A stretch of 64,000 bases of DNA from Flavobacterium alkalisoli (GTDB lineage Bacteria; Bacteroidota; Bacteroidia; Flavobacteriales; Flavobacteriaceae), in contig NZ_CP042831.1 in assembly GCF_008000935.1 (NCBI RefSeq), positions 1,922,001-1,986,000 of the forward strand. Reading direction: 5' to 3'. How positions within the stretch are numbered: position 1 is the stretch's first letter; every line of letters starts with the position of its first letter. This document shows, in pieces, positions 1 through 64,000 of this stretch. A program made the translations under genes and the position numbers. The notes beneath the pieces were generated by a model, which saw only the letters and a program-made list of their open reading frames with translations, had not been told where the DNA came from and ran no database searches.

Positions 1-1
1 G

Positions 2-205
2 GTTATCGGTCACGATTTCAAATCGCAGCTTAAAGGTATTATGATGTCTTCACCAGATATCAGGGCGGGTATATCTCTTGTTATTGCAGCACTTTCTGCT
101 AAAGGTGTAAGTACAATTCAAAACATAGACCAGATAGACAGAGGTTATGAAAGAATAGACGAGAGGTTAAGAGCACTTGGTGCTAAAATTACCAGAGAGT
201 CTTAA
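2..205 (+). CDS. murA: UDP-N-acetylglucosamine 1-carboxyvinyltransferase, C-terminal end (partial)
   Basis: This is the 3' end of murA; the rest lies before the window. MurA transfers enolpyruvate from PEP to UDP-GlcNAc, the first committed cytosolic step of peptidoglycan synthesis. The 67 visible residues carry the C-terminal signature of the EPSP synthase/MurA fold: [19 protein letters not shown], then [18 protein letters not shown] close to the stop. The active-site Cys loop is outside the window. The reading frame starts at base 2 and ends in TAA. An intrinsic terminator follows about 20 bases downstream, so murA looks like the last gene of its transcript. Identification rests on recalled family sequence but is distinctive. 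Confidence 0.93.
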
Positions 206-225
206 TTCTCTTACTCGACGATAAT

Positions 226-262
226 AAAAAAAAGAGCTGAAATTTTTCAGCTCTTTTTTTTA
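226..262 (+). terminator. Intrinsic terminator after murA
   Basis: A hairpin with arms AGAGCTGAAA and TTTCAGCTCT and a short T-rich loop is followed by a run of T. The A-run on the upstream side extends the stem. It separates murA from the AraC-type regulator. Confidence 0.85.
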
Positions 263-368
263 TTAAATTTGGTTAGATTCTTTGAAGTAAGATTTTTTGA
301 AAACTCAAAACACAATAAGATCATTTTATAAACCTATTCAACCAACGGCTGTTAGAGAAGAGGGTTTA

Positions 369-1106
369 ATGTATAAAGAACTTCTTCCTGATTTTAGATT
401 GAAGGATCTTATATATTGTTATTGGGAGCTGAAAACTACACAAAAACTTTCGGAAGCATACACTTATAATGTAGTGGCAGATGGTTGTATAGATGTGTTT
501 TTTGAGCTTAACAACCCTCAAAACAGTTATGTGATGGGGTTTAGTAACAGTAATACAGAGTTTTCCATAGATAAAAGATTTCATTACATAGGCATACGCT
601 TTTTGCCTACAGCTTTTACCCGCCTTTTTAATGTAAGAGCAACTGAATTGAGTAGTCGTTTTGAATCGCTTTATGATGTTGTACCTGCCCTATCAAAGTT
701 TATTTCTTTTAAAATAAAAGATAATTCTACTTTTGAACAGATTACCTCTTTATTAAATGATTTTTTCTGTAATTATCTCAGTATACATGACGTTGATGCC
801 GATAAACGTTTTTTTAATGCTCTCTTGATTACATTAAAATATAAAGGGAATTTAAATGTTGAGACTGGCCTGGATACAGGTGTTAGCTTAAGGCAGTTGA
901 GGAGAATGTTTGAACATTATATTGGGACTAACGTAAAAACGTTTTGTAAAGTGGTACGATTCCAAAATCTTTTAAACTTATCACAACAGGAAGGAAGCGA
1001 CATAAATAAACTTTTTTATGATGCAGGATATTACGATCAGGCACATTTTATAAAAGATTTTAAAAATCTTTATGGAATTACCCCTGGCAAATCACTACAA
1101 AAATAA
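369..1106 (+). CDS. AraC family transcriptional regulator (DUF6597-type N-terminus)
   Basis: A one-component DNA-binding regulator of about 245 residues. The first ~130 residues resemble the DUF6597-type N-terminal domain (opening MYKELLPDFRLKDLI, then CYWEL). The C-terminal ~100 residues form the AraC double helix-turn-helix: VSLRQLRRMFEHYIG is the first HTH and LFYDAGYYDQAHFIKDFKN is the second, which is the AraC signature, followed by GITPGKS. I chose the ATG at 369 because homologous domains begin at about this point and GAGAAGAGGG lies just upstream. An in-frame TTG at 297 would add 24 residues. The next gene, a VOC protein on the same strand, is its most obvious target; that is inference. 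Its ligand is unknown. Confidence 0.82.
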   Translation: MYKELLPDFRLKDLIYCYWELKTTQKLSEAYTYNVVADGCIDVFFELNNPQNSYVMGFSNSNTEFSIDKRFHYIGIRFLPTAFTRLFNVRATELSSRFESLYDVVPALSKFISFKIKDNSTFEQITSLLNDFFCNYLSIHDVDADKRFFNALLITLKYKGNLNVETGLDTGVSLRQLRRMFEHYIGTNVKTFCKVVRFQNLLNLSQQEGSDINKLFYDAGYYDQAHFIKDFKNLYGITPGKSLQK

Positions 1107-1171
1107 TGTCCGTTTTTTACAATTATAAGTGCTGGATTTAAGCAAACTTTGCTTTATCAAACAATCAAAAG

Positions 1172-1621
1172 ATGAGACATTTATTAATTACTCTTGTGGT
1201 TGCCGTATCATTCAGCAGCTATTCACAAACTAAAAAGACGAAAATTATGAAGTTAAACGCAGGGATTATTACAGAAAAACTGAGTGAAACCAAAAAGTTT
1301 TATACTGAGAATTTAAATTTTGGGGTAACATTTGAAAATGATTTTTTTATTTTACTGCATACACCGGGGCATGAGTCAGAAATTAGTTTTTTACTTCCGG
1401 AGCATCCCTCTCAACAACCTTTATTTCAACAACCTTTTAAAGGTGAAGGTGTTTATATTACACTAGAAGTGGAGGATGTTGATAAGGTTTATGAAGAAAT
1501 AAAAAACAAAGGCATTCCAATTAAAATTGAATTGAGAGATGAGCCTTGGGGAGACAGGCATTTTGCTATTATTGATCCCAATGGTGTAGGTATAGATATT
1601 GTGAAATATACTGCGAAATAA
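1172..1621 (+). CDS. VOC superfamily (glyoxalase/bleomycin-resistance-like) protein, possibly exported
   Basis: A single vicinal-oxygen-chelate domain of about 120 residues runs from LNAGIITEKLSETKKFYTENL to GDRHFAIIDPNGVGIDIVKY. This is the beta-alpha-beta-beta-beta arrangement of glyoxalase-like proteins. Such proteins bind a metal or sequester small toxic molecules, and the substrate here cannot be read. From the ATG at 1172 the protein starts with a signal-peptide-like segment ending in SYSQ, which would send it to the periplasm. An internal ATG at 1247 would give a plain cytosolic VOC protein. It follows the AraC-type gene by 65 bases on the same strand and is probably co-regulated with it. 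Confidence 0.75.
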   Translation: MRHLLITLVVAVSFSSYSQTKKTKIMKLNAGIITEKLSETKKFYTENLNFGVTFENDFFILLHTPGHESEISFLLPEHPSQQPLFQQPFKGEGVYITLEVEDVDKVYEEIKNKGIPIKIELRDEPWGDRHFAIIDPNGVGIDIVKYTAK

Positions 1622-1663
1622 TCAAAAAACCCCATCTTTACAGATGGGGTTTTTTGATTGATG
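1621..1663 (+). terminator. Bidirectional intrinsic terminator
   Basis: The arms AATCAAAAAACCCCATCT and AGATGGGGTTTTTTGATT flank a very short loop. A and T runs on both sides let it work for the VOC gene on the plus strand and for the DUF5686 gene that ends at 1697 on the minus strand. Confidence 0.85.
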
Positions 1664-1696
1664 ACTGAACCTTAGTATGAGTTTATATGTGGGGTA

Positions 1697-4180
1697 TTAA
1701 AGATTGTCTACTATATCTAAGAATTTAAGCCCGAACATTATACCGTCAGTTGCAAAGCCTCCCTGATAGGCCCTTACGTAATCTACCCTGAATACCCTGA
1801 ATTTACCAAAACCAATATTGTCAAATCCGGCGGTAAATTCATGATAGGGTTTGTAATCCGGCGTAGCGATGCCGTGATAGCCTACTACAAGATTCCATTG
1901 TAATTTATTAAGTAAAGGAACTTTGTTCATTATAAAGCCTTTAAAGTTGTGTTCTGCATGCGACTCAAAATAAGAATCGTTAGTGCTGTGAGAGTAATAA
2001 GGTAACAGGTTAAATGCATTAAGGTTTCCGTTGCCTGAGTTAACATGAGTTTGGTTGCCGTTAAAGTGCTTGTAGTCCATAAATGCAATATTATCTGCAT
2101 TAAAGAACTTACCTGCTTTTAGGTTGATGCCAAAATCACCTTTGTTACCTAAAGTAACATTATAAAAGGTTCTTGCAGCAATAAAATCATATTCATACTG
2201 ACTTTCACTAGCAGCAAAAGCTTTTGTATACTGTACTGCAATAGTAGGGTAGTTGGCTGTACTTACATTTATTTTGCCGTCAGGCCTTGTTATGTATTTT
2301 TGACCAAAACGCACAGTAGCATTAACAGTAGCCTCCATTAAATGATGGGTATCAAAAGCCGGAGTAGTATAATCGTTTGGTGCTAACGGATTGTTTGATG
2401 TATAGTCATGGTCATTTTTAATCAGTACATAATCTGTATTATTAAACAGCTGTTTACGTCTTAAATACTGAATTGATCCGCCCATATTTAAACCTGTAAA
2501 TACCTCTTTGCTATAGTTTAGCCTTGCGAAAGTCTTATCGTACAGTTTCATGTAATTATCCTTAAAGAATAATGTACTTACACTGTTTACAAACGGGCTT
2601 ATAGGCTGAGATGCATTAAACTGTTCGGTCTTGCTACCTCCGGATAGAGTGAAAATACCCACTTTGCCAAAACGGTGTGAGAACCATCCTGTAACCCTAA
2701 GCCTGTCTTCTGCAACACCATAATTAAAGTCAGCGCCTACAGAAGTATATTTTTTCGTGTCTTCATCATAATGACGGAATGAAAGTCCGCTTTTAAATAC
2801 CCAGCCCTGTACCGTGTTGTACATAGGGATTTGTAAAAGGCCGTCGTAGGTGTATCTTGTATTTTTAGCCGAGTTCCTGTAGGTATATCCTGAAATGATA
2901 TCTGTTAAATGGAGCTTGTTACTCTTTTTGTCAATTGAATCCAGATAAGCAGGAGATTTGTGAACGGTTTGTATACTGTCTTTTTTAAAGTAGTCGGTTA
3001 CCTCTTCATCGGTAAGAGGTATTGGCCTCATTGCCTGCCAGTATATTGAGTCTTTTTTGTTAGAATCTTCTTCTATATATACTATTTCCTTACCAAATGT
3101 TCCTTTTTCAAAATGGTCACGGAATACGTAATTATTGTAAACATGCGTAAATGTTCCCGAAATGCCTACGCCAAATATTCCTGCTTTTATATCAAAAGTC
3201 TGTGAGTTTTTAGCCCAAATCCTATTTGTGGTATTGTAACTGAAGTTTTGTTTAAGGTTAAGGTTTTCCAGTATCGGTTGCTGCATCCTGTATCCTTTAA
3301 TGTCAAAGTCAACCGCATAGATAGCCCAACTGTCGTCTACTATATAAATGTAGCCTTCAAAAACAGGCTCTTTATCGCGTCTTGGTATAACCTTAATTTT
3401 ACTTATAGAGTTGTTATTATCGTCAAAGAAAGTTCCCTCAAATTTGTATTTGTAGTAATTAAAGGCATTGTTAGCTAAAGGCGAAACCATTTTTATATTA
3501 AACTCTATATAGTTGTCATAAAAATTGTAATAAGTCCCTAAAGCAGTGTTATAGCTAAATCCGTTATCATTACCGCTTATTTTTGATGCTACTATGCGTT
3601 CTTTTAGATTGTTAGGTTGTTCAAAGGTAATTTTTGACACCGTTTCGGAGAGGTAAACAATTCCCGATCCTGTCGAGTCTAAAACAGAAGTCATTTCTTC
3701 ATCTTCAACCTTAACTCCCATAATTTTTGTAGGTACATTCTTTACCCTGAAAAGGCCTTTTGAATAGAAATCGGCCTCAAAACGGCCTGTCTTTTCTGAA
3801 TTTTCCTTTTTATGGGCAATGGCTTCCCTTATAATTCTGTTAGCCGGGTTTTCAGTATTTGATATAACTACTTCACTAAGGGTATAGGTTTCGTCCTGCA
3901 AAACAATATTAAGGGTGTGAGGTAAAGAAGTTATGTTGATTGTTTCTTTTTTGGTTTTAAAACCTATCGATTGGAATACTATTACATAAGTGCCGGTTTT
4001 TTTTATTCCCAGTTCATACACGCCTTCTTCGTTAGCAGTTGTTCCTGTATAGGTGTTTTCTATGCTCACACTTACAAAAGGTACAGGCTCACCATTGGTA
4101 GTGGTGATTTTTCCTTTAATTTGGGCAGAGGTATTTAGTGTGGTAAACAGTAATAATAAACAGGTAATTAGTTTGTACAT
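1697..4180 (-). CDS. DUF5686 / CarboxypepD_reg-like outer-membrane protein (first copy)
   Basis: An 827-residue exported protein of a Bacteroidota-specific family. Residues 1-19 are a Sec signal peptide ending NTSAQ. Residues 20-110 form the carboxypeptidase-regulatory-like beta-sandwich (GKITTTNGEPVPFVSVSIEN, then GTYVIVFQSIGFKTK) that fronts many outer-membrane proteins. The remainder is the DUF5686 region. It is rich in alternating aromatic residues and turns, and ends in an amphipathic beta-strand, as in a C-terminal outer-membrane barrel. No enzymatic motif is visible and the family role is unknown. It is clearly paralogous to the protein at 4574-7051; both carry SETVSKI, GFSYN, FFxDNYMKLYD and FNGNQTHV. 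The two lie on the same strand with a small opposing gene between them. Confidence 0.88.
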   Translation of the reverse strand: MYKLITCLLLLFTTLNTSAQIKGKITTTNGEPVPFVSVSIENTYTGTTANEEGVYELGIKKTGTYVIVFQSIGFKTKKETINITSLPHTLNIVLQDETYTLSEVVISNTENPANRIIREAIAHKKENSEKTGRFEADFYSKGLFRVKNVPTKIMGVKVEDEEMTSVLDSTGSGIVYLSETVSKITFEQPNNLKERIVASKISGNDNGFSYNTALGTYYNFYDNYIEFNIKMVSPLANNAFNYYKYKFEGTFFDDNNNSISKIKVIPRRDKEPVFEGYIYIVDDSWAIYAVDFDIKGYRMQQPILENLNLKQNFSYNTTNRIWAKNSQTFDIKAGIFGVGISGTFTHVYNNYVFRDHFEKGTFGKEIVYIEEDSNKKDSIYWQAMRPIPLTDEEVTDYFKKDSIQTVHKSPAYLDSIDKKSNKLHLTDIISGYTYRNSAKNTRYTYDGLLQIPMYNTVQGWVFKSGLSFRHYDEDTKKYTSVGADFNYGVAEDRLRVTGWFSHRFGKVGIFTLSGGSKTEQFNASQPISPFVNSVSTLFFKDNYMKLYDKTFARLNYSKEVFTGLNMGGSIQYLRRKQLFNNTDYVLIKNDHDYTSNNPLAPNDYTTPAFDTHHLMEATVNATVRFGQKYITRPDGKINVSTANYPTIAVQYTKAFAASESQYEYDFIAARTFYNVTLGNKGDFGINLKAGKFFNADNIAFMDYKHFNGNQTHVNSGNGNLNAFNLLPYYSHSTNDSYFESHAEHNFKGFIMNKVPLLNKLQWNLVVGYHGIATPDYKPYHEFTAGFDNIGFGKFRVFRVDYVRAYQGGFATDGIMFGLKFLDIVDNL

Positions 4181-4284
4181 GTTTTTTAGTAGTTAAGGTA
4201 AAATGATTATTTAGATTGGTTTTTTAAAGATAGACGTATAAATTTTATAAAAGGTTGCATGGCTGCATTATTTTATTCTTTCTT

Positions 4285-4292
4285 TATCTTTG
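4285..4292 (+). promoter_or_regulatory. Bacteroidota -7 element for the small gene at 4313
   Basis: TATCTTTG matches TAnnTTTG and lies 20 bases before the ATG at 4313. That supports the shorter start for the small gene, because transcription would begin downstream of the ATG at 4259. No good -33 TTG is seen at the usual distance. Confidence 0.45.
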
Positions 4293-4312
4293 AGGTCTAT
4301 TATTCCTTATGT

Positions 4313-4573
4313 ATGAAAAAGATAAAAGAAGCCGAGCTGAGAAAAGATAGTTCTGTAAATAAAATACAGTTTGACAAAGAGTGGTTTTATTCGGTTAAGG
4401 ATATGCAGTATTATTTAGGAGAAGATCTTACAGGAGTAGAATATGTAACCCTACCGATACCTATTGACGGGGTAAAGTTTAATATAAAGTGTGCTACACT
4501 GGAAGATATTGAACGTTTTAGGGAAAAAGAACCTCTTGAAGAATTCAAGGGAAGTGTTTTCAGGAAAAAATAA
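4313..4573 (+). CDS. Small conserved-looking hypothetical protein
   Basis: An 86-residue soluble protein with no signal peptide or membrane segment. I place the start at the ATG at 4313 (MKKIKEAELRKDSS). The upstream in-frame ATG at 4259 adds a hydrophobic tail that overlaps the probable promoter. The segment EWFYSVKDMQYYLGEDL faintly recalls the start of BRO-N/DinD-like DNA-binding domains, but the protein is too short to assign. It ends directly against the stop codon of the convergent DUF5686 gene with no spacer, so no terminator fits between them. Function unknown. Confidence 0.6.
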   Translation: MKKIKEAELRKDSSVNKIQFDKEWFYSVKDMQYYLGEDLTGVEYVTLPIPIDGVKFNIKCATLEDIERFREKEPLEEFKGSVFRKK

Positions 4574-7051
4574 TTAGTTCTCGAGGATATCCAGGAAGGT
4601 AAGCCCGAATATTACTCCGTCGGTCATCTTGCTTCCCTGATACGATCTTAGGTAGTCTATTCTTAAGAAGCGGAATCGACCCCAACCCAAATTATCCAGC
4701 CCTACGGTAAATTCCATATAAGGTTTTTGATCAGGAACTCCCAATACATGGTAGCCTGTAACCAGATAATAATTCAGTTTATTAAGTAAAGGTACTTTGT
4801 TAGCCAAATACCCCTTGAAATTATATTCGGCATGTGCTTCAATATACTTGTCGTTAGTGCTGTGTGTATAGTAAGGCAAGAAGTTGAAAACATTTAAATA
4901 TCGTTCTGATTTACCTACATGGGTCTGATTGCCGTTAAAATGTCTGTAATCGGTAAAAGAGATGCTGTCACTATTGAAAAACTTACCTGCCCTTATGCTT
5001 ATTCCTAAATCACCCATATTACCTACCGTGGCATCATAAGTGATTCGGGTAGACAGATGGTCAAAATTATAATCGTCAACATTTGAAGCTAATCCTTTTT
5101 CGTAACTCACCAGTACCCTAGGGTACTTAGTACCAAGGTTTATTTTTTCGTTAGGCCTTAGCATGTATTTTTGAGCAAATGTAAACCTTGCAGAAACCGT
5201 TGTTTTAATCATATGGTGCTTTTCAAAAGCAGGGGTGTCAAAAGCTTCGGGATCTAAAGGGTTGTTAGAGGTATATGGTTTACGGGCATTTTTAATGGTA
5301 GAAAAATTGGTGTTATTAAACAGAGACCTCTTTCTGGTATATTCAACAGAACTGAAGAACTCAAGACCATTAATCAATTCTTCCTCATAGCTTAATCGTA
5401 GGAAGTTATTGTCGTATAGCTTCATGTAATTATCCCTGAAAAATAATGTACTTACACTATTTACGATTCTGTTTATTGGTTTTTCAGGATTAAACTGTTC
5501 TATACTGCTACCACCTGTAATAGTAAGTATTGGTTTACTTATGTTATTAAATTTATGAGCGATAGTTCCTGTAGCTCTAAAGCGTTTTTCGGCGAAGCCA
5601 TAATTTAGTTCGGTACCAACCGTAGTATAGGCTTTTGTTTCAGGATTTGTTTTAGTGAAATAGAAAGTTGGGTCTATATGGTAGGCCTGAACGGTATTAA
5701 AAGCAAGCTTTCTTATTATCCCCGAAAATTTTATTTCCCAGTTTTCATCAGTATTCGTGTAGGTATACCCGACAGGTAATGAAAAGACCAGAAAACGGTT
5801 CTTCTTTTTATCCAGAGAATCTTTATACTTTTCGGTTTGCTTCAGTTCTTCAAGTTTCTCCTTTTTTATGTAATCTTCCTTTTCCTCTAAGGTTAGAGGT
5901 ATAGGCCTGTTCTTGTTCCAAAAGGATTCCAGTTTTTTATTGGCATCCTCTTCAAAAGCCAGTACACGGTTGCTTAACTGATGCTCTTTAAAGTCGGGGT
6001 TGAGGTTAAAATTACTGTACACCGCACTAAATCTACCCGATAAGTCTACATCAAGTATTTGGGTATTAAAGTCGATAGTCTGAACATTTTTTGTCCAGGT
6101 TTTTTCCTGTGAGTTATAACCAAAGTTTTGTTTTATGGTAAGGATATCGACCAAAGGCTGTTCTATTAATAAACCTTTAATGCTTAAATCTAGAGCATAT
6201 AGTTCCCCACTTTCATTTACTATATAGATATAACCATACATGGCAGGTTCACTGTCACGTTTTGGGGTAACTTTTATCTTGTTTATTAAATAACCGCTTT
6301 TGTCGTTAAAAGAATTTTCTAATTCATAATTGTAATAGCTAAAGGCATTATCGGCTATGGGGGATATTACACTGGTTTCAAAAGGCAGGTAATTTTCATA
6401 AAAGTCGAACTCAGCGGCATTAGCATTGTTGTAGCTGAAGCCACTGTCTTCTCCGCTTACTTTTGATGCAATTATAACTTCGTTAATGTTATAAGGCCGT
6501 TTGAATTTTATTTTCGAGACCGTTTCAGAAAGGTATAAAACACCGCTTCTTGTAGAGTCTAATGTGCCGCTAAAGTCACCCACTTCCTGACCCAGTATTT
6601 CTTCGGGTACATCGCTTATGCGCAATATACCCCGAGAGTAAAAGTCGGCTTCATAAGCTGATGTTTTTTCCCTGTTCTTTCTTTTTTCCCCTATAGCTTT
6701 TCTGATAATCTGGTCAGCCTGTTCTTTTTTGCTTTCAATTACAACCTCGTTTAGAAGGTATTCTTCAGCATCCAGCTGTACATTAAGCTCAAAAGGAAGT
6801 TTGTCAACAGTAAGTACAACCTCTTTTGTTTTATAGCCCAGTGACTTAAATATGAAGGTATAATCTCCGGTTTTGGTGACCGGAATATAAAACTCACCCT
6901 CCTGATTTGTAGAGGTACCGTAGGAACTGTTTTTTACAACAATACTGGCAAAGGGAACCGGATCACCTTCTTTAGATGATACTGTTCCTCTTATTTGTGC
7001 TACTACAAATGAGCCGTATAGAAGCAATATTAGTAGCAGACACTTTTTCAT
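4574..7051 (-). CDS. DUF5686 / CarboxypepD_reg-like outer-membrane protein (second copy)
   Basis: An 825-residue paralogue of the protein at 1697-4180 with the same layout: a signal peptide ending FVVAQ, a CarboxypepD_reg-like domain at about residues 20-110 (GTVSSKEGDPVPFASIVVKN), then the DUF5686 region and a predicted C-terminal beta-barrel. The copies share blocks along their full length (FYSRGILRISDVP, SVSTLFFRDNYMKLYD, YRHFNGNQTHV). That points to duplication of a whole gene followed by strong divergence. It starts 5 bases downstream of aroQ on the same strand, so it is probably cotranscribed with aroQ. No catalytic motif is visible; the role is unknown, presumably in the outer membrane. 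Confidence 0.88.
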   Translation of the reverse strand: MKKCLLLILLLYGSFVVAQIRGTVSSKEGDPVPFASIVVKNSSYGTSTNQEGEFYIPVTKTGDYTFIFKSLGYKTKEVVLTVDKLPFELNVQLDAEEYLLNEVVIESKKEQADQIIRKAIGEKRKNREKTSAYEADFYSRGILRISDVPEEILGQEVGDFSGTLDSTRSGVLYLSETVSKIKFKRPYNINEVIIASKVSGEDSGFSYNNANAAEFDFYENYLPFETSVISPIADNAFSYYNYELENSFNDKSGYLINKIKVTPKRDSEPAMYGYIYIVNESGELYALDLSIKGLLIEQPLVDILTIKQNFGYNSQEKTWTKNVQTIDFNTQILDVDLSGRFSAVYSNFNLNPDFKEHQLSNRVLAFEEDANKKLESFWNKNRPIPLTLEEKEDYIKKEKLEELKQTEKYKDSLDKKKNRFLVFSLPVGYTYTNTDENWEIKFSGIIRKLAFNTVQAYHIDPTFYFTKTNPETKAYTTVGTELNYGFAEKRFRATGTIAHKFNNISKPILTITGGSSIEQFNPEKPINRIVNSVSTLFFRDNYMKLYDNNFLRLSYEEELINGLEFFSSVEYTRKRSLFNNTNFSTIKNARKPYTSNNPLDPEAFDTPAFEKHHMIKTTVSARFTFAQKYMLRPNEKINLGTKYPRVLVSYEKGLASNVDDYNFDHLSTRITYDATVGNMGDLGISIRAGKFFNSDSISFTDYRHFNGNQTHVGKSERYLNVFNFLPYYTHSTNDKYIEAHAEYNFKGYLANKVPLLNKLNYYLVTGYHVLGVPDQKPYMEFTVGLDNLGWGRFRFLRIDYLRSYQGSKMTDGVIFGLTFLDILEN

Positions 7052-7056
7052 ATAAT

Positions 7057-7473
7057 TTATTTTAATAATGATTGTAAGGCCAGATCGTAGCTTTTTAGAC
7101 CAAAGCCAATAATAACTCCTGCAGCAATAGGTGATATAAATGACTGATGCCTGAATGTTTCTCTTGAAAACGTATTGGAAATATGAACTTCTACTACAGG
7201 TGAAGTAATAGCTTTAATAGCATCGGAAATACCAATTGAGGTATGTGTGTAGGCGCCTGCATTAAGTATGATACCGTCGTAAGTAAAGCCGGTTTCCTGT
7301 ATCTTGGTTATAAGTTCGCCTTCTATATTACTTTGATAGTAGGACAGTTCCATAGAAGGGAAGCGATGCTTTAATGTTTCGAAATAATCCTCAAAACTTC
7401 TGGTTCCGTATACCTCTGGTTCGCGCTTTCCAAGCAGGTTAAGATTAGGTCCGTTTATAATGATGATTTTCAT
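7057..7473 (-). CDS. aroQ: Type II 3-dehydroquinate dehydratase
   Basis: Catalyses reversible dehydration of 3-dehydroquinate to 3-dehydroshikimate, step three of the shikimate pathway, in the cytosol as a dodecamer of small flavodoxin-fold subunits. The 138-residue product has the family landmarks: INGPNLNLLGKREPEVYG at the start, with the catalytic Tyr22; NAGAYTHTSIGISDA; VEVHISN with the catalytic His97; and TFRHQSFISPIAAGVIIGFG. Length is normal for the family. I chose the ATG at 7473; the open frame extends upstream but that part does not match the family. It is followed closely by the second DUF5686 gene. It stands alone, without other shikimate genes nearby. Confidence 0.95.
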   Translation of the reverse strand: MKIIIINGPNLNLLGKREPEVYGTRSFEDYFETLKHRFPSMELSYYQSNIEGELITKIQETGFTYDGIILNAGAYTHTSIGISDAIKAITSPVVEVHISNTFSRETFRHQSFISPIAAGVIIGFGLKSYDLALQSLLK

Positions 7474-7552
7474 ATTCCTGTTTTTGTAAAAGTAGCTATT
7501 CATACCCAAGAAAGCATACTGCGTAAGAAAAAATTTAACATTTAAAAGCAAT

Positions 7553-7587
7553 AAAAAACCCGGGTAAGACAAGCCTAACCGGGTTAG
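7553..7587 (-). terminator. Intrinsic terminator downstream of the beta-barrel gene at 7608
   Basis: On the minus strand, AACCCGG and CCGGGTT form the stem around a ~14-base loop, followed by TTTT. It closes the beta-barrel gene before aroQ. Confidence 0.7.
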
Positions 7588-7607
7588 TGTTTATAATTAC
7601 CTGATTT

Positions 7608-8162
7608 TTAAAAATAATATCCTACTGATAACTGGAATACACCGGTTTTTGAGTCCACATTATCAAAAGTGTCGGTTAGTCCAATGTTGTAACGGGCCTG
7701 TGCAAAAAGTCCCATAATGATTTTAAGCTCAACACCGCCTGAAGCAGCTAAATCAAAACTATTTGTTTCAAACGCCTCATCTGCATCATTAACAAGAAAA
7801 GAGAATTGTGGCCCTGCCATAAGGCTGAATTTGCTTGGTATAATATAAAATTTAGCCATTACAGGAACCGAGATATAATCAAGATTAATGTCTTCGGCTA
7901 CTCCTACAGCACCATCAGCATCATATTTTGCCTTTCCTCCCTGTGAAGAGAAAAGACCTTCTGCCTGAACAGAGAAGGAAGGAACCAGGTTTATTTCAAG
8001 GGCTGCCCCGGCATGAAAGCTGGTTATCCCGTCGCTGTCAATATCTCCCTGAAAGTTTGAAAAGTTAGCTCCGGCTTTAATACCTAAATCAATTCCCTGA
8101 GCGTTCATGGCAAAACTGCCTGCAAAAGCCGCAATTAAAAAAAAGATTTTTTTCATAGTCAT
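7608..8162 (-). CDS. Outer-membrane beta-barrel protein (porin family, PorT-like)
   Basis: A 184-residue exported protein. A signal peptide (KKIFFLIAAFAGSFAMNAQ) is followed by about 160 residues of alternating polar and hydrophobic beta-strands typical of the OMP_b-brl_2 fold: IDLGIKAGANFSNFQGD, then AGAALEINLVPSFSVQAEGL, YISVPVMAKFYI and a final GVFQLSVGYYF ending in an aromatic residue. The start could be Met1 at 8162 or Met3 at 8156. Its relative at 9096-9719 has the same architecture and motifs (SVQAEGLFSSQG versus SLQAEALYSGQG). On the minus strand, TACTTTTG at 8202-8209 matches the Bacteroidota -7 element. Such proteins are structural or small-solute barrels; the specific role is unknown. 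Confidence 0.85.
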   Translation of the reverse strand: MTMKKIFFLIAAFAGSFAMNAQGIDLGIKAGANFSNFQGDIDSDGITSFHAGAALEINLVPSFSVQAEGLFSSQGGKAKYDADGAVGVAEDINLDYISVPVMAKFYIIPSKFSLMAGPQFSFLVNDADEAFETNSFDLAASGGVELKIIMGLFAQARYNIGLTDTFDNVDSKTGVFQLSVGYYF

Positions 8163-8382
8163 TACATTTAAGTTTGGTTATAGTACTTGTAAGTTTCTAA
8201 ACAAAAGTATATAATAACTTTTGAGAAAAATAGTACTAAAGTCAACATTTATGAGAGTTTTAGGTTAAATGTTTCTTAAAATAAGGAATGGTGATTATTT
8301 AAAATTTAAGTAAAAAATTAACATTATTAATATTTATTATTTAAATAATATTACTTTATGTTGAAATATTTTTTAATACGTG

Positions 8383-8414
8383 TTGTTTTTCCTGTTAAAA
8401 AAATTATATATTTG
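8383..8414 (+). promoter_or_regulatory. Bacteroidota-type promoter for the barrel gene at 8443
   Basis: TTG at 8383-8385, 21 bases, then TATATTTG at 8407-8414, matching the TTG...TAnnTTTG pattern of the Bacteroidota primary sigma factor. The expected start of transcription is near 8421, leaving a leader of about 20 bases. Confidence 0.65.
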
Positions 8415-8442
8415 GCACCGTAACAATTAAATTCAAAAAACG

Positions 8443-9030
8443 ATGAAAAAAGTTTTATTATCATTAACTGCTTTATTTGCATTTGGTTTAGTAAGTGCTC
8501 AGGAAACTGACGGTGGATTTGCTAACGGAGATCTTTTTATCTCAGGAGCAGTAGGTTTTTCAAATCAGTCTACAGGTGATGTAAAAACTAATGGTTTTAC
8601 AGTATCGCCAAGAGTAGGTTACTTTGTGAGTGAAAATATTGCTGTAGGCGTTGCTTTAGGGTATACCAGCACTACTGATAAAGCTCCGGGTTCTGAAGAT
8701 ATAAAGAACTCTATGTTTGAGGTAGGTGCATTTGGTAGATATTATTTTACTCCCGCAAGTAAGTTCTCTTTGTTTGGGCAGTTAGGTGTAGCTTATGCAA
8801 CCAACAAATATGAGGAAGGAGCTTTAGAAGCTAAATCAAACGGTTTTAACATTGGATTAGCTCCTGGTATCAACTACTTCGTTTCAGATCATTTTGCTCT
8901 TGAAGCTACTTTCGGTATTCTTGGTTATTCAACTGACAAGCCTGATGCTGATGGTGCTGAATCAACTGATACTTTTGATTTTGGAGTAGATATGAGCAAT
9001 ATCAATTTTGGTATTGTTTATAAATTCTAA
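8443..9030 (+). CDS. Small outer-membrane beta-barrel protein (OmpA/OprF-like fold)
   Basis: A 195-residue protein with a clear signal peptide (MKKVLLSLTALFAFGLVSAQ) and an eight-stranded-barrel-like body: FISGAVGFSNQS, FTVSPRVGYFVSENIAVGVALGY, MFEVGAFGRYYF, KFSLFGQLGVAYA, GFNIGLAPGINYFVSDHFAL and a terminal INFGIVYKF. This matches the PF13505-type OMP beta-barrel pattern. It lies between two minus-strand barrel genes of a different subfamily, has its own promoter, and ends in a terminator shared with the convergent gene. Its function beyond outer-membrane structure or transport is not readable. Confidence 0.85.
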   Translation: MKKVLLSLTALFAFGLVSAQETDGGFANGDLFISGAVGFSNQSTGDVKTNGFTVSPRVGYFVSENIAVGVALGYTSTTDKAPGSEDIKNSMFEVGAFGRYYFTPASKFSLFGQLGVAYATNKYEEGALEAKSNGFNIGLAPGINYFVSDHFALEATFGILGYSTDKPDADGAESTDTFDFGVDMSNINFGIVYKF

Positions 9031-9048
9031 TTAAGTTTATAAGAAAGC

Positions 9049-9078
9049 AAAAACCTCCCAATAGGGAGGTTTTGTTTT
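9049..9078 (+). terminator. Bidirectional intrinsic terminator
   Basis: AAAACCTCCC and GGGAGGTTTT with loop AATA are flanked by A and T runs. It sits between the convergent barrel genes ending at 9030 and 9096. Confidence 0.88.
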
Positions 9079-9095
9079 TTATATGAATTAAGTTT

Positions 9096-9719
9096 TTAGA
9101 ACTTATATCCTATACCTATCTGGAATACTGAATTTTTAACGTCTCTGTCGTTTACAATATCAGTAAAGCCCTGAGTATAACGTCCGGTAGCAAATAGTCC
9201 CATAGGAGTTTCAAATGTAATACCTGCAGCTACACCAAAATCAAAATCTTCTGCCTCATCAACATTAAGATCTCCGTCATCAGCATTAGCTTCAGCATCA
9301 ATTTCTTCATTTACTTTAAATCCAAACTGAGGTCCTGCTTCTATACTTAAGCCGTCTAAAATGTAAACCTTAGCTAAAACCGGTACGTTAATGTAGTCTA
9401 ACTGATATTCAACTTTACCATCTCCGCCAAAAATACCGCCGTCTACATCAGTTTCAAATCCCTGACCTGAATATAATGCCTCTGCCTGAAGGGAAAACAT
9501 TTCTGTTAATGGAAACTCAACCAGTGCACCTACATGGAAGCTTGTTCTTGAATCAGGGCTGTCAAAATCATCGCCGCTAACAGTGGCAAAGTTCACACCA
9601 CCTTTTATACCAAATTTAGGAGTAAATGAATCGTTAGTTTGTGCATTTACCGTCGTGACTGCTCCTAGGAATAAAAATCCTACCGAAAATAATTTAATTA
9701 GTCTTTTCATCTTTTTCAT
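9096..9719 (-). CDS. Outer-membrane beta-barrel protein (porin family, PorT-like), acidic insert
   Basis: A 207-residue exported barrel, related to the protein at 7608-8162. The signal peptide runs to about residue 26 (GAVTTVNAQ). It is followed by FGIKGGVNFATVSGDDF, FHVGALVEFPLTEMFSLQAEAL, YINVPVLAKVYILDGLSIEAGP and a terminal VFQIGIGYKF. An unusually acidic stretch (Asp/Glu-rich, about residues 140-160) probably forms an extracellular loop or a cation-binding turn. The start is Met1 at 9719 or Met4 at 9710. On the minus strand TAATTTTG (9739-9746) fits a -7 element. It is divergent from xerD. Function unknown. Confidence 0.84.
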   Translation of the reverse strand: MKKMKRLIKLFSVGFLFLGAVTTVNAQTNDSFTPKFGIKGGVNFATVSGDDFDSPDSRTSFHVGALVEFPLTEMFSLQAEALYSGQGFETDVDGGIFGGDGKVEYQLDYINVPVLAKVYILDGLSIEAGPQFGFKVNEEIDAEANADDGDLNVDEAEDFDFGVAAGITFETPMGLFATGRYTQGFTDIVNDRDVKNSVFQIGIGYKF

Positions 9720-9804
9720 GTTTTTTTGTTTTGTATGTCAAAATTATATTATTAATCTTGGGTTAATTATCAAGGAATTCTTAATTCACATAACTTTAAC
9801 CTGT

Positions 9805-10704
9805 ATGAAAAATTGGATTAAATTTATAATCGATTACAAATCGTACCTAAAAATAGAGCGTGGGTTGTCTGTAAATTCGGTTGAAAATTATTCTTTTGAT
9901 ATAAACAGGCTGGTGAATTACCTGTCTGATTCCGGGCAGGATATATCGCCATTAAAAATAACTGAGGAAACCATTCAGGAGTTTATATACAGTATTTCAT
10001 CTGAACTGAATGCCAGGTCCAGGGCAAGAATAATCTCAGGACTTAAAAGCTTTTTTAATTACCTGGTTTTTGAGGATTATAGAAAAGATAGCCCTATGGA
10101 GCTTATTGAGGTGCCAAAAATAGGGCGTAAACTTCCTGATACGCTTTCGGTAGAAGAAATAGATAATCTTATTAAGGCTATAGATTTAAGTACTAATGAA
10201 GGGGAGCGTAATAGAGCAATGCTCGAAACATTGTATAGTTGCGGCTTACGGGTTTCAGAATTGATAAGCCTTAAAATGTCTGACCTGTTTTTTGATGAAG
10301 GCTTTATAAAAATTACAGGTAAGGGTAATAAACAGCGTTTTGTGCCTATTGGCAACTATACTCAAAAGTATATAAACCTCTATGTTAGTACTATAAGGAA
10401 TAAGCTCGAAATTAAAAAAGGACATGAAGATACACTTTTTCTAAACAGAAGGGGAAGCGGGTTAACCCGGGCTATGATTTTTACCATAATTAGAAATTTA
10501 GCAGAAAAAACAGGTCTTAATAAGACAATAAGCCCGCATACATTCAGGCATTCTTTTGCTACACACCTGCTTGAAAACGGTGCAGATTTAAGGTCAATTC
10601 AGTTAATGATGGGGCATGAATCTATTACTACTACAGAGGTTTACATGCACCTGGATAGAAAATTCCTGAATAAAGTTCTAAATACATACCATCCAAGGAA
10701 ATAA
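9805..10704 (+). CDS. xerD: Site-specific tyrosine recombinase XerD
   Basis: A cytosolic recombinase that, with a partner, resolves chromosome dimers at dif by strand exchange through a phosphotyrosine intermediate. The 299-residue length is typical. Residues ~5-90 are the SAM-like core-binding domain (LSVNSVENYSFDINRLVNYL). Residues ~110-290 are the catalytic domain, with Arg149 (SCGLRVSEL), Lys173 (TGKGNKQR), His245 and Arg248 (HTFRHSFATHLL), His271 (MMGHESI) and nucleophile Tyr280 (TTTEVYMH) all present. I use the ATG at 9805; the open frame reaches into the divergent barrel gene but has no homology there. No integrase or phage context is seen, so this is the housekeeping enzyme. Confidence 0.93.
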   Translation: MKNWIKFIIDYKSYLKIERGLSVNSVENYSFDINRLVNYLSDSGQDISPLKITEETIQEFIYSISSELNARSRARIISGLKSFFNYLVFEDYRKDSPMELIEVPKIGRKLPDTLSVEEIDNLIKAIDLSTNEGERNRAMLETLYSCGLRVSELISLKMSDLFFDEGFIKITGKGNKQRFVPIGNYTQKYINLYVSTIRNKLEIKKGHEDTLFLNRRGSGLTRAMIFTIIRNLAEKTGLNKTISPHTFRHSFATHLLENGADLRSIQLMMGHESITTTEVYMHLDRKFLNKVLNTYHPRK

Positions 10705-10795
10705 AAATTGCAGAATTCTTAAAATTTTAGTAAGTTTCAATCGTAATAATTGTGCTTACTTTTAGCATGGTTATTTCCTAACCACCTTAAACTAT

Positions 10796-12301
10796 ATGAC
10801 TGACCCTCAAAACAAACAAAAGGCAGACAGTCTTTATAAAAAACTCCTGAATCAGATACCTGATTTGATTTTTTATATCTCATGGGATGAGGTAAACGGT
10901 TATTCTATACTGTTTCTGAGTGAAGCGGTAAATGAAATCTTCGAATATTCCGTTCAAGAGCTTATGGTGAATAAAAGACTTTTTTATACAGAGAGGATAT
11001 TGGAGCAGGACAGGGATGCTTTTGTTGAAAGGGTGGAATATTGCCGAAAAAGCTTAGTGAACTGGAATCAGGAATTCCGTGTTCAGTTGCCTAAAAAAGG
11101 GCTGCGTTGGATGAGGCTTAATGCTAAACCGGAAAAACAGGAAGATAACAGTATTAATTTTTACGGAAGAGTAAGTGATATAACCGATCAAAAGGAACAG
11201 GAACATCAACTCCAGGTTTCAGAGGAGCGTTATAAGTTTGCCCTTAAGGCAGCATCTGAAGGGATTTGGGACTGGGATATGCAAACCAATATGGTTTATT
11301 TTTCGGCTCAGTCCATGAAGATTATAGGTAAGGAGGAAAAAGAAGCCATTATACCGTTAAGGGATTGGCAGGAAAGAATGCATGTGGAAGATATAAGAGA
11401 GCATGCCTTAGCAAAGGAAAGACATTTAACAGGGGAGACACCCTCGTTTGAAAATATATATCGTATTAAAACCGATGAAGGTAAATACAAATGGGTACTA
11501 AGTAGGGGAAGGGTAGTTCAGTTTGACAGCGCGGGTACTCCTATACGGTCTATAGGTACTCATAAAGATATTACCCAGCTTAAGGAAAAAGAAATTGAGT
11601 TAGGCGATACCATTAATATTGTTGGGGAACAAAATAACCGTTTGGTAAATTTTGCCCATATCGTTTCTCATAACCTGCGTTCGCATGCAGGAAACCTTAA
11701 GATGCTTATAGATGTTTTTAAAAATGCAGACCAGGAAGAACGTGAAGAAATGCTTGAGCATCTTGAAGCAATTTCAAATGGTTTATATGTTACCATAGGG
11801 CATTTAAAGGAACTTGTAGAAATCCAGTTTGAGGTTAAAAACGTAAAAGAAAGGGTAAACCTTAGGCACTATCTTAAAAACATCCTCAACATTTTGCACA
11901 ACGAGATTAAGAAGCATGGCGTAAATATTGAAGTAAATATACCGTTAGATGTAATGGTTAATTACAATCCGGCCTATTTGGAAAGTATACTTTTAAATTT
12001 TACAACTAATGCTATTAAATACTCGAGTCCTGACAGATCCCCGATTATTTTATATGATTTTGAGATAAAAGACGGAAAGAAAATCCTTTCCATTACAGAT
12101 AATGGTTTAGGTATTGATTTAAAGAAACACAAAAACTCATTGTTTGGTATGTACAAAACATTCCATAAAAACCAAAACTCAAGAGGTATAGGTTTGTTTA
12201 TAACAAAGAACCAGATAGAGGCAATGGGGGGCAGTGTAGAGGTTTATAGTGAAGTGAATAAAGGGACCACTTTTAAAATTTATTTTAAAGATGAAGATTA
12301 G
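10796..12301 (+). CDS. PAS domain sensor histidine kinase
   Basis: A 501-residue cytosolic kinase without membrane segments. The first PAS domain covers about residues 10-132, ending in the PAC motif FYGRVSDITDQKE. The second, of PAS_3 type, covers about 140-265 (GIWDWDM, then RSIGTHKDITQLKE). A Bacteroidota-type dimerisation/phosphoacceptor helix follows with His292 in IVSHNLRSHAGN. The ATPase domain has its N box at LNFTTNAIKYSS (400-411), G1 at DNGLGID (435-441) and G2 at RGIGLFIT (463-470). Its stop overlaps the start of the response regulator by 11 bases, so the two are translationally coupled and form a two-component pair. The signal is unknown; PAS domains suggest an intracellular redox or ligand cue. 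Confidence 0.9.
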   Translation: MTDPQNKQKADSLYKKLLNQIPDLIFYISWDEVNGYSILFLSEAVNEIFEYSVQELMVNKRLFYTERILEQDRDAFVERVEYCRKSLVNWNQEFRVQLPKKGLRWMRLNAKPEKQEDNSINFYGRVSDITDQKEQEHQLQVSEERYKFALKAASEGIWDWDMQTNMVYFSAQSMKIIGKEEKEAIIPLRDWQERMHVEDIREHALAKERHLTGETPSFENIYRIKTDEGKYKWVLSRGRVVQFDSAGTPIRSIGTHKDITQLKEKEIELGDTINIVGEQNNRLVNFAHIVSHNLRSHAGNLKMLIDVFKNADQEEREEMLEHLEAISNGLYVTIGHLKELVEIQFEVKNVKERVNLRHYLKNILNILHNEIKKHGVNIEVNIPLDVMVNYNPAYLESILLNFTTNAIKYSSPDRSPIILYDFEIKDGKKILSITDNGLGIDLKKHKNSLFGMYKTFHKNQNSRGIGLFITKNQIEAMGGSVEVYSEVNKGTTFKIYFKDED

Positions 12302-12680
12302 GAACCTGTGTGTAATAGATGATGATAAGATTTATCACTTTTTACTTAAGAATCTTCTTAAGCAAAACAATATTGATGTAAAGTCTGTCTTTTTTCAGAA
12401 TGGACAGGATGCTATAGAGTTTTTATCGGACGAGAAAAATAATGATGACTTGCCCGATCTTATTCTTTTAGATGTTAATATGCCTATTATGAATGGCTGG
12501 CAGTTTCTTGAAGAGTACATTAAGCTTAAAACTAACTTTGGTAAAGATCCGCATATCTATATGATAAGCTCATCCAATAATGAGGTTGATATAAATAAGG
12601 CAAGGGAATTCTCAGGCGTAGTAAAAGATTATTTTTTGAAGCCTATCTGCAAGGAAGACCTTCATAAAATCTTCATTTAA
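12291..12680 (+). CDS. Single-domain response regulator
   Basis: A 129-residue receiver domain with no output domain, CheY-like. The acidic pocket is Asp10-Asp12 (VIDDDK), the phosphoacceptor is Asp61 (LILLDVNMPIMNGW), the conserved Ser/Thr is in MISSSNN (about 93), and the conserved Lys118 is in DYFLKPI. Phosphate is expected to come from the kinase encoded just upstream, with which it overlaps by 11 bases. Without a DNA-binding domain it probably acts by protein contact or as part of a phosphorelay. This kinase plus stand-alone receiver layout is common in Bacteroidota. Confidence 0.92.
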   Translation: MKIRNLCVIDDDKIYHFLLKNLLKQNNIDVKSVFFQNGQDAIEFLSDEKNNDDLPDLILLDVNMPIMNGWQFLEEYIKLKTNFGKDPHIYMISSSNNEVDINKAREFSGVVKDYFLKPICKEDLHKIFI

Positions 12681-12734
12681 TTGCAGTATAGATTTTCTTT
12701 ATATGTGGTATAATAAAAAACAATTACTTAATAC

Positions 12735-12765
12735 TTTGTTACGTTGTAGAAACGTAATAATTTTG
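12735..12765 (+). promoter_or_regulatory. Bacteroidota-type promoter of the tetR gene
   Basis: TTTG at 12735-12738, 19 bases, then TAATTTTG at 12758-12765. This is an excellent match to the TTG-N19-TAnnTTTG pattern. An inverted repeat ACGTT-N5-AACGT (12741-12755) lies in the spacer. Confidence 0.7.
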
Positions 12766-12791
12766 CTTAACACTGTTAAGTAATTTAAAAG
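12766..12791 (+). promoter_or_regulatory. TetR operator-like repeat, copy 1 (autoregulatory)
   Basis: The near-palindrome CTTAACACTGTTAAG (12766-12780) is followed by TAATTTAAAAG. It directly abuts the -7 element of tetR, where a bound repressor would block initiation. The same pattern recurs three times before the efflux operon. Confidence 0.7.
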
Positions 12792-12799
12792 CTTTAAAA

Positions 12800-13393
12800 A
12801 TGGGTAGCAAAGAGCGCATAATGAGACAGAAGGAAGAGACCCGGGCTAATATACTTACGGCCGCCAGAGAGATAGTTAAAGATGAAGGATGGCAGGGCTT
12901 AAGTATGCGTAAGATAGCTGATAAGATAGAGTATACTGCTCCTATCATTTATGAGTATTTTGCGAATAAGGAAGCGATATTACAGGAACTTACGTGCAAA
13001 GGTTTTACAATATTGACTAAAGATCTGGAAGCTGCCAAGACAAAATCGGATAATCCGGCAGAGCAGCTTGAAGGTATGTGGTTAGCTTATTGGAATTTTG
13101 CTCTTAAGAACAAGGAGATGTATCAGCTAATGTATGGAGTGGAAATGACATGTTGTGCACAACGCACTTCAGAATCTGATGCTCCTTATCAGCTTATCAG
13201 CGATTCTATAGGTAAACTGATGAAGGAGAGTAAACCTGATCCGCATGTAATAAAGCAAAAATATTTTACTTTTTTCTCTGTAATACATGGTCTTATTTCC
13301 ATAAATATTGTTGGCAACGGACTTTCTGAAGATATAAACAAACAAATACTTAAAGATGCCATAAGCGGTATCATACGGTATATAGAAGAATAG
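12800..13393 (+). CDS. TetR/AcrR family transcriptional repressor, likely regulator of the efflux operon
   Basis: A 197-residue one-component regulator. Residues ~12-60 are the TetR helix-turn-helix: TRANILTAAREIVKDEG, then LSMRKIADKIEYTAPIIYEYF followed by KEAIL. The rest is an all-helical ligand-binding and dimer domain of the WHG type (LAYWNFALKNKEMYQLMYG). It is followed on the same strand by the RND efflux operon. Operator-like repeats of the same sequence lie at its own promoter and before that operon, which strongly suggests self-repression and repression of the pump, lifted by a pump substrate. The ligand is unknown. The start is the ATG at 12800; a second in-frame ATG lies at codon 8. 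Confidence 0.9.
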   Translation: MGSKERIMRQKEETRANILTAAREIVKDEGWQGLSMRKIADKIEYTAPIIYEYFANKEAILQELTCKGFTILTKDLEAAKTKSDNPAEQLEGMWLAYWNFALKNKEMYQLMYGVEMTCCAQRTSESDAPYQLISDSIGKLMKESKPDPHVIKQKYFTFFSVIHGLISINIVGNGLSEDINKQILKDAISGIIRYIEE

Positions 13394-13418
13394 AGAAATC
13401 TATTTTTTTGACCTTCTG

Positions 13419-13444
13419 CTTAACACTGTTAAATAGTTTATAAC
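13419..13444 (+). promoter_or_regulatory. TetR operator-like repeat, copy 2
   Basis: CTTAACACTGTTAAA (13419-13433) followed by TAGTTTATAAC, 25 bases after the tetR stop. Its first 14 bases are identical to those of copy 1. Confidence 0.65.
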
Positions 13445-13482
13445 TGTAAATTAATTCATCAATCATATTTTTTTAATCATTA

Positions 13483-13508
13483 CTTAACATCGTTAAATCA
13501 TTTAATCT
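13483..13508 (+). promoter_or_regulatory. TetR operator-like repeat, copy 3
   Basis: CTTAACATCGTTAAA (13483-13497) followed by TCATTTAATCT, 64 bases after copy 2. It keeps the TTAACAnnGTTAA core. Confidence 0.6.
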
Positions 13509-13559
13509 ATGTAAAATACTCAAGCAATCATTTTAATCAAAAAAAATTTTATCTAACAA

Positions 13560-13585
13560 TTTAACACCATTAAATAATTTAATAG
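13560..13585 (+). promoter_or_regulatory. TetR operator-like repeat, copy 4
   Basis: TTTAACACCATTAAA (13560-13574) followed by TAATTTAATAG, 77 bases after copy 3 and ending 4 bases before the ATG of the membrane-fusion gene. It is the most degenerate core, but the AT-rich tail matches copy 1 closely. Confidence 0.55.
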
Positions 13586-13589
13586 TATT

Positions 13590-14726
13590 ATGAATCGAAT
13601 CACATTAATCTTAATTCTTGCAATTGCAATCTTGGTATCTGCCTGTACAGGTAACACGGCATCAGCCCCGGCCGCACAGGCCATACCGGTTCCGGTATTA
13701 TCCATCAGCAAGGGTAAAGCAACTACATATCAGGAATATCCTGTAATGGTAGAGGGAAGGGTGAATGTACAGATACGCCCACAGGTAGACGGATATCTTG
13801 AAACATTATATGTGGATGAGGGAGCTTTTGTAAAAGCAGGGCAGTCTATTTTTAAAATAGATGATCACCGTTATCGCGAACAGTTAAACAGCGCTGTAGG
13901 TAATCTTAACGCAGCTGAGGCAGCTCTTATAAATGCACAGTTAGAAGTTGAAAAACTGACTCCGTTAGTAGCTGAAAAAGTAGTGTCTGACTACCAGTTA
14001 AAATCGGCAAAGGCATCCCTAAAAGTAGCTGAAGCTAATAAGAAACAGGCTGAAGCCGCAGTAGCCTCTGCAAAAATAAACTTAGGCTATACTTTAATTA
14101 CAGCACCTGTAGACGGTTACATTACCAGACTGCCTAAAAAGCAGGGAAGCCTTGTTTCTGCCTCAGATCCTGAGCCTTTAACCACACTTTCAGATATTGC
14201 TGTTGTACATGCTTATTTCTCACTGGGAGAGTCAGATTTCTTAAGCTTTAGAGACAGGTATGAAGGAAATACCCTTAACGAAAAAATTAAAAACCTTCCT
14301 CCGGTTTCACTTGTTCTGGCAAATGGTACCGTGTATGAAACTCAGGGCAAAATTGATATGGTAGACGGGCAGTTTGACCGAACAACCGGAGCAATTACCC
14401 TGAGGGCTAGTTTCCCTAACAGTAAAGGATTATTACGTTCAGGCAATACAGGAAGGGTGCGTTTAGGTATGGCACATGATAATGTTATACTTGTACCACA
14501 GGCTACAACCGTTGAGGTACAGGACAGGGTATTTGTTTACACTGTTGATAAAGATAATAAAGTTGCAAGGAAACCAATTACCATAATAGGTAAAAGCGGT
14601 ACTGATTATTTAGTTTCTGAAGGACTTGAAGCAGGAGACAGGATAGTATCAAAAGGTTTTGAAAACTTACAGGAAGGAGCTGTGGTAGTTCCGCAGAAAG
14701 CAGAATCTGAAATGGCTTCCAAGTAA
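13590..14726 (+). CDS. RND efflux periplasmic adaptor (membrane-fusion protein, AcrA-like)
   Basis: A 378-residue periplasmic lipoprotein joining the inner-membrane pump to the outer-membrane channel. The signal peptide carries a lipobox (LVSAC, Cys19). The first barrel-sandwich half is around VNVQIRPQVDGYLETLYVDEGAFVKAG (about 60-90, in two blocks). The alpha-helical hairpin is Ala/Glu/Lys-rich (about 100-160). The second lipoyl half is at LGYTLITAPVDGYITRL, and the beta-barrel and membrane-proximal domains follow. It is the first gene of the pump operon, with 31 bases to the pump gene. Length is normal for the AcrA/MexA family. Confidence 0.92.
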   Translation: MNRITLILILAIAILVSACTGNTASAPAAQAIPVPVLSISKGKATTYQEYPVMVEGRVNVQIRPQVDGYLETLYVDEGAFVKAGQSIFKIDDHRYREQLNSAVGNLNAAEAALINAQLEVEKLTPLVAEKVVSDYQLKSAKASLKVAEANKKQAEAAVASAKINLGYTLITAPVDGYITRLPKKQGSLVSASDPEPLTTLSDIAVVHAYFSLGESDFLSFRDRYEGNTLNEKIKNLPPVSLVLANGTVYETQGKIDMVDGQFDRTTGAITLRASFPNSKGLLRSGNTGRVRLGMAHDNVILVPQATTVEVQDRVFVYTVDKDNKVARKPITIIGKSGTDYLVSEGLEAGDRIVSKGFENLQEGAVVVPQKAESEMASK

Positions 14727-14757
14727 TTTATAACCAACAATTTAATTAGAAACAAAG

Positions 14758-17700
14758 ATGTTTAGAAAATTTATAGACCGGCCGGTTTTGGCTACGGTCA
14801 TATCCATCCTATTGGTAATTTTAGGGGTAATTGGCCTCTTTAAACTGCCATTACAGCAGTTCCCGGATATCGCACCGCCTGCTGTTCAGGTTACGGCCCT
14901 TTACCCGGGTGCCAATGCAGAAACGGTTCTGCGTTCGGTTGCTCCGTCACTTGAGGAATCCATCAACGGGGTAGAGAACATGATTTACATGAGCTCAACA
15001 GCCAGTAATGACGGTTCATTGGTTATTACAGTATATTTTAAACTGGGTACCAACCCAGATCAGGCAGCAGTAAACGTACAAAATAGGGTGGCTCAGGCTA
15101 CCAGCCAGCTGCCATCAGAAGTTATACAGGCAGGTGTTACCACAGCTAAGCAGCAAAACAGCCTTATTATGGTAACCGCTTTATATTCTGAAGATGAAAA
15201 AACATACGACCAGACATTTCTTACTAACTACGCCCAAATCAATATTATTCCTGAGATTAAAAGGATACCGGGTGTAGGTCAGGCAGCAATTTTTGGTGGT
15301 AATAAAGATTATTCCATGAGGGTGTGGTTAAAACCGGCCCAAATGACTACTTATAACATTACCCCTAAAGAAGTGATGGCAGCTATACAGGATAAAAACC
15401 TTGAGGCTGCTCCCGGTAAGTTTGGAGAGAACAGTGCCGAATCATTTGAGTATGTTATAAAATATAAAGGTAAGCTAAGTAAGCCTGCCGATTATGAAAG
15501 CATGATTATACGTACCAATCCAGACGGGTCAATTTTACGACTTAAGGATGTGGCACGTGTAGAGTTTGGTTCTTATACTTATGGTAACTTTACCAGGATT
15601 AATGGTAAACCGGGAACTAATATTATGGTTATCCAGTTACCGGGTTCTAATGCAAATGATATTCAGATTGCTATCAGCGAGCTGATGGATAAGGCAGAAA
15701 AAAGTTTCCCTAAAGGAGTAAAACGTGTAAATATTTATAACACAAAGGTAATGCTTGATGCCTCTATTTCTCAGGTTAAGTCAACACTTGTTGAGGCATT
15801 TTTACTTGTGTTTATAGTGGTATTCCTGTTCCTGCAGGACTTTAGGTCAACACTTATTCCTGCCATAGCGGTTCCGGTTGCTATTATGGGTACTTTCTTT
15901 TTCATGAGCCTTTTTGGGTTTTCAATAAACCTGCTAACATTATTTGCACTTGTATTGGCCATTGGTATTGTGGTGGATGACGCTATTGTAGTGGTAGAGG
16001 CAGTACACTCTAAAATGGAGAGGGGTATGTCGCCTAAGCATGCAACCACATCGGCAATGAGTGAAATTACAGGAGCTATTATTTCCATTACACTGGTTAT
16101 GTCGGCAGTATTCCTTCCGGTAGGTTTTATGGAAGGCTCGACAGGGGTATTTTACAGGCAGTTTGCCTTTACCCTGGCAATAGCCATTGTTATATCAGCA
16201 GTAAATGCATTAACACTAAGTCCGGCTTTAGCAGCGCTTTTCCTTAAGGATAATCATCATCACAATCAAAACGGACATGCTGTTAAAACCACTTTCAAGC
16301 AACGCTTTTTTGCCGGATTTAATAATGGATTTGAAAAAGTAACCAACAGATATATGGGAAGCCTTCGTTTTCTTATTCGCAATAAATGGATTAGCCTTGG
16401 CGGATTAGGATTAGTTATTCTGGCTACCGTATGGATGGTAAAAACGACACCGTCAGGGTTTATACCTTCAGAAGATCAGGGATTCATAGCTGTATCGGTA
16501 TCGATGCCGGCAGGTACTTCCCTTGACCGTACCATTAAGATTCTTGAAGAGGCCGAAGGTGTAATTAATACAGTAAAGGCTAACAGGGAAATAGACGGAC
16601 TTTCAGGCTTTAATATGCTTACGCAGTCGTCGAGCCCTTCATTTGGTGTGCTTTTCCTTAATCTTAAACCGTTAAAAGAGCGTGGAGAGATAAGCGATAT
16701 AGAGGATATTATGAATGAGGTGCGCGGTAAGCTTTCCTTAGTAAAAGGAGCTAACTTCTTTGTGTTTACATTCCCTACCGTTCCAGGTTTCAGTAATATT
16801 GACGGACTTGATTTTGTACTTCAGGATCGTACCGGAGGTAAACTGGATAAGTTTAGTGAGGTTGGAAACAGGTTTATTGGCGAACTTATGAAAAGAGATG
16901 AGATTGCCGTTGCCTTTACGCCTTTCAGGGCTGATTATCCTCAGTATGAATTACAGGTGGACGATGTAAAAGCCGAGCAGCTTGGTGTAAGTGTAAAAGA
17001 CTTACTGCAAACAGTACAGGCTTACTACGGTAGTGCACAGGTGTCTGACTTTAACCGATTTGGTAAGTATTACCGTGTAATGGTACAGGCAGATAAAGAT
17101 AATCGTGCCACGCCTGAATCGCTTAATGCGGTGTATGTGAAAAACAGGACCGGTGAAATGGTACCGGTAAATACATTGGTTAAACTGGAAAGAGTTTACG
17201 GACCGGAGAATGCATCACGTTACAACCTGTTTAACTCTATGGGGGTTAATGCAATTCCGGCTCCGGGATACAGCTCGGGAGCGGCAATTAAAGCAGTTGA
17301 AGAAGTTGCCGAAAAATACCTGCCTCAGGGGTACTCTTATGAGTTTTCAGGTTTAACAAGAGAGGAGATTATTTCCGGAGGACAATCAACAGTAATTTTC
17401 CTTTTAAGCTTACTGTTTATTTACTTCCTTCTTGCAGCTCAGTATGAAAGTTATATACTACCATTAGCGGTAATACTTTCTATTCCTACAGGTGTATTCG
17501 GGGTATTTGCAGCCATTGGTTTGACAGGTATTTCTAATAATATTTATGTACAGGTGGCACTTGTAATGCTTATAGGTCTTCTTGCTAAAAATGCCATCCT
17601 TATTGTAGAGTTTGCGGTGCAGAGAAGAAGGCAGGGTAAAACATTGCTTTCTGCTTCACTGGAAGCGGCTAAATTAAGGTTAAGGCCTATTATAATGACA

Positions 17701-17946
17701 TCGCTTGCCTTTATTGTAGGACTTATACCAATGATGTTTGCCATAGGGCCATCTGCAAAAGGTAACCACTCAATCAGTATTGGTGCTGCCGGAGGTATGC
17801 TCTCGGGAGTAGTACTGGGTCTGTTTATCATTCCTGTATTGTTTATTGTATTCCAGTACATTCAGGAAAAAATATCGGGTAAACCGCAACCTAAAACAAT
17901 TAAGCAGGAACATTTGGAACCTGCAGAACTTGAACTGATGAACTAA
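14758..17946 (+). CDS. RND multidrug efflux pump subunit (AcrB/MexB-like, HAE1 family)
   Basis: A 1062-residue inner-membrane proton/drug antiporter. The N-terminus MFRKFIDRPVLATVISI is typical of HAE1 pumps. Twelve membrane helices and two large periplasmic porter/docking domains are expected. The proton-relay residues are present: Asp407-Asp408 (GIVVDDAIVVVE), the same numbers as in AcrB, and Lys944 in GLLAKNAILIVEFA. FIPSEDQG marks the start of the second periplasmic domain. Substrate range cannot be read; homologues export antibiotics, detergents and bile-like compounds. It lies between the adaptor and outer-membrane factor genes in the usual order. Under the control model here it is silenced by the upstream TetR protein. 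Confidence 0.95.
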   Translation: MFRKFIDRPVLATVISILLVILGVIGLFKLPLQQFPDIAPPAVQVTALYPGANAETVLRSVAPSLEESINGVENMIYMSSTASNDGSLVITVYFKLGTNPDQAAVNVQNRVAQATSQLPSEVIQAGVTTAKQQNSLIMVTALYSEDEKTYDQTFLTNYAQINIIPEIKRIPGVGQAAIFGGNKDYSMRVWLKPAQMTTYNITPKEVMAAIQDKNLEAAPGKFGENSAESFEYVIKYKGKLSKPADYESMIIRTNPDGSILRLKDVARVEFGSYTYGNFTRINGKPGTNIMVIQLPGSNANDIQIAISELMDKAEKSFPKGVKRVNIYNTKVMLDASISQVKSTLVEAFLLVFIVVFLFLQDFRSTLIPAIAVPVAIMGTFFFMSLFGFSINLLTLFALVLAIGIVVDDAIVVVEAVHSKMERGMSPKHATTSAMSEITGAIISITLVMSAVFLPVGFMEGSTGVFYRQFAFTLAIAIVISAVNALTLSPALAALFLKDNHHHNQNGHAVKTTFKQRFFAGFNNGFEKVTNRYMGSLRFLIRNKWISLGGLGLVILATVWMVKTTPSGFIPSEDQGFIAVSVSMPAGTSLDRTIKILEEAEGVINTVKANREIDGLSGFNMLTQSSSPSFGVLFLNLKPLKERGEISDIEDIMNEVRGKLSLVKGANFFVFTFPTVPGFSNIDGLDFVLQDRTGGKLDKFSEVGNRFIGELMKRDEIAVAFTPFRADYPQYELQVDDVKAEQLGVSVKDLLQTVQAYYGSAQVSDFNRFGKYYRVMVQADKDNRATPESLNAVYVKNRTGEMVPVNTLVKLERVYGPENASRYNLFNSMGVNAIPAPGYSSGAAIKAVEEVAEKYLPQGYSYEFSGLTREEIISGGQSTVIFLLSLLFIYFLLAAQYESYILPLAVILSIPTGVFGVFAAIGLTGISNNIYVQVALVMLIGLLAKNAILIVEFAVQRRRQGKTLLSASLEAAKLRLRPIIMTSLAFIVGLIPMMFAIGPSAKGNHSISIGAAGGMLSGVVLGLFIIPVLFIVFQYIQEKISGKPQPKTIKQEHLEPAELELMN

Positions 17947-17990
17947 TTTATTAAGGCTCCTCTTAAGGAGGAGCCTCTAAAATATCAACA

Positions 17991-19404
17991 ATGAAAAATT
18001 TATATATATATCTTTTATCTGTTCTTTTTCTCATGCTAACAGGGTGTAAGGTCTCTAAGGATGTGGAAACTCCACAACCTGACCTCCCTGTAGCATACAG
18101 AAATGCAATTACTACCGCAGATACTTCGACAATTGCCGATATTGAATGGCGTACTTTTTTTCCGGATGCTACTTTACAGCAACTGATTGATAAGGCCCTT
18201 TCAGGAAATTATGACCTACAACAGGCCCTTAAAAATATTGAGGCTTCAAGATTATTACTTAAGCAGTCTAAATGGGGTAATGTGCCGCAACTTAATGCTT
18301 ATGTAACGGCAAGCTCTACAATCCCCTCCGAAAACAGTTTAAACGGATTAAGCGCTAATAATTTTTTAGGGACAAGCCATGTAGAGAATTATGATGCCGG
18401 ACTGTCATTATCATGGGAAGCAGATATTTGGGGTAAAATAAGTAGCAGGAAAAAAGAGGCTTTAGCCCAATATTTGAAAACTGAAGAGGCTAAAAAAGCA
18501 ATACAAACGGAATTAGTGTCTGGTGTTGCTCAGGGGTATTATAACCTGCTTATGCTTGATGCGCAGTTAAGTGTTGCAAGAAAAAACCTTGATTTAAGTA
18601 ATAATACTGTTCGTATAATACGAATGCAGTTTGAATCGGGGCAGGTTACCTCACTTGCCGTAGAGCAGGCAGAAGCGCAAAGGCTTAATGCAGCTCAAAT
18701 AGTGCCAATGCTTGAAAAAGAGATTGTACTTCAGGAAAATGCACTTAGTGTACTTACCGGAGAGCTTCCGGCTGAAATTGCAAGAATAGCTTCTATAGAT
18801 CTTGAACCTGTTTATGAGAATATTAACTACCGGTGTACCCGCAGCAGTTGTGAGCAGAAGGCCGGATATCAAAATGTTTGAATATGACCTTGCAGCAGCA
18901 AATGCAAGGGTAGGGGTTACAAAAGCCCAAATGTATCCTGCATTAAATATTACGGCATCTGGTGGTTTAAACTCTTTTAAATCGGATAACTGGTTTAATA
19001 TGCCTTCTTCATTATTTGGTATTGTGGCAGGAAGCGTTGCTCAGCCTTTATTGAATAATAAAAGATTAAGGACACAATATGAAGTGGCTAAAGTAGAAAG
19101 GGAAAAGGCTGTGCTGGCTTTCAGACAGGGAGTATTGGTAGCTGTTAGTGAAGTCTCTGATGCTTTGGTAAAAATAGAAAAGCTTAAGGAAGAACAGCAG
19201 TTTGCTGAACAAAGGGTAGCAAGCTTACAAAGGGCTACCGGAAATGCTGACAAATTGTTTAACAGCGGGATGGCAAACTATCTTGAAGTGATTACTGCTC
19301 AAAGTAACGTACTTCAGAGTGAGCTAGACCTGGCAGCATTAAAGAGAGACCAGCTAAGTGCCCTGGCCGAATTGTATAAGGCTTTGGGTGGTGGCTGGAA
19401 ATGA
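17991..19404 (+). pseudogene. Outer-membrane efflux factor (TolC/NodT-like) with a +1 frameshift
   Basis: The outer-membrane channel of the RND pump, an NodT-family lipoprotein (lipobox LTGC after a ~18-residue signal), about 470 residues if restored. Both OEP repeats are present, but reading breaks between about 18822 and 18830. The first frame runs to 18881 with a nonsense tail after LEPVYENI. The second frame resumes with TTGVPAAVVSRRPDI, the conserved NodT junction, and runs to 19404. Removing one base from ATTAACTACC restores ENITTGVPA. This is either a recent null mutation or a one-base sequencing error. Everything else (length, promoter context, terminator) is intact. If real, the pump lacks its own channel and would need to borrow another. 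Confidence 0.88.
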
Positions 19405-19423
19405 TGGTGTTTATTGTTAAAAA

Positions 19424-19456
19424 GGAAAAGCTGCCCTTTCGGGCAGCTTTTTTATA
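19424..19456 (+). terminator. Intrinsic terminator of the efflux operon
   Basis: AAAAGCTGCCC and GGGCAGCTTTT with a short TTTC loop are followed by further T. It can also serve rny on the other strand, because the A-run gives a T-run there. Confidence 0.88.
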
Positions 19457-19477
19457 ATAAAACGGATTACTTCCGTA

Positions 19478-21043
19478 TTATTTAGCAATATTAACAGCTC
19501 TGGTTTCGCGGATAACAGTAATTTTTACCTGCCCCGGATACGTCATTTCTGTTTGGATTTTGTGTGAAATTTCAAATGAAAGGTTAGCAGCCATTTCGTC
19601 GCTTACTTTTTCACTTTCAACAATTACACGAAGCTCTCTACCTGCCTGAATTGCATAAGCACTCTTAACTCCGCCAAATCCGTAAGCGATGTCCTCAAGG
19701 TCTTTAAGGCGCTGGATATAAGAATCAAGAACCTGTCTTCTTGCTCCCGGTCTTGCACCTGAAATAGCATCACAAACCTGAACGATAGGAGACAGAAGTG
19801 ATTTCATTTCAATCTCGTCGTGGTGAGCACCAATAGCGTTGCAAACTTCTTCTTTCTCACCATATTTCTCAGCCCACTGCATACCAAGTAATGCGTGTGG
19901 AAGATCACTTTCTGTATCCGGCACCTTACCTATATCGTGTAATAGACCTGCTCTTTTTGCAAGCTTAACGTTAAGTCCAAGTTCTGCAGCCATAAGTCCG
20001 CAAAGCTTAGCAACTTCGCGAGAGTGTTGTAGAAGGTTTTGTCCGTAAGAAGAACGGTATTTCATTCTACCTACAATTTTGATAAGTTCAGGATGTAATC
20101 CGTGGATACCAAGGTCAATAACCGTACGTTTACCAACTTCAATAATTTCGTCTTCAATCTGTTTTGCTGTTTTAGCAACAACTTCTTCAATACGTGCAGG
20201 GTGAATCCTACCGTCTGTAACAAGTTTGTGAAGTGCAAGACGAGCAACTTCTCTTCTTACAGGGTCAAAACAAGAAAGGATGATAGCTTCCGGAGTATCG
20301 TCAACAATAATTTCAACTCCTGTAGCCGCCTCAAGGGCACGGATGTTTCTACCTTCGCGACCAATAATTCTACCTTTTACATCATCCGATTCGATGTTGA
20401 ATACAGATACACAGTTTTCAACAGCTTCTTCCGTACCAATACGCTGAATAGTGTTGATAATGATTTTCTTAGCTTCCTGTTGTGCGGTAAGCTTAGCTTC
20501 TTCAATAGTATCCTGTATATGAGACATAGCAGTGGTTTTAGCCTCTGCCTTAAGGCTCTCTACAAGCTGGTTTTTAGCTTCCTCTGCCGATAGGCCTGAA
20601 ATAACTTCAAGTTGTTCTACCTGGCTTTTGTGTAGCCTGTCAATCTCAGCCTGCTTTTTGTCAAGAAAATCTATACGGTTGTTGTAATCGGTAATTTTAG
20701 CTTCAACTTCGTCGTTAAGCTTTTTTGTTTTAGCAAGCTCATTAGAAACCTGAGATTCTTTATCACGGGTTCTTTTTTCAGCCTCGGCAATTTTTTTGTC
20801 TTTGCCAAGTATTACCTGTTCATGTTCTGCCTTTAGCTCAAGAAATTTTTCTTTTGCCTGCAGTAATTTATCCTTTTTAATGGCTTCGGCATCTGTCTTG
20901 GCATCTTTTAATATTGATGCCGCCTCCTTCTTCGCGTTTTTAATAAGAGTGGAAACGTTTTTCTTCTCCAGGAATTTTGCAATCCCGAATCCGAATCCGA
21001 TCCCCGCGATGCTGCCAATAATTATCAATAGTGTCGAGTCCAT
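19478..21043 (-). CDS. rny: Ribonuclease Y
   Basis: A membrane-anchored endoribonuclease that initiates mRNA turnover. The 521-residue protein has an N-terminal anchor ([20 protein letters not shown]), a long charged coiled coil (~30-190), and a KH RNA-binding domain (about 210-270, with [17 protein letters not shown]). The HD hydrolase domain follows: [11 protein letters not shown], then [12 protein letters not shown] with the metal-binding His-Asp, and a later GAHHDE. I take the ATG at 21043. The open frame continues 47 codons upstream, but that stretch is the 6S RNA. Length matches the family. Gene order zapA, 6S RNA, rny on one strand suggests readthrough from the zapA unit, or transcription from a promoter within the 6S region. 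Confidence 0.94.
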
Positions 21044-21070
21044 AGTTTGTTTATGTAAAATATATATATA

Positions 21071-21230
21071 AAAAAAGCCTACATCAGGAAGATTGTATAA
21101 ACTCGTAAAGACAAGTTTTGGGCTAACCCGCTGTTCAAGGATCTGCTCAAAGGCAGCTTGCTTTAGTAGCGATGATTCACCCATTTTAATTTGTTAGTGT
21201 TGAGTTTATCAAATATGTACTAATGTAGGC
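21071..21230 (-). ncRNA. ssrS: 6S RNA (candidate)
   Basis: The minus strand between zapA and rny folds into a long, imperfect rod. The outer stem pairs GCCTACAT (5' end, 21223-21230) with ATGTAGGC (21077-21084), followed at once by a T-run. The next stem pairs ATAAACTC with GAGTTTAT (21202-21209 and 21097-21104). The interior is an open region with a small hairpin around GGGTTAGCCC. A terminally closed rod with a central bubble, about 160 bases long and directly downstream of zapA, is what is expected of 6S RNA, which binds the RNA polymerase holoenzyme in stationary phase. In many bacteria ssrS adjoins zapA. Ends are approximate. Confidence 0.75.
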
Positions 21231-21262
21231 AGTATTTTTGACGTATGTTTAAGAACGTTTTT

Positions 21263-21559
21263 TTATTTATCTGAGAGGAATTTACCCAGTTTTTCATCCA
21301 TCTGCTGCAGTCTGTTAAAAGCTTCTTCAAAGTCGGTAGACTTGTCAATCTGCTTTTGTTCAACCTGTGCTGCAAACTGCAACGCACACATTGCCAGTAC
21401 ATCCTGCTTGTCTCTTACGGCATAGTTTTCTTCAAACTGCTTGATCATGGTATCAATCTTTTTGGAAGCGCTTCTCAGGCCTTCTTCCTGTGCCGGGGTT
21501 ACTGTTAACGGGTATACCCTGTCGGCAATTGATATCTTTATCTTTAGTTTTTCATCCAT
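21263..21559 (-). CDS. zapA: Cell division protein ZapA
   Basis: A 98-residue cytosolic protein that promotes bundling of FtsZ protofilaments at the division site. The N-terminal part has the ZapA fold (KIKISIADRVYPLTVTPAQE, then LRSASKKIDTMIKQF). The C-terminal half is a coiled-coil dimerisation helix (DVLAMCALQFAAQVEQKQ onward). Length is normal. It starts 6 bases after the stop of the coiled-coil gene at 21566, so the two form an operon, and it is followed by the 6S RNA. Confidence 0.88.
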   Translation of the reverse strand: MDEKLKIKISIADRVYPLTVTPAQEEGLRSASKKIDTMIKQFEENYAVRDKQDVLAMCALQFAAQVEQKQIDKSTDFEEAFNRLQQMDEKLGKFLSDK

Positions 21560-21565
21560 TTCCTG

Positions 21566-21871
21566 CTAGTCAGAAAGTTGTGCTATGCAATAATCAATTT
21601 CGCGGATCAATGAATTTATTTTGAGTTTTGTATCCCTCTTATTTTCGTCACTGCCCAGTAATGAATTGGCGGTTTTTAGCGATTCAATCTGCTTTTGCAG
21701 AGAAGCTATTTCCTGTGCCTGACCACTGATAACCGAAGACGAACGCGTAATTTCGTTCGCCAGTTCCTGATTTTGCCTTTCAAGCTTTTCCGTTTTCTGG
21801 ACCAGCTTTTGCAGCTTATTTTCAAGAGAATCAACTATTTCGGATAATCCGTTCATTACAGTCAACTTCAT
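21566..21871 (-). CDS. Coiled-coil protein upstream of zapA (ZapB-like, unassigned)
   Basis: A 101-residue protein made almost entirely of heptad-pattern coiled coil (LENKLQKLVQKTEKLERQNQ, then QAQEIASLQKQIESLK), ending in a short helix (INSLIREIDYCIAQLS). It has no signal peptide or membrane segment. It is cotranscribed with zapA from a good promoter. A partner role in division, as ZapB has for ZapA in proteobacteria, is an inference from position and shape only; sequence similarity to ZapB cannot be claimed. The start is the ATG at 21871; a second in-frame ATG is at codon 6. Confidence 0.78.
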   Translation of the reverse strand: MKLTVMNGLSEIVDSLENKLQKLVQKTEKLERQNQELANEITRSSSVISGQAQEIASLQKQIESLKTANSLLGSDENKRDTKLKINSLIREIDYCIAQLSD

Positions 21872-21883
21872 TACATGATTCTA

Positions 21884-21913
21884 CAAAGTTAATATTACTT
21901 TAATTACATACAA
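21884..21913 (-). promoter_or_regulatory. Bacteroidota-type promoter of the coiled-coil/zapA operon
   Basis: On the minus strand TTG (21911-21913), 19 bases, then TAACTTTG (21884-21891), a full match to the consensus spacing. The -33 element touches the arm of the large inverted repeat that begins at 21914. Confidence 0.7.
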
Positions 21914-21990
21914 CTGTTTGTTATAAAAATTATTACAATATCTTTATGTTTACCGTAATAATTTGTTATGTAAACAGTTATAACAAACAG
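21914..21990. repeat. Nested inverted repeat in the divergent zapA-operon/M23 intergenic region
   Basis: The outer arms CTGTTTGTTATAA (21914-21926) and TTATAACAAACAG (21978-21990) are perfect complements. Inside them ATTATTAC (21929-21936) pairs with GTAATAAT (21955-21962). TGTTTAC and GTAAACA form a further overlapping pair. The spacing suits either a pair of operator sites or a large cruciform/RNA hairpin. Confidence 0.7.
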
Positions 21991-22034
21991 ATTTTGGCAC
22001 TATTTTTTCGGGTGCTTTTTTATAATTTAGCCAT

Positions 22035-23753
22035 ATGAGAATTTTCTTTTTACTTCTATTATATTCAACCGCTTTATTTGCCCAAAACACTTATCCCGAG
22101 GACTATTTCCGTTCCCCAATGGATTTGCCGTTGCACCCTTCGGGGACTTTTGGTGAGCTTAGGCGCAATCACTTTCATGCCGGTATAGACTATCGTACCG
22201 AGCAAAAAACCGGACTGCCTGTTTATGCCGCTGCCGAAGGTTATGTGTCGCGCATTAGGGTTTCCAGCTATGGGTATGGTACGGCTTTGTATATAGATCA
22301 TCCTAACGGATATACCACGCTTTATGGGCATTTAAGTGAATATGCTACAAAGATTGAGGAGTATGTGAGAGCTAAGCAATATGAAAAGAAAAGTTTTGAT
22401 ATAGAGTTATTCCCAAAACCGGGAGAATTGCCTGTTGATAAAGGCGAACTCGTTGCGTTATCCGGTAATACGGGAGGTTCCGGTGGGCCACACCTTCATT
22501 TTGAATATCGTGATACCAAAACTGAGGAGATAATCAATCCGTTATTCTTTGGTTTGAACAAGATAATGAAAGATACCCAAATGCCTACGGTTTATGGCAT
22601 GATGGCTTATGCTTTGGGGGATAAGGCTGTGGTAAATGAATCGGAAAAACCGGTTACACTGCACTTGAAATTACTAAAGGACGGGACTTATCTGGCCGAT
22701 AAGATATATGCCAGAGGTAACGTTGGGCTGTCTATAAATGCTACCGACAAGAGTACGGGAAGCCTGGGTAATAACGGTGTTTTTAAAGTTGAGACTTTTG
22801 TAAACGGATCACCGGGTTTTAAGGCTGTTTTCGACCAGTTTGCTTTTGATGAGTCGCGTTATATCAACTATTATATAGATTACCAAAAGTATATGGCTAA
22901 CGGGCAGCGTTTCCAAAAGCTTTTTGTAACAACCCCTTATCCTTTGGACGTGATTAGGGATAACGCCACAAACGGACAGATTGAAGTTAAGGAAGGAGAA
23001 ACGGTAAACTACCGTATTGTGGTTTCTGATTTTCACGGCAATAAGAGGGTGGTGAACGGGATTGTTGAGTTTAGCGACAAGCCTGCAACCATTACACAGC
23101 CAAAAAAGATAACGCCTTATTTTGTTAAAATGGCTAATGATAACAGCTATACAAAAGACGGGGTTTCGGTTTTTATTCCTGCTAATACACTGTATGAAGA
23201 CTTTTACATGGACTTTGATGTAAAAGATTCAATCTTATATCTTCATGACGATTCGGTTCCGGTTCATGGCAATATTATCGTTTCTTTTGACGTTAGCCAT
23301 CTGTCGCCCGAAGTGCTGCAAAGAACATTTATAGCTGGTGTAGACGGTAACAGAATTCTATATAACAACAGTTATATGGAAAACGGCAAGCTAACGGCTA
23401 AGGTAAGATACTTGGGTAAATTTAAGCTGGCGCAGGATAACACGCCGCCTAAAATATTCAGCCCTAGCTTTGCAGAAGGCAAATGGCTAAGTTCAAACAA
23501 AACGTTTAGCCTTAAGATTAGTGATGACCTTTCGGGTATCGCTACCTTTGATGCCTGGCTTAACGGTAAGTGGATATTGATGCATTATGACTACAAGACA
23601 CGCATAATTTATCATAATTTTAGTGATGGTATTGTAGATGAGGGGCGTAACGATTTAAAAGTTACGGTTACCGATAATGTGGGAAATTCTGCTACCTTTG
23701 AAACACATTTTTTCAGAACTCAAAAAACAACGTCTGTTGAAAAAGATAAATAA
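22035..23753 (+). CDS. M23 family metallopeptidase (peptidoglycan endopeptidase)
   Basis: A 572-residue exported zinc peptidase of the LytM/LysM-associated type that cuts peptide cross-links in the cell wall or acts as an activator. The signal peptide ends in TALFAQ. The M23 domain is near the start: the HxxxD motif His48/Asp52 in HFHAGIDY, the GYGTALYIDHPNGYTTLYGHLS block with His98, and the HxH motif His152/His154 in GGPHLHFEYRD. All zinc ligands and catalytic residues are intact. The long C-terminal part has beta-sandwich-like repeats (DNTPPKIFSPSF, DNVGNSATF) of unknown role. The TonB-dependent receptor gene overlaps its 3' end by 17 bases. Confidence 0.9.
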   Translation: MRIFFLLLLYSTALFAQNTYPEDYFRSPMDLPLHPSGTFGELRRNHFHAGIDYRTEQKTGLPVYAAAEGYVSRIRVSSYGYGTALYIDHPNGYTTLYGHLSEYATKIEEYVRAKQYEKKSFDIELFPKPGELPVDKGELVALSGNTGGSGGPHLHFEYRDTKTEEIINPLFFGLNKIMKDTQMPTVYGMMAYALGDKAVVNESEKPVTLHLKLLKDGTYLADKIYARGNVGLSINATDKSTGSLGNNGVFKVETFVNGSPGFKAVFDQFAFDESRYINYYIDYQKYMANGQRFQKLFVTTPYPLDVIRDNATNGQIEVKEGETVNYRIVVSDFHGNKRVVNGIVEFSDKPATITQPKKITPYFVKMANDNSYTKDGVSVFIPANTLYEDFYMDFDVKDSILYLHDDSVPVHGNIIVSFDVSHLSPEVLQRTFIAGVDGNRILYNNSYMENGKLTAKVRYLGKFKLAQDNTPPKIFSPSFAEGKWLSSNKTFSLKISDDLSGIATFDAWLNGKWILMHYDYKTRIIYHNFSDGIVDEGRNDLKVTVTDNVGNSATFETHFFRTQKTTSVEKDK

Positions 23754-26232
23754 GTTATTTACGCTGGCTTTTTTACTGGTTAGCGCTGTAGTATTTGCTC
23801 AACAAAAGCCTATTATGTATGGTATACTTCTGGACGAAAACAGGCAGCCTATAGAAGGGGTTAATGTTTATTATGCCGATATTGAAGGTACTGTAAGAAC
23901 CATATCTGATGTTAATGGTTTTTATAAAATTGAAATTCCTATAGAGAGGGAAGTTGTGGTGTGGTTTGAACATACAAGCTTTAAGCTGTCTTCATTAGAT
24001 GTTGTGATGCAGGCTAATGATACGGCAGAAATGAACTTTATCATGCTTACGGGGCATACAGAGCTGCAAAATGTTGTTATAGATAAAACTGTAGACAGGA
24101 AGAGGGTCGAGGGGATTATAAGCGTATCTCCCGAAACGATAAGGAAAATACCCGGAGCAATGCCCGGAGTGGAAAATATAATTAAGATTATAGGAGGTAA
24201 TTCCAATAACGAGCTTAGTACACAGTATGCTGTGCGAGGCGGTAATTATGATGAAAACCTTGTGTATGTGGAGGATGTGGAAATATACCGTCCTTTCCTT
24301 ATCCGTTCCGGTCAGCAGGAAGGTTTAAGTTTTACAAATACTGCGATGGTAGAAAATGTAGATTTTTCTGCCGGAGGATTTCAGGCCAGATATGGAGATA
24401 AGTTGTCGTCGGTTCTTGATATAACTTACAGGAGGCCGGTAGATTTTGGGGCACAGCTTGAAGCCAGCTTTTTAGGAGGTAGCCTAACGGTTGAAGGAGT
24501 CTCTAAAGATAAAAAATGGAATGCGGTTGTAGGCGGGCGTTACCGTGATAACAGTTTATTGGTAAACAGTCAGCAAACCGAAACAAACTACAAACCTACT
24601 TTTGCAGATATACAGACAATGGTAAACTTTAATCCTAATGAAAAGTGGGAAATAAGTTTTTTAGGAAATGTATCTGAAAATAAATATCATTACCAGCCTT
24701 TTTACAGGCAAACCAACTTTGGAACCATAGACGACCCTATTGCGCTTCAGATATTTTATGACGGACAGGAAAAGGATGAGTACAAAACCTATTTTGGTGC
24801 TTTAAAATCAACTTACATTGTATCTGAAGATTTTACCCTAAAGGTAATAGGTTCCATATACCATACTCAGGAGCAGGAACACTTCGATATATTGGCGCAG
24901 TATGCACTTGGAGAGGTAGATACCAATATTGGTTCTGAAACTTTTGGTGACGTGCGTTTTGCCAGGGCTGTAGGTTCAGAACTAAATCACGGTCGTAATG
25001 ATCTTGATGCCTTAATTGTAAATGCAGAGGTAAAAGGATTTCATGATCTGGAAAAGAATAAAATTGAATGGGGTGTAAAATATACCCGTGAAGATATTCA
25101 TGACCGCTTGGTAGAATGGCAGGTTATAGACTCTGCAGGTTTTTCGATAAATCCGCCAATTGTAGATTTACCACGTAACGATCAGCCCTATAATCCATAT
25201 ACAGGTCCGCTTGTACCTTACAGCGGAGCAAGGGCAACAAATTTTACTCAGGTAAACAGGTTTTCGGGATATGCACAATGGAGCAGAAGAGCAAAATGGG
25301 GTAGAAGTGAGGTTTGGATGAATGCAGGTGTGAGGGCACAACAATGGCAAATAACCGCAAGAGGTTATGAAGATGGCGACAGTAAAATTGTAGTTAGCCC
25401 AAGGGCACAATTTTCAATAAAACCGGCTTGGGAAATGGATATGCTTTTCAGGCTTTCAGGAGGATATTACTACCAACCTCCTTTTTATCGTGAGTTAAGG
25501 GCGCAGGATGGTTCTATAAATACCAATGTAGATGCACAGCGTTCGGTTCATGTAGTGTTGTCTAACGATTATAGTTTTAAAACTAAAAAAGGCAAGAAAT
25601 TCAAGTTAGTATCTGAGGCTTATTATAAAACCCTTACGGATGTTAATACCTATACTTTAGAAAACGTAAGGATAAGATACCGCGCTAACAACGATGCCGT
25701 TGCATATACTTACGGACTGGATATGAGGCTTAACGGGGAGTTTGTGCCGGGTACAGAGTCTTGGCTGAGTTTTGGATACATGAAAACCGAGGAAAATCTT
25801 AATGATAGGGGATATATATCACGTCCAACCGACCAGAGACTTAAGTTTGGTATCCTTTTCCAGGATTATGTGCCTAACATCCCTAATATCAAAATGTATC
25901 TTAATCTGGTTTATAATACAGGGCTTCCGGGAGGTTCTCCTTCTTATGCCGATCCTTATATTTATCAGTCAAGGCTTAACGATTATCGTCGTGCCGACAT
26001 AGGTTTTTCTTATGTGTTTACAGGGCCGGGAGTTGAAAAGAAATATGACGAAGATCATTGGCTTTCTACGTTTAAGGAGCTTTCACTGGGCTTAGAGATA
26101 TTTAACCTGTTTAATAACCAAAATGCTATTACAAATACATGGGTGAGGGATGTGTATACTAAAAATCAATATGGTATTCCTAATTATTTAACATCACGCG
26201 TATTTAGCCTTAAGCTTTCGGCCAGGATTTAA
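23737..26232 (+). CDS. TonB-dependent receptor
   Basis: An outer-membrane active transporter, about 832 residues, driven by TonB. A signal peptide (KKINKLFTLAFLLVSAVVFAQ, in two parts) is followed by a CarboxypepD_reg-like domain (about 25-110; GILLDENRQPIEGVNVYY). The plug domain has ENIIKIIGGNSNNELSTQYAV and RGGNYDENLVYVEDVEIY. A 22-strand barrel ends in VFSLKLSARI. I choose a TTG start at 23737 because it is the only start that keeps the complete signal peptide; the upstream ATG at 23677 lies deep in the M23 gene, and the next ATG falls after the signal. It is translationally coupled to the M23 gene. Substrate unknown; no SusD partner is present. Confidence 0.9.
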   Translation: MKKINKLFTLAFLLVSAVVFAQQKPIMYGILLDENRQPIEGVNVYYADIEGTVRTISDVNGFYKIEIPIEREVVVWFEHTSFKLSSLDVVMQANDTAEMNFIMLTGHTELQNVVIDKTVDRKRVEGIISVSPETIRKIPGAMPGVENIIKIIGGNSNNELSTQYAVRGGNYDENLVYVEDVEIYRPFLIRSGQQEGLSFTNTAMVENVDFSAGGFQARYGDKLSSVLDITYRRPVDFGAQLEASFLGGSLTVEGVSKDKKWNAVVGGRYRDNSLLVNSQQTETNYKPTFADIQTMVNFNPNEKWEISFLGNVSENKYHYQPFYRQTNFGTIDDPIALQIFYDGQEKDEYKTYFGALKSTYIVSEDFTLKVIGSIYHTQEQEHFDILAQYALGEVDTNIGSETFGDVRFARAVGSELNHGRNDLDALIVNAEVKGFHDLEKNKIEWGVKYTREDIHDRLVEWQVIDSAGFSINPPIVDLPRNDQPYNPYTGPLVPYSGARATNFTQVNRFSGYAQWSRRAKWGRSEVWMNAGVRAQQWQITARGYEDGDSKIVVSPRAQFSIKPAWEMDMLFRLSGGYYYQPPFYRELRAQDGSINTNVDAQRSVHVVLSNDYSFKTKKGKKFKLVSEAYYKTLTDVNTYTLENVRIRYRANNDAVAYTYGLDMRLNGEFVPGTESWLSFGYMKTEENLNDRGYISRPTDQRLKFGILFQDYVPNIPNIKMYLNLVYNTGLPGGSPSYADPYIYQSRLNDYRRADIGFSYVFTGPGVEKKYDEDHWLSTFKELSLGLEIFNLFNNQNAITNTWVRDVYTKNQYGIPNYLTSRVFSLKLSARI

Positions 26233-26298
26233 TTTTTTGAAACATTTTGTTTATTTTTGATATGGTATTCAATACAGGATACCGATATTCCCTATACA

Positions 26299-27024
26299 AT
26301 GAAAAAAGTTGCTGTTGTTATATTAGCCCTTACGTCATTATTCACCATTAGCTGTAAAAAAGAAGAAGAAAAACCTAAGGTGAAATATGAAGAATCTATT
26401 GAAGCTAAAAAGGCTGTGAGAAAGCCGGATTCTTCTCAGATTAAGGTTGCCGATCTTCCGGTACATATGGAAGGAACAAAATACCTTATCCATCCGGTAG
26501 GGGATATGCGTATTTATGATGACAACATTAAAACATACGGAAGTAGCAGGATGAATAATGTGAGCTACGCAATATCTAACTATAACCGTTATGAGCTTAC
26601 CGGTTATTTTGAAAACCTTAAATTTCAACACATAGATTCTACAGCCTTAAATCCGTTAACAGATAAGCTTGTACAGATACAAACAGCCACTTATTTAAAT
26701 ACTGTTGCCGAAAGGACCAAAAAACAAATTTTAGTATATACTCTTGTTGATAGTGATACCAACCAGGATGGTAAAGTAGATTCTAATGACATTCGCTCTT
26801 TATATATAAGTGATATAAGCGGAAAGAACTTTACCAAGCTTTCTAAAGATATGCAGGAGCTTATAGACTGGAATATTATAGATGCTCAAAACAGGCTTTA
26901 TTTCCGTACTATTGAGGACATCAATAAGAATGGTGCTTTTGATAAGAACGACAAAGTGCATTATCAGTATTGCCAGCTTAATTCCGGTGAATGGACGGTG
27001 GAAGCTTATGAGCCTGTATACTAA
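26299..27024 (+). CDS. Lipoprotein with EF-hand-like calcium loops
   Basis: A 241-residue lipoprotein: signal peptide with lipobox TISC (Cys19), followed by a Lys/Glu-rich linker (KKEEEKPKVKYEES). Two loops look like EF-hand or dockerin-type calcium sites: DSDTNQDGKVDSND and DINKNGAFDKND. The rest is beta-rich with no recognised family. The start is the ATG at 26299; the in-frame ATG at 26257 would break the signal peptide. It follows the receptor gene by 66 bases on the same strand and may share its transcript. It overlaps the convergent DUF2971 gene by 4 bases. Function unknown. Confidence 0.72.
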   Translation: MKKVAVVILALTSLFTISCKKEEEKPKVKYEESIEAKKAVRKPDSSQIKVADLPVHMEGTKYLIHPVGDMRIYDDNIKTYGSSRMNNVSYAISNYNRYELTGYFENLKFQHIDSTALNPLTDKLVQIQTATYLNTVAERTKKQILVYTLVDSDTNQDGKVDSNDIRSLYISDISGKNFTKLSKDMQELIDWNIIDAQNRLYFRTIEDINKNGAFDKNDKVHYQYCQLNSGEWTVEAYEPVY

Positions 27025-27719
27025 ATAAGGATATCGCTTTCCAAATCCGATTTTTCAATATTAAAATTAAAGCCCAATTGTTCCATAAGTTGGAAAACCA
27101 GGTTTTTATACCAGTTCTCTGATTTGGGGTGTATGTATACTTTTTCTATAAGTTTATTGATATCGATATTTATCTTGACACCTTCATTAATATTAAGATT
27201 GTGTTTGGTAAGGTTTGATATTATACGAACCTCTCTTTCATACTGAAAGCTTTTTCTTTTAAACAGGAAAGGGAAAAAGTCATTATCAAACGGAATGTAT
27301 TCTTTTTTGTAATCTATATACTTAACCTCGCCTATATGCTGTTCATAGCGTGTTTCAGGCTGTAATGCTTCTTCTAGCCTTTTTACAGTTGATTGTATGG
27401 CAAGCCCTTCACTATTCTGGGTAAATATCTGCCACATCGCATATGATTCATATTCGTTTATATGCCAACTGCTTATTACCACATTTTCACGATGGGTTTT
27501 ATAGGAGTCCAAAAATTCAGGATTGTTTTCAGATATTTTTTTCAGTTCCTCAAAAGTGGGCTCGCTGAAAGTGCCTTCATACTGGTCTTCAAATTTATCA
27601 GACCGCGACATAAAGAGTTGTTTGCATAACAGGAGATCCAGAAACTTAGACAGGTCAAGGTATTTCCATACTATAGTGTCGGCATCCGGACGCGTTATCT
27701 GCTCATTAGAAACATGCAT
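27021..27719 (-). CDS. DUF2971 domain-containing protein
   Basis: A 232-residue soluble protein of the DUF2971 family: an N-terminal WKYLDLSKFLDLLLCKQLF segment, followed by LFMSRSDKFEDQYEG, the characteristic VVISSWHINEYESYAMWQIF, and the C-terminal YEREVRIIS and KVYIHPKSENWYKNLV blocks. The family is widespread in bacteria and in some mobile defence islands, but its function is not established. Here it lies in a housekeeping setting, downstream of a HAD hydrolase by 68 bases on the same strand. It overlaps the convergent lipoprotein gene by 4 bases. Confidence 0.85.
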   Translation of the reverse strand: MHVSNEQITRPDADTIVWKYLDLSKFLDLLLCKQLFMSRSDKFEDQYEGTFSEPTFEELKKISENNPEFLDSYKTHRENVVISSWHINEYESYAMWQIFTQNSEGLAIQSTVKRLEEALQPETRYEQHIGEVKYIDYKKEYIPFDNDFFPFLFKRKSFQYEREVRIISNLTKHNLNINEGVKINIDINKLIEKVYIHPKSENWYKNLVFQLMEQLGFNFNIEKSDLESDILI

Positions 27720-27787
27720 GGGAGGGATATTTGTACTTAAAGTTACGAATGTTCCTTATTACTACGGTTAAAAAAGTGTTATTAGTT

Positions 27788-28411
27788 TTAACTGTTAAGG
27801 AAAATATCTTTAAGATCTTTAAAATGATCTATAACATAAGTAGCCGATTTAATATCATGCCACCCAAACTTATTGTATAAAACGGTATCTATACCTAAAT
27901 CCTTTGCAGCCTGAATTTCCGATTTTGGATCATCACCTACCACAAGAACTTCTTCAGGTTTGTAGTTATAGCGTTTCAATATACTGTCAAACACTTCCTT
28001 TTTACTGGTAAGTACAGGGTTTACAACATGAATTTCCTTAAAGTCATTTTCAATACCAAGATGCTTGATTTTAGAATACTGCATTTTTTCAAATCCAGTA
28101 GTAACCAAAAAGCGCTCGGCCTGTATGTTTTTAATCTCGGGATAATCCTCAAAAGCGGCTATAGGTTGGCTGTATTCAAGGCTTTCCTGAACGTCAATAG
28201 CTTTTTGGGTTAAGTCATCACTAAGGCCGAATTCCTTGGCTACGAGCCTGAAAGGTGTTCTCATGGTTTCCTTTTTAATAGCTTCAAGATTATCGCTGTG
28301 AAGTCCTGTTTCGGCGATAAGGTCAAAAAGGGGCGCGAAAAGTTTGTCACCTATTGCATGTACAGGGTATATAGTATTGTCAAGATCGTATATTATAGCT
28401 TTTTTAGGCAT
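27788..28411 (-). CDS. HAD superfamily hydrolase (YjjG/Gph-like)
   Basis: A 207-residue cytosolic phosphatase-like enzyme. Motif I is IYDLDNTIY with nucleophile Asp9 and acid/base Asp11. A helical cap follows. Motif II is LVTTGFEKMQ. Motif III/IV is KPEEVLVVGDDPKSEIQAAKD. This is the HAD-IA layout seen in pyrimidine nucleotidases and phosphoglycolate phosphatases; the natural substrate cannot be read. Gene neighbours are DUF2971 downstream and an ABC exporter upstream, with a long hairpin between it and the exporter, so it may be transcribed separately. Confidence 0.88.
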   Translation of the reverse strand: MPKKAIIYDLDNTIYPVHAIGDKLFAPLFDLIAETGLHSDNLEAIKKETMRTPFRLVAKEFGLSDDLTQKAIDVQESLEYSQPIAAFEDYPEIKNIQAERFLVTTGFEKMQYSKIKHLGIENDFKEIHVVNPVLTSKKEVFDSILKRYNYKPEEVLVVGDDPKSEIQAAKDLGIDTVLYNKFGWHDIKSATYVIDHFKDLKDIFLNS

Positions 28412-28442
28412 AGTAATTTTTTTACAAAATTATCGTATAATG

Positions 28443-28470
28443 AGAATGGCTGCAATATTGCAGCCATTCT
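28443..28470. terminator. Perfect 28-base palindrome between ABC exporter and HAD genes
   Basis: AGAATGGCTGCAAT is followed directly by its exact complement ATTGCAGCCATTCT. There is no T-run on either side, so it is a weak intrinsic terminator, an RNA-processing or stability hairpin at the 3' end of the exporter message, or a protein-binding palindrome. Confidence 0.5.
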
Positions 28471-28501
28471 TAACGTATTATTATCATATAACGTTATAGT
28501 C

Positions 28502-30328
28502 TTATTCAAACGACTGCATGGCGACCAGCTTTTTGTAAGTGCCGTCTGCTGCCATAAGCTCATTGTGAGTACCCTGTTCTACAATACGCCCTTTTTTCAT
28601 TACTACAATTCTGTCGGCCTTTTGTATGGTAGATAGCCTGTGTGCAATAACTACTGAAGTACGGTTTTGCATCATGTTTTCAAGCGCTTGTTGTACCAGT
28701 CTTTCACTTTCTGTATCAAGAGCAGAAGTAGCTTCGTCAAGAATCATGATAGGAGGGTTTTTAAGTACGGCACGGGCAATACTTAAACGTTGTTTTTGTC
28801 CGCCCGAAAGTTTATTACCACTATCGCCTATATTGGTATCTATGCCTTTTGGAAGATCTTTTACAAACTCGTAGGCATTGGCAATTTTAAGTGCTGCCAT
28901 AACTTCTTCTTCGGTAGCATCAGGTTTACCCAGCATTATATTGTTTCTGATAGTATCGTTAAACAGAATGCTGTCCTGGGTAACAAGTCCCATAAGCCCG
29001 CGTAACGAATGCAAACTTAAATCCCTTATGTCAGTTCCGTCTATTCTTACGCTTCCTTCCTGTACATCATAAAAACGGGTAAGCAGGTTTGCAATGGTAC
29101 TTTTACCACTACCGGACTGACCTACAAGTGCAACGGTTTGCCCTTTAGGTACGGTTAGCGAGAATTCTTTAAGTACGTTTTCATCTTCGTATCTGAAGTT
29201 GATATTTTCAATGGAAATGCTGTTGTCAAAAGAGGCTTTTTCTATAGCTCCCTGTTTGGTTATGATAGGATTATCCTGTTCCAGTATTTCCATAACACGT
29301 TCGGCAGCTGCATTGCCTTTCTTTACGTTGTATGAAGCTCTTGAAATGGCTTTTGCGGGAGTAAGGATATTGTAAGCAAGTCCCATGTAAGAGATGAAGT
29401 CGGGTGCGTCTAGTGTGCCTTCCACAAGTACCATGTGTCCTCCAAACCATAAAAGGGCAGCAATAACTACTATTCCTAAGAACTCACTTAATGGAGTGGC
29501 TACGTTTTGTCTGTTTAGTATTTTATTTGACAGGTGAAAAAAACGGTTGTTGGATTCACCAAACTTACCTTCAAAAATCTTTTCGGCATTAAAACCTTTA
29601 ATCACTTTAAGTCCGCCCAGTGTTTCTTCCAATATAGAAAGAAAATAGCCCTGTTCTCTTTGTGCTTTATCGGATTGCCTTTTTAATGACTTGCCTACAA
29701 TTGATATAAGCCATCCTGAAAGCGGAATGAAGATAAAAACGAACAGTGTTAGCTTAACGCTTATTACAAACATTGTAATGATTGTAAAAAGTATTGTTAA
29801 CGGTTCGCGTACTATAAGCTCCAGAATAGAAAGGAAAGAGTGCTGTATTTCTAATACGTCTGACGATATCCTCGACATGATATCACCTTTTCTTTTTTCT
29901 GAAAAGAACGAAATAGGTAATGCTACCGTTTTATTATAAATGGCATCTCTTATGTCTTTAAGTACTCCGTTTCTTAAGAAAGTAATAAAGTACATTGCTC
30001 CATAGTTGCAAAGGTTTTTGAGAAGGAACAGGGAAATGATGAGCCCTATCATTATGGAAAGAACATATTGTTGTCCGTGTTCATCTGAGGTGGTACTGAT
30101 GTAATACCCCATATAGTCTTTTAGGTATCTTCCGGTATCTCTAAAGCCTTGATATACAGGTTTGGTGAAAATCTGTTCTTCCTTTTCAAAGAGAACAGTC
30201 ATCATAGGTATTAGTGCAACAAAAGAAAGTGCGCTGAATAAAGCATACCAAACATTAAAGAATATATTTAGGTAAGCATACCTTTTGTAGGGTTTCGCAA
30301 AGCGAAATATTTTTTTAAAGTAATCCAT
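28502..30328 (-). CDS. ABC exporter, fused permease and ATPase (MsbA-like)
   Basis: A 608-residue half-transporter that dimerises in the inner membrane and exports lipids or drugs. Six transmembrane helices occupy residues ~20-310 (for example SIMIGLIISLFLLKNL). The nucleotide-binding domain has Walker A GQSGSGKST (403-411), Q-loop VTQDSIL, signature LSGGQKQR (from 508), Walker B IMILDEATS and H-loop IAHRLST. It is the last gene of a tight cluster (phosphosugar mutase, GT2, DUF4199), 3 bases from the mutase gene. That placement with sugar-activating and glycosyl-transfer genes suggests a role in envelope lipid or glycolipid traffic; this is inference. Confidence 0.92.
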   Translation of the reverse strand: MDYFKKIFRFAKPYKRYAYLNIFFNVWYALFSALSFVALIPMMTVLFEKEEQIFTKPVYQGFRDTGRYLKDYMGYYISTTSDEHGQQYVLSIMIGLIISLFLLKNLCNYGAMYFITFLRNGVLKDIRDAIYNKTVALPISFFSEKRKGDIMSRISSDVLEIQHSFLSILELIVREPLTILFTIITMFVISVKLTLFVFIFIPLSGWLISIVGKSLKRQSDKAQREQGYFLSILEETLGGLKVIKGFNAEKIFEGKFGESNNRFFHLSNKILNRQNVATPLSEFLGIVVIAALLWFGGHMVLVEGTLDAPDFISYMGLAYNILTPAKAISRASYNVKKGNAAAERVMEILEQDNPIITKQGAIEKASFDNSISIENINFRYEDENVLKEFSLTVPKGQTVALVGQSGSGKSTIANLLTRFYDVQEGSVRIDGTDIRDLSLHSLRGLMGLVTQDSILFNDTIRNNIMLGKPDATEEEVMAALKIANAYEFVKDLPKGIDTNIGDSGNKLSGGQKQRLSIARAVLKNPPIMILDEATSALDTESERLVQQALENMMQNRTSVVIAHRLSTIQKADRIVVMKKGRIVEQGTHNELMAADGTYKKLVAMQSFE

Positions 30329-30331
30329 TTA

Positions 30332-32059
30332 TTATATCAAATTCATCTCTTGTACAATATTCCTGATTTTCTGATCAAGAATTGCCTCCACTTCACGGGC
30401 ATTCTCCACTTTATCAAGTGTACTGTTTACGCTAAAGTAAAACTTGATTTTTGGCTCTGTACCGCTTGGTCTTGCGCATATTTTTGTGCCGTCTTCCAGA
30501 TAATAGATAAGCACGTTAGATTTTGGCAAAGTTAACGCTTCTTCTTCACCTGTAAACATATTTTTTGCAGTAGACGATTGGTAATCTTCAATCATTACAA
30601 CACGTTCTCCGTCAATTTCCTTAAGCGGATTTTCGCGTAGGTCAATCATCATCTGTTTTATTTCCTGAGCACCATCCATACCTTTTTTGGTTAATGATAT
30701 CAGGTACTCTTTATAGAAACCATATTTAACGTATAGTTTTAAAAGTTCCTGATAAAGTGAACTTGCATTGGCTTTTGCCTGTGCAGCCAGTTCACATAAC
30801 AATAGGGTAGAGGTAACGGCATCCTTATCTCTAACGAAATCGCCTACCATGTATCCGAAGCTTTCTTCACCACCACCAATAAACTGCAGTTCAGGGAAGT
30901 CAACTATCATTTTGGCAATCCATTTAAAGCCGGTAAGTCCTACTTTAAAGTTTACGCCATAGTCACTTGCCAGATCCATTATCATTGGTGTAGATACTAT
31001 AGTAGAACCAATAAACTGCTGTCCGGTTATTTTGCCTTGCTTTTTCCATTGCTCTAAAAGAAAGTGAGTCATCAGTATCATGGTTTGGTTACCATTTAAC
31101 AATGTCATAACTCCCTGTTCGTTTCTTACTGCAACACCAAGCCTGTCGCTATCTGGGTCAGTACCTACAACAATATCAGCATCTACCTCATTAGCCAGTT
31201 CTACTGCCATTGCCAGTGCTTCAGGTTCTTCCGGATTTGGAGATTTTACAGTAGGGAAATTTCCGTTTGGTGCTGCCTGTTCTGCTACAATATGCACATT
31301 ACTGTAACCTGCATTTTCTAGTAAATCAGGTATAAGTGTTACCGATGTACCATGTAACGGAGTAAAAACAATCTTTAAGGCACCTTTTACCTCCTGAGGT
31401 GTATTGAAAGTTGCTGCCTCAACAGAAGCGCCCAAAAATGCTTTGTCAACTTCGCTGTCTATATATTCAATAAGATTTTCGTTTGCATTAAAGTTGATCT
31501 GATCATATTCTAATGCTTCAATAACCTTTATAATTTCTCCATCCTGAGGAGGTACAAGCTGTCCTCCATCCTGCCAGTATACTTTATAGCCGTTATATTC
31601 CGGTGGGTTGTGTGATGCGGTAAGTACAATACCTGCATGGCAGCTTAGGTGTCTTACAGCAAAAGATAGTTCCGGAGTTGGCCTAAGGTCACTAAACAGA
31701 TATACTTTAATTCCGTTTGCAGAGAAAACATCGGCTACAGTTTTAGCTAATGTGTCGCTGTTGTTACGGCAGTCATAAGCTATAGCAACTTTTATTTCCT
31801 GTTCTTTAAAAACATCTTTCAGGTAATTGCTAAGGCCCTGAGTAGCTTTGCCAAGTGTATATTTATTAATACGGTTAGTGCCGGGCCCCATGATGCCTCT
31901 CATTCCGCCGGTTCCGAATTCAAGATTCTTGTAGAAGCTGTCCTCAAGTTCTTTTGGTGAAGACGTCATCATTTCCTTAACAGCTTCCTGCGTCTGGCTG
32001 TCAAAAAGAGGTGAAAGCCACACATTAACTTTATCAAGTATCGATTGGTCGATATGCAT
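30332..32059 (-). CDS. Phospho-sugar mutase (phosphoglucomutase/phosphomannomutase family)
   Basis: A 575-residue cytosolic alpha-D-phosphohexomutase, interconverting hexose 1- and 6-phosphates (glucose or mannose) for sugar-nucleotide supply. The phosphoserine loop is TASHNPPEYNGYK with Ser149. The magnesium loop is GTDPDSDRLG with Asp301, Asp303 and Asp305. The sugar-binding loop is GGGEESFGY (about 395-403). The phosphate-binding loop is RPSGTEPKIKFY near the end. All four are intact. Length fits the long PGM/PMM group of Bacteroidota and Firmicutes. It is 3 bases upstream of the ABC exporter and downstream of GT2. Confidence 0.93.
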   Translation of the reverse strand: MHIDQSILDKVNVWLSPLFDSQTQEAVKEMMTSSPKELEDSFYKNLEFGTGGMRGIMGPGTNRINKYTLGKATQGLSNYLKDVFKEQEIKVAIAYDCRNNSDTLAKTVADVFSANGIKVYLFSDLRPTPELSFAVRHLSCHAGIVLTASHNPPEYNGYKVYWQDGGQLVPPQDGEIIKVIEALEYDQINFNANENLIEYIDSEVDKAFLGASVEAATFNTPQEVKGALKIVFTPLHGTSVTLIPDLLENAGYSNVHIVAEQAAPNGNFPTVKSPNPEEPEALAMAVELANEVDADIVVGTDPDSDRLGVAVRNEQGVMTLLNGNQTMILMTHFLLEQWKKQGKITGQQFIGSTIVSTPMIMDLASDYGVNFKVGLTGFKWIAKMIVDFPELQFIGGGEESFGYMVGDFVRDKDAVTSTLLLCELAAQAKANASSLYQELLKLYVKYGFYKEYLISLTKKGMDGAQEIKQMMIDLRENPLKEIDGERVVMIEDYQSSTAKNMFTGEEEALTLPKSNVLIYYLEDGTKICARPSGTEPKIKFYFSVNSTLDKVENAREVEAILDQKIRNIVQEMNLI

Positions 32060-32075
32060 ATCTTTTATATTTAGA

Positions 32076-32100
32076 AAAAGACATATTAAATATGTCTTTT
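32076..32100 (-). terminator. Hairpin between GT2 and phosphosugar mutase genes
   Basis: On the minus strand AAAAGACATAT and ATATGTCTTTT flank a 3-base loop, followed by one more T. It overlaps the GT2 stop codon. It is AT-rich and therefore weak, and may only reduce downstream transcription. Confidence 0.5.
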
Positions 32101-33049
32101 ATAAAGTTTCACTTATTTTATAACGTTCTTCATTGCTTTTTGTTCTTAGGATTATCTCTCCTAAAAAGCCTGCTAAGAATAACTGTGTACCAATTATCAT
32201 GGTGGCAAGCGCTATATAAAACCAAGGGTTGTTTGTAACCAGTATTGCCGGTTCGTTATGGTATAGCTTATAAAGCTTAGTAATACCTATATATAAAGCC
32301 GAAAGGAAACCTATTATAAACATAACTACTCCCATAGCGCCAAAAAGGTGCATAGGTCTTTTACCAAAACGCGAAAGGAACCATATAGTGATAAGGTCAA
32401 GAAATCCGTTAATGAAACGGCTCATGCCAAATTTTGAGATTCCGTATTTACGGGCCTGATGTATTACAACCTTTTCACCAATACGGCCAAAACCTGCATT
32501 TTTAGCAAGTACCGGAATATAACGGTGCATTTCTCCTGAAACCTCTACGTTTTTAACCACTACATTTTTGTAGGCTTTAAGTCCGCAGTTAAAATCATTA
32601 AGCTTTACACCTGATGTTTTTCTGGCGGCCCAGTTAAAAAGTTTAGATGGTAGGTTTTTAGATATCACCGAGTCATAACGCTTCTTTTTCCAACCTGAAA
32701 CAAGATCAAATCCCTGTTGTGTAACCATATTGTACAGTTCCGGTATTTCATCCGGACTATCCTGCAGGTCGGCATCCATAGTAATAATAACATCACCTTG
32801 GGCTTTGGCAAAACCGGCATGCAATGCCTGCGATTTACCATAATTACGTAAAAAGCGTATACCTTTTATGTATGGATTTTGTGCAGCAAGCTGCTCTATA
32901 ATGCCCCACGAATTATCTGTACTGCCGTCGTCAATAAAAATAACCTCATAGGTATAATTATTGGCGGTCATTACATTAACAATCCACTGGTGTAATTCTT
33001 TTAAAGACTCCTCTTCATTAAGGAGTGGTATAACTATGGATAAGTTCAT
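32099..33049 (-). CDS. Family 2 glycosyltransferase, membrane-anchored (DPM1/ArnC-like)
   Basis: A 316-residue GT-A transferase that moves a sugar from a nucleotide (or to a polyprenyl phosphate) at the inner membrane. The N-terminus MNLSIVIPLLNEEESLKEL and the FIDDGSTDNSW and ITMDADLQDSPDEIP blocks supply the nucleotide-binding residues and the DAD metal motif. Two C-terminal helices (MHLFGAMGVVMFIIGFLSAL, and IALATMIIGTQLFLAGFLG) anchor it. This layout is that of polyprenyl-phosphate hexosyltransferases. It starts 3 bases after the DUF4199 gene and is cotranscribed with it. Confidence 0.9.
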   Translation of the reverse strand: MNLSIVIPLLNEEESLKELHQWIVNVMTANNYTYEVIFIDDGSTDNSWGIIEQLAAQNPYIKGIRFLRNYGKSQALHAGFAKAQGDVIITMDADLQDSPDEIPELYNMVTQQGFDLVSGWKKKRYDSVISKNLPSKLFNWAARKTSGVKLNDFNCGLKAYKNVVVKNVEVSGEMHRYIPVLAKNAGFGRIGEKVVIHQARKYGISKFGMSRFINGFLDLITIWFLSRFGKRPMHLFGAMGVVMFIIGFLSALYIGITKLYKLYHNEPAILVTNNPWFYIALATMIIGTQLFLAGFLGEIILRTKSNEERYKISETL

Positions 33050-33052
33050 TAA

Positions 33053-33583
33053 TTATTGCTCGTGTGTTGGAGTTTTCTTGAATGCAGCTGCTACGATAAG
33101 GCCTATTATTATATATAATACTAATATAAAGAAGTAAGACTTTATCATATTAAAAACACTATAACTATCAGTATTTTTAATAGATTCTACCTGCTGTTTT
33201 AACTGCTCAACAGGAGCATTATATTTTTCCCCAAAATGAATAGTAATGTCAATTAAATGTTGTCTAATCACATCTTTTGCGGCTGGATCAATAAAATTCA
33301 ATAAGATTATATTAAAGACAGTGCTGATTGCAAGGCCTATTGCCAATGTTATGAAGAAAGTTGTAAAAGCTTGTTTAAAGCTTATAAAGCCATTTTGAGC
33401 AACTTTTGCCTTAACTACAGATATTATGCCAACTATCAGACCTAAAAAAATGATGCCGATACCCAGCCACATGTTAACAAAGTATTTTAAGTCAATGCTA
33501 TACATTGCTACATAACATAATACAAAAATTACCCCTAATATTACCCCAAAGTTTATCCCGTTCTTTTTTACTGCTTCTGTCAT
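33053..33583 (-). CDS. DUF4199 domain-containing membrane protein
   Basis: A 176-residue inner-membrane protein with four predicted helices (GVILGVIFVLCYVAMY, WLGIGIIFLGLIVGIISVV, FFITLAIGLAISTVFNIILL, FFILVLYIIIGLIVAAAF) and a conserved-looking GFISFKQAFTT turn. This matches DUF4199, a Bacteroidota family of unknown role often found next to a GT2 gene, as here. It is the first gene of the cluster reading to the ABC exporter. On the minus strand TATATTTG (33619-33626) supplies a -7 element 35 bases before the ATG. Confidence 0.85.
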   Translation of the reverse strand: MTEAVKKNGINFGVILGVIFVLCYVAMYSIDLKYFVNMWLGIGIIFLGLIVGIISVVKAKVAQNGFISFKQAFTTFFITLAIGLAISTVFNIILLNFIDPAAKDVIRQHLIDITIHFGEKYNAPVEQLKQQVESIKNTDSYSVFNMIKSYFFILVLYIIIGLIVAAAFKKTPTHEQ

Positions 33584-33618
33584 TGCTGTTATTTTTTGAT
33601 TGGTTTGATTTTAATCTA

Positions 33619-33626
33619 CAAATATA
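33619..33626 (-). promoter_or_regulatory. -7 element of the DUF4199-GT2-mutase-ABC operon
   Basis: TATATTTG on the minus strand, 36 bases before the DUF4199 start codon. No clear -33 TTG is seen at the usual distance. Confidence 0.5.
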
Positions 33627-33693
33627 CTAATTACACTATTAATGAGTCGCTAAAAATATAATATCGTTACAGCTAAAAAAATACTATATACTA

Positions 33694-33723
33694 TTTGATA
33701 TTAAAAAAATAGTTGTACTTTTG
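33694..33723 (+). promoter_or_regulatory. Bacteroidota-type promoter for ribosomal protein L31
   Basis: TTTG at 33694-33697, 18 bases, then TACTTTTG at 33716-33723. The expected transcript start is near 33730, giving a leader of about 100 bases before the L31 ATG. Confidence 0.68.
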
Positions 33724-33729
33724 CGCTCT

Positions 33730-33831
33730 GAATTAAAAAGTTTAAAAACAAAAAGTTGTAAAACGTTTACACCTTTCTGATAAGGGAAGCCGCGAAATGG
33801 TTTTGCAGCCAAACAATAAAAATTTACAAAG
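33730..33831 (+). promoter_or_regulatory. Structured 5' leader of L31 (candidate regulatory leader)
   Basis: The ~100-base leader contains a hairpin at 33789-33809, GC-x-GCGAAA pairing with TTTTGC-x-GC (one mismatch, one wobble, TGG loop), and a palindrome AAACGTTT upstream at about 33760. Ribosomal-protein leaders that bind the encoded protein are known for L31 in other phyla; this one is a candidate only. Confidence 0.4.
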
Positions 33832-34083
33832 ATGAAAAAAGGTATTCACCCAGAGAATTACAGATTAGTAGCTTTTAAAGACATGTCTAACGAGGATGTT
33901 TTCATTACTAAATCTACAGCAGATACAAAAGAAACAATTGAAGTTGACGGAGTTGAATATCCGGTTGTGAAAATGGAGATCTCAAGAACTTCACACCCTT
34001 TCTACACTGGTAAATCTAAACTTATCGATACAGCTGGTCGTATTGATAAATTCAAAAACAAATACGCTAAATTCAAAAAATAA
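33832..34083 (+). CDS. rpmE2: 50S ribosomal protein L31, type B
   Basis: An 83-residue large-subunit ribosomal protein. [19 protein letters not shown] is the type B opening and [19 protein letters not shown] is the family signature. The zinc-binding Cys motif of type A L31 is absent, as expected for type B, the zinc-independent form that many bacteria use. It has its own promoter and a structured leader, and ends in a strong terminator. Translation is probably adjusted to free L31 through the leader; that is inference. Confidence 0.96.
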
Positions 34084-34107
34084 TTCTGAATTTATATATC
34101 ATACAAG

Positions 34108-34140
34108 AGCCTTCCCGAAACGGAAGGCTTTTTTATTTTT
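34108..34140 (+). terminator. Intrinsic terminator after L31
   Basis: AGCCTTCC and GGAAGGCT with loop CGAAAC are followed by TTTTTATTTTT. Confidence 0.9.
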
Positions 34141-34241
34141 AACGAAATGGTATCCCTGCCTAAATCTTATTGAAACTTTTTTATTGAAAAGATTTGATGT
34201 AAATTCGTGGCAGTCGCTTTTTAACGCTAATCACCACAGTA

Positions 34242-35417
34242 ATGAACTACATATTATTTGACGGAACGGTGCGCAACGCCCTGCTGCCTTTTACATTTAC
34301 AAGGCCTGTTGCCGATATTCGTGTGGGAATATTAACCATACGTGAAAAATGGGAAAAATATCTGGGCTATACCACAACCACTCTTACCGAAGAATACCTT
34401 ATGGATAAATACCCAATGGTAGAGATGGAAGAGAATATTATGATTAATGCTTCTTTCCTGCCTAATGAGGTACTTGCCGAGATGGTACAAAGCCTTGAGG
34501 AAAACCAGGCTATATTTTATGGTGATGAGGTTATAGCTTTCTACACAAAAGATACTCAGGAAGAAGTAGATTTTGATAGCTATGAAGCTATTGAATATAC
34601 CGAAGACTGCCTGCGAATTGAAAATCCGTGGGATATATTTAAAAATAATGATGCAGCCATAAGAGAAGACTTTGAGCTTCTTACTGCCGACAGGGTTTCG
34701 CAACCTATACCGTCGAGTGTTAATGTTATTGCTGCCGAAAACATATTTATTGAAGAAGGTGCAAAGCTGGAATTTGTAACACTTAATGCTTCAACCGGAC
34801 CAATATACATTGGTAAGGATAGTGAGATTATGGAGAACTCTGTAATCCGTGGGCCGTTTGCGCTTTGCGAAGGTGCTCAGGTAAAATTAGCTACAAAAGT
34901 ATATGGAGCAACTACGGTTGGTCCTCATTCAAGAATAGGGGGAGAGGTAAGTAATTCGGTACTGTTTGCTTATTCAAACAAAGGTCATGATGGTTTCTTA
35001 GGGAATTCAGTGCTTGGTGAATGGTGTAACCTAGGTGCTGATACCAATAACTCTAACCTTAAGAATAATTATGAGGAAGTAAAACTGTGGAGCTATGAAA
35101 AGGAAGGTTTTGTTAGGACCGGACTTCAGTTTTGCGGACTTATGATGGGAGACCACAGTAAATGTGGTATCAATACCATGTTTAATACTGGTACAGTAGT
35201 AGGGGTGAGCGCCAATATTTTTGGTAGCGGATTCCCTCGCAACTTTGTACCAAGCTATTCTTGGGGAGGAGCTTCAGGCTTCACTACCTATATTACTAAA
35301 AAGGCTTTTGAAACAGCACGTATTGTAATGTCAAGACGTAATGTAGAGTTTACCGAACAGGATGCTGCCATACTGGAGCATGTGTTTGAGGAAACCAAAA
35401 AATGGAGAAAAGAATAA
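34242..35417 (+). CDS. GlmU-like sugar-nucleotidyltransferase family protein (left-handed beta-helix)
   Basis: A 391-residue cytosolic protein of the Bacteroidota GlmU family. The N-terminal ~180 residues begin NYILFDGTVRNALLPFTFTR, a divergent nucleotidyltransferase-like fold that lacks the standard GxGxR pyrophosphorylase loop. The rest is a hexapeptide left-handed beta-helix (IYIGKDSEIMENSVIRGPFA, then GPHSRIGGEVSNSV, and GDHSKCGINTMFNTGTVVG), as in acetyltransferases. It could join sugar-1-phosphate uridylyl- and acyl-transfer, but without the pyrophosphorylase loop the first activity is doubtful. It follows L31, as is common in the phylum. Its 3' end is 10 bases from the nuclease start. 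Confidence 0.85.
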   Translation: MNYILFDGTVRNALLPFTFTRPVADIRVGILTIREKWEKYLGYTTTTLTEEYLMDKYPMVEMEENIMINASFLPNEVLAEMVQSLEENQAIFYGDEVIAFYTKDTQEEVDFDSYEAIEYTEDCLRIENPWDIFKNNDAAIREDFELLTADRVSQPIPSSVNVIAAENIFIEEGAKLEFVTLNASTGPIYIGKDSEIMENSVIRGPFALCEGAQVKLATKVYGATTVGPHSRIGGEVSNSVLFAYSNKGHDGFLGNSVLGEWCNLGADTNNSNLKNNYEEVKLWSYEKEGFVRTGLQFCGLMMGDHSKCGINTMFNTGTVVGVSANIFGSGFPRNFVPSYSWGGASGFTTYITKKAFETARIVMSRRNVEFTEQDAAILEHVFEETKKWRKE

Positions 35418-35427
35418 TTATACAGGT

Positions 35428-35982
35428 TTGAGAAAAAAATCTAATCGGAATAAAACGAAACTGGGAAGCCTGCTGTTATTGCTGGCTTTCTTTTTTTATT
35501 TTGTTGTTGTAAAGAATAATGACTTTACAAAACCCGAAAGTCCTGAGACCGCACACGATACAGAGTTAACCCAATTTACGGGTAAAGTAGTGTCGGTAAG
35601 TGATGGCGATACATTTAAGGTTCTCTATAAAGGAAAAAAAGAAAGGATACGCCTGCTGGATATAGACTGTCCTGAAACGGGACAACCGTTTGGTAAGGAA
35701 GCGAAGCAATATGCTAATAGCTTATGTTATGGTAAAACGGTAACCGTAAAGGCCGATGGAGGTCGTGACCAGTATGGACGGATATTAGGATATGTATATG
35801 TAAATGATACGATTAATGTAAATGCCCAACTGGTTAAGGAAGGACTGGCATGGCGTTACAAATATTCTGAAAACGAAAGTTTAAAGGAACTTGAAACTCA
35901 GGCAAAAAAACAGTATAAAGGATTGTGGGTACAGCAAAACCCTATCAATCCGTGGGAATGGAGAAAAAATAACCACAAGTAG
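35428..35982 (+). CDS. Thermonuclease (SNase) family protein, membrane-anchored
   Basis: A ~184-residue nuclease of the staphylococcal-nuclease OB fold, on the outer side of the inner membrane. It starts with a basic segment and one hydrophobic helix (LGSLLLLLAFFFYFVVV). The SNase core has SVSDGDTFKVLYKGKKERIR, LLDIDCPETGQPFGKEA with catalytic Arg and Glu candidates, RDQYGRILGYVYV with the second catalytic Arg, and LVKEGLAWRY. I use a TTG start at 35428: no ATG precedes the anchor between the GlmU-like stop and the helix. It ends 2 bases before the stop of the convergent peptide-binding gene. Confidence 0.85.
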   Translation: MRKKSNRNKTKLGSLLLLLAFFFYFVVVKNNDFTKPESPETAHDTELTQFTGKVVSVSDGDTFKVLYKGKKERIRLLDIDCPETGQPFGKEAKQYANSLCYGKTVTVKADGGRDQYGRILGYVYVNDTINVNAQLVKEGLAWRYKYSENESLKELETQAKKQYKGLWVQQNPINPWEWRKNNHK

Positions 35983-35984
35983 CT

Positions 35985-37598
35985 TTATTCATTCTTATCC
36001 TTTCTGGTTGTTTTTAATGTAAGCAGGTTTAGCGGGTTAATTCCTAGTCCGTTTACATCATTACCTGTAAAACGGGCAGCCTTATCATAAAAAAGGACAA
36101 TTACAGGAGCTTCTTCCATGACTATAGCATCCAGCTGTTTATAAATCTCCTGACGTTTTTTATCATCAGTTACTAAAAAGCTTTGCTCGTATAACCTGTC
36201 AAACTCTTCGTTTTTAAAGTGAGTATAGTTAGGTCCTCCGGGAGAGAAGTTCTTGCTGTAAAATAGAGAGAGATAATTTTCGGCATCAGGGTAATCGGCT
36301 ATCCAGCTGGCTTTAAAGAAAGAAACTTTTCCGGTAGAAATGGCCTGCGAAAGGGTAGAAGGCGGATTAACATCAACCTCTACATTTAATCCTATTTTTT
36401 GCCATTCACGTTGCAGGTATTCGGTTATATCAAGGTAAGAGGCACTGGTACTTATCTGTATCTTAGGATTCTTATCTCCTGTTTCTGTTTTATAGGAAGC
36501 CACAAGCTCCCTGGCTTTGGCTGGATTGTAATTATAGCCTTCGCAACCAAAGCCACCAAGCCCGGTAGGTATCATTCCGTTGGTGCCGGGAGTACCCATT
36601 CCGTTCCTTAGGTACATAATCATTTTAGCACGGTCAAAACCATAGTTAAGTGCCTGGCGTATTCTTTTGTCTTTTACAGCATCATCCGGACCGTCCAGTC
36701 TGAATCCCATATACTCTGTATTAAGATAAGGCCCTGTAATCATAGAAACCTTATCAGTATATTTTGGCTGAAGCTGTCCTTTTGGAGTTAATATTTCATC
36801 TTTATAAGAAGGGTCTAAGCCAGAGACAAAATCCTGTTTACCCTGAACGAACTGAAGAAAACCACTTTGCTTGTCGGGTAAAAAAGTAATTGCTACAGCT
36901 TCCAGATAAGGCAGTTGGTTACCCTGCTCGTCCTTTTCATAGTATAAAGGATTTTTTCTCAGAACGAGTTTAACATTCTCTTCCCATATCTTGAATTGAA
37001 AAGGACCGGTACCAATAGGATTTGACCTGAAGTTGTAACCCTGTTTTTCAAAAGCTTCATGAGGTACCACAGAGGCATACTTCATGGTTAGCAGTCCTAA
37101 AAAGGCAGGAAAGGTTTTGTTGAGCTGTATTTCAAAAACCGAATCGTTTACAGCATAAAATTTCTCAACATTTTGTAGTATCCATCTTCCGGGAGCGGCT
37201 ACCTGTTCATCCAATAAACGGTTAAGGCTATAGGTAAAGTCGGCTGCTTTTACAGTACGGGTACTGTCACTGCCAAATAAATCACTTTTATGAAAGTATA
37301 CATCATTTCGTAGTGTGAAAGTATAGGTTTTTCCGTCTTCGGATATTTCCCATCTTTTAGCAATGTCCGGTTTTATATTCAGGCTGTCGTCAAGCTGTAC
37401 CAGTCCGCTAAACATTTGGTTACAAACCCAAATAGACGGCCTTATGCGCGAAAAAGCAGGGTCAAGAGAGTTTACGGCGGCATTTTCGTTATACCTGAAA
37501 ACAAGATGGTCGCGGTTTTGGCTTTTGTCGCCGGAGCAGGATATAAAAAGGAGAAATAAGCAACAAATTGATATATAGGTTATTATTGATTTCATCAA
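35985..37598 (-). CDS. Peptide/nickel-type ABC transporter substrate-binding lipoprotein (SBP_bac_5)
   Basis: A 537-residue periplasmic lipoprotein that captures peptides or similar ligands for an ABC importer. The signal peptide carries lipobox FISC (Cys21). The family 5 fold is covered by RYNENAAVNSLDPAF, ANRWEISEDGKTYTFTLR-like text (KRWEISEDGKTYTFTLRND), IGTGPFQFKIWEENVKLVL, IRQALNYGFDRAKMI and FFKASWIADYPDAENYL. No permease or ATPase gene for an oligopeptide importer lies in the window, so its partners are elsewhere. A second ATG directly follows the first. It is convergent with the nuclease gene with a 2-base gap, so no terminator is visible. Confidence 0.9.
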   Translation of the reverse strand: MMKSIITYISICCLFLLFISCSGDKSQNRDHLVFRYNENAAVNSLDPAFSRIRPSIWVCNQMFSGLVQLDDSLNIKPDIAKRWEISEDGKTYTFTLRNDVYFHKSDLFGSDSTRTVKAADFTYSLNRLLDEQVAAPGRWILQNVEKFYAVNDSVFEIQLNKTFPAFLGLLTMKYASVVPHEAFEKQGYNFRSNPIGTGPFQFKIWEENVKLVLRKNPLYYEKDEQGNQLPYLEAVAITFLPDKQSGFLQFVQGKQDFVSGLDPSYKDEILTPKGQLQPKYTDKVSMITGPYLNTEYMGFRLDGPDDAVKDKRIRQALNYGFDRAKMIMYLRNGMGTPGTNGMIPTGLGGFGCEGYNYNPAKARELVASYKTETGDKNPKIQISTSASYLDITEYLQREWQKIGLNVEVDVNPPSTLSQAISTGKVSFFKASWIADYPDAENYLSLFYSKNFSPGGPNYTHFKNEEFDRLYEQSFLVTDDKKRQEIYKQLDAIVMEEAPVIVLFYDKAARFTGNDVNGLGINPLNLLTLKTTRKDKNE

Positions 37599-37682
37599 GT
37601 CGATTTTTGTATGTAAATTTGCAACCTCTTTTTTGTAGAGGTAAATATAATTAAAGTTACAGCTTTACAAGGAGCTTATACA

Positions 37683-39017
37683 ATGGAAAACAGGAAAAAA
37701 GTCGCTTTTTATACTTTAGGATGTAAACTGAATTTTTCAGAAACATCTACTATTGCCCGCAGTTTTCAGGACGAAGGATTTGATCGTGTTGATTTTGAAG
37801 ATGAGGCTGATATTTATGTTATCAATACCTGCTCGGTTACAGAAAATGCCGATAAGCAGTTTAAACAGATAGTAAAAAAGGCGATAAAGAAGAATGAGAA
37901 GGCTTTTGTGGCGGCAGTAGGTTGCTATGCACAGTTAAAACCGGAGGAGCTTGCTGCTGTAGACGGCGTTGACCTTGTACTTGGTGCAACAGAGAAATTT
38001 AAGATTACCGATTATATAAACGACCTTTCTAAAAATGATATGGGTGAGGTGCATTCCTGCGAAATATCGGAGGCCGATTTTTACGTAGGAAGTTATTCTA
38101 TAGGCGACCGTACCCGTGCTTTTTTAAAGGTGCAGGATGGTTGTGATTATAAATGTACTTATTGTACCATTCCGTTGGCAAGGGGTATTTCAAGAAGTGA
38201 TACTTTAGAGAATGTACTTAAAAACGCCAAAGAAATATCTGAACAGAATATTAAGGAAATAGTTCTTACCGGTGTAAATATTGGAGATTACGGAAAAGGT
38301 GAGTTTGGTAACAAAAAGCACGAACATACTTTTTATGAGTTGGTTCAGGCATTAGATAATGTTGAAGGTATTGAGCGTTTAAGGATTTCGTCTATCGAGC
38401 CTAACCTGCTTAAAAATGAGACCATAGAATTCGTTTCCCAAAGCCGTACGTTTGTGCCGCACTTCCATATACCATTACAATCGGGTAGTGATGATATCCT
38501 TAAACTGATGAGGAGACGTTACCTGCGCAATGTGTATACAGAACGTGTATCTAAAATAAGGGAGGTAATGCCACACGCCTGTATTGGTGTGGATGTTATT
38601 GTTGGTTTCCCTGGTGAAACCGATGAGCATTTCCTGGAAACGTATAACTTCCTTAACGAACTGGAAATATCTTACCTGCATGTGTTCACTTATTCTGAAA
38701 GGGATAATACACCTGCTGCCGAGATGGATGGAGTAGTACCTATGAACGTGAGAAGCAAACGAAGCAAAATGCTTAGGGGGCTTTCGGTTAAAAAACGCCG
38801 TGCGTTTTATGAAAGCCAGATAGGTACCACCAGAACGGTATTGTTTGAAGGTGAAAACAAGGAAGGTTATATTCACGGATTTACAGAAAATTATGTAAAA
38901 GTAAAGACACCTTGGAATCCGGAACTGGTAAATACCTTACACGAAATAAAACTTACCAAAATTGATGAAGACGGTATAGTAAGAATGGAGTTTGTAAACG
39001 AGCCTGTTTTCGTTTAA
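37683..39017 (+). CDS. mtaB: tRNA (t6A37-C2) methylthiotransferase MtaB
   Basis: A 444-residue radical-SAM enzyme converting t6A to ms2t6A at position 37 of ANN-decoding tRNAs. The auxiliary cluster Cys residues are C14 (TLGCKLN), C50 (INTCSVTE) and C81 (AVGCYAQ). The radical-SAM triad is C154, C158 and C161 (DGCDYKCTYCTIP). GVDVIVGFPGETDEHF and the C-terminal TRAM-like region complete it. The TLGCKLN motif and length place it in MtaB rather than MiaB or RimO. It is a single-gene unit with its own terminator. Confidence 0.94.
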   Translation: MENRKKVAFYTLGCKLNFSETSTIARSFQDEGFDRVDFEDEADIYVINTCSVTENADKQFKQIVKKAIKKNEKAFVAAVGCYAQLKPEELAAVDGVDLVLGATEKFKITDYINDLSKNDMGEVHSCEISEADFYVGSYSIGDRTRAFLKVQDGCDYKCTYCTIPLARGISRSDTLENVLKNAKEISEQNIKEIVLTGVNIGDYGKGEFGNKKHEHTFYELVQALDNVEGIERLRISSIEPNLLKNETIEFVSQSRTFVPHFHIPLQSGSDDILKLMRRRYLRNVYTERVSKIREVMPHACIGVDVIVGFPGETDEHFLETYNFLNELEISYLHVFTYSERDNTPAAEMDGVVPMNVRSKRSKMLRGLSVKKRRAFYESQIGTTRTVLFEGENKEGYIHGFTENYVKVKTPWNPELVNTLHEIKLTKIDEDGIVRMEFVNEPVFV

Positions 39018-39027
39018 TAAGTTTTCC

Positions 39028-39059
39028 ATTTCGAGCGAAGTGCAACGAAGTCGAGAAAT
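39028..39059. repeat. Dispersed-type 32-base inverted repeat
   Basis: Between mtaB and its terminator, ATTTCGA and TCGAGAAAT arms enclose two GCGAAG/ACGAAG direct repeats (CGAAGTGCAACGAAG). Elements of this TTTCGA...CGAAG...TCGAGAAA pattern occur in many intergenic regions of Flavobacterium-type genomes. Only one copy is in this window. Confidence 0.6.
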
Positions 39060-39076
39060 ATCAATGATAAATATAT

Positions 39077-39105
39077 AAAACCCTGCTTTTTAGCAGGGTT
39101 TTTAT
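39077..39105. terminator. Bidirectional intrinsic terminator
   Basis: AAAACCCTGCT and AGCAGGGTTTT with loop TTTT, flanked by further A and T. It separates convergent mtaB and the DMP19 gene. Confidence 0.9.
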
Positions 39106-39115
39106 TTAAGGAGTG

Positions 39116-39649
39116 TTATCTCTCAATTTTTCTTCCGATGAACTTTTCCAGTTCAGTGTACATATCTTCAATAGACATTACTTTTAGATCCGGATGGTTT
39201 CTTAACCATTGGGCATTAAGTGTTACTAATGCTTCAGGAATTTCAAAATAAGTGTCGTCATCTATTTTATCCTTTATAGGACTCTTGCCAAATTCCTGAT
39301 CCATAAAGCCATCAAACTCCTTACGGGTAAGTGAATCGATTTTTTCTGTCTGCATTCTAAAATAATCCAAATTCGCCTGAGAACCTACCTTTTCAAAAGC
39401 TTGTTCAAGCATCTCGTTAAGGTTTTCGGTCCATTGTGAGTTATATACAAACTTGGCAAAACCATCGGTATTTACCTGCGAGGTATAATAATCAAGATAA
39501 TAGCTTATAAGAGCATCTTCATGTATATCTTCGTCTGCTACACCTTCTTCACGAAGCAGGTTTATCACTGCTATATTAGAGTTGATAATAGCATTGGTGT
39601 CTTCGCTGTTAAAAGCATTTTCAGAAACAATTATCTTGTCAAATTTCAT
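39116..39649 (-). CDS. DMP19 family protein
   Basis: A 177-residue acidic soluble protein. The segment VADEDIHEDALISYYLDYYTSQVNTDGF and the block KFVYNSQWTENLNEMLEQAF (each a family-like block) match the DMP19/PF14300 C-terminal region, a family that includes a neisserial DNA mimic but has no general function. Net negative charge is high, in keeping with DNA mimicry, but that is not evidence of it. Start is the ATG at 39649; the open frame extends 11 codons upstream. It is the last gene of the pirin-to-DMP19 operon, 37 bases after the methyltransferase gene. Confidence 0.7.
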   Translation of the reverse strand: MKFDKIIVSENAFNSEDTNAIINSNIAVINLLREEGVADEDIHEDALISYYLDYYTSQVNTDGFAKFVYNSQWTENLNEMLEQAFEKVGSQANLDYFRMQTEKIDSLTRKEFDGFMDQEFGKSPIKDKIDDDTYFEIPEALVTLNAQWLRNHPDLKVMSIEDMYTELEKFIGRKIER

Positions 39650-39686
39650 GTGTATCAAAATTATTTGCCGTAAAGGTAGCAATAAG

Positions 39687-40322
39687 TTATAACTCCAGTG
39701 TTATAAGCCTTTTCTCTATGGTTAACTTTTTAAACTCTAATTTTTCCCTAATCCACTCCAAGGCATTGCGGTGATACATAAAAACATGGGTATGGTCGTT
39801 TTTGTAATACCAGCTTCCAAAATCCCTTTTCTCATCAAACAGGTCGGTCATGAGGTAAAGTTTACCGTTAGGAAGTAACAGACTTTTTAGAAGCTCAAAT
39901 TCCTTAAAGGGCTCTTTAAAATGTTCGGCTACTTCGGTGCAGGTTACATAGTCATATTGCTTTTTAAGCAGTTCCGGATTATTGTGAAAATAAAGATCGT
40001 ACTGCTCAATGTGGTAATTGTTATCTTGTAGTACCTTCACAATAGGTGACCCGGTTCCCGATCCAAAATCCAGTCCGTGATGTTCTGGTGAAAAATCCCT
40101 GTGAACAGCATTTGTTACTGGGCTTACAAAATTCTGATAGCCCAAATCCTCGGGATTATTGTTATGGTGTTTGTAATGAGCTTCTTCCTGAGCCGGACTT
40201 AAATAATCTTTAGGGTGCAGAAAAACAGAAAGGCAAAGGGAACATTGTAAAAATTCCCTTTGCCTATGTGTGTAAAAGCTTTTAGATGTACCGTTGCATA
40301 ACGGGCAGTAAAGGCTTTCCAT
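39687..40322 (-). CDS. SAM-dependent methyltransferase with N-terminal zinc ribbon
   Basis: A 211-residue class I methyltransferase. A short zinc ribbon opens it (CPLC near residue 6 and CSLC near residue 27). The Rossmann core has HGLDFGSGTGSPIVKVL (motif I), IEQYDLYF and DYVTCTEVAEHFKEP. The end is GKLYLMTDLFDE and DHTHVFMYHRNALEWI. The layout is that of Methyltransf_23-type enzymes; the substrate is unknown. Start is the ATG at 40322, 4 bases after the SDR stop. It is the fourth gene of a five-gene operon. Confidence 0.87.
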   Translation of the reverse strand: MESLYCPLCNGTSKSFYTHRQREFLQCSLCLSVFLHPKDYLSPAQEEAHYKHHNNNPEDLGYQNFVSPVTNAVHRDFSPEHHGLDFGSGTGSPIVKVLQDNNYHIEQYDLYFHNNPELLKKQYDYVTCTEVAEHFKEPFKEFELLKSLLLPNGKLYLMTDLFDEKRDFGSWYYKNDHTHVFMYHRNALEWIREKLEFKKLTIEKRLITLEL

Positions 40323-40326
40323 ATTT

Positions 40327-41043
40327 TTATGGATTAGTAGACCAAATACCACTTTCCTTAATAAATACCCTGCGGTTTAGTTTTAGTTGGGATACAATCA
40401 GTTCGGCAATATCCTCTGCCTGCATAACCTTTTCCGGATTACCATCAGTAAGATTAAGGTTAATGGCCATATCAGTTGCTACTGTACTAGGAGTTAATGC
40501 TGTTACCCTTATATTGTGCTTACGTACTTCCTGCATTAGCGATTCTGTTAAGCCCATAACAGCAAACTTAGAAGCACTGTATGCACTTGTTATTGGTGCA
40601 CCTTTCAGTCCGGCAGTAGAAGAGATGTTTATAATATCTCCGCCCTGTTGCTCAATCATACCCGGCAGTACAGCCCTTGTGGCATAATAAATACCGAAAA
40701 GATTTACTTTGATAATATTTTCAAATTCTTCGGGAGCGAGGTCAAGGAATTTGCCAAATTTACCTATACCGGCATTGTTTATAAGAATATCTATGGTTTT
40801 GAACTCGCCCAGAACTGTGTTCACTGCCTGATTAACTGATTCTATATTGGCAATATCAGCAGTTACTATAACTGTTTTTACACCATAAGGTTCGATTTCT
40901 TTAGCAACCTGCTCTAAATCGGTTTTAGTACGTGCCAACAGTGCTACATTAACGCCTTCGGCAGCTAGGGCAATTGCTACAGCTTTGCCAATACCTTTTC
41001 CTGCACCTGTAATAAGCGCATTCTTTTGTTTTAAATTTTGCAT
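40327..41043 (-). CDS. Short-chain dehydrogenase/reductase (3-ketoacyl-ACP reductase-like)
   Basis: A 238-residue NAD(P)-dependent oxidoreductase. The dinucleotide loop is TGAGKGIG (12-19), NNAG is at ~89-92, and the catalytic set Ser142, Tyr155 and Lys159 lies in ISSTAGLKG and SAYSASKFA. Sequence is close to FabG-like enzymes, but the gene is not with other fatty-acid genes, so it may reduce another carbonyl. It sits between a small GNAT gene (19 bases) and the methyltransferase (4 bases) in one operon. Confidence 0.9.
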
Positions 41044-41062
41044 TATATTAATAAATAGATGT

Positions 41063-41350
41063 TTAGATCCTTATCCCCGGAGGAAGCATCTCCTTGTATT
41101 TGGGATTCTTTTTAAAAAATGCAGCAATTTTTGGATATGTAGGTACCACCCTTAATCTTTTTTCTTCGGCAATCGCCAAAATTTCTTTTAAAAAATCAGA
41201 AACTATCTCATCATCTTCATCCACACCTTCAGGCACATTAATTTTTGTAAGGAAAATTTTCCTCTCCTGGCCTGAGTATTCTACCGACATCATTTTGTCG
41301 TCTACCATAGTTTCAAACTGTCTCGAGAATTCGTTGTCTTTAATTTCCAT
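41063..41350 (-). CDS. Small GNAT-fold N-acetyltransferase (PF14542-type)
   Basis: A 95-residue, minimal GNAT protein. The pattern [19 protein letters not shown], followed by [20 protein letters not shown] and [18 protein letters not shown], matches the compact YjdJ/Gtn-type acetyltransferases that keep the acetyl-CoA-binding loop and helix only. Substrate unknown. It is encoded between pirin (5-base gap) and the SDR gene (19 bases). Confidence 0.85.
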
Positions 41351-41355
41351 AGTTT

Positions 41356-42078
41356 TTAGTTAAACTTCATTGGAACCTCGATTACAAGTATTTTAGACTC
41401 TTTGTTTACTTTAATGTCAAAGCTGTCAAATTCTACAATACCATAAGCATCGCGTTCCCTGATGGTTTCATTATTAATCTCAATTTCTCCGTCTATCAGA
41501 AAAAGGTAAACTCCGTTTTCAGGAATTTTTAAGTCATAAGTGGTAGTGGTTCCTGCATCAAAAATACCGAGATTTAGAAAAGCCTGCTGGTGTATCCATA
41601 GGGCATTTCCGTCATTTTTATCCTGTGGGGATACTACGGTAACAAATGCATTTTTATTTTTTTTAAGGTCAAAGCCTTTTTGGTCATATCGTGGTGTAAC
41701 ATTATCTTTTTCCGGGAAAATCCATATCTGCAATGTTTTGGCCTGATCCGTCTCGCTGGCATTCATTTCGCTGTGCTGTATACCTGTTCCGGCACTCATT
41801 ACCTGTACTTCTCCAAATTTCACAGTAGCTTCATTTCCCATACTGTCGCGATGCGTAAGCCCGCCTTCCAAAGGTATGGTAATAATTTCCATATTTTCAT
41901 GAGGATGGGTGCCAAATCCTGTTCCTCCTGCTATAGTATCATCATTTAGTACGCGCAGCATACCAAACTGTACCATATCAGGGTTGTAGTAGTTGCCAAA
42001 AGAGAAAGAAAAGTTAGCTTTTAGCCAATTATAATTTGCAGTTCCTCTTTTGTTTTTAGGAAATATCCTGTGTCTCAT
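41356..42078 (-). CDS. Pirin family protein
   Basis: A 240-residue bicupin of the pirin family. Metal-binding residues are present in the N-terminal cupin: GTHPHENMEIITIPLEGGLTH gives two His, and GTGIQHSEMN gives the His and Glu. Pirins bind iron; some act as quercetin 2,3-dioxygenases and others as redox-sensitive regulators; which applies here is not clear. It is the first gene of the operon reading toward 39116 and is divergent from an alpha/beta hydrolase. Confidence 0.93.
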   Translation of the reverse strand: MRHRIFPKNKRGTANYNWLKANFSFSFGNYYNPDMVQFGMLRVLNDDTIAGGTGFGTHPHENMEIITIPLEGGLTHRDSMGNEATVKFGEVQVMSAGTGIQHSEMNASETDQAKTLQIWIFPEKDNVTPRYDQKGFDLKKNKNAFVTVVSPQDKNDGNALWIHQQAFLNLGIFDAGTTTTYDLKIPENGVYLFLIDGEIEINNETIRERDAYGIVEFDSFDIKVNKESKILVIEVPMKFN

Positions 42079-42196
42079 AAATTATTGATAAATTAAAACT
42101 GGGCGCAATTTGCGTGTCGATAAAAAAGTTTAATTTTATACAAATTTCGTAATAAAATTTGATAAATAGCGTCTTTTTGGCGTTAAAACACAAAGA

Positions 42197-42856
42197 ATGG
42201 AGAAGATTCCTGTATATTTTATGCCCGGGCTGGCAGCCAGCCCCAAAATATTTGAAAATATAAAATTACCTGAAGACAGGTTTGAAATGTACTTTTTAGA
42301 GTGGATTTTACCGGAACCCCATGAACCATTAGAGAGTTATGCCAAACGTGTGGCTGCTAATATCAAACATGAGAACCCGGTATTGGTGGGAGTTTCGTTT
42401 GGTGGTATTTTGGTACAGGAAATTTCACGCATTATAGAAGCCAGAAAGGTAATTATTATTTCGAGTGTAAGATCGAGCCTTGAATTCCCCAGAAGGATGC
42501 GTTTTGCAAAAATGACAAAAGCCTACAGGATGTTTCCAACCTCCTTAATGGAAAAGGTAGACTGGTTGGCCCGTGTGTCTTTTGGTAACAATATGATTAC
42601 CAGGAAACTCAATTTATATGAAAAATATATGTCCTTTAGGGATAAGAAATATCTCGATTGGGCGTTTGAAACTGTGATAACATGGAACAGGGCAGAAGCT
42701 GATGAGAAAGTAGTACATATACATGGTACTGCCGATGAGGTTTTCCCTGCAAAGTATATTAAAAGCTATATTCCTGTTAAGGGAGGTACTCATATTATGA
42801 TAGTTAACAAATATAAATGGCTTAATGAAAATTTACCTGCGTTAATAGAGGGTTAG
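42197..42856 (+). CDS. Alpha/beta-hydrolase
   Basis: A 219-residue cytosolic hydrolase. IPVYFMPGLAASPKIFENIK starts the fold, the nucleophile elbow is GVSFGG with Ser67, an acid lies in HIHGTADEVFP, and the catalytic His is in GGTHIMI near the end. The enzyme is small for the fold, with little lid. Esterase or thioesterase activity is possible; the substrate cannot be read. It is divergent from the pirin operon and 66 bases upstream of the lytic transglycosylase. Confidence 0.85.
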   Translation: MEKIPVYFMPGLAASPKIFENIKLPEDRFEMYFLEWILPEPHEPLESYAKRVAANIKHENPVLVGVSFGGILVQEISRIIEARKVIIISSVRSSLEFPRRMRFAKMTKAYRMFPTSLMEKVDWLARVSFGNNMITRKLNLYEKYMSFRDKKYLDWAFETVITWNRAEADEKVVHIHGTADEVFPAKYIKSYIPVKGGTHIMIVNKYKWLNENLPALIEG

Positions 42857-42922
42857 GAACGGTTTTTGTAACTTTACAGTAACCAAAGGAAGAAGAAATT
42901 AATCACAAAATACTATATTGAA

Positions 42923-43828
42923 ATGGAATGGATGAAGAAAGCCGGGGTTGTAGCCTCGGTGATATTGGTGGGCGGAGCAACTTTTCACGCTGTAACGGAT
43001 AAGGAGACAGCAAAAAATAAGGAAAACACTACTACTGAAATTATAAATTACTTTCCTGCTAAGGCAGATTTTGCCGGAGAGGAAGTACCATTGCATATAA
43101 TAGATGTAAAAGAGAGGCTGGACAGGGAGCTAATGGTAAATGCCAATCTTCATGCCTCTACACAGCTTATTTTAAAAAGGGCTAACAGGGCGTTTCCTGT
43201 TATTGAACCTATTTTAAAAAAGTATGGTGTTCCTGATGATTTTAAATACCTTGCCGTTATAGAGAGCGGACTTGTAAACGCAGTTTCTCCTGCAGGAGCG
43301 AGGGGAGTATGGCAGTTTATGCCGGCTACCGGAAGAGAATATGATTTAGAGATCAATGATTATGTAGACGAACGTTATGATTTAGAAAAATCTACTGAGG
43401 CTGCGTGCAGGTATCTTGTGTCGGCTAAATCAAGGCTAGGTTCGTGGACAATGGCTGCGGCATCTTATAACGGTGGTGTTGCAGGGGTGAACAGGCAGGT
43501 TGATTTTCAGCAGGAAGGAAATTATTACGATTTATTGCTGACTGAAGAAACCTCACGTTATGTTTTCAGGATACTTGCATTAAAAGAAATTATGCAGGAT
43601 CCGCTTAAATTTAATTTCAGGTTATTGCCTGATGATTTGTATCCTGTAATTCCTGTAAAGAAAATTCAGGTTAGCTCTTCAATACCCGATCTTGCTGTTT
43701 TTGCAAAAGAGCAGGGTGTAAATTATAAGATATTAAAACTGCATAACCCATGGATGAGGGACAGGAAACTGGATGTTAAATCAGGAAAAACATATACAGT
43801 AGAAATTCCTTTACAGGGATATTACTAA
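42923..43828 (+). CDS. Lytic transglycosylase (SLT domain)
   Basis: A 301-residue exported murein lyase that cleaves the glycan strand with formation of 1,6-anhydroMurNAc. An N-terminal hydrophobic segment (VVASVILVGGATFHAV) serves as signal or anchor. The SLT domain is at about 90-220: FKYLAVIESGLVNAVSP with catalytic Glu114, GARGVWQFMPATGREY, and TMAAASYNGGVAGVNRQ. The C-terminal ~55 residues (LAVFAKEQGVNYKILKLHN) are LysM-like. Start is the ATG at 42923. It ends in a strong terminator. Confidence 0.9.
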   Translation: MEWMKKAGVVASVILVGGATFHAVTDKETAKNKENTTTEIINYFPAKADFAGEEVPLHIIDVKERLDRELMVNANLHASTQLILKRANRAFPVIEPILKKYGVPDDFKYLAVIESGLVNAVSPAGARGVWQFMPATGREYDLEINDYVDERYDLEKSTEAACRYLVSAKSRLGSWTMAAASYNGGVAGVNRQVDFQQEGNYYDLLLTEETSRYVFRILALKEIMQDPLKFNFRLLPDDLYPVIPVKKIQVSSSIPDLAVFAKEQGVNYKILKLHNPWMRDRKLDVKSGKTYTVEIPLQGYY

Positions 43829-43831
43829 AAT

Positions 43832-43864
43832 AAAAAAAGAGCGCTTAGCGCTCTTTTTTTATTT
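43832..43864. terminator. Bidirectional intrinsic terminator
   Basis: AAAAAAAGAGCGC and GCGCTCTTTTTTT with loop TTA. It serves both the transglycosylase and the convergent thioredoxin-like gene, whose stop codon it overlaps. Confidence 0.92.
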
Positions 43865-44560
43865 TACGGCTATAGTTTCTTTTACTAATTCTTTACCCAA
43901 TACAATAGTAGAAAGTCCGTCAAGGTAAGAATTGTAATTTAAGGTATATGCTTTTCTGTATGTCGTGCGTTTTGGGCTTAGCTTAATCCCGCATCGTCTT
44001 ATGTCTACAATATTTTTGTCTTCGTCCAAATAGAAACTGGTTGGAAAACCTAAGGTGTGTTTGATTGCGGCTATTGCCGATTCATCATTCTTATAGGTCT
44101 CGTGTGCATAGCATACCGTGATATTGTGATTGAACTTGCGGGCTATTTTTTTCATATCGTGCCTGCGGTTCCAAAACACTACTACAAATTTTACATCTCT
44201 GCCATATCTTTTTGCCAGTTTATTTAAGGCAGGAATTTCTCCTGGACTGGTAACACACCATGAGGCATAAGTAATAAGGATTATGGGTTTTTTCTCTTTA
44301 CTGAACTTAAATTTACCGCCTCGTACTTTTTTAAATACAAATTCGTCAAATCTTGTTCCGGTAAGTCTGTTTTCTACAAGGGAGTCAAACAGGAATTTTC
44401 CTCTCTCAAAGTCACCCTTGCGGTAAGCTATAGCGCTCTCACGTTTGTACTGCTTAAGGTCGACCTTTATGGCATCGGAAAAATAATGAAGACTATCGCT
44501 CTGACTGTGGCACAGGAGCGGAAAAAGCAAAATTACTGTTAGTAGTAATAATCTTTTCAT
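43859..44560 (-). CDS. Exported thioredoxin-fold protein with a single active-site Cys
   Basis: A 233-residue periplasmic TlpA-like protein. The signal peptide is LLLLTVILLFPLLCHSQ. The C-terminal half has the thioredoxin fold: PIILITYASWCVTSPGEIPAL and the cis-Pro loop GFPTSFYLDE. The normal CxxC is CVTS (Cys102-Ser105), so it cannot form the usual disulfide. Such a protein may isomerise, glutathionylate, bind a partner, or be inactive in redox terms. The start is the ATG at 44560; a TTG at 44572 would add four residues. Confidence 0.8.
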   Translation of the reverse strand: MKRLLLLTVILLFPLLCHSQSDSLHYFSDAIKVDLKQYKRESAIAYRKGDFERGKFLFDSLVENRLTGTRFDEFVFKKVRGGKFKFSKEKKPIILITYASWCVTSPGEIPALNKLAKRYGRDVKFVVVFWNRRHDMKKIARKFNHNITVCYAHETYKNDESAIAAIKHTLGFPTSFYLDEDKNIVDIRRCGIKLSPKRTTYRKAYTLNYNSYLDGLSTIVLGKELVKETIAVK

Positions 44561-44701
44561 AAGCCTTAACAATTTTATTGTATAAAAATAGTTAAAATTT
44601 ATGTAAAATCATATTTTGTCAAGAAGAATATACTAAGTGCAAAAAAAAACCGCTGAACGACAATTTGTAGGATTCTTTTTATGTAAAACGTAGTTTTATA
44701 T

Positions 44702-45097
44702 TTATTTTTCAATTGATGTTTCCCAGCCGTCGTAGTCTCCATTAAATGCATGGGCTTTATTATTCAAAAATAAGGTGACTTGTTTAATTAAGGTAATGTC
44801 GATTATATTAATATTTGATATATGAAGTGAATAAGCTAAATCGCCTAGGGATTTATCATAAGATTTATTTTCAATTTTAAAATCATTTAATATTTCTTGT
44901 ATAAAAAGGTCTCTGTCGTATTCTGATTTAAAATATATCCAGTAGTCTATTTGTCTTGGTATTGAATGATTGTCTCCATAACTTTTAAGAGCTTTTATTA
45001 CCTTTTCATCTGGAGATAGGTGTTGTTCTGGACTATTTTTTTTACTCTTTGAAAATGGGTTTAAAGTAGAGATTAAAGATATTAATGCTTTTTTCAT
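44702..45097 (-). CDS. RraB-like protein (ribonuclease E inhibitor family, PF06877)
   Basis: A 131-residue soluble protein. The pattern SIPRQIDYWIYFKSEYDRDLF, a middle IENKSYDKSLGDLAYSLHIS, and the C-terminal FNGDYDGWETSI match RraB, which in proteobacteria binds RNase E to restrain RNA decay. The first ~25 residues are basic and weakly hydrophobic and are probably not a signal. Flavobacteria use RNase Y for this role (a copy is at 19478), so the target of an RraB-like protein here is open. It is a lone gene; its transcript may share the region upstream of the TPR gene. Confidence 0.75.
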   Translation of the reverse strand: MKKALISLISTLNPFSKSKKNSPEQHLSPDEKVIKALKSYGDNHSIPRQIDYWIYFKSEYDRDLFIQEILNDFKIENKSYDKSLGDLAYSLHISNINIIDITLIKQVTLFLNNKAHAFNGDYDGWETSIEK

Positions 45098-45137
45098 ATA
45101 TTATTTGTAATGCAGTATTAATCAAATATAGAAAATA

Positions 45138-45168
45138 AAAAAGACCACCTAAGCAGGTGGTCTTTCAA
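45138..45168. terminator. Intrinsic terminator
   Basis: AAAGACCACCT and AGGTGGTCTTT with loop AAGC, A-run and T-run on the two sides. It follows the TPR gene on the minus strand. Confidence 0.85.
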
Positions 45169-45184
45169 TTGTAAAAAGTATATT

Positions 45185-45724
45185 TTAATATCTTCTCATT
45201 TGTTGCTGGGGGCCTTTTTTCATTTGTGCCTTCATCATAGCAATCTGGTCTTTAAGCATTCCCTGTTTGTCAAGTTTCTTAGCCTCGCCAAGTAGCTTCT
45301 CAGCTTCTATCTTCCTATTCTTTGTCATTGCTATACCTGCAAGGTTAAGTTTTGCCATTGCAAGATCCTGATCCATGCTAAGTCCAAGCTCTACGGCTTT
45401 CTTTAGGTATTTTTCGGCAGCATTAAGGTTTGTTTGTGAAACCATAAGTCCGTGAAGGTAATTGTAGTATCCCTGTTGTTTTCTTACTAAGGCCGCTTCA
45501 GGATTTTTTATTTTGTTAAGCCATTTAGTAGCTCCCTCAAAATCCTGTTTCCTTAATTTAAGGAAAGCCATAACAATTATTTCGTTTTTAAAATATAGTA
45601 AAATGAAGATAAGCGAAAGCAGTATAAGGAAAATACCATTGCCTATATTGTTTTCGGTAAACTGCCATACAGCAGTTATAACTATTAAAGCAGCTAATAT
45701 CAGCTTAATGTTTTTGTTGAACAT
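45185..45724 (-). CDS. Membrane-anchored TPR-like protein
   Basis: A 179-residue protein with two N-terminal membrane helices (LILAALIVITAVWQF; NGIFLILLSLIFILLYF) and a cytosolic helical tail of TPR type: FEGATKWLNKIKNPEAALV, LNAAEKYLKKAVELGLSMDQ, NRKIEAEKLLGEAKKLD. The C-terminus is basic and Gln/Met-rich. No family name can be given. TPR tails bind protein partners. It lies near RraB-like and L34 genes with no obvious functional link. Confidence 0.75.
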   Translation of the reverse strand: MFNKNIKLILAALIVITAVWQFTENNIGNGIFLILLSLIFILLYFKNEIIVMAFLKLRKQDFEGATKWLNKIKNPEAALVRKQQGYYNYLHGLMVSQTNLNAAEKYLKKAVELGLSMDQDLAMAKLNLAGIAMTKNRKIEAEKLLGEAKKLDKQGMLKDQIAMMKAQMKKGPQQQMRRY

Positions 45725-45790
45725 AATTATTTTTTAATTTTGTGACTGCAAAGGTAAGAAAATGAATTAAAAATATTTTCCTAAAACCAC

Positions 45791-45820
45791 TTGCAGGAAA
45801 AAAAAGTCTTCGTATATTTG
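45791..45820 (+). promoter_or_regulatory. Bacteroidota-type promoter for rpmH
   Basis: TTG at 45791-45793, 19 bases, then TATATTTG at 45813-45820: perfect consensus and spacing. Start is expected near 45827. Confidence 0.75.
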
Positions 45821-45892
45821 CACGCGGTTTTAGGATACCAGATTCTGAAAGCTCGACGAAGATATTCAATTAAGATTTAAAGATACAAAGCA

Positions 45893-46054
45893 ATGAGTAA
45901 GAGAACGTTTCAACCATCAAAAAGAAAAAGAAGAAATAAGCACGGTTTCATGGAAAGAATGGCTTCTGCCAACGGTAGAAAAGTGCTTGCTCGCAGAAGA
46001 GCTAAAGGAAGACATAAATTAACTGTTTCCAGCGAACCAAGACATAAAAAATAA
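45893..46054 (+). CDS. rpmH: 50S ribosomal protein L34
   Basis: A 53-residue, very basic large-subunit protein: [19 protein letters not shown], then [20 protein letters not shown], which is the L34 signature. It ends after VSSEPRHKK. It is too short for usual open-reading-frame cut-offs. In most bacteria rpmH lies next to rnpA near the origin of replication, whereas here carB follows. A strong promoter and its own terminator make it a single-gene unit. Confidence 0.97.
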
Positions 46055-46077
46055 TGTTTTTGTTTAGAAAATATATA

Positions 46078-46113
46078 AAGGTGTTACTTATTAAGGGTAA
46101 CGCCTTTTTTTAT
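46078..46113 (+). terminator. Intrinsic terminator after rpmH
   Basis: GGTGTTAC pairs with GTAACGCC (one wobble) around a short loop, followed by a T-run. Confidence 0.8.
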
Positions 46114-46168
46114 ACCTAAGCGAAATTTTGCCCCCAAATAAAGGGGGATTTTTTTAAAATAATAATAG

Positions 46169-46183
46169 TAACTTTGCAAAGTT
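46169..46183 (+). promoter_or_regulatory. -7 element and overlapping palindrome before carB
   Basis: TAACTTTG (46169-46176) matches the -7 consensus. It overlaps a perfect 14-base palindrome, AACTTTGCAAAGTT (46170-46183), centred on the start region, so a dimeric regulator bound here would block transcription of carB. No -33 TTG is seen. Confidence 0.5.
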
Positions 46184-46224
46184 TCTCACACAGGGAACGA
46201 TAATTACAACTACTTACATATACA

Positions 46225-49077
46225 ATGCCGAAAGACAGTTCTATCAAATCAGTTTTAATCATAGGTTCAGGGCCAATCATCATTGGTCAGGCCTGCGAGT
46301 TTGACTACGCCGGTTCACAGGCGGCAAGATCTTTAAGGGAAGAGGGAATTGAAGTAATTCTTATCAACTCTAATCCAGCAACAATCATGACCGACCCTTC
46401 GATGGCCGATCATGTGTATCTTAAACCTCTTACCACCAAATCTATTATTGAAATCTTAAAGGCGCACCCTAATGTTGATGCTGTACTGCCTACAATGGGA
46501 GGACAAACTGCACTTAACCTTTGCCTTGAAGCGGAAGAAAAAGGAATTTGGGCTGATTTTAATGTAAGACTTATAGGTGTTGATATTAACGCTATTAACA
46601 TTACAGAAGACAGGGAGCAGTTTAAACAGCTACTTGAAAAAATTGAAATTCCTGCAGCTCCGGCTAAAACAGCTAACTCTTTCCTTAAAGGTAAAGAAAT
46701 TGCACAGGAGTTTGGCTTCCCGCTTGTAATACGTCCTTCGTTTACGCTGGGTGGTACAGGGGCAGCTTTTGTACACAAAGAAGAAGATTTTGACGAACTG
46801 CTTACACGCGGACTTGAAGCTTCTCCTATCCATGAGGTACTTATCGATAAGGCACTTTTCGGATGGAAAGAATATGAGCTTGAGTTACTTCGTGATAAGA
46901 ATGATAACGTGGTTATCATCTGTTCAATCGAAAATATGGATCCAATGGGTATCCACACAGGAGACAGTATTACTGTAGCTCCGGCAATGACCCTTTCTGA
47001 TACAACATATCAGAGAATGAGGGATATGGCAATAAAAATGATGCGCAGCATAGGTAACTTTGCAGGTGGATGTAACGTTCAGTTTGCGGTTAGCCCTGAT
47101 GAGAAAGAAGATATCGTGGCAATTGAAATTAATCCTCGTGTATCGCGTTCTTCTGCCTTAGCATCAAAAGCAACAGGTTACCCAATTGCAAAAATTGCTT
47201 CTAAGCTGGCACTTGGTTACCACCTTGACGAATTAATGAACCAGATTACTAAGTCGACTTCAGCTTTATTTGAGCCTACACTTGACTATGTAATCGTAAA
47301 AATACCTCGTTGGAACTTCGATAAATTTGAAGGTGCAGACAGAACTCTTGGACTTCAGATGAAATCGGTAGGTGAGGTTATGGGTATCGGACGTTCGTTC
47401 CAGGAAGCTCTTCACAAAGCTACCCAGTCTCTAGAAATTAAGAGAAACGGTCTTGGTGCAGACGGTAAAGGTTATACCAACTACGAGCAGATTATAGAAA
47501 AGCTTACTTATGCAAGCTGGGACAGGGTATTCGTAATTTATGATGCAATCCAGATGGGCATACCATTAAGCCGCATCCACGAAATTACAAATATAGATAT
47601 GTGGTTCCTTAAGCAGTATGAGGAGCTTTACACTCTTGAAAAAGAAATATCTACTTTCACTATAGATACTTTACCTAAAGAATTACTTCTTGAGGCTAAG
47701 CAAAAAGGATTTGCCGACAGGCAGATTGCCCACATGATGAAATGTCTTGAAAGTCAGGTGTATAACAAACGTGAGGAAATGGGTGTTAAGCGCGTTTACA
47801 AACTGGTTGATACCTGTGCGGCAGAGTTTAAGGCACAAACTCCTTACTACTACTCAACTTTTGAAGCTGAAATTGAAAAGGCAGACGGTACTAAATATGT
47901 ATCTAACGAGAGTGTTGTTTCCGACAGGAAAAAAGTTATCGTACTAGGGTCAGGTCCTAACAGGATTGGTCAGGGTATCGAGTTTGACTACTCTTGTGTA
48001 CACGGTGTACTTGCAGCGTCTGAGTGTGGTTATGAAACTATCATGATTAACTGTAACCCTGAAACTGTATCGACTGACTTTGATACTGCAGACAAACTTT
48101 ACTTTGAGCCTGTTTTCTGGGAACATATTTACGACATTATCCGCCATGAAAAACCTGAGGGTGTAATTGTACAGCTAGGAGGGCAAACAGCTCTTAAGCT
48201 TGCTGAGAAACTTGACAGGTATGGTGTTAAGATATTAGGTACAAGCTTTGAGGCGCTTGACCTTGCTGAAGACAGAGGACGTTTCTCTGAACTACTATCA
48301 GAATTAAAAATACCATTCCCTAAGTTTGGTGTGGCTGAAAGTGCAGAAGAGGCTTCTAAACTTGCAGATACTTTAGACTTCCCTCTACTTGTAAGACCAT
48401 CTTATGTACTAGGTGGACAGGGTATGAAAATCGTAATAAACAAGAAAGAACTTGAAGAGCACGTTATCGACCTACTTAAGAGTATACCGGGTAACAAGCT
48501 ACTTTTAGACCACTATCTTGATGGTGCTATAGAAGCTGAGGCTGATGCAATTTGTGACGGAGAAGATGTATACATCATCGGTATCATGGAGCACATTGAG
48601 CCATGTGGTGTACACTCTGGTGACAGTAACGCAACGCTACCTCCATTCAACTTAGGAGAGTTTGTAATGCAGCAGATAAAAGATCATACTAAGAAAATCG
48701 CAGTAGCGCTTAAAACAGTAGGTCTTATCAATATACAGTTTGCAATTAAGGATGATGTTGTTTACATCATCGAGGCAAACCCAAGAGCATCGAGAACGGT
48801 TCCGTTTATCGCAAAAGCTTACGGTGAGCCTTATGTAAACTATGCAACTAAAGTAATGTTAGGCGAGAAAAAAGTAAAAGACTTTACTTTTAACCCTCAG
48901 CTTAAAGGATATGCTATCAAGCAGCCGGTATTCTCTTTCAATAAATTCCCGGGAGTAAACAAGAAACTGGGTCCTGAAATGAAGTCTACAGGTGAAAGTA
49001 TTCTTTTCATAGAAGATCTTAAAGACGATCAGTTCTACGAACTGTACTCAAGAAGAAAAATGTACCTAAGCAGATAA
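46225..49077 (+). CDS. carB: Carbamoyl-phosphate synthase large subunit, without MGS domain
   Basis: A 950-residue cytosolic synthetase making carbamoyl phosphate from bicarbonate, ATP and ammonia (delivered by CarA) for arginine and pyrimidine synthesis. Both halves are present: the first ATP-grasp unit (VLIIGSGPIIIGQACEFDYAG start, VIRPSFTLGGTGAAFVHKE, INPRVSRSSALASKATGYP) and the second (VIVLGSGPNRIGQGIEFDYS, LVRPSYVLGGQGMKIVI, EANPRASRTVPFIAK). The chain ends just after the second unit (FIEDLKDDQFYELYSRRK). The C-terminal MGS-like allosteric domain (about 120 residues in E. coli) is missing, as in other flavobacterial CarB proteins I know of, so UMP/ornithine control is expected to differ. 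carA is not in the window. Confidence 0.95.
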   Translation: MPKDSSIKSVLIIGSGPIIIGQACEFDYAGSQAARSLREEGIEVILINSNPATIMTDPSMADHVYLKPLTTKSIIEILKAHPNVDAVLPTMGGQTALNLCLEAEEKGIWADFNVRLIGVDINAINITEDREQFKQLLEKIEIPAAPAKTANSFLKGKEIAQEFGFPLVIRPSFTLGGTGAAFVHKEEDFDELLTRGLEASPIHEVLIDKALFGWKEYELELLRDKNDNVVIICSIENMDPMGIHTGDSITVAPAMTLSDTTYQRMRDMAIKMMRSIGNFAGGCNVQFAVSPDEKEDIVAIEINPRVSRSSALASKATGYPIAKIASKLALGYHLDELMNQITKSTSALFEPTLDYVIVKIPRWNFDKFEGADRTLGLQMKSVGEVMGIGRSFQEALHKATQSLEIKRNGLGADGKGYTNYEQIIEKLTYASWDRVFVIYDAIQMGIPLSRIHEITNIDMWFLKQYEELYTLEKEISTFTIDTLPKELLLEAKQKGFADRQIAHMMKCLESQVYNKREEMGVKRVYKLVDTCAAEFKAQTPYYYSTFEAEIEKADGTKYVSNESVVSDRKKVIVLGSGPNRIGQGIEFDYSCVHGVLAASECGYETIMINCNPETVSTDFDTADKLYFEPVFWEHIYDIIRHEKPEGVIVQLGGQTALKLAEKLDRYGVKILGTSFEALDLAEDRGRFSELLSELKIPFPKFGVAESAEEASKLADTLDFPLLVRPSYVLGGQGMKIVINKKELEEHVIDLLKSIPGNKLLLDHYLDGAIEAEADAICDGEDVYIIGIMEHIEPCGVHSGDSNATLPPFNLGEFVMQQIKDHTKKIAVALKTVGLINIQFAIKDDVVYIIEANPRASRTVPFIAKAYGEPYVNYATKVMLGEKKVKDFTFNPQLKGYAIKQPVFSFNKFPGVNKKLGPEMKSTGESILFIEDLKDDQFYELYSRRKMYLSR

Positions 49078-49097
49078 TACCTGGTATATATAAGTTA

Positions 49098-49125
49098 AAG
49101 CCCGCTTTTTAGCGGGCTTTTTTAT
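49098..49125 (+). terminator. Intrinsic terminator after carB
   Basis: AAAGCCCGCT and AGCGGGCTTT with a short T loop, followed by TTT. Confidence 0.9.
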
Positions 49126-49196
49126 TATGTCGCCTTTTTTACCATCTCTTTTTGTAGAAATAATTCTAGTGTTTACCTACGGTTAAGTTAATATGA

Positions 49197-49204
49197 TATA
49201 TTTG
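49197..49204 (+). promoter_or_regulatory. -7 element of the CotH gene
   Basis: TATATTTG, 32 bases before the CotH ATG. No clear -33 TTG. Confidence 0.5.
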
Positions 49205-49236
49205 TTAAAAATACACGAAACCAACTAGTTAAAAAC

Positions 49237-51279
49237 ATGAATTTAATTTTTACCCGAAAGCATTTGCTTGCTGTTATGCTATTGCTGCATGTAATAGTGT
49301 TTGGACAGGTTACTTTCACCGATAGTAATCTTCCTATTGTTATTATTAATACGGATATCGATCCTGAGACGGGGCAGCCTACTGAGATTCCGGATGATCC
49401 TAAGGTATGGGCCGATATGAAGATTATTTATCATACCGATGGTACCCGTAATTATATGACCGATCAGGATAATGCTGATTTTCTGGATTATGATGCCCGA
49501 ATTAAGATAGAGCTTCGAGGATCGACATCACAGTGGCTGGAGAAAAAACAATACGGCTGGACTACCTATGATAATGATGGTAACAAGCAAAAGGTGAGCA
49601 TACTGGGCATGCCAAGTCAAAACGACTGGATACTTAACGGCCTTGCTTATGATGCTACATTAATGAGAGATTACCTTATATACAATCTTTCAAGAGAGAT
49701 GGGGCAGTATGCTTCCCGTACCCAATATTGTGAAGTTATTATTAACGGAAATTACAGAGGGTTATATGTACTTCAGGAAAAACTGAAGGATGACTCTAAA
49801 AGAATCAATATTGAGGAAATAACAGAAGACGACAATTCAGGTGCGAACCTTACCGGAGGTTATATTACAAAGGCTGATAAAACGACAGGAGGAGATCCTG
49901 TGGCATGGGTTATGGCATCGGACGCTCAGGATACCGATTTTATACATGAGTTACCTAAGCCTGAAGATGTTACTGAAGAACAGAATGTATATATACACGG
50001 TCAGTTTACCGCATTAGAAACGGCAGCTCATAATGATAATGCTGGTTTGGAAGATGGCTTTCCGTCTATTATAGATGTACCTACTTTTGTTGACTTTATG
50101 ATACTTAACGAACTATCATCAAATGTTGATGCCTACCAAATTAGTACCTTTTTTCATAAAGATAGAGGAGGTAAGCTTAGGGCAGGGCCGGTTTGGGATT
50201 TTAACCTGAGTTTTGGTCATGATGAGTTTGGAGACAGAAGTCATCCGGATATATGGCAGTTTGATAACGGAGATAATGAAGGGCCGAGATTTTGGAAAGA
50301 ACTTTTTGAAAATGCAGAGTTTAAATGCTACCTGTCCAGACGCTGGAATACACTTACAGCAGAAGGAAATACATTAAGCTACAATAATCTTAGTGATTTT
50401 ATTGATGAAACTGTTGATTTGATTAGTGAAGCGGCTGCAAGAGAGCAATTACGTTGGGGTACTGTGCCTAACCATCCGGCAGAAATAACTTCGCTTAAAA
50501 GTTTTATATCAGAAAGGATAGACTGGATAACCGATAACGTAGGTACATTTTCGGCATGTGCTGATGTAGAGCTTCCATCGTTAGTTATTAACAGGATTAA
50601 TTATCATCCGGGAGAAACAGAAGAGTTTCCGGAATCTGATGATTTGGAGTTTATAGAGATCAGAAACACAGGAGCCGAAACAGTTAACCTTACAGGAGTT
50701 TATCTTAGCGAATTGGGTATATCCTACCAGTTTCAGGCAAATGCTACTCTTGAGGCAGGTGAGTGGCTGTTTTTAGCCAGTAACCCGGAGGTTTTTGAGC
50801 AGCGATATGAAACAACAGCCTTTGATAAGTTTGAGCGTAACCTATCAAACAGTACACAGCGACTGGTACTTGCTGATGGCTTTGGAAATATAATTGATGA
50901 AGTGGAATATGATGATGATTCTCCCTGGCCGGATGCAGATGGTAACGGCAGTTATTTATTGCTAACAGACACTTCTCTTGATAACAGCCTTGCTTCAAGC
51001 TGGACTGCAGTTGCCGAAGGGTCACTAAGTATAGAAAATTTTACAGAGTCTGCTAAACTAGTGCTATATCCTAACCCGGTAAGTAATATATTATTGGTTA
51101 GAGCCAATACAGATATTACTGGAATTAATGTTTACGATATTTATGGTAAACTTTTATTGTCGGTAAGTCCTACAGCTATTAATGCAGAAATAGATTTTAG
51201 TGTTTATCAGTCTGGTATTTACATGGTAAACATTACTACAGGGCAGGGAACAACCAGTAAAAAAGTAATTAAAAAATAG
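49237..51279 (+). CDS. CotH kinase family protein with lamin-tail domain, secreted by T9SS
   Basis: A 680-residue surface or secreted protein. The signal peptide ends VIVFGQ. The CotH kinase-like domain covers about 70-400: ARIKIELRGSTSQWLEKKQY, WILNGLAYDATLMRDYLIYN, YCEVIINGNYRGLYVLQEKL, and the catalytic-type LRAGPVWDFNLSFG. A lamin-tail (LTD) domain follows (about 455-570; LVINRINYHPG, EFIEIRNTGAETVNLTGVYL). Residues ~600-680 are the T9SS type A sorting domain (LVLYPNPVSNILLVRANTDI, then GIYMVNIT and KKVIKK). CotH proteins phosphorylate spore-coat proteins in Bacillus; in Bacteroidota their target is unknown. A single-gene unit. Confidence 0.9.
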   Translation: MNLIFTRKHLLAVMLLLHVIVFGQVTFTDSNLPIVIINTDIDPETGQPTEIPDDPKVWADMKIIYHTDGTRNYMTDQDNADFLDYDARIKIELRGSTSQWLEKKQYGWTTYDNDGNKQKVSILGMPSQNDWILNGLAYDATLMRDYLIYNLSREMGQYASRTQYCEVIINGNYRGLYVLQEKLKDDSKRINIEEITEDDNSGANLTGGYITKADKTTGGDPVAWVMASDAQDTDFIHELPKPEDVTEEQNVYIHGQFTALETAAHNDNAGLEDGFPSIIDVPTFVDFMILNELSSNVDAYQISTFFHKDRGGKLRAGPVWDFNLSFGHDEFGDRSHPDIWQFDNGDNEGPRFWKELFENAEFKCYLSRRWNTLTAEGNTLSYNNLSDFIDETVDLISEAAAREQLRWGTVPNHPAEITSLKSFISERIDWITDNVGTFSACADVELPSLVINRINYHPGETEEFPESDDLEFIEIRNTGAETVNLTGVYLSELGISYQFQANATLEAGEWLFLASNPEVFEQRYETTAFDKFERNLSNSTQRLVLADGFGNIIDEVEYDDDSPWPDADGNGSYLLLTDTSLDNSLASSWTAVAEGSLSIENFTESAKLVLYPNPVSNILLVRANTDITGINVYDIYGKLLLSVSPTAINAEIDFSVYQSGIYMVNITTGQGTTSKKVIKK

Positions 51280-51303
51280 TTTTATAATTTTTGTTTCACA
51301 AAG

Positions 51304-51333
51304 AATCCTGCTGAAAGGCAGGATTTTTTATTG
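51304..51333 (+). terminator. Intrinsic terminator after the CotH gene
   Basis: AATCCTGC and GCAGGATT around loop TGAAAG, then TTTT. Confidence 0.85.
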
Positions 51334-51357
51334 TGGTAAGGAGCGGTTTAAATTTTT

Positions 51358-51365
51358 TATATTTG
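51358..51365 (+). promoter_or_regulatory. -7 element of the Kir-type channel gene
   Basis: TATATTTG, 22 bases before the ATG at 51388. TTG at 51331-51333 is 24 bases upstream, longer than usual spacing. Confidence 0.45.
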
Positions 51366-51387
51366 ATGAATCAATTACCATCAATCA

Positions 51388-52359
51388 ATGAATGTTTTTA
51401 AAGGAATAATAAACACCAAAGCAAAGACCGACAGTAATACCGGTTTCAGTACAAACCCTTCTACTTATGGAGGCCGTTTTATAAATAAAGACGGTACTGC
51501 CAATATAGAGAAGCAGGGAATACCATTCTTAAGCCGTATAAGCTGGTATCATATGATGCTTAATATGCCGGCCTGGAAGTTTATTGCAGTACTTTTTACT
51601 TTTTATGCTGGGATTAATTTCATTTTTGCGGCCTTGTACTACCTGATAGGTTTGGAGTATTTAGATGGGGTTGGAAATTATGGCTCTGAATGGGTTAAGT
51701 TTGGTAAGGCCTATTTTTTTAGCGCACAAACATTTACTACAGTTGGATACGGACATATTAGTCCTAATGGTTTTTTTACAAGTGCCCTGGCGGCTACAGA
51801 AGCCCTTACAGGACTTTTAAGCTTTGCTATAGCTACAGGTTTGTTTTATGGGCGTTTTAGCCGTCCTAAGGCTTTTTTGAAGTTCTCAAAGAATGGGGTT
51901 GTTGCTCCCTATAAGGATATCAATGCTTTTATGATTAGGCTTGCTCCTTATAAAAATACCAACCTGATAGATGCTGAAGCACGTATGACCCTTGGTATGA
52001 GCATTTATGAAAACGGACATATGGTTACCAAATTTTATACGCTGAATCTTGAGCTGCAAAAAATAAATTCACTTACATTAAGCTGGACACTTGTACATCC
52101 TATTACAGAAGACAGTCCCTTTTACGGCTTTACAAAAGAAGATTTTGAAAATACCGAAGGTGAAATTATAGTATATATAAAAGCATTTGATGACCTTTTC
52201 AGTTCTACTGTTGCCACAACTACTTCCTATTTGTTTGATGAGATTGAATATGGGGCTAAGTTTGAGATAATGTATAACGAGAACGAAGATAATACTACAA
52301 CCATATTGCATCTTGATAAGATAAATGCGCATAAAACAGCCGAATTAAACAAATACTAA
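51388..52359 (+). CDS. Inward-rectifier potassium channel (KirBac-type)
   Basis: A 323-residue inner-membrane channel. Slide helix and first helix (SWYHMMLNMPAWKF, then IAVLFTFYAGINFIFAALYY), pore loop AYFFSAQTFTTVGYGHISP with the selectivity filter TVGYG (118-122), second helix (SALAATEALTGLLSFAIATG) and RFSRPKAFLKFSKNGVVAPY leading to the cytosolic immunoglobulin-like domain (about 165-310; LIDAEARMTLGMS, TLSWTLVHPI). All hallmark parts of KirBac are present. A role in potassium balance or membrane potential is expected; gating ligand unknown. Confidence 0.93.
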   Translation: MNVFKGIINTKAKTDSNTGFSTNPSTYGGRFINKDGTANIEKQGIPFLSRISWYHMMLNMPAWKFIAVLFTFYAGINFIFAALYYLIGLEYLDGVGNYGSEWVKFGKAYFFSAQTFTTVGYGHISPNGFFTSALAATEALTGLLSFAIATGLFYGRFSRPKAFLKFSKNGVVAPYKDINAFMIRLAPYKNTNLIDAEARMTLGMSIYENGHMVTKFYTLNLELQKINSLTLSWTLVHPITEDSPFYGFTKEDFENTEGEIIVYIKAFDDLFSSTVATTTSYLFDEIEYGAKFEIMYNENEDNTTTILHLDKINAHKTAELNKY

Positions 52360-52483
52360 TTCAAAACTGCAAAATACTAAGTAAGCTATGCCCTATACTA
52401 AATAGGGTATAAGTTTTAGGTTTTTATAAAGTTACTTTGTAATGTATAATCACAAACTTTAACTAAGCCAAAAACGAAAGCTT

Positions 52484-53065
52484 ATGAAAAAATTATTACT
52501 ATTATCAGCATTAATGGGAACGTTTAGCCTTATGGCTCAAACAACCCATCACATTACCAATTGGGCTATGGGCATTCCTAGTAACGATGCTACATTAACT
52601 ATAGACCAGGGTGACACAGTAGAGTGGACCTGGAGTGACAGTACTCCTCATACCGTAACTTCTCAGGCGGGTAGTGCTGAGAGTTTTGATAGTGGTACAA
52701 TTACTGGTATTGGCCAAACCTATTCTCATACTTTTACCGAAGTGGGAAATAATCCGTACAGATGTAGTTTTCATGCCAGTATGCAGGGTACAATTACAGT
52801 GGAGGAAGTATTGGGCGTGGAAGATGTAAGCAAAGTTTCTTTTGAATATTTTCCAAACCCTACAACAGATATACTAACAATTAATGCAGCGGATGTTATT
52901 GATAATATCGCTGTGTATGATATGAGCGGTAAACTTATGATGCAGGCTTCAAATGCCGGTAACTCTAACAGCAAAATTTATTTTCAGGATTACAATGCAG
53001 GCACTTATTTAGTAAAAGTTACTGTAGCAGGGCAAACAAAAACAATATCTGTAGTTAAACAATAA
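52484..53065 (+). CDS. Cupredoxin (plastocyanin-like) protein with T9SS sorting domain
   Basis: A 193-residue exported blue-copper-like protein. Signal peptide MKKLLLLSALMGTFSLMAQ. The cupredoxin domain (about 20-108) has the type I copper set His56 (STPHTVTS), Cys94, His97 and Met100 (PYRCSFHASMQGTITVE). Residues ~112-193 are a T9SS type A sorting domain (FEYFPNPTTDILTINAADVI, then AGTYLVKVT), so the copper protein is secreted or surface-held rather than periplasmic. A role in surface electron transfer or copper binding is inference. It is preceded by about 125 bases of intergenic DNA and ends in a strong terminator. Confidence 0.9.
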   Translation: MKKLLLLSALMGTFSLMAQTTHHITNWAMGIPSNDATLTIDQGDTVEWTWSDSTPHTVTSQAGSAESFDSGTITGIGQTYSHTFTEVGNNPYRCSFHASMQGTITVEEVLGVEDVSKVSFEYFPNPTTDILTINAADVIDNIAVYDMSGKLMMQASNAGNSNSKIYFQDYNAGTYLVKVTVAGQTKTISVVKQ

Positions 53066-53103
53066 ACATCAGTTTTTCTTTAATAAAGCAAGTGTGTGTG
53101 TGA

Positions 53104-53135
53104 AAAAGCCTGTTCGATATCGAACAGGCTTTTGT
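53104..53135. terminator. Perfect 30-base palindromic terminator
   Basis: AAAAGCCTGTTCGAT is followed by its exact complement ATCGAACAGGCTTTT. Works in both directions between the cupredoxin gene and the convergent FG-GAP gene. Confidence 0.88.
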
Positions 53136-53178
53136 GTTATTACTCAAATAAAAGACTAACAGGTATTCTCTTAGTTGA

Positions 53179-55197
53179 TTATTCTTTAATAATTTTAGTT
53201 GTAAAATATTTCCCGGTATTGTCTTTAAGTATAATGCCATAAGTACCTTGTGCCAGGTTCTCTACAGGAATCGTATTATCGGTTACCTGTATTGTGCTCA
53301 CAACTTTTCCGTTAAGGCTATAAATGGTAGCGCTAACAATTTCATTATTCTGCATATCTGCTTTTATATAGCTTTTTGCAGGGTTAGGGTAAAGAGTGAG
53401 AGATATTTTTTGCGTTTGTAGCGTTCCTAATGTCTCTCCTTCCGTAACATGAGTTGTCTGGTTAATAGTAGGATTGTTTATTACATCTATCAAACCTGAT
53501 GGCCATTTTATAACCAGTTGGTCTACGGTTTCTGTTTGCCCTAAACCAAAATGTACGTTAAGTGAACTCATGTATTCAAAACTGTCACCACTTCTAACAT
53601 CACGTATCTGTTGTGTCCATGTTCCTCCTGTAGCATGTATCTCAACTCTGGCGCCTATACCGTTTCGGTTACTTTCGTTACCTTCAAGGGTAATTTTCAT
53701 CCAGTTATTATCATTACCGTTGTTAAACAGAATTTTATTTCCATTATAAATATCCAGGAATCCGTCATTATTTAAGTCACCTATAGGGCCGCTGCCGCCA
53801 GGAACTATCATAGGAGAAAAAGTCATGTCACCATTGTTTAGCATTATGGTGTTACTTCCTCCAAAAACGTCAATAAAACCATCATTATTAAAGTCATGAG
53901 CAAAATGGTCGTGTGTCATACCGTTAAATGTTTCAAAGCCGGTTCCTGCCGTAACATCTGTAAAAGTGCCGTCTCCATTATTATGCATAAGTTTATGATG
54001 TCCGCTAGCAAATGAACTGGCACCTACAAATGCATCCATATATCCGTCATTATCATAATCTCCCCATGCAGATGACCATGTTTGTACCATATCTGCCATG
54101 TTAGATTCGTTAGTTGTGGCACTGGCTACTGTAGTAAAAGTCATATTTCCATCATTGCGGTGGAGTTCGTTCATGGCTGCCAGGTCTCCACCACCTCTGC
54201 ATTTTGCAATAAAGAGATCCTGATCGCCGTCATTATCATAATCTACCCAAATAGAACCGTAATTTCCTCCTTCCGAATAATCACCAAGGCCTCCCTGAAT
54301 AAATTCATAACCACCTTCGCCATCATTAAGGAAATAGACATTAGGAGCAATATCATGACAAACAAAGGCATCCAGATTACCGTCGTTATTGATGTCTACA
54401 AAATTTGTTCTTTGAGAGAATAAAGAAAAATTTGACGGAGACTCGATTATATCGGAGAAAGCGGTGCCGTCTTCATTAGCGAGCATAATTGTTGCTCCAT
54501 AAGTATTGCCATAAAGGAGGTCGTTATAACCATTTTTATCAAAGTCGCCCGCAGCCATGCTCCAGCCTGGCATAAACTGTGTATTGGGAGCTGTAAGTGC
54601 TGCACTGGTAAATCCGGAACCATCCTGGTTTTGATAAAGTACATGTACAGTTCCGTTAGAAGGTGCTACTATGTCATCAAGATAATCACCGTTAAGGTCG
54701 GTAACGCATATTTTGTAATCGCCATCTAAACTTATGTTTTGTGTTGCGAACATAGGTAACTGGAAAACGGTTTCCGTAACAGTGAAAATAAAGTCATTTT
54801 CTTCCCATCTGTTGTCAAAAGCGATGTAATAAGTTTCTTCGGCAACAGCACTAAAAACAACAAGAGATGTAAGGCTTCCTCCGTTGTCGTCATCACTTGC
54901 AATACAGTTTAAGCTACCGCACTCGCCGGAATATACCATGACCCTGGTGTCATGATTTGGTTGACCAGCGATATTGGTAGATATGATAACGTTGTGGTCT
55001 TCTGTCCCGGTATAGCTATACCAAATACCCATAGTAGGGGATCCGTCTTCTAAGCAGTTTACAGGAACTTCGCTTCCTGTAGTAAATGTTGCATTATATT
55101 GGCCTTCGCCAATAGGAACTGCCTGGTCGCAGCTTTGCTGGGCATGCAGGATACAGCAGCCCGATAAAGCTAATAGTAATGTAATTCTTTTAAGCAT
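53179..55197 (-). CDS. FG-GAP/VCBS repeat protein with ASPIC/UnbV and T9SS sorting domains
   Basis: A 672-residue secreted protein. Signal peptide ends LHAQ. Residues ~20-140 form a beta-sandwich (FTTGSEVPVNCLEDGSP, DTRVMVYSGECGSLNCIASD). FG-GAP-like repeats with calcium loops follow (DLNGDYLDDIVAP, DINNDGNLDAFV, DYDNDGDQDLFIA, DYDNDGYMDAFVG, DFNNDGFIDVFGG, DLNNDGFLDIYNG), giving a beta-propeller. ASPIC/UnbV follows (NRNGIGARVEIHATGG, VHFGLGQTETVDQLVIKWPSG). A type A sorting domain ends it (LTLYPNPAKSYIKADM; YFTTKIIKE). The CRTAC1-like architecture suggests calcium-dependent adhesion. 24 bases upstream on the same strand lies the diheme gene. Confidence 0.92.
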   Translation of the reverse strand: MLKRITLLLALSGCCILHAQQSCDQAVPIGEGQYNATFTTGSEVPVNCLEDGSPTMGIWYSYTGTEDHNVIISTNIAGQPNHDTRVMVYSGECGSLNCIASDDDNGGSLTSLVVFSAVAEETYYIAFDNRWEENDFIFTVTETVFQLPMFATQNISLDGDYKICVTDLNGDYLDDIVAPSNGTVHVLYQNQDGSGFTSAALTAPNTQFMPGWSMAAGDFDKNGYNDLLYGNTYGATIMLANEDGTAFSDIIESPSNFSLFSQRTNFVDINNDGNLDAFVCHDIAPNVYFLNDGEGGYEFIQGGLGDYSEGGNYGSIWVDYDNDGDQDLFIAKCRGGGDLAAMNELHRNDGNMTFTTVASATTNESNMADMVQTWSSAWGDYDNDGYMDAFVGASSFASGHHKLMHNNGDGTFTDVTAGTGFETFNGMTHDHFAHDFNNDGFIDVFGGSNTIMLNNGDMTFSPMIVPGGSGPIGDLNNDGFLDIYNGNKILFNNGNDNNWMKITLEGNESNRNGIGARVEIHATGGTWTQQIRDVRSGDSFEYMSSLNVHFGLGQTETVDQLVIKWPSGLIDVINNPTINQTTHVTEGETLGTLQTQKISLTLYPNPAKSYIKADMQNNEIVSATIYSLNGKVVSTIQVTDNTIPVENLAQGTYGIILKDNTGKYFTTKIIKE

Positions 55198-55221
55198 AGT
55201 TTAGTTGATTTGATTTTTGGT

Positions 55222-56316
55222 CTAAGGGCATGGTTCTTCCATGCTGTTAATCCATTCTTTAAAAAGATCCAGCGCTTCCTGATGTTTTATAGTCCTGCCT
55301 AGTAAAGGCATCCTTTCGTTTTCTGTTACAGAGTTTAATCTGTAATACATTTCAGAACGTTCAGAATTCCCCTTGGTAATAATGTGAGTTAAAGAGTTAT
55401 TTATAAATTCTTCAGGCTCTACACATATCCCTAAGTTGGTAGGATTTGTAGTCTCATTAAATGCTAATCTTATTGGTCGGTAATCACAATGTGACCCTTC
55501 GCGGTGGCAATGGGCACAGTTAATGTCGAGGTATGAACGAACCCTCAGTTCAAGAGGCTGAGTTTCGTCTTGCCAGTCTATAGTAGTAATAATGTTATCA
55601 GGTAAATTGTTTTGTAAATAGCCGGCTTGTGCCCATTTTGTAAGTTGGTTTTTACTGCCGTCGCTATAATTAAAAAGCTTGTTTAGGTTTTGTGGTTTAG
55701 GTCCTATAGGCACTGTGTCCTGTTCTGACTTATGACAAGTATAGCACTCTACCTTAGAAGGAATTCTGTAGTTGGTGCTTTTATTCTCACCATTTTCCAT
55801 CCATGAGATGTTTGTATAACTACCATTCATGTTAAGAGTTGCCTCGGTTTGGTCATCATTCCATAGATAATTGGCCAAAATCCATTTTTCTCCTTTTTTA
55901 ATCAGAAGTCGGGTTTCAATTATTCTGGTTTTATTTTCCGGTAGTACATTGTCATAGTAAAAGTTTTTGATGAGTACACTCCCCGAAGGAAAGTTAAGTA
56001 CTTCGCTGTCGCTGATGTATTGCGCCTTTACATTATCCGGCATCCATACAAATCTTTTTTTGTGGGCATAATCAGTAAATAGGGTACTATTTAAATCATA
56101 TGGCAACACTCCTTTTACGGGTTCAAGATTTTTAATATCACCCTCAAAAAAATTATAGTCGGAAAGTTTAGGGTAAGGTACTGTATTAAGATCCAGTACA
56201 ACAGGAGAAGAATCTGGTACTTCGGAATATTCTTCCGAGTCATCTTTTCCACATGAGGAAAAAGCGGTAATTAAAGATATATATAAAGATATCTTTATAA
56301 TAAGGTGTTTTTTCAT
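55222..56316 (-). CDS. Diheme c-type cytochrome lipoprotein, SO2930-like (first copy)
   Basis: A 364-residue lipoprotein (lipobox FSSC, Cys22) related to the SO2930/HNE_0200 family (TIGR03806-type). Two c-type heme motifs: CYTCH at 191-195 and CAHCH at 267-271. Conserved text includes PYPKLSDYNFFEG, VLPYDLNSTLFTDYA, LIKNFYYDN and RMPLLGRTI. It presumably carries electrons in the periplasm or outer membrane. It lies next to a similar gene at 56432 (tandem duplication) and just upstream of the FG-GAP gene. Electron donor and acceptor unknown. Confidence 0.88.
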   Translation of the reverse strand: MKKHLIIKISLYISLITAFSSCGKDDSEEYSEVPDSSPVVLDLNTVPYPKLSDYNFFEGDIKNLEPVKGVLPYDLNSTLFTDYAHKKRFVWMPDNVKAQYISDSEVLNFPSGSVLIKNFYYDNVLPENKTRIIETRLLIKKGEKWILANYLWNDDQTEATLNMNGSYTNISWMENGENKSTNYRIPSKVECYTCHKSEQDTVPIGPKPQNLNKLFNYSDGSKNQLTKWAQAGYLQNNLPDNIITTIDWQDETQPLELRVRSYLDINCAHCHREGSHCDYRPIRLAFNETTNPTNLGICVEPEEFINNSLTHIITKGNSERSEMYYRLNSVTENERMPLLGRTIKHQEALDLFKEWINSMEEPCP

Positions 56317-56431
56317 ATAGTTATATTAGCAATTTTTATAATAAAATAACAAATATATAATAAAACACTAACCGATAAACAAAAGTGTGTTAAAACTTAT
56401 GTATTTGGTTTTTAGTGTTATATGTAAAACA

Positions 56432-57529
56432 CTATTCGCAGTCTCTTGGCATAGAATTAATCCAAGCTTTAATAAGTTCTACACCCTCTTCATCACGTAT
56501 TGTTCTACCCAATAACGGCATTCTCATTTCCATGCTTTCGCTTTTCATTCTTGTATAAACCAGCGAAATATCACTATTACCCGGAGCAAGTAAATAAACC
56601 TCATTGCCTACAACAAAATCCTGCGGTTCTATACACTTTCCTAGATTTGTAAGGTCGTTTGAAGCATTAAAGGCAAAATTCATATCGGTATAATCACAAA
56701 AACCTCCCGGTGTATGGCAATGCGCACAATTAATGTCAAGATAAGATTTTGCTCTAATGTCTAACGGAAGAGATGTGTCTTTCCAGTCTACAGTAGATAC
56801 TATTTGTTGTGGAAGGTTGTTTTCAAGATATCCTGTATTAATCCACTTTTGGAGCTGATTTTGAGTTCCCTCTCCATAATTAAAAAGTTTGTTGATGTTT
56901 TGAGGCTTAGGGCCAATAGGTGTAGCTACTTCATTTGAACCATGGCAGGTAAGACATTGATCTAGTGCAGGGATTTGATACTCTGTACTTTTTTCTATAC
57001 CGTTCTCATTCCATGTTAATTGTTGTGTTGCGTCTAATACATTGTAAACTGCTTCAGTCTGTTCATCATTCCATACATAGTTTGCAAACATCCAGCCGTC
57101 TGCTTTTTTAATCATTAATCGTGTTTCGATGATTTTAGTAGTATTGTCCGGTAACAGATTGTCGTAATAAAAGTTTTTTATCAGTACAGTACCTGTAGGA
57201 AAGTTAAGTGGTGAACTGTCAGACTCATATGAAGCTTTTACTCCTGCAGGCATCCATATAAATCTCTTCTTTTTTGCATAATCAGTAAAAAGAGTACTGT
57301 TTAAATCGTATGGAATTACCCTGAAAACAGGCTCTAAGTTTTTCATTTCACCTTCAAAAAAGTTATAATCTGATAACTTAGGATAAGGTACGGCATCAAG
57401 GTCTAAAACTACCGGAGATTCATCGGGAATTTCGGTATAGTTTTCCTTATCATCCGATCCGCATGATATAACTATAGAGGTTGTTGCTAAAAGTATAACG
57501 AAGGTCGATAAAAAGTAAAATTTTCTCAT
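56432..57529 (-). CDS. Diheme c-type cytochrome lipoprotein, SO2930-like (second copy)
   Basis: A 365-residue paralogue of the protein at 55222. Lipobox VISC (Cys23); heme motifs CLTCH at 192-196 and CAHCH at 268-272. The two copies share long identical blocks (VVLDL, PYPKLSDYNFFEG, YDLNSTLFTDYA, LINxCAHCH-type context SYLDINCAHCH, MPLLGRTI) and are alike in length, so they arose by tandem duplication. A 115-base AT-rich gap separates them, so separate promoters are possible. Redox partner unknown. Confidence 0.88.
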   Translation of the reverse strand: MRKFYFLSTFVILLATTSIVISCGSDDKENYTEIPDESPVVLDLDAVPYPKLSDYNFFEGEMKNLEPVFRVIPYDLNSTLFTDYAKKKRFIWMPAGVKASYESDSSPLNFPTGTVLIKNFYYDNLLPDNTTKIIETRLMIKKADGWMFANYVWNDEQTEAVYNVLDATQQLTWNENGIEKSTEYQIPALDQCLTCHGSNEVATPIGPKPQNINKLFNYGEGTQNQLQKWINTGYLENNLPQQIVSTVDWKDTSLPLDIRAKSYLDINCAHCHTPGGFCDYTDMNFAFNASNDLTNLGKCIEPQDFVVGNEVYLLAPGNSDISLVYTRMKSESMEMRMPLLGRTIRDEEGVELIKAWINSMPRDCE

Positions 57530-57591
57530 TTTTGCTACCTTAAAAATAGTGAAAGGATAGCAAATATATATAAAAAATAAAAAGAATCGTA

Positions 57592-58137
57592 TTATAGGTC
57601 TAGTTTAACGTTATAAAGATTAAGGCCCTCTAACGCCTCCGGAGTTGTGTGGTCAAATGTTTCCTCATGCATATTCCTTTCTTTTTTTAAGGCAATACGC
57701 CTTACGGAATTATAAAAGCGCCTTACTTCTTCCAGATTAGAAAGTATAAGTGTAGGTACTTTTACATTGTTACCGTTTTCATCTTTGGCAACCATTGTAA
57801 AATAAGAAGAGTTACAGTGTTTTACCTTGCCGGTTTGTATGTTTTGTGAAGTAACGCGTATACCTACCACCATAGAGCTGCTGCCTACATAGTTTACCGA
57901 AGCTTTCATGGTAACAAGTTCGCCTATCTCTATAGGGTTTAAAAAATCTACCGTGTCTACAGAAGCCGTTACACAATAGCACCCTGAGTATTTAGATGCG
58001 CACGCAAAAGCAATCTGGTCCATAAGCATAAGTATATAACCTCCGTGTATCTTTCCGCTGAAATTGGAATGGGAGGGAAGCATCAGTTCAGATATTGTAA
58101 CTTTTGATGCACTTACTTTTTGTACGCTTACAGTCAT
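57592..58137 (-). CDS. Acyl-CoA thioesterase (hotdog fold)
   Basis: A 181-residue cytosolic thioesterase. Hotdog motifs: MLPSHSNFSGKIHGGYILML (with the HGG helix and preceding Asn), MDQIAFACASKYSG, VTASVDTVDFLNPIEIGELV and VGIRVTSQNIQTGK. It resembles single-hotdog acyl-CoA hydrolases of the BACH/YciA type. Substrate length cannot be read. It is downstream of rmuC by 11 bases on the same strand and probably cotranscribed with it. Confidence 0.92.
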   Translation of the reverse strand: MTVSVQKVSASKVTISELMLPSHSNFSGKIHGGYILMLMDQIAFACASKYSGCYCVTASVDTVDFLNPIEIGELVTMKASVNYVGSSSMVVGIRVTSQNIQTGKVKHCNSSYFTMVAKDENGNNVKVPTLILSNLEEVRRFYNSVRRIALKKERNMHEETFDHTTPEALEGLNLYNVKLDL

Positions 58138-58148
58138 TTTTTGTTGTA

Positions 58149-59546
58149 TTATAGGTTAGGTAACTCGTTGTCTGTATCTTCTTCTTCACTGCCTCCGGAA
58201 AGTAGTGCCCTGTTAACTATATTGTCAGGAAGCGATTTTTTGGCTTTTGCTCCCATCTTTTTAAGTTTTTCTATACTGGTAATTATATTACCGCGCCCGT
58301 CAACCAGTTTATTCATGGCGCCTTCATAGGCTTTTTTACCTTCTTCCATCCTTTTGCCTACCATGATCAGGTCGCCTACAAAGCCTTCAAATTTGTCATA
58401 TAAAGCACCTGCCTGTCGGGCTATCTCATATGCATTTTCCTGTTGCTTCTGGTTTGTCCACATACTGTCTATAGTGCGAAGCGTAGCCAGTAAAGTACTA
58501 GGGGTTACAATAACAATATTGCGTTCAAAAGCTTTATTGTAAAGTGTAGCGTCTTCGTTAAGCGCAATGGCAAAAGCAGGTTCTATAGGTATGAAAAGCA
58601 ATACAAAATCAGGGCTTTCCATTTTGTATAGGTCATGATAGTTTTTATCACTAAGCTGATCTACGTGTCTTTTTATGGAGCCTATGTGTTCTTTTAAATG
58701 GAGTGTTTTAGCAATCTCGTCTTCTTCATTTACATAACGCTCATAAGCTACTAAAGATACCTTTGAGTCCACAATCATTTTTTTACCATCCGGAAGGTTA
58801 ATTACAACATCGGGTTGTATACGGTTTCCTTCTTCGGTAGTATAGCTAACCTGTACCTCATATTCACGACCTTTTTCAAGGCCCGATTTTTCCAGAACAC
58901 GTTCCAGTATAAGCTCACCCCAGTTACCCTGCATCTTACTGTCACCTTTAAGGGCTTTGGTAAGGTTAAGGGTTTCGCGGCTCATTTGTTCGTTCATTTC
59001 ACGAAGGCCTAATATCTGCTGGCGTAATGCTGCATGATAATCTATACTTTCCTTATGGGTATCTTCAACTTTCTTTTCAAACAGGTGTATTTTTTCCTGC
59101 AGGGGAGAAAGTATGTTTTTCATGTTTTCGCGATTCTGTTCAGTAAACTTGGTCGATTTCTCTTCCAGGATCTTATTGGCAAGATTTTCAAATTCTTTGG
59201 TAAATTTTTCCCTTAGCTCTTCTGTTTCCTGACGCTGTTCACGCATACGTTCCAACAGATTGTCAAAATCAGTTTCCTTTTTAGTAAGCTGTACAGTAAG
59301 GGCATCCTTTGCCGTGCGTAAATCGTCACGCTCTGCAATTGTCTGTATTATCTGTTTTTCAAGTCCGGTTCTGTCATTAACGGCCTGTTGTTTAAGTTGC
59401 TCTATAGTTAAGGTAAGGCTGTTATTACGCTCTTCCAGTACTTTTCTGTCTGAAACGGATTTTGATGAAAATATAAGTTTGCCAAGGTAAACTCCTATAG
59501 CTAAGGCAATAATAAAGGCAGATAATAAAGTAATGGTATCAGGCAT
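58149..59546 (-). CDS. rmuC: DNA recombination protein RmuC
   Basis: A 465-residue protein with an N-terminal anchor (TITLLSAFIIALAIGVYLG), a long coiled coil (about 35-180) and the RmuC domain (LILERVLEKSGLEKGREYEV, PDVVINLPDGKKMIVDSKVS, VLLFIPIEPAFAIALNEDAT, VTPSTLLATLRTIDSMW). RmuC limits inversion-type recombination in E. coli and has a nuclease-like fold (PD-(D/E)xK-like). Start is the ATG at 59546; the longer open frame adds 28 unmatched codons that overlap the next gene's promoter. Divergent from the S41-like gene. Confidence 0.93.
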   Translation of the reverse strand: MPDTITLLSAFIIALAIGVYLGKLIFSSKSVSDRKVLEERNNSLTLTIEQLKQQAVNDRTGLEKQIIQTIAERDDLRTAKDALTVQLTKKETDFDNLLERMREQRQETEELREKFTKEFENLANKILEEKSTKFTEQNRENMKNILSPLQEKIHLFEKKVEDTHKESIDYHAALRQQILGLREMNEQMSRETLNLTKALKGDSKMQGNWGELILERVLEKSGLEKGREYEVQVSYTTEEGNRIQPDVVINLPDGKKMIVDSKVSLVAYERYVNEEDEIAKTLHLKEHIGSIKRHVDQLSDKNYHDLYKMESPDFVLLFIPIEPAFAIALNEDATLYNKAFERNIVIVTPSTLLATLRTIDSMWTNQKQQENAYEIARQAGALYDKFEGFVGDLIMVGKRMEEGKKAYEGAMNKLVDGRGNIITSIEKLKKMGAKAKKSLPDNIVNRALLSGGSEEEDTDNELPNL

Positions 59547-59614
59547 TTGAAGTGTATTTGCTAATGGGTAAAAATAAGCAAAATATTGCAAGACACTGCA
59601 CAAAAAAATACTGT

Positions 59615-59622
59615 TATATTTG
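59615..59622 (+). promoter_or_regulatory. -7 element of the S41-like gene
   Basis: TATATTTG, 19 bases before the ATG at 59641. Confidence 0.5.
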
Positions 59623-59640
59623 TTAAACAAACCATTTATT

Positions 59641-60870
59641 ATGAAAAAACACCTTACATTTCTTTTTCTGTTGCTATCATATTTTTCTTATTCCCAATCG
59701 TGTACCTGTGAAGCTGAACTGGACGCTCTTTATGCAAATGTTCGTACACTAACATCCTATAAAACTCAATTAGGTGGTAAAAAATATGAGGAGTATAAGC
59801 GTACTTATGAGTTTTTAAGAAAAGAAGCAGAGAAACAGAAAGGGGTTTTACCCTGTCTTGTAATACTCTCAAAATTGCTTTATCCTATAATTAATGGTAA
59901 TATGGGAGTTTATCAAAAAGATTTTAAAAATCTGGGTAAAATGGAACAGGAGGTTATTACAGGTAAAAATGCCCATTTTTATGATGGTGAATATAAAAAG
60001 TATAATCCTGTTGTTAATGTTAATCTAGATTCGCTGGTTGAGGTTTTGAAAGACAAACCTGAATTTGATATTGAAGGGATATATGAACACAATTTATTAA
60101 AAGCTGCTGTATATCGTTCTAATGACAGTATTGTTGGTGTTATAATAGAGTCCGGTCATGCTAACTGGGAAAAGGGAAACCTGTTTTTTGTACTACATGA
60201 ACAATCTCCAAATAATTATTTTATTCTTACTGCTCTGGATTTTAATAATACGTATGAGTTTAGAAAGCATGAACGATTTTCAAATGGCAGGCTGGTTTTT
60301 TCAAGATGGTCTAAAAGCGATAAGAACTATTACTACGGACAACAGGGATATGGTATGCGTGTTGAGGAAGCAGAAAATATACAGAGCCTGATAATTGGCG
60401 TCGCAAAAAAATATGATGAAGAGACTGTTGCTTTTGTAACGGAAATAAACAAAACAGTTACTACTCCTGATATTATAATAGATATAAGAAATGACAGATA
60501 TGGCAGGGATAATTTATATAATCCACTTGCCCGATTTGTAAAAAAATATTCTAAAAAGAACAGGGTTTATATAATGGTTAATGCAGAAGTGATGAATGTG
60601 GCCGAAAGGTTTGTTGCCGATATTAAAGGTAAGGAGAATGTCTATATTTTGGGGGAGGCCACCAGTGGAGTTTTGGCTTATGGTTATAATAAAGATATGT
60701 CGGTGAAATCACAACTGGCCTGCGGTAATTTTGAATTTTATGCTGATAATAAAGAATATTCAGGATATTTGAACTATGAAGGAGTTGGTGTACAGCCTGA
60801 CTATATCCTTAGCCCTTATACTGATTGGATAGAACAAACCATAACTATTATAAAAAATAACCATGAGTAA
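59641..60870 (+). CDS. Exported S41-like (C-terminal processing protease-like) protein, probably inactive
   Basis: A 409-residue exported protein; signal peptide ends SYSQ. The C-terminal ~150 residues resemble the S41/CtpA core: PDIIIDIRNDRYGRDN matches the D-R strand, RVYIMVNAEVMNVAERFVAD aligns with the catalytic SxSxSE-type block, NVYILGEATSGV with the GE-T-G strand, and GVQPDYILSP with the GVxPD end. Asn stands where the nucleophilic Ser is expected (NVAERF), so peptidase activity is doubtful. The last codons overlap the next gene by 8 bases. Neighbours are two paralogous two-TM proteins; function unknown. Confidence 0.7.
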   Translation: MKKHLTFLFLLLSYFSYSQSCTCEAELDALYANVRTLTSYKTQLGGKKYEEYKRTYEFLRKEAEKQKGVLPCLVILSKLLYPIINGNMGVYQKDFKNLGKMEQEVITGKNAHFYDGEYKKYNPVVNVNLDSLVEVLKDKPEFDIEGIYEHNLLKAAVYRSNDSIVGVIIESGHANWEKGNLFFVLHEQSPNNYFILTALDFNNTYEFRKHERFSNGRLVFSRWSKSDKNYYYGQQGYGMRVEEAENIQSLIIGVAKKYDEETVAFVTEINKTVTTPDIIIDIRNDRYGRDNLYNPLARFVKKYSKKNRVYIMVNAEVMNVAERFVADIKGKENVYILGEATSGVLAYGYNKDMSVKSQLACGNFEFYADNKEYSGYLNYEGVGVQPDYILSPYTDWIEQTITIIKNNHE

Positions 60871-61528
60871 GATTACCACTTTTAAAAAATTTCCGGATAT
60901 AATACAGGCCAAAGAGCTTAAAGAGTTTTTAGAGCAAAATGGAATTGAAAGTTTCGTGAGTGATGGTAAGCCTTCGGTTGATAATAGCTTTGGGGGTGGT
61001 ATCCCTGTGGATTACGAGGTTAAAATAAAAGCTGTTGATTTTGAAAGGGCATCTTTACTAGTTGAAGAGAGGGTTAAGGAGACACTGGGAGATGTTGATA
61101 AGGATTATTACCTGTTTTCATTTACTAATGAAGAGTTATATGATGTTTTAATCAAACAGGACGAATGGAATGAGTTTGATTATCTTCTAGCCAGAAAACT
61201 TTTAACTGATAGGGGAAAGGTAATAGATGAGGATTTATTAAACAGCCTCAAGAAACAAAGAATTGCAGATTTTACAAAGCCTCAGCCTCATGAAAAAACG
61301 TGGATCTTTGCCGGTTATGTATTTGTATTAATGGGAGGTTTTTTAGGGATACTTATAGGGTATATGTTATGGGAATCTAAAACAACGCTGCCTGACAGAA
61401 GGGTCATCTATACTTATTCTCAAAAATCACGTAGTCACGGACTTATAATTTTTTGCCTGGGTATATTTTTGTCTGCTATTTACATATTAGGAATTTTTTT
61501 AGATGAATATATGATTAGCCTTTATTAA
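60863..61528 (+). CDS. Two-TM protein with DUF2007-like N-terminus (first paralogue)
   Basis: A 221-residue protein. N-terminal ~75 residues look like DUF2007/putative signal-transducing fold (FKKFPDIIQAKELKEFLEQN, then DYEVKIKAVDFERASLLVEE). A distinct middle block follows (LFSFTNEELYDVLIKQDEWN, FDYLLARKLLTDRGK). The C-terminus has two membrane helices (GYVFVLMGGFLGILIGYMLW, LIIFCLGIFLSAIYILGIF) with a RSHG loop between. It overlaps the S41-like gene by 8 bases, so it is translationally coupled to it. The same plan recurs at 61750. Function unknown. Confidence 0.75.
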   Translation: MSKITTFKKFPDIIQAKELKEFLEQNGIESFVSDGKPSVDNSFGGGIPVDYEVKIKAVDFERASLLVEERVKETLGDVDKDYYLFSFTNEELYDVLIKQDEWNEFDYLLARKLLTDRGKVIDEDLLNSLKKQRIADFTKPQPHEKTWIFAGYVFVLMGGFLGILIGYMLWESKTTLPDRRVIYTYSQKSRSHGLIIFCLGIFLSAIYILGIFLDEYMISLY

Positions 61529-61719
61529 GAATTTTAAAACTTTAATTTTAGTACTATTTTAAATATTAAAAAAGTGTTAAAGGGTTTAAAATGATATTGT
61601 TGGTTAAATTAACTTATCCGAAACCCGCATAAAGAAAGGACTTGTTAAAATTTCGTAATTTTTTTGTTATAATTTGCTGGTTATCTGATATGTAAATTAG
61701 GTTTTTAGAAGTGTTTTCC

Positions 61720-61727
61720 TATATTTG
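61720..61727 (+). promoter_or_regulatory. -7 element of the second two-TM gene
   Basis: TATATTTG followed by GAGGAC, 23 bases before the ATG at 61750. Confidence 0.5.
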
Positions 61728-61749
61728 GAGGACACCCAACTATAAACCA

Positions 61750-62382
61750 ATGGAAAAAACATTTACTACCTTTAAAACTATGCCCGATTTGGATCAGGCA
61801 AAAGAGATGAAACGTTTCCTGAGCAAAAACAACATCAGGAGTTTTTTAAACGACAATCATTCTACAGAGAAGTGCGAATTTGAAATCAAGGTTATGGCAA
61901 GCGATTATAATAGCGCTTCACAACTTGTAAAAGAAAGCACTGAGAAGATGATTGAAAAAGTGACCAGCGATTACTGCCTTTATTCTTTCAGCCAAAAGCA
62001 ACTTTATGATGTACTTCTTAACGAAGATGTATGGAGTGATTTTGATTATCTGTTAGCTAAGAAGATACTGAATGAAAAAGGACTTCCTACCGACAGTGAT
62101 TCTATTAGCAGACTAAGGGAAGAAAAAAAGAAAGACACTGCAAAGCCGGAATCTTCTCAGATTTTACACATCATGGGCGGTTACATTTTAGCCCTGATGG
62201 GAGGAGTTGCCGGTATTGTTATTGGCTTTTTAATGTGGAATTCTCAACGACAAATGCCAAACGGCATAACTGTATTCAGTTATAGTGAAGTGGAGAGAAG
62301 ACACGGAAGAATAATATTTGGACTTGGTATACTTATTTTTGTAATTGTACTTAGTATAAGATTAAGGCAAATACCGTTCTAG
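61750..62382 (+). CDS. Two-TM protein with DUF2007-like N-terminus (second paralogue)
   Basis: A 210-residue paralogue of the protein at 60863. Shared blocks: TFKTMPDLDQAKEMKRFL, LYSFSQKQLYDVLLNEDVW, FDYLLAKKILNEKG, the helix GGYILALMGGVAGIVIGFLM and RRHGRIIFGLGILIFVIVL. The start is the ATG at 61750, downstream of a -7 element. The stretch between the two paralogues (61529-61749) is AT-rich and holds no other gene. It overlaps the convergent pabA/trpG gene by 4 bases. Function unknown. Confidence 0.75.
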   Translation: MEKTFTTFKTMPDLDQAKEMKRFLSKNNIRSFLNDNHSTEKCEFEIKVMASDYNSASQLVKESTEKMIEKVTSDYCLYSFSQKQLYDVLLNEDVWSDFDYLLAKKILNEKGLPTDSDSISRLREEKKKDTAKPESSQILHIMGGYILALMGGVAGIVIGFLMWNSQRQMPNGITVFSYSEVERRHGRIIFGLGILIFVIVLSIRLRQIPF

Positions 62383-62948
62383 ATTTCCAGCCAGTTTTCC
62401 AGCATTTTTTTTCCGTTTGGAGTTAATACAGACTCCGGATGGAATTGTACCCCCCTTACATTATATGTTTTGTGGCGTAATGACATTATTTCGCCATTAT
62501 CGTCTACGGATGTTACTTCCAGTACTTCCGGGAAATTTTCTTTTGCCACACACCAGGAATGGTAGCGCCCCACACTTATTTCTTTTTCCAGGCCTTTAAA
62601 TAAAGGTTCATCGTCAACTAGTATAGAGATAGTAGTTGCAACGCCGTGATAAACAGTATCGAGGTTTATAAGCTTACCGCCAAAAACTTCGCCAATAGCC
62701 TGTTGACCTAAGCAAATACCCAATATGCTTTTATAAGGGGCATATTTTTTTATTACACTTTCAAGTAACCCTGCATTGGCCGGCACACCGGGACCGGGAG
62801 ATAACAATATCTTATCAAAATCCTCAGGGTCATCTAAGGAGAGTTCGTCATTTCTTAAAACAGTAACTTCACAGTTAAGGCTTTCCAGGTAGTGTACAAG
62901 GTTGTAAGTAAAGCTGTCGTAGTTATCTATTACCAGTATTTTCTTCAT
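62379..62948 (-). CDS. pabA: Glutamine amidotransferase, anthranilate/aminodeoxychorismate synthase component II
   Basis: A 189-residue class I glutaminase that supplies ammonia to a chorismate-using partner (TrpE or PabB). The catalytic triad Cys79 (GICLGQQAIGEVFGG), His170 and Glu172 (GVQFHPESVLTPNG) is intact, as are DNYDSFTYNLVHYL and LLSPGPGVPANAG. It stands alone without trpE or pabB, so assignment to folate (pabA) rather than tryptophan (trpG) is uncertain; some bacteria use one subunit for both. Start is the ATG at 62948. Divergent from cysE. Confidence 0.9.
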   Translation of the reverse strand: MKKILVIDNYDSFTYNLVHYLESLNCEVTVLRNDELSLDDPEDFDKILLSPGPGVPANAGLLESVIKKYAPYKSILGICLGQQAIGEVFGGKLINLDTVYHGVATTISILVDDEPLFKGLEKEISVGRYHSWCVAKENFPEVLEVTSVDDNGEIMSLRHKTYNVRGVQFHPESVLTPNGKKMLENWLEI

Positions 62949-63003
62949 ATGCATAGTGGTTTGCAAATGTATAAAACTTAGTGATAAAAAAATATCTTAA
63001 AAA

Positions 63004-63020
63004 TCTACTAAACTGGTAGA
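63004..63020. promoter_or_regulatory. Candidate operator in the pabA/cysE divergent promoter region
   Basis: TCTACTA and TGGTAGA are complementary (one wobble) with spacer AAC, at the place of the -33 element of the cysE leader promoter. A dimeric regulator could bind here. Confidence 0.4.
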
Positions 63021-63036
63021 CTATTAAAAAAATAAC

Positions 63037-63044
63037 TATATTTG
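63037..63044 (+). promoter_or_regulatory. -7 element of the cysE leader
   Basis: TATATTTG. Transcription should start near 63050, about 12 bases before the leader-peptide ATG and about 170 before the cysE ATG. Confidence 0.6.
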
Positions 63045-63062
63045 TTATGCACAAAAGAATAT

Positions 63063-63143
63063 ATGGCAGTTTTAACAAACAAGTGTATGGCGTGTATGTG
63101 TTTCTCTTTAAACGAGGAAGCACTTGCTGTACATGGAAATTAG
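63063..63143 (+). CDS. Candidate cysteine leader peptide (26 residues)
   Basis: An open frame ATG to TAG encodes MAVLTNKCMACMCFSLNEEA followed by LAVHGN. Cys8, Cys11 and Cys13 are all TGT codons (63084, 63093, 63099), and the peptide also has Met9 and Met12, so five of six consecutive-region codons 8-13 except Ala are sulphur amino acids. It precedes a terminator and the gene for serine O-acetyltransferase, the first enzyme of cysteine synthesis. This is what a leader that senses charged tRNA-Cys should look like. An alternative frame from ATG 63047 (45 codons, ending in the terminator loop) has Cys-Cys but begins at or before the expected transcript start. Confidence 0.7.
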   Translation: MAVLTNKCMACMCFSLNEEALAVHGN

Positions 63144-63202
63144 GTTCAAACCTAAACAGTAAACAGTTAGTGAGCTCCTCGTAACCCGAGGAGCTTTTTT
63201 TA
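63113..63202 (+). promoter_or_regulatory. Candidate transcription attenuator (antiterminator versus terminator)
   Basis: The terminator is AGCTCCTCG (63173-63181) paired with CGAGGAGCT (63187-63195), then T. In the leader, CGAGGAAGC (63113-63121) is almost identical to the terminator 3' arm and can pair instead with GCTCCTCG, giving an alternative antiterminator. The segment starts 12 bases after the last Cys codon, so a ribosome stalled at a Cys codon would leave it mostly free, whereas a ribosome running to the stop would cover it. A small TAGGT/ACCTA hairpin lies between them. Confidence 0.7.
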
Positions 63203-63222
63203 TTTAAATATTTAGCATTATT

Positions 63223-64000
63223 ATGAAACATCCCGTTTATACCGCAAATTATCTGAAATCGGGTGTGCTGCCCGATAAGCAGAAAACAGGTTACTGGATA
63301 GAGGAATTTTTTCAGTGGCTGTTTTGTATAGGTCCGCAATATGCCGATTATGATTTCTTTTTAAAGAAGGAGCAGGAACTCGACGGACTACTATCTGATT
63401 TACTATGCCTTTCCGGGCTGGAAGAAGAAAAAATTCAACCGTTGCTACTTCATCTTAAAGATAAGATAGTAACACTCCATGAAAAAATGGAAGACAGTCT
63501 TAAGGCTATTTTTGCTTTTGATCCTGCAGCTAAGTCAAGAACCGAAGTGTTGGTTTCTTATCCCGGTTTTTTTGCCATAGCCATTTACCGTATTGCTCAC
63601 GAATTATGGATTAATAATGTACCTGTACTGCCCAGGCTTATTAGTGAATATGTGCATGGTAGGACAGGTATAGATATTCATCCCGGGGCAGCTATAGGTG
63701 ACAGATTTTTTATAGACCATGGAACCGGTATTGTAATAGGGGAAACCTCAGTAATAGGCAACGACGTAAAAATATATCAGGGAGTAACATTAGGGGCTTT
63801 AAGCGTACATAAAGAAGAAGCTTCTGTTAAGCGCCATCCTACCATAGGCAACAGAGTTACCATTTATGCCAACGCAACCATTTTGGGAGGCAATACCATT
63901 GTGGGCGACGATTCTGTAATAGGAGGTAACGTATGGATTACTAATTCCATACCGGCTCATTCTTTGGTATATCATAAAAGTGAAATAACTATAAAAACGA
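63223..64000 (+). CDS. cysE: Serine O-acetyltransferase, partial (cut by window end)
   Basis: The first 259 codons of a hexapeptide-repeat acetyltransferase making O-acetyl-L-serine from serine and acetyl-CoA, the committed step of cysteine synthesis. After a helical N-terminal domain, the family signature appears: [18 protein letters not shown], then [49 protein letters not shown], and [20 protein letters not shown]. The catalytic His and Asp of the HG and Asp-His region (HPG; IDHGTG) are present. The 3' end and any following cysK lie outside the window. It is preceded by a candidate attenuator. Confidence 0.94.

Follow-up and report, generated by a model that had tools for sequence, protein, structure and literature searches.

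The 3' end of the analysed stretch of a Flavobacterium chromosome (G000:C1:1922001-1986000; 64,000 nt, hereafter the window) raises the question of how expression of cysE, the gene for serine O-acetyltransferase, responds to amino acid supply. The initial annotation had proposed a ribosome-mediated cysteine attenuator in front of this gene. We examined the leader in the window, compared it with the upstream regions of sulfur genes in related genomes and weighed attenuation against other readings of the same sequences.

Layout of the leader upstream of cysE

The cysE gene occupies positions 63223-63999 of the + strand and continues beyond the window end. Its product scored 176.9 bits with NCBIfam model TIGR01172, below the cut-off of 210.65, and 152.2 bits with NF041874 (EpsC), just over the cut-off of 150. 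Among named genomes, the closest CysE is 97% identical and belongs to a strain labelled F. beibuense. The next gene 3' of cysE, outside the window, encodes a cysteine synthase; it is a 97% match to the cysteine synthase of locus L032, which was assigned to TIGR01139 (cysK) above the cut-off. The gene 5' of the leader (62379-62966) lies on the opposite strand, so no adjacent + strand gene ends at the terminator described below. Further upstream, two similar neighbouring genes of about 222 codons each (60863-61528 and 61711-62382) appear by eye to be a tandem duplication.

The -7 element listed in the initial annotation is present as TATATTTG at 63037-63044 (+ strand), a match to the consensus TAnnTTTG. 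With the -12 to -5 spacing quoted in a passage of PMC9723704, the transcription start would fall at about 63049. The leader peptide frame MAVLTNKCMACMCFSLNEEALAVHGN extends over 63063-63143 of the + strand, with ATG at 63063 and the stop codon TAG at 63141-63143; as annotated, it has 26 codons. Its regulatory codons (63084-63101, + strand) read C-M-A-C-M-C within the peptide core KCMACMC and comprise three TGT codons (63084, 63093 and 63099), spanning at most six codons, and two ATG codons (codons 9 and 12). An alternative ATG frame at 63047 was rejected, since it starts 2 nt before the inferred transcription start and should thus be absent from the transcript.

An intrinsic terminator at 63172-63196 forms 10 pairs between its 5' arm GAGCTCCTCG (63172-63181) and 3' arm CGAGGAGCTT (63187-63196) and continues into a T run that ends at 63201, all on the + strand. 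It therefore stands between the frame and the structural gene, as predicted, at 26 nt from the cysE ATG instead of the 28 given in the initial annotation. The 5' arm has an alternative partner, the putative antiterminator segment CGAGGAAGC at 63113-63121 (+ strand), with which it forms a duplex of -12.2 kcal/mol, in agreement with the pairing first noticed there. The leader RNA was predicted to fold more stably than all of 200 shuffled versions (z = -3.41). Two terminator-like sites were counted in the 1.6 kb around the leader, compared with 1.4 (sd 1.0) in shuffles; such sites being common in shuffles, the terminator alone is weak evidence, which does not hold for the combination of elements. 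Rfam gave nothing over the gathering score at the window leader, only three sub-threshold chance matches.

Cys-rich frames and terminators upstream of cysE

Conservation of the short frame among relatives had been named at the outset as a point on which attenuation would stand or fall. The cysE loci comprised the best 80 of 201 confirmed from named genomes and the 30 best each from genomes of the genus, the family and the class, a few of them repeated. Strand and start were set by tblastn for the 178 loci with a cysE match, 177 regions were long enough, and removal of near-duplicates left 140 upstream regions. We searched these for an ATG-initiated short frame with at least three Cys codons in six, followed by a hairpin with a T tract. 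Frame and terminator occurred together in 25 of the 140 non-redundant regions, the window's copy included, and in none of the regions of any of ten dinucleotide shuffles. With the same filter, the other 19 residues gave zero to five regions each, except Leu with 11. L144, which is among the 25, lacks the pairing (+1.9), has its segment at 4 nt and was counted as chance.

Cys and Met codons in the leader frames

A further check suggested for the short frame concerned third-position substitutions. In nine leaders of the CxxCC type, the ratios of TGC to TGT at the three Cys columns are 6/3, 1/8 and 1/8. Both codons thus occur at every column, so that the third base changes and the residue does not, although two of the three columns vary by a single TGC each.

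Met codons also belong to the pattern. After the first Cys of the cluster, 34 leaders contain 23 ATG triplets in frame and 0 and 1 in the other two frames, with 4.64 per frame expected from composition. Since these codons follow the first Cys of the cluster, they cannot be starts of a frame that includes it. They account for 23 of the 139 non-Cys residues after that position and are found in 14 of the 34 leaders. Counted without the start codon, the Met share differs according to the downstream gene: 42 of 768 residues before cysE (29 leaders), 21 of 218 before cysH (8 leaders) and 25 of 138 before metY (5 leaders, one of them drawn by an ATG-containing pattern). The single cysC leader, with 4 of 22 residues, equals those of metY in richness. 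Met is therefore denser before metY than before cysE, and the second metY leaders are rich in it, as in MNVIAKNMMSCMMMHMMMCCIGICYYQKRKT and MKTIGNKITMCCMMMCMCIPIYYCLKWRI. On these sequences, the putative attenuator probably senses methionine besides cysteine. The Cys codon clusters agree with the cysteine signal that was originally suggested; as a cysteine-only signal it is probably too narrow, because Met is enriched and because leaders also precede cysH, cysD, cysC and metY.

Pairing between the leader segment and the terminator

The pairing analysis covered 34 non-redundant leaders (25 of cysE, eight of cysH and one of cysC, L302); no energy filter was applied and none was dropped. The stretch from the last Cys codon to the terminator paired with its own 5' arm at a mean of -11.57 kcal/mol. 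With swapped terminators the mean was -8.06 (sd 0.42) kcal/mol and the best of 50,000 permutations gave -9.91, so none of them reached the mean of the own pairs in these leaders of diverse sequence; mono-shuffled stretches gave -5.7 with the terminator arm. When the set was enlarged to 43 leaders by including those of metY, again 0 of 50,000 permutations did so. For instance, segment and arm read CGCAGAGGA and AACCTCTGTT in L265, CTGAGGGGTTA and AAAGACTCCTCAA in L262, TGGGACA and GAGTCCCTC in L066, and CGGAAGGGCTTA and AAAAGGTCTTTCCA in L302. The pairing, which is mutually exclusive with the terminator hairpin, thus co-varies with the terminator among relatives, as the initial annotation had anticipated.

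The position of the segment is also regular. It starts 4-24 nt past the first base of the last Cys codon (median 15, n = 34), and 31 of the 34 own pairs start within 11-21 nt, compared with 342 of 1,700 shuffled stretches (20%). Swapped pairs share this regularity (734 of 1,122, or 65%), as expected if the segment position is fixed, so the distance is not independent proof. The exceptions are L144 (4 nt), L093 (7 nt) and the second leader of L261 (24 nt), whose pairing is weak (-5.1). A ribosome with the last Cys codon in its A site ends, by the size of its footprint, about where the segment begins. A ribosome that stalls on the regulatory codons would thus just leave the segment uncovered; in the window the distance is 14 nt.

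Genes and lineages with Cys/Met leaders

A joint descriptor (at least three Cys in six codons, a terminator, pairing of -8 or lower and a segment within 27 nt) was scanned over both strands of 309 loci (1.43 Mb). Among its 51 matches, 32 were non-redundant: 25 before cysE, six before cysH and one before cysC. The reversed sequence of the 309 loci gave none. The descriptor was set after the examples and the loci lie mostly around sulfur genes, so this result describes specificity within those loci and not genome-wide.

A relaxed descriptor (at least two Cys, pairing of -7.5 or lower) placed a leader directly 5' of cysE in nine of 30 Flavobacterium loci (L002-L031), seven of these nine leaders having three or more Cys. 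In seven of the other 21 loci, cysE is preceded on its own strand by cysH and cysD; the gene order in L261 is cysH, cysD, cysN-like, cysE, cysteine synthase, and the coordinates agree in the other six. All seven of these genomes carry leaders before cysH, five of them two in series. Thirteen other sulfate-operon regions were without a leader, including that of the window's own genome, save for a spurious-looking match in L275 that was counted as chance.

The pattern TGYAAYATGTGYTGY was searched in 299 genomes of the genus, from which 30 loci were taken. By itself it showed no enrichment in these genomes, the backward control having more matches, and only structure-filtered matches were used. 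Nine of the 30 loci structurally carry a leader (four before metY, two before cysH, one before cysD and two before cysE) and 21 do not; three of the nine (L322, L332 and L339) are places found otherwise too. Because the pattern includes an ATG in frame, it biases the first leaders of this set towards Met; the second leaders, those of metY, were not selected by it. NCBIfam assigns metY of L310 and L311 to TIGR01326 over the cut-off and also names cysD of L328, cysH of L318 and L261 and cysC of L302. The remaining downstream genes were named by N-terminal likeness.

Flavobacterium aside, leaders were found in metagenome-assembled genomes labelled Bacteroidales (L050, L052, L057, L063 and L070), Bacteroidetes bacterium (L051 and L054) and Saprospiraceae (L093), and in other families of the class (L174, L178, L194 and L302). 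The relaxed descriptor detected a leader before cysE in one of 28 loci of the family sample and in four of 28 of the class sample, one of the four being Flavobacterium. The distribution in Bacteroidota is patchy.

Several loci carry two leader-terminator units in series. The scan detected this arrangement in L050, L057, L061, L063, L066, L262, L263, L264 and L267; in L261 a second unit is visible that failed the energy limit of the scan. The element TAnnTTTG was found before the first unit in seven of the nine tandem loci, all but L061 and L264, and it is absent in all nine from the stretch that separates the first terminator from the second leader. The lack of a promoter element between the units fits serial readthrough. 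All four metY loci likewise have two frames with terminators in series; L337 is the only one in which both units pass the joint descriptor.

Rfam scans of 16 relative loci gave no cis-regulatory RNA over the gathering score at the leaders themselves. In six of the 16 loci scanned, SAM-II riboswitches (RF01726) occur on the strand opposite to the Cys/Met leader: within about 300 nt of it in L310 (1708-1811, + strand), L318 (1176-1236, - strand), L328 (1770-1862, + strand) and L058 (2438-2517, - strand), and about 3 kb away in L261 (1515-1575, - strand) and L263 (10018-10101, + strand). In some loci, sensors of SAM and of Cys/Met codons may stand back to back.

Proposed mechanism

Taken from the comparative sequence evidence, the cysE leader is very probably a ribosome-mediated transcription attenuator, as originally proposed: Cys clusters are kept despite changing peptides, and segment and terminator co-vary. 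When charged tRNA-Cys, and probably also tRNA-Met, is scarce, a ribosome would stall in the codon cluster and leave the segment free; the segment would capture the 5' arm ahead of synthesis of the 3' arm, and transcription would continue. With ample supply the ribosome would move on, the segment would be covered or paired elsewhere, and the terminator would form and stop transcription. The same device, single or serial, would operate in relatives before cysE, before the sulfate-assimilation genes cysH, cysD and cysC, and before metY.

We modelled the folding of 31 leaders (L144 excluded) at the stage when the 3' arm is still missing and computed how many arm-segment pairs are to be expected. 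The mean was 8.6 pairs for a ribosome stalled at the last Cys codon, 5.6 for RNA free of ribosomes and 3.0 for a ribosome that has reached the stop codon. From the stalled state to the stop codon the number dropped by at least two pairs in 25 of the 31 leaders, and from the stalled state to no ribosome in only 15. The proposal that the ribosome covers the segment when cysteine is ample thus agrees with the model for most leaders, but the modelled states of the window copy hardly differ, with 7.5 pairs in the stalled state, 7.5 without a ribosome and 6.7 with a ribosome at the stop. How the window copy would be switched off is not clear from this simple model. Its stop codon begins 20 nt past the segment, so the off state may need a ribosome that traverses the segment during the passage of RNA polymerase through the terminator, or one that is trapped in the loop and there hinders pairing of the segment. 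Modelled as full-length RNA, the leaders favour the terminator in almost all states (means between 10.4 and 10.9 terminator pairs); switching would therefore need to be kinetic.

A broader reading, which we consider somewhat favoured, is a sulfur-amino-acid attenuation regulon of Bacteroidota in which mixed Cys/Met leaders, often serial, would read both tRNAs and gate sulfate assimilation and the synthesis of cysteine and methionine. Their Met content would be tuned to the gene, being high before metY, as in MNVIAKNMMSCMMMHMMMCCIGICYYQKRKT.

Alternative explanations

Terminator-like sites alone are common and L144 shows that such matches arise, which might suggest that a short ORF, a hairpin and a partial repeat came together by chance. 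With no hits in each of the 10 shuffles, in the 50,000 permutations and in the reversed sequence, that explanation is already contradicted at the level of sequence and its probability is negligible; the leader elements upstream of cysE are, by the same comparisons, not a chance assembly. Another alternative is that a Cys/Met-rich nascent or free peptide responds to redox state or metal and halts the ribosome, the codons not being tRNA sensors. The RNA switch would look identical, and Cys runs such as CCCCCC (L050 and L057) could bind metal or oxidise. Nevertheless, the 34 leader peptides share little except Cys and Met, their spacing is variable, NCBIfam returned no match for nine of ten leader peptides and one implausible sub-cut-off match for the tenth, and the leaders precede genes of cysteine, sulfate or methionine synthesis. 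We regard a peptide effect of this kind as unlikely.

It is very unlikely that control is translational, with the hairpin hiding the cysE start as in mycobacterial poly-Cys uORFs and no end of transcription. Passages of PMC13236596 describe translation attenuation for mycobacterial cysteine genes; against its extension to these leaders, a hairpin with a T tract and a Cys frame occur together in 25 of the 140 regions and the first unit of tandem loci is far from the start codon. Regulation of cysE by a transcription factor at an upstream palindrome alone would make the terminator a constitutive brake and the short frame incidental. The palindrome is indeed kept in close relatives, also in L038 with its degraded-looking leader, and a similar one stands in L035 without a Cys frame (both by eye). 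Yet this account has to face the shuffle and permutation results as well as the leaders before cysH, cysC and metY, and we rate it as highly improbable.

Comparison with known systems

Classical ribosome-mediated attenuators are represented by the trp, his, leu, thr, ilv and phe leaders of Proteobacteria. They have in common with the present leaders a cluster of codons for the product residue, an antiterminator that competes with a terminator, and the position of the terminator before the operon. The leaders described here differ in the Cys with Met signal, the Bacteroidota host, the serial pairs in several loci and, in some copies including that of the window, a frame that runs through the antiterminator segment. 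A leaderless poly-Cys frame was reportedly described by Canestrari in 2020, as the title has it; in the window, the promoter motif would place the transcription start 14 nt 5' of the ATG. For Actinobacteria, Seliverstov 2005 (PMC1262725) presented, in the passages on this point, candidate Cys leaders with no obvious terminators, and the M. smegmatis poly-Cys case is termed translation attenuation in a passage of PMC13236596. Short frames with Cys runs 5' of cys operons are common to both groups; in contrast to the actinobacterial leaders, those found here, the window's among them, have a terminator and an antiterminator, and Met codons join the Cys codons.

Within the same phylum, leader-peptide attenuation has been put forward from transcriptomes: passages of PMC9723704 suggest such attenuators 5' of amino-acid operons in Flavobacterium psychrophilum, and passages of PMC7366714 propose them for short ORFs in long 5'UTRs of Bacteroides thetaiotaomicron. 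A term search of the main texts of these two papers gave no cysteine operon. In the main text of PMC9723704 'cysteine' occurs once (a protease) and 'cysE' is absent; that of PMC7366714 has 'cysteine' three times, one passage concerning the culture medium. The initial annotation knew of no described cysteine attenuator in Flavobacteriia, and our full-text literature search, which covered main texts of mostly openly accessible papers, likewise recognised no cysteine or cysteine-methionine transcription attenuator in Bacteroidota, so this absence is not proof.

Judging from the sequences compared, the new elements would be a cysteine signal with a full terminator in Bacteroidota, likely co-sensing of methionine, serial leaders and a reach to metY. 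The literature searched gives no account of RNA-based sensing of cysteine supply in this phylum. The proposed mechanism is specific and testable, and it could connect sulfate assimilation to the synthesis of cysteine and methionine. Through it, cysteine would join the signals of classical transcription attenuation, complete with terminator and antiterminator, and dual-codon sensing and serial gates are suggested. Whether the coupling of transcription and translation in Bacteroidota is tight enough for attenuation could also be tested on these leaders.

Putative operator palindrome

The palindrome TCTACTAAACTGGTAGACT at 63004-63022 (no strand assigned), a possible transcription-factor operator, lies 5' of the cysE promoter and overlaps its inferred -33 region. 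Similar palindromes precede the promoter in 11 of 12 close relatives (L032-L043; the regular expression missed L035). The exact match, TCTACTAANNNNGTAGACT, is unique in its own genome. Allowing two mismatches gave seven other places in the genome, and the backward control pattern gave six in all, a similar number; no clear palindrome regulon emerged from the seven sites. One of them (L167) precedes, by eye, a redoxin-like gene. In L035 and L038, upstream of cysE (about 2650-3000), the palindrome and promoter are kept and hairpin-like sequence remains (by eye), the Cys frame being missing or degraded; loss of the attenuator is possible there. A gene for an Rrf2-family regulator (L260, 3533-3943; TIGR00738 over the cut-off) is located just 5' of the sulfate operon of the window's genome, and the IscR and CymR models match it below the cut-off. 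Any link between this regulator and the cysE palindrome is a lead only. At about 3960-4000 of L260, a long palindrome overlaps a TAnnTTTG element (by eye).
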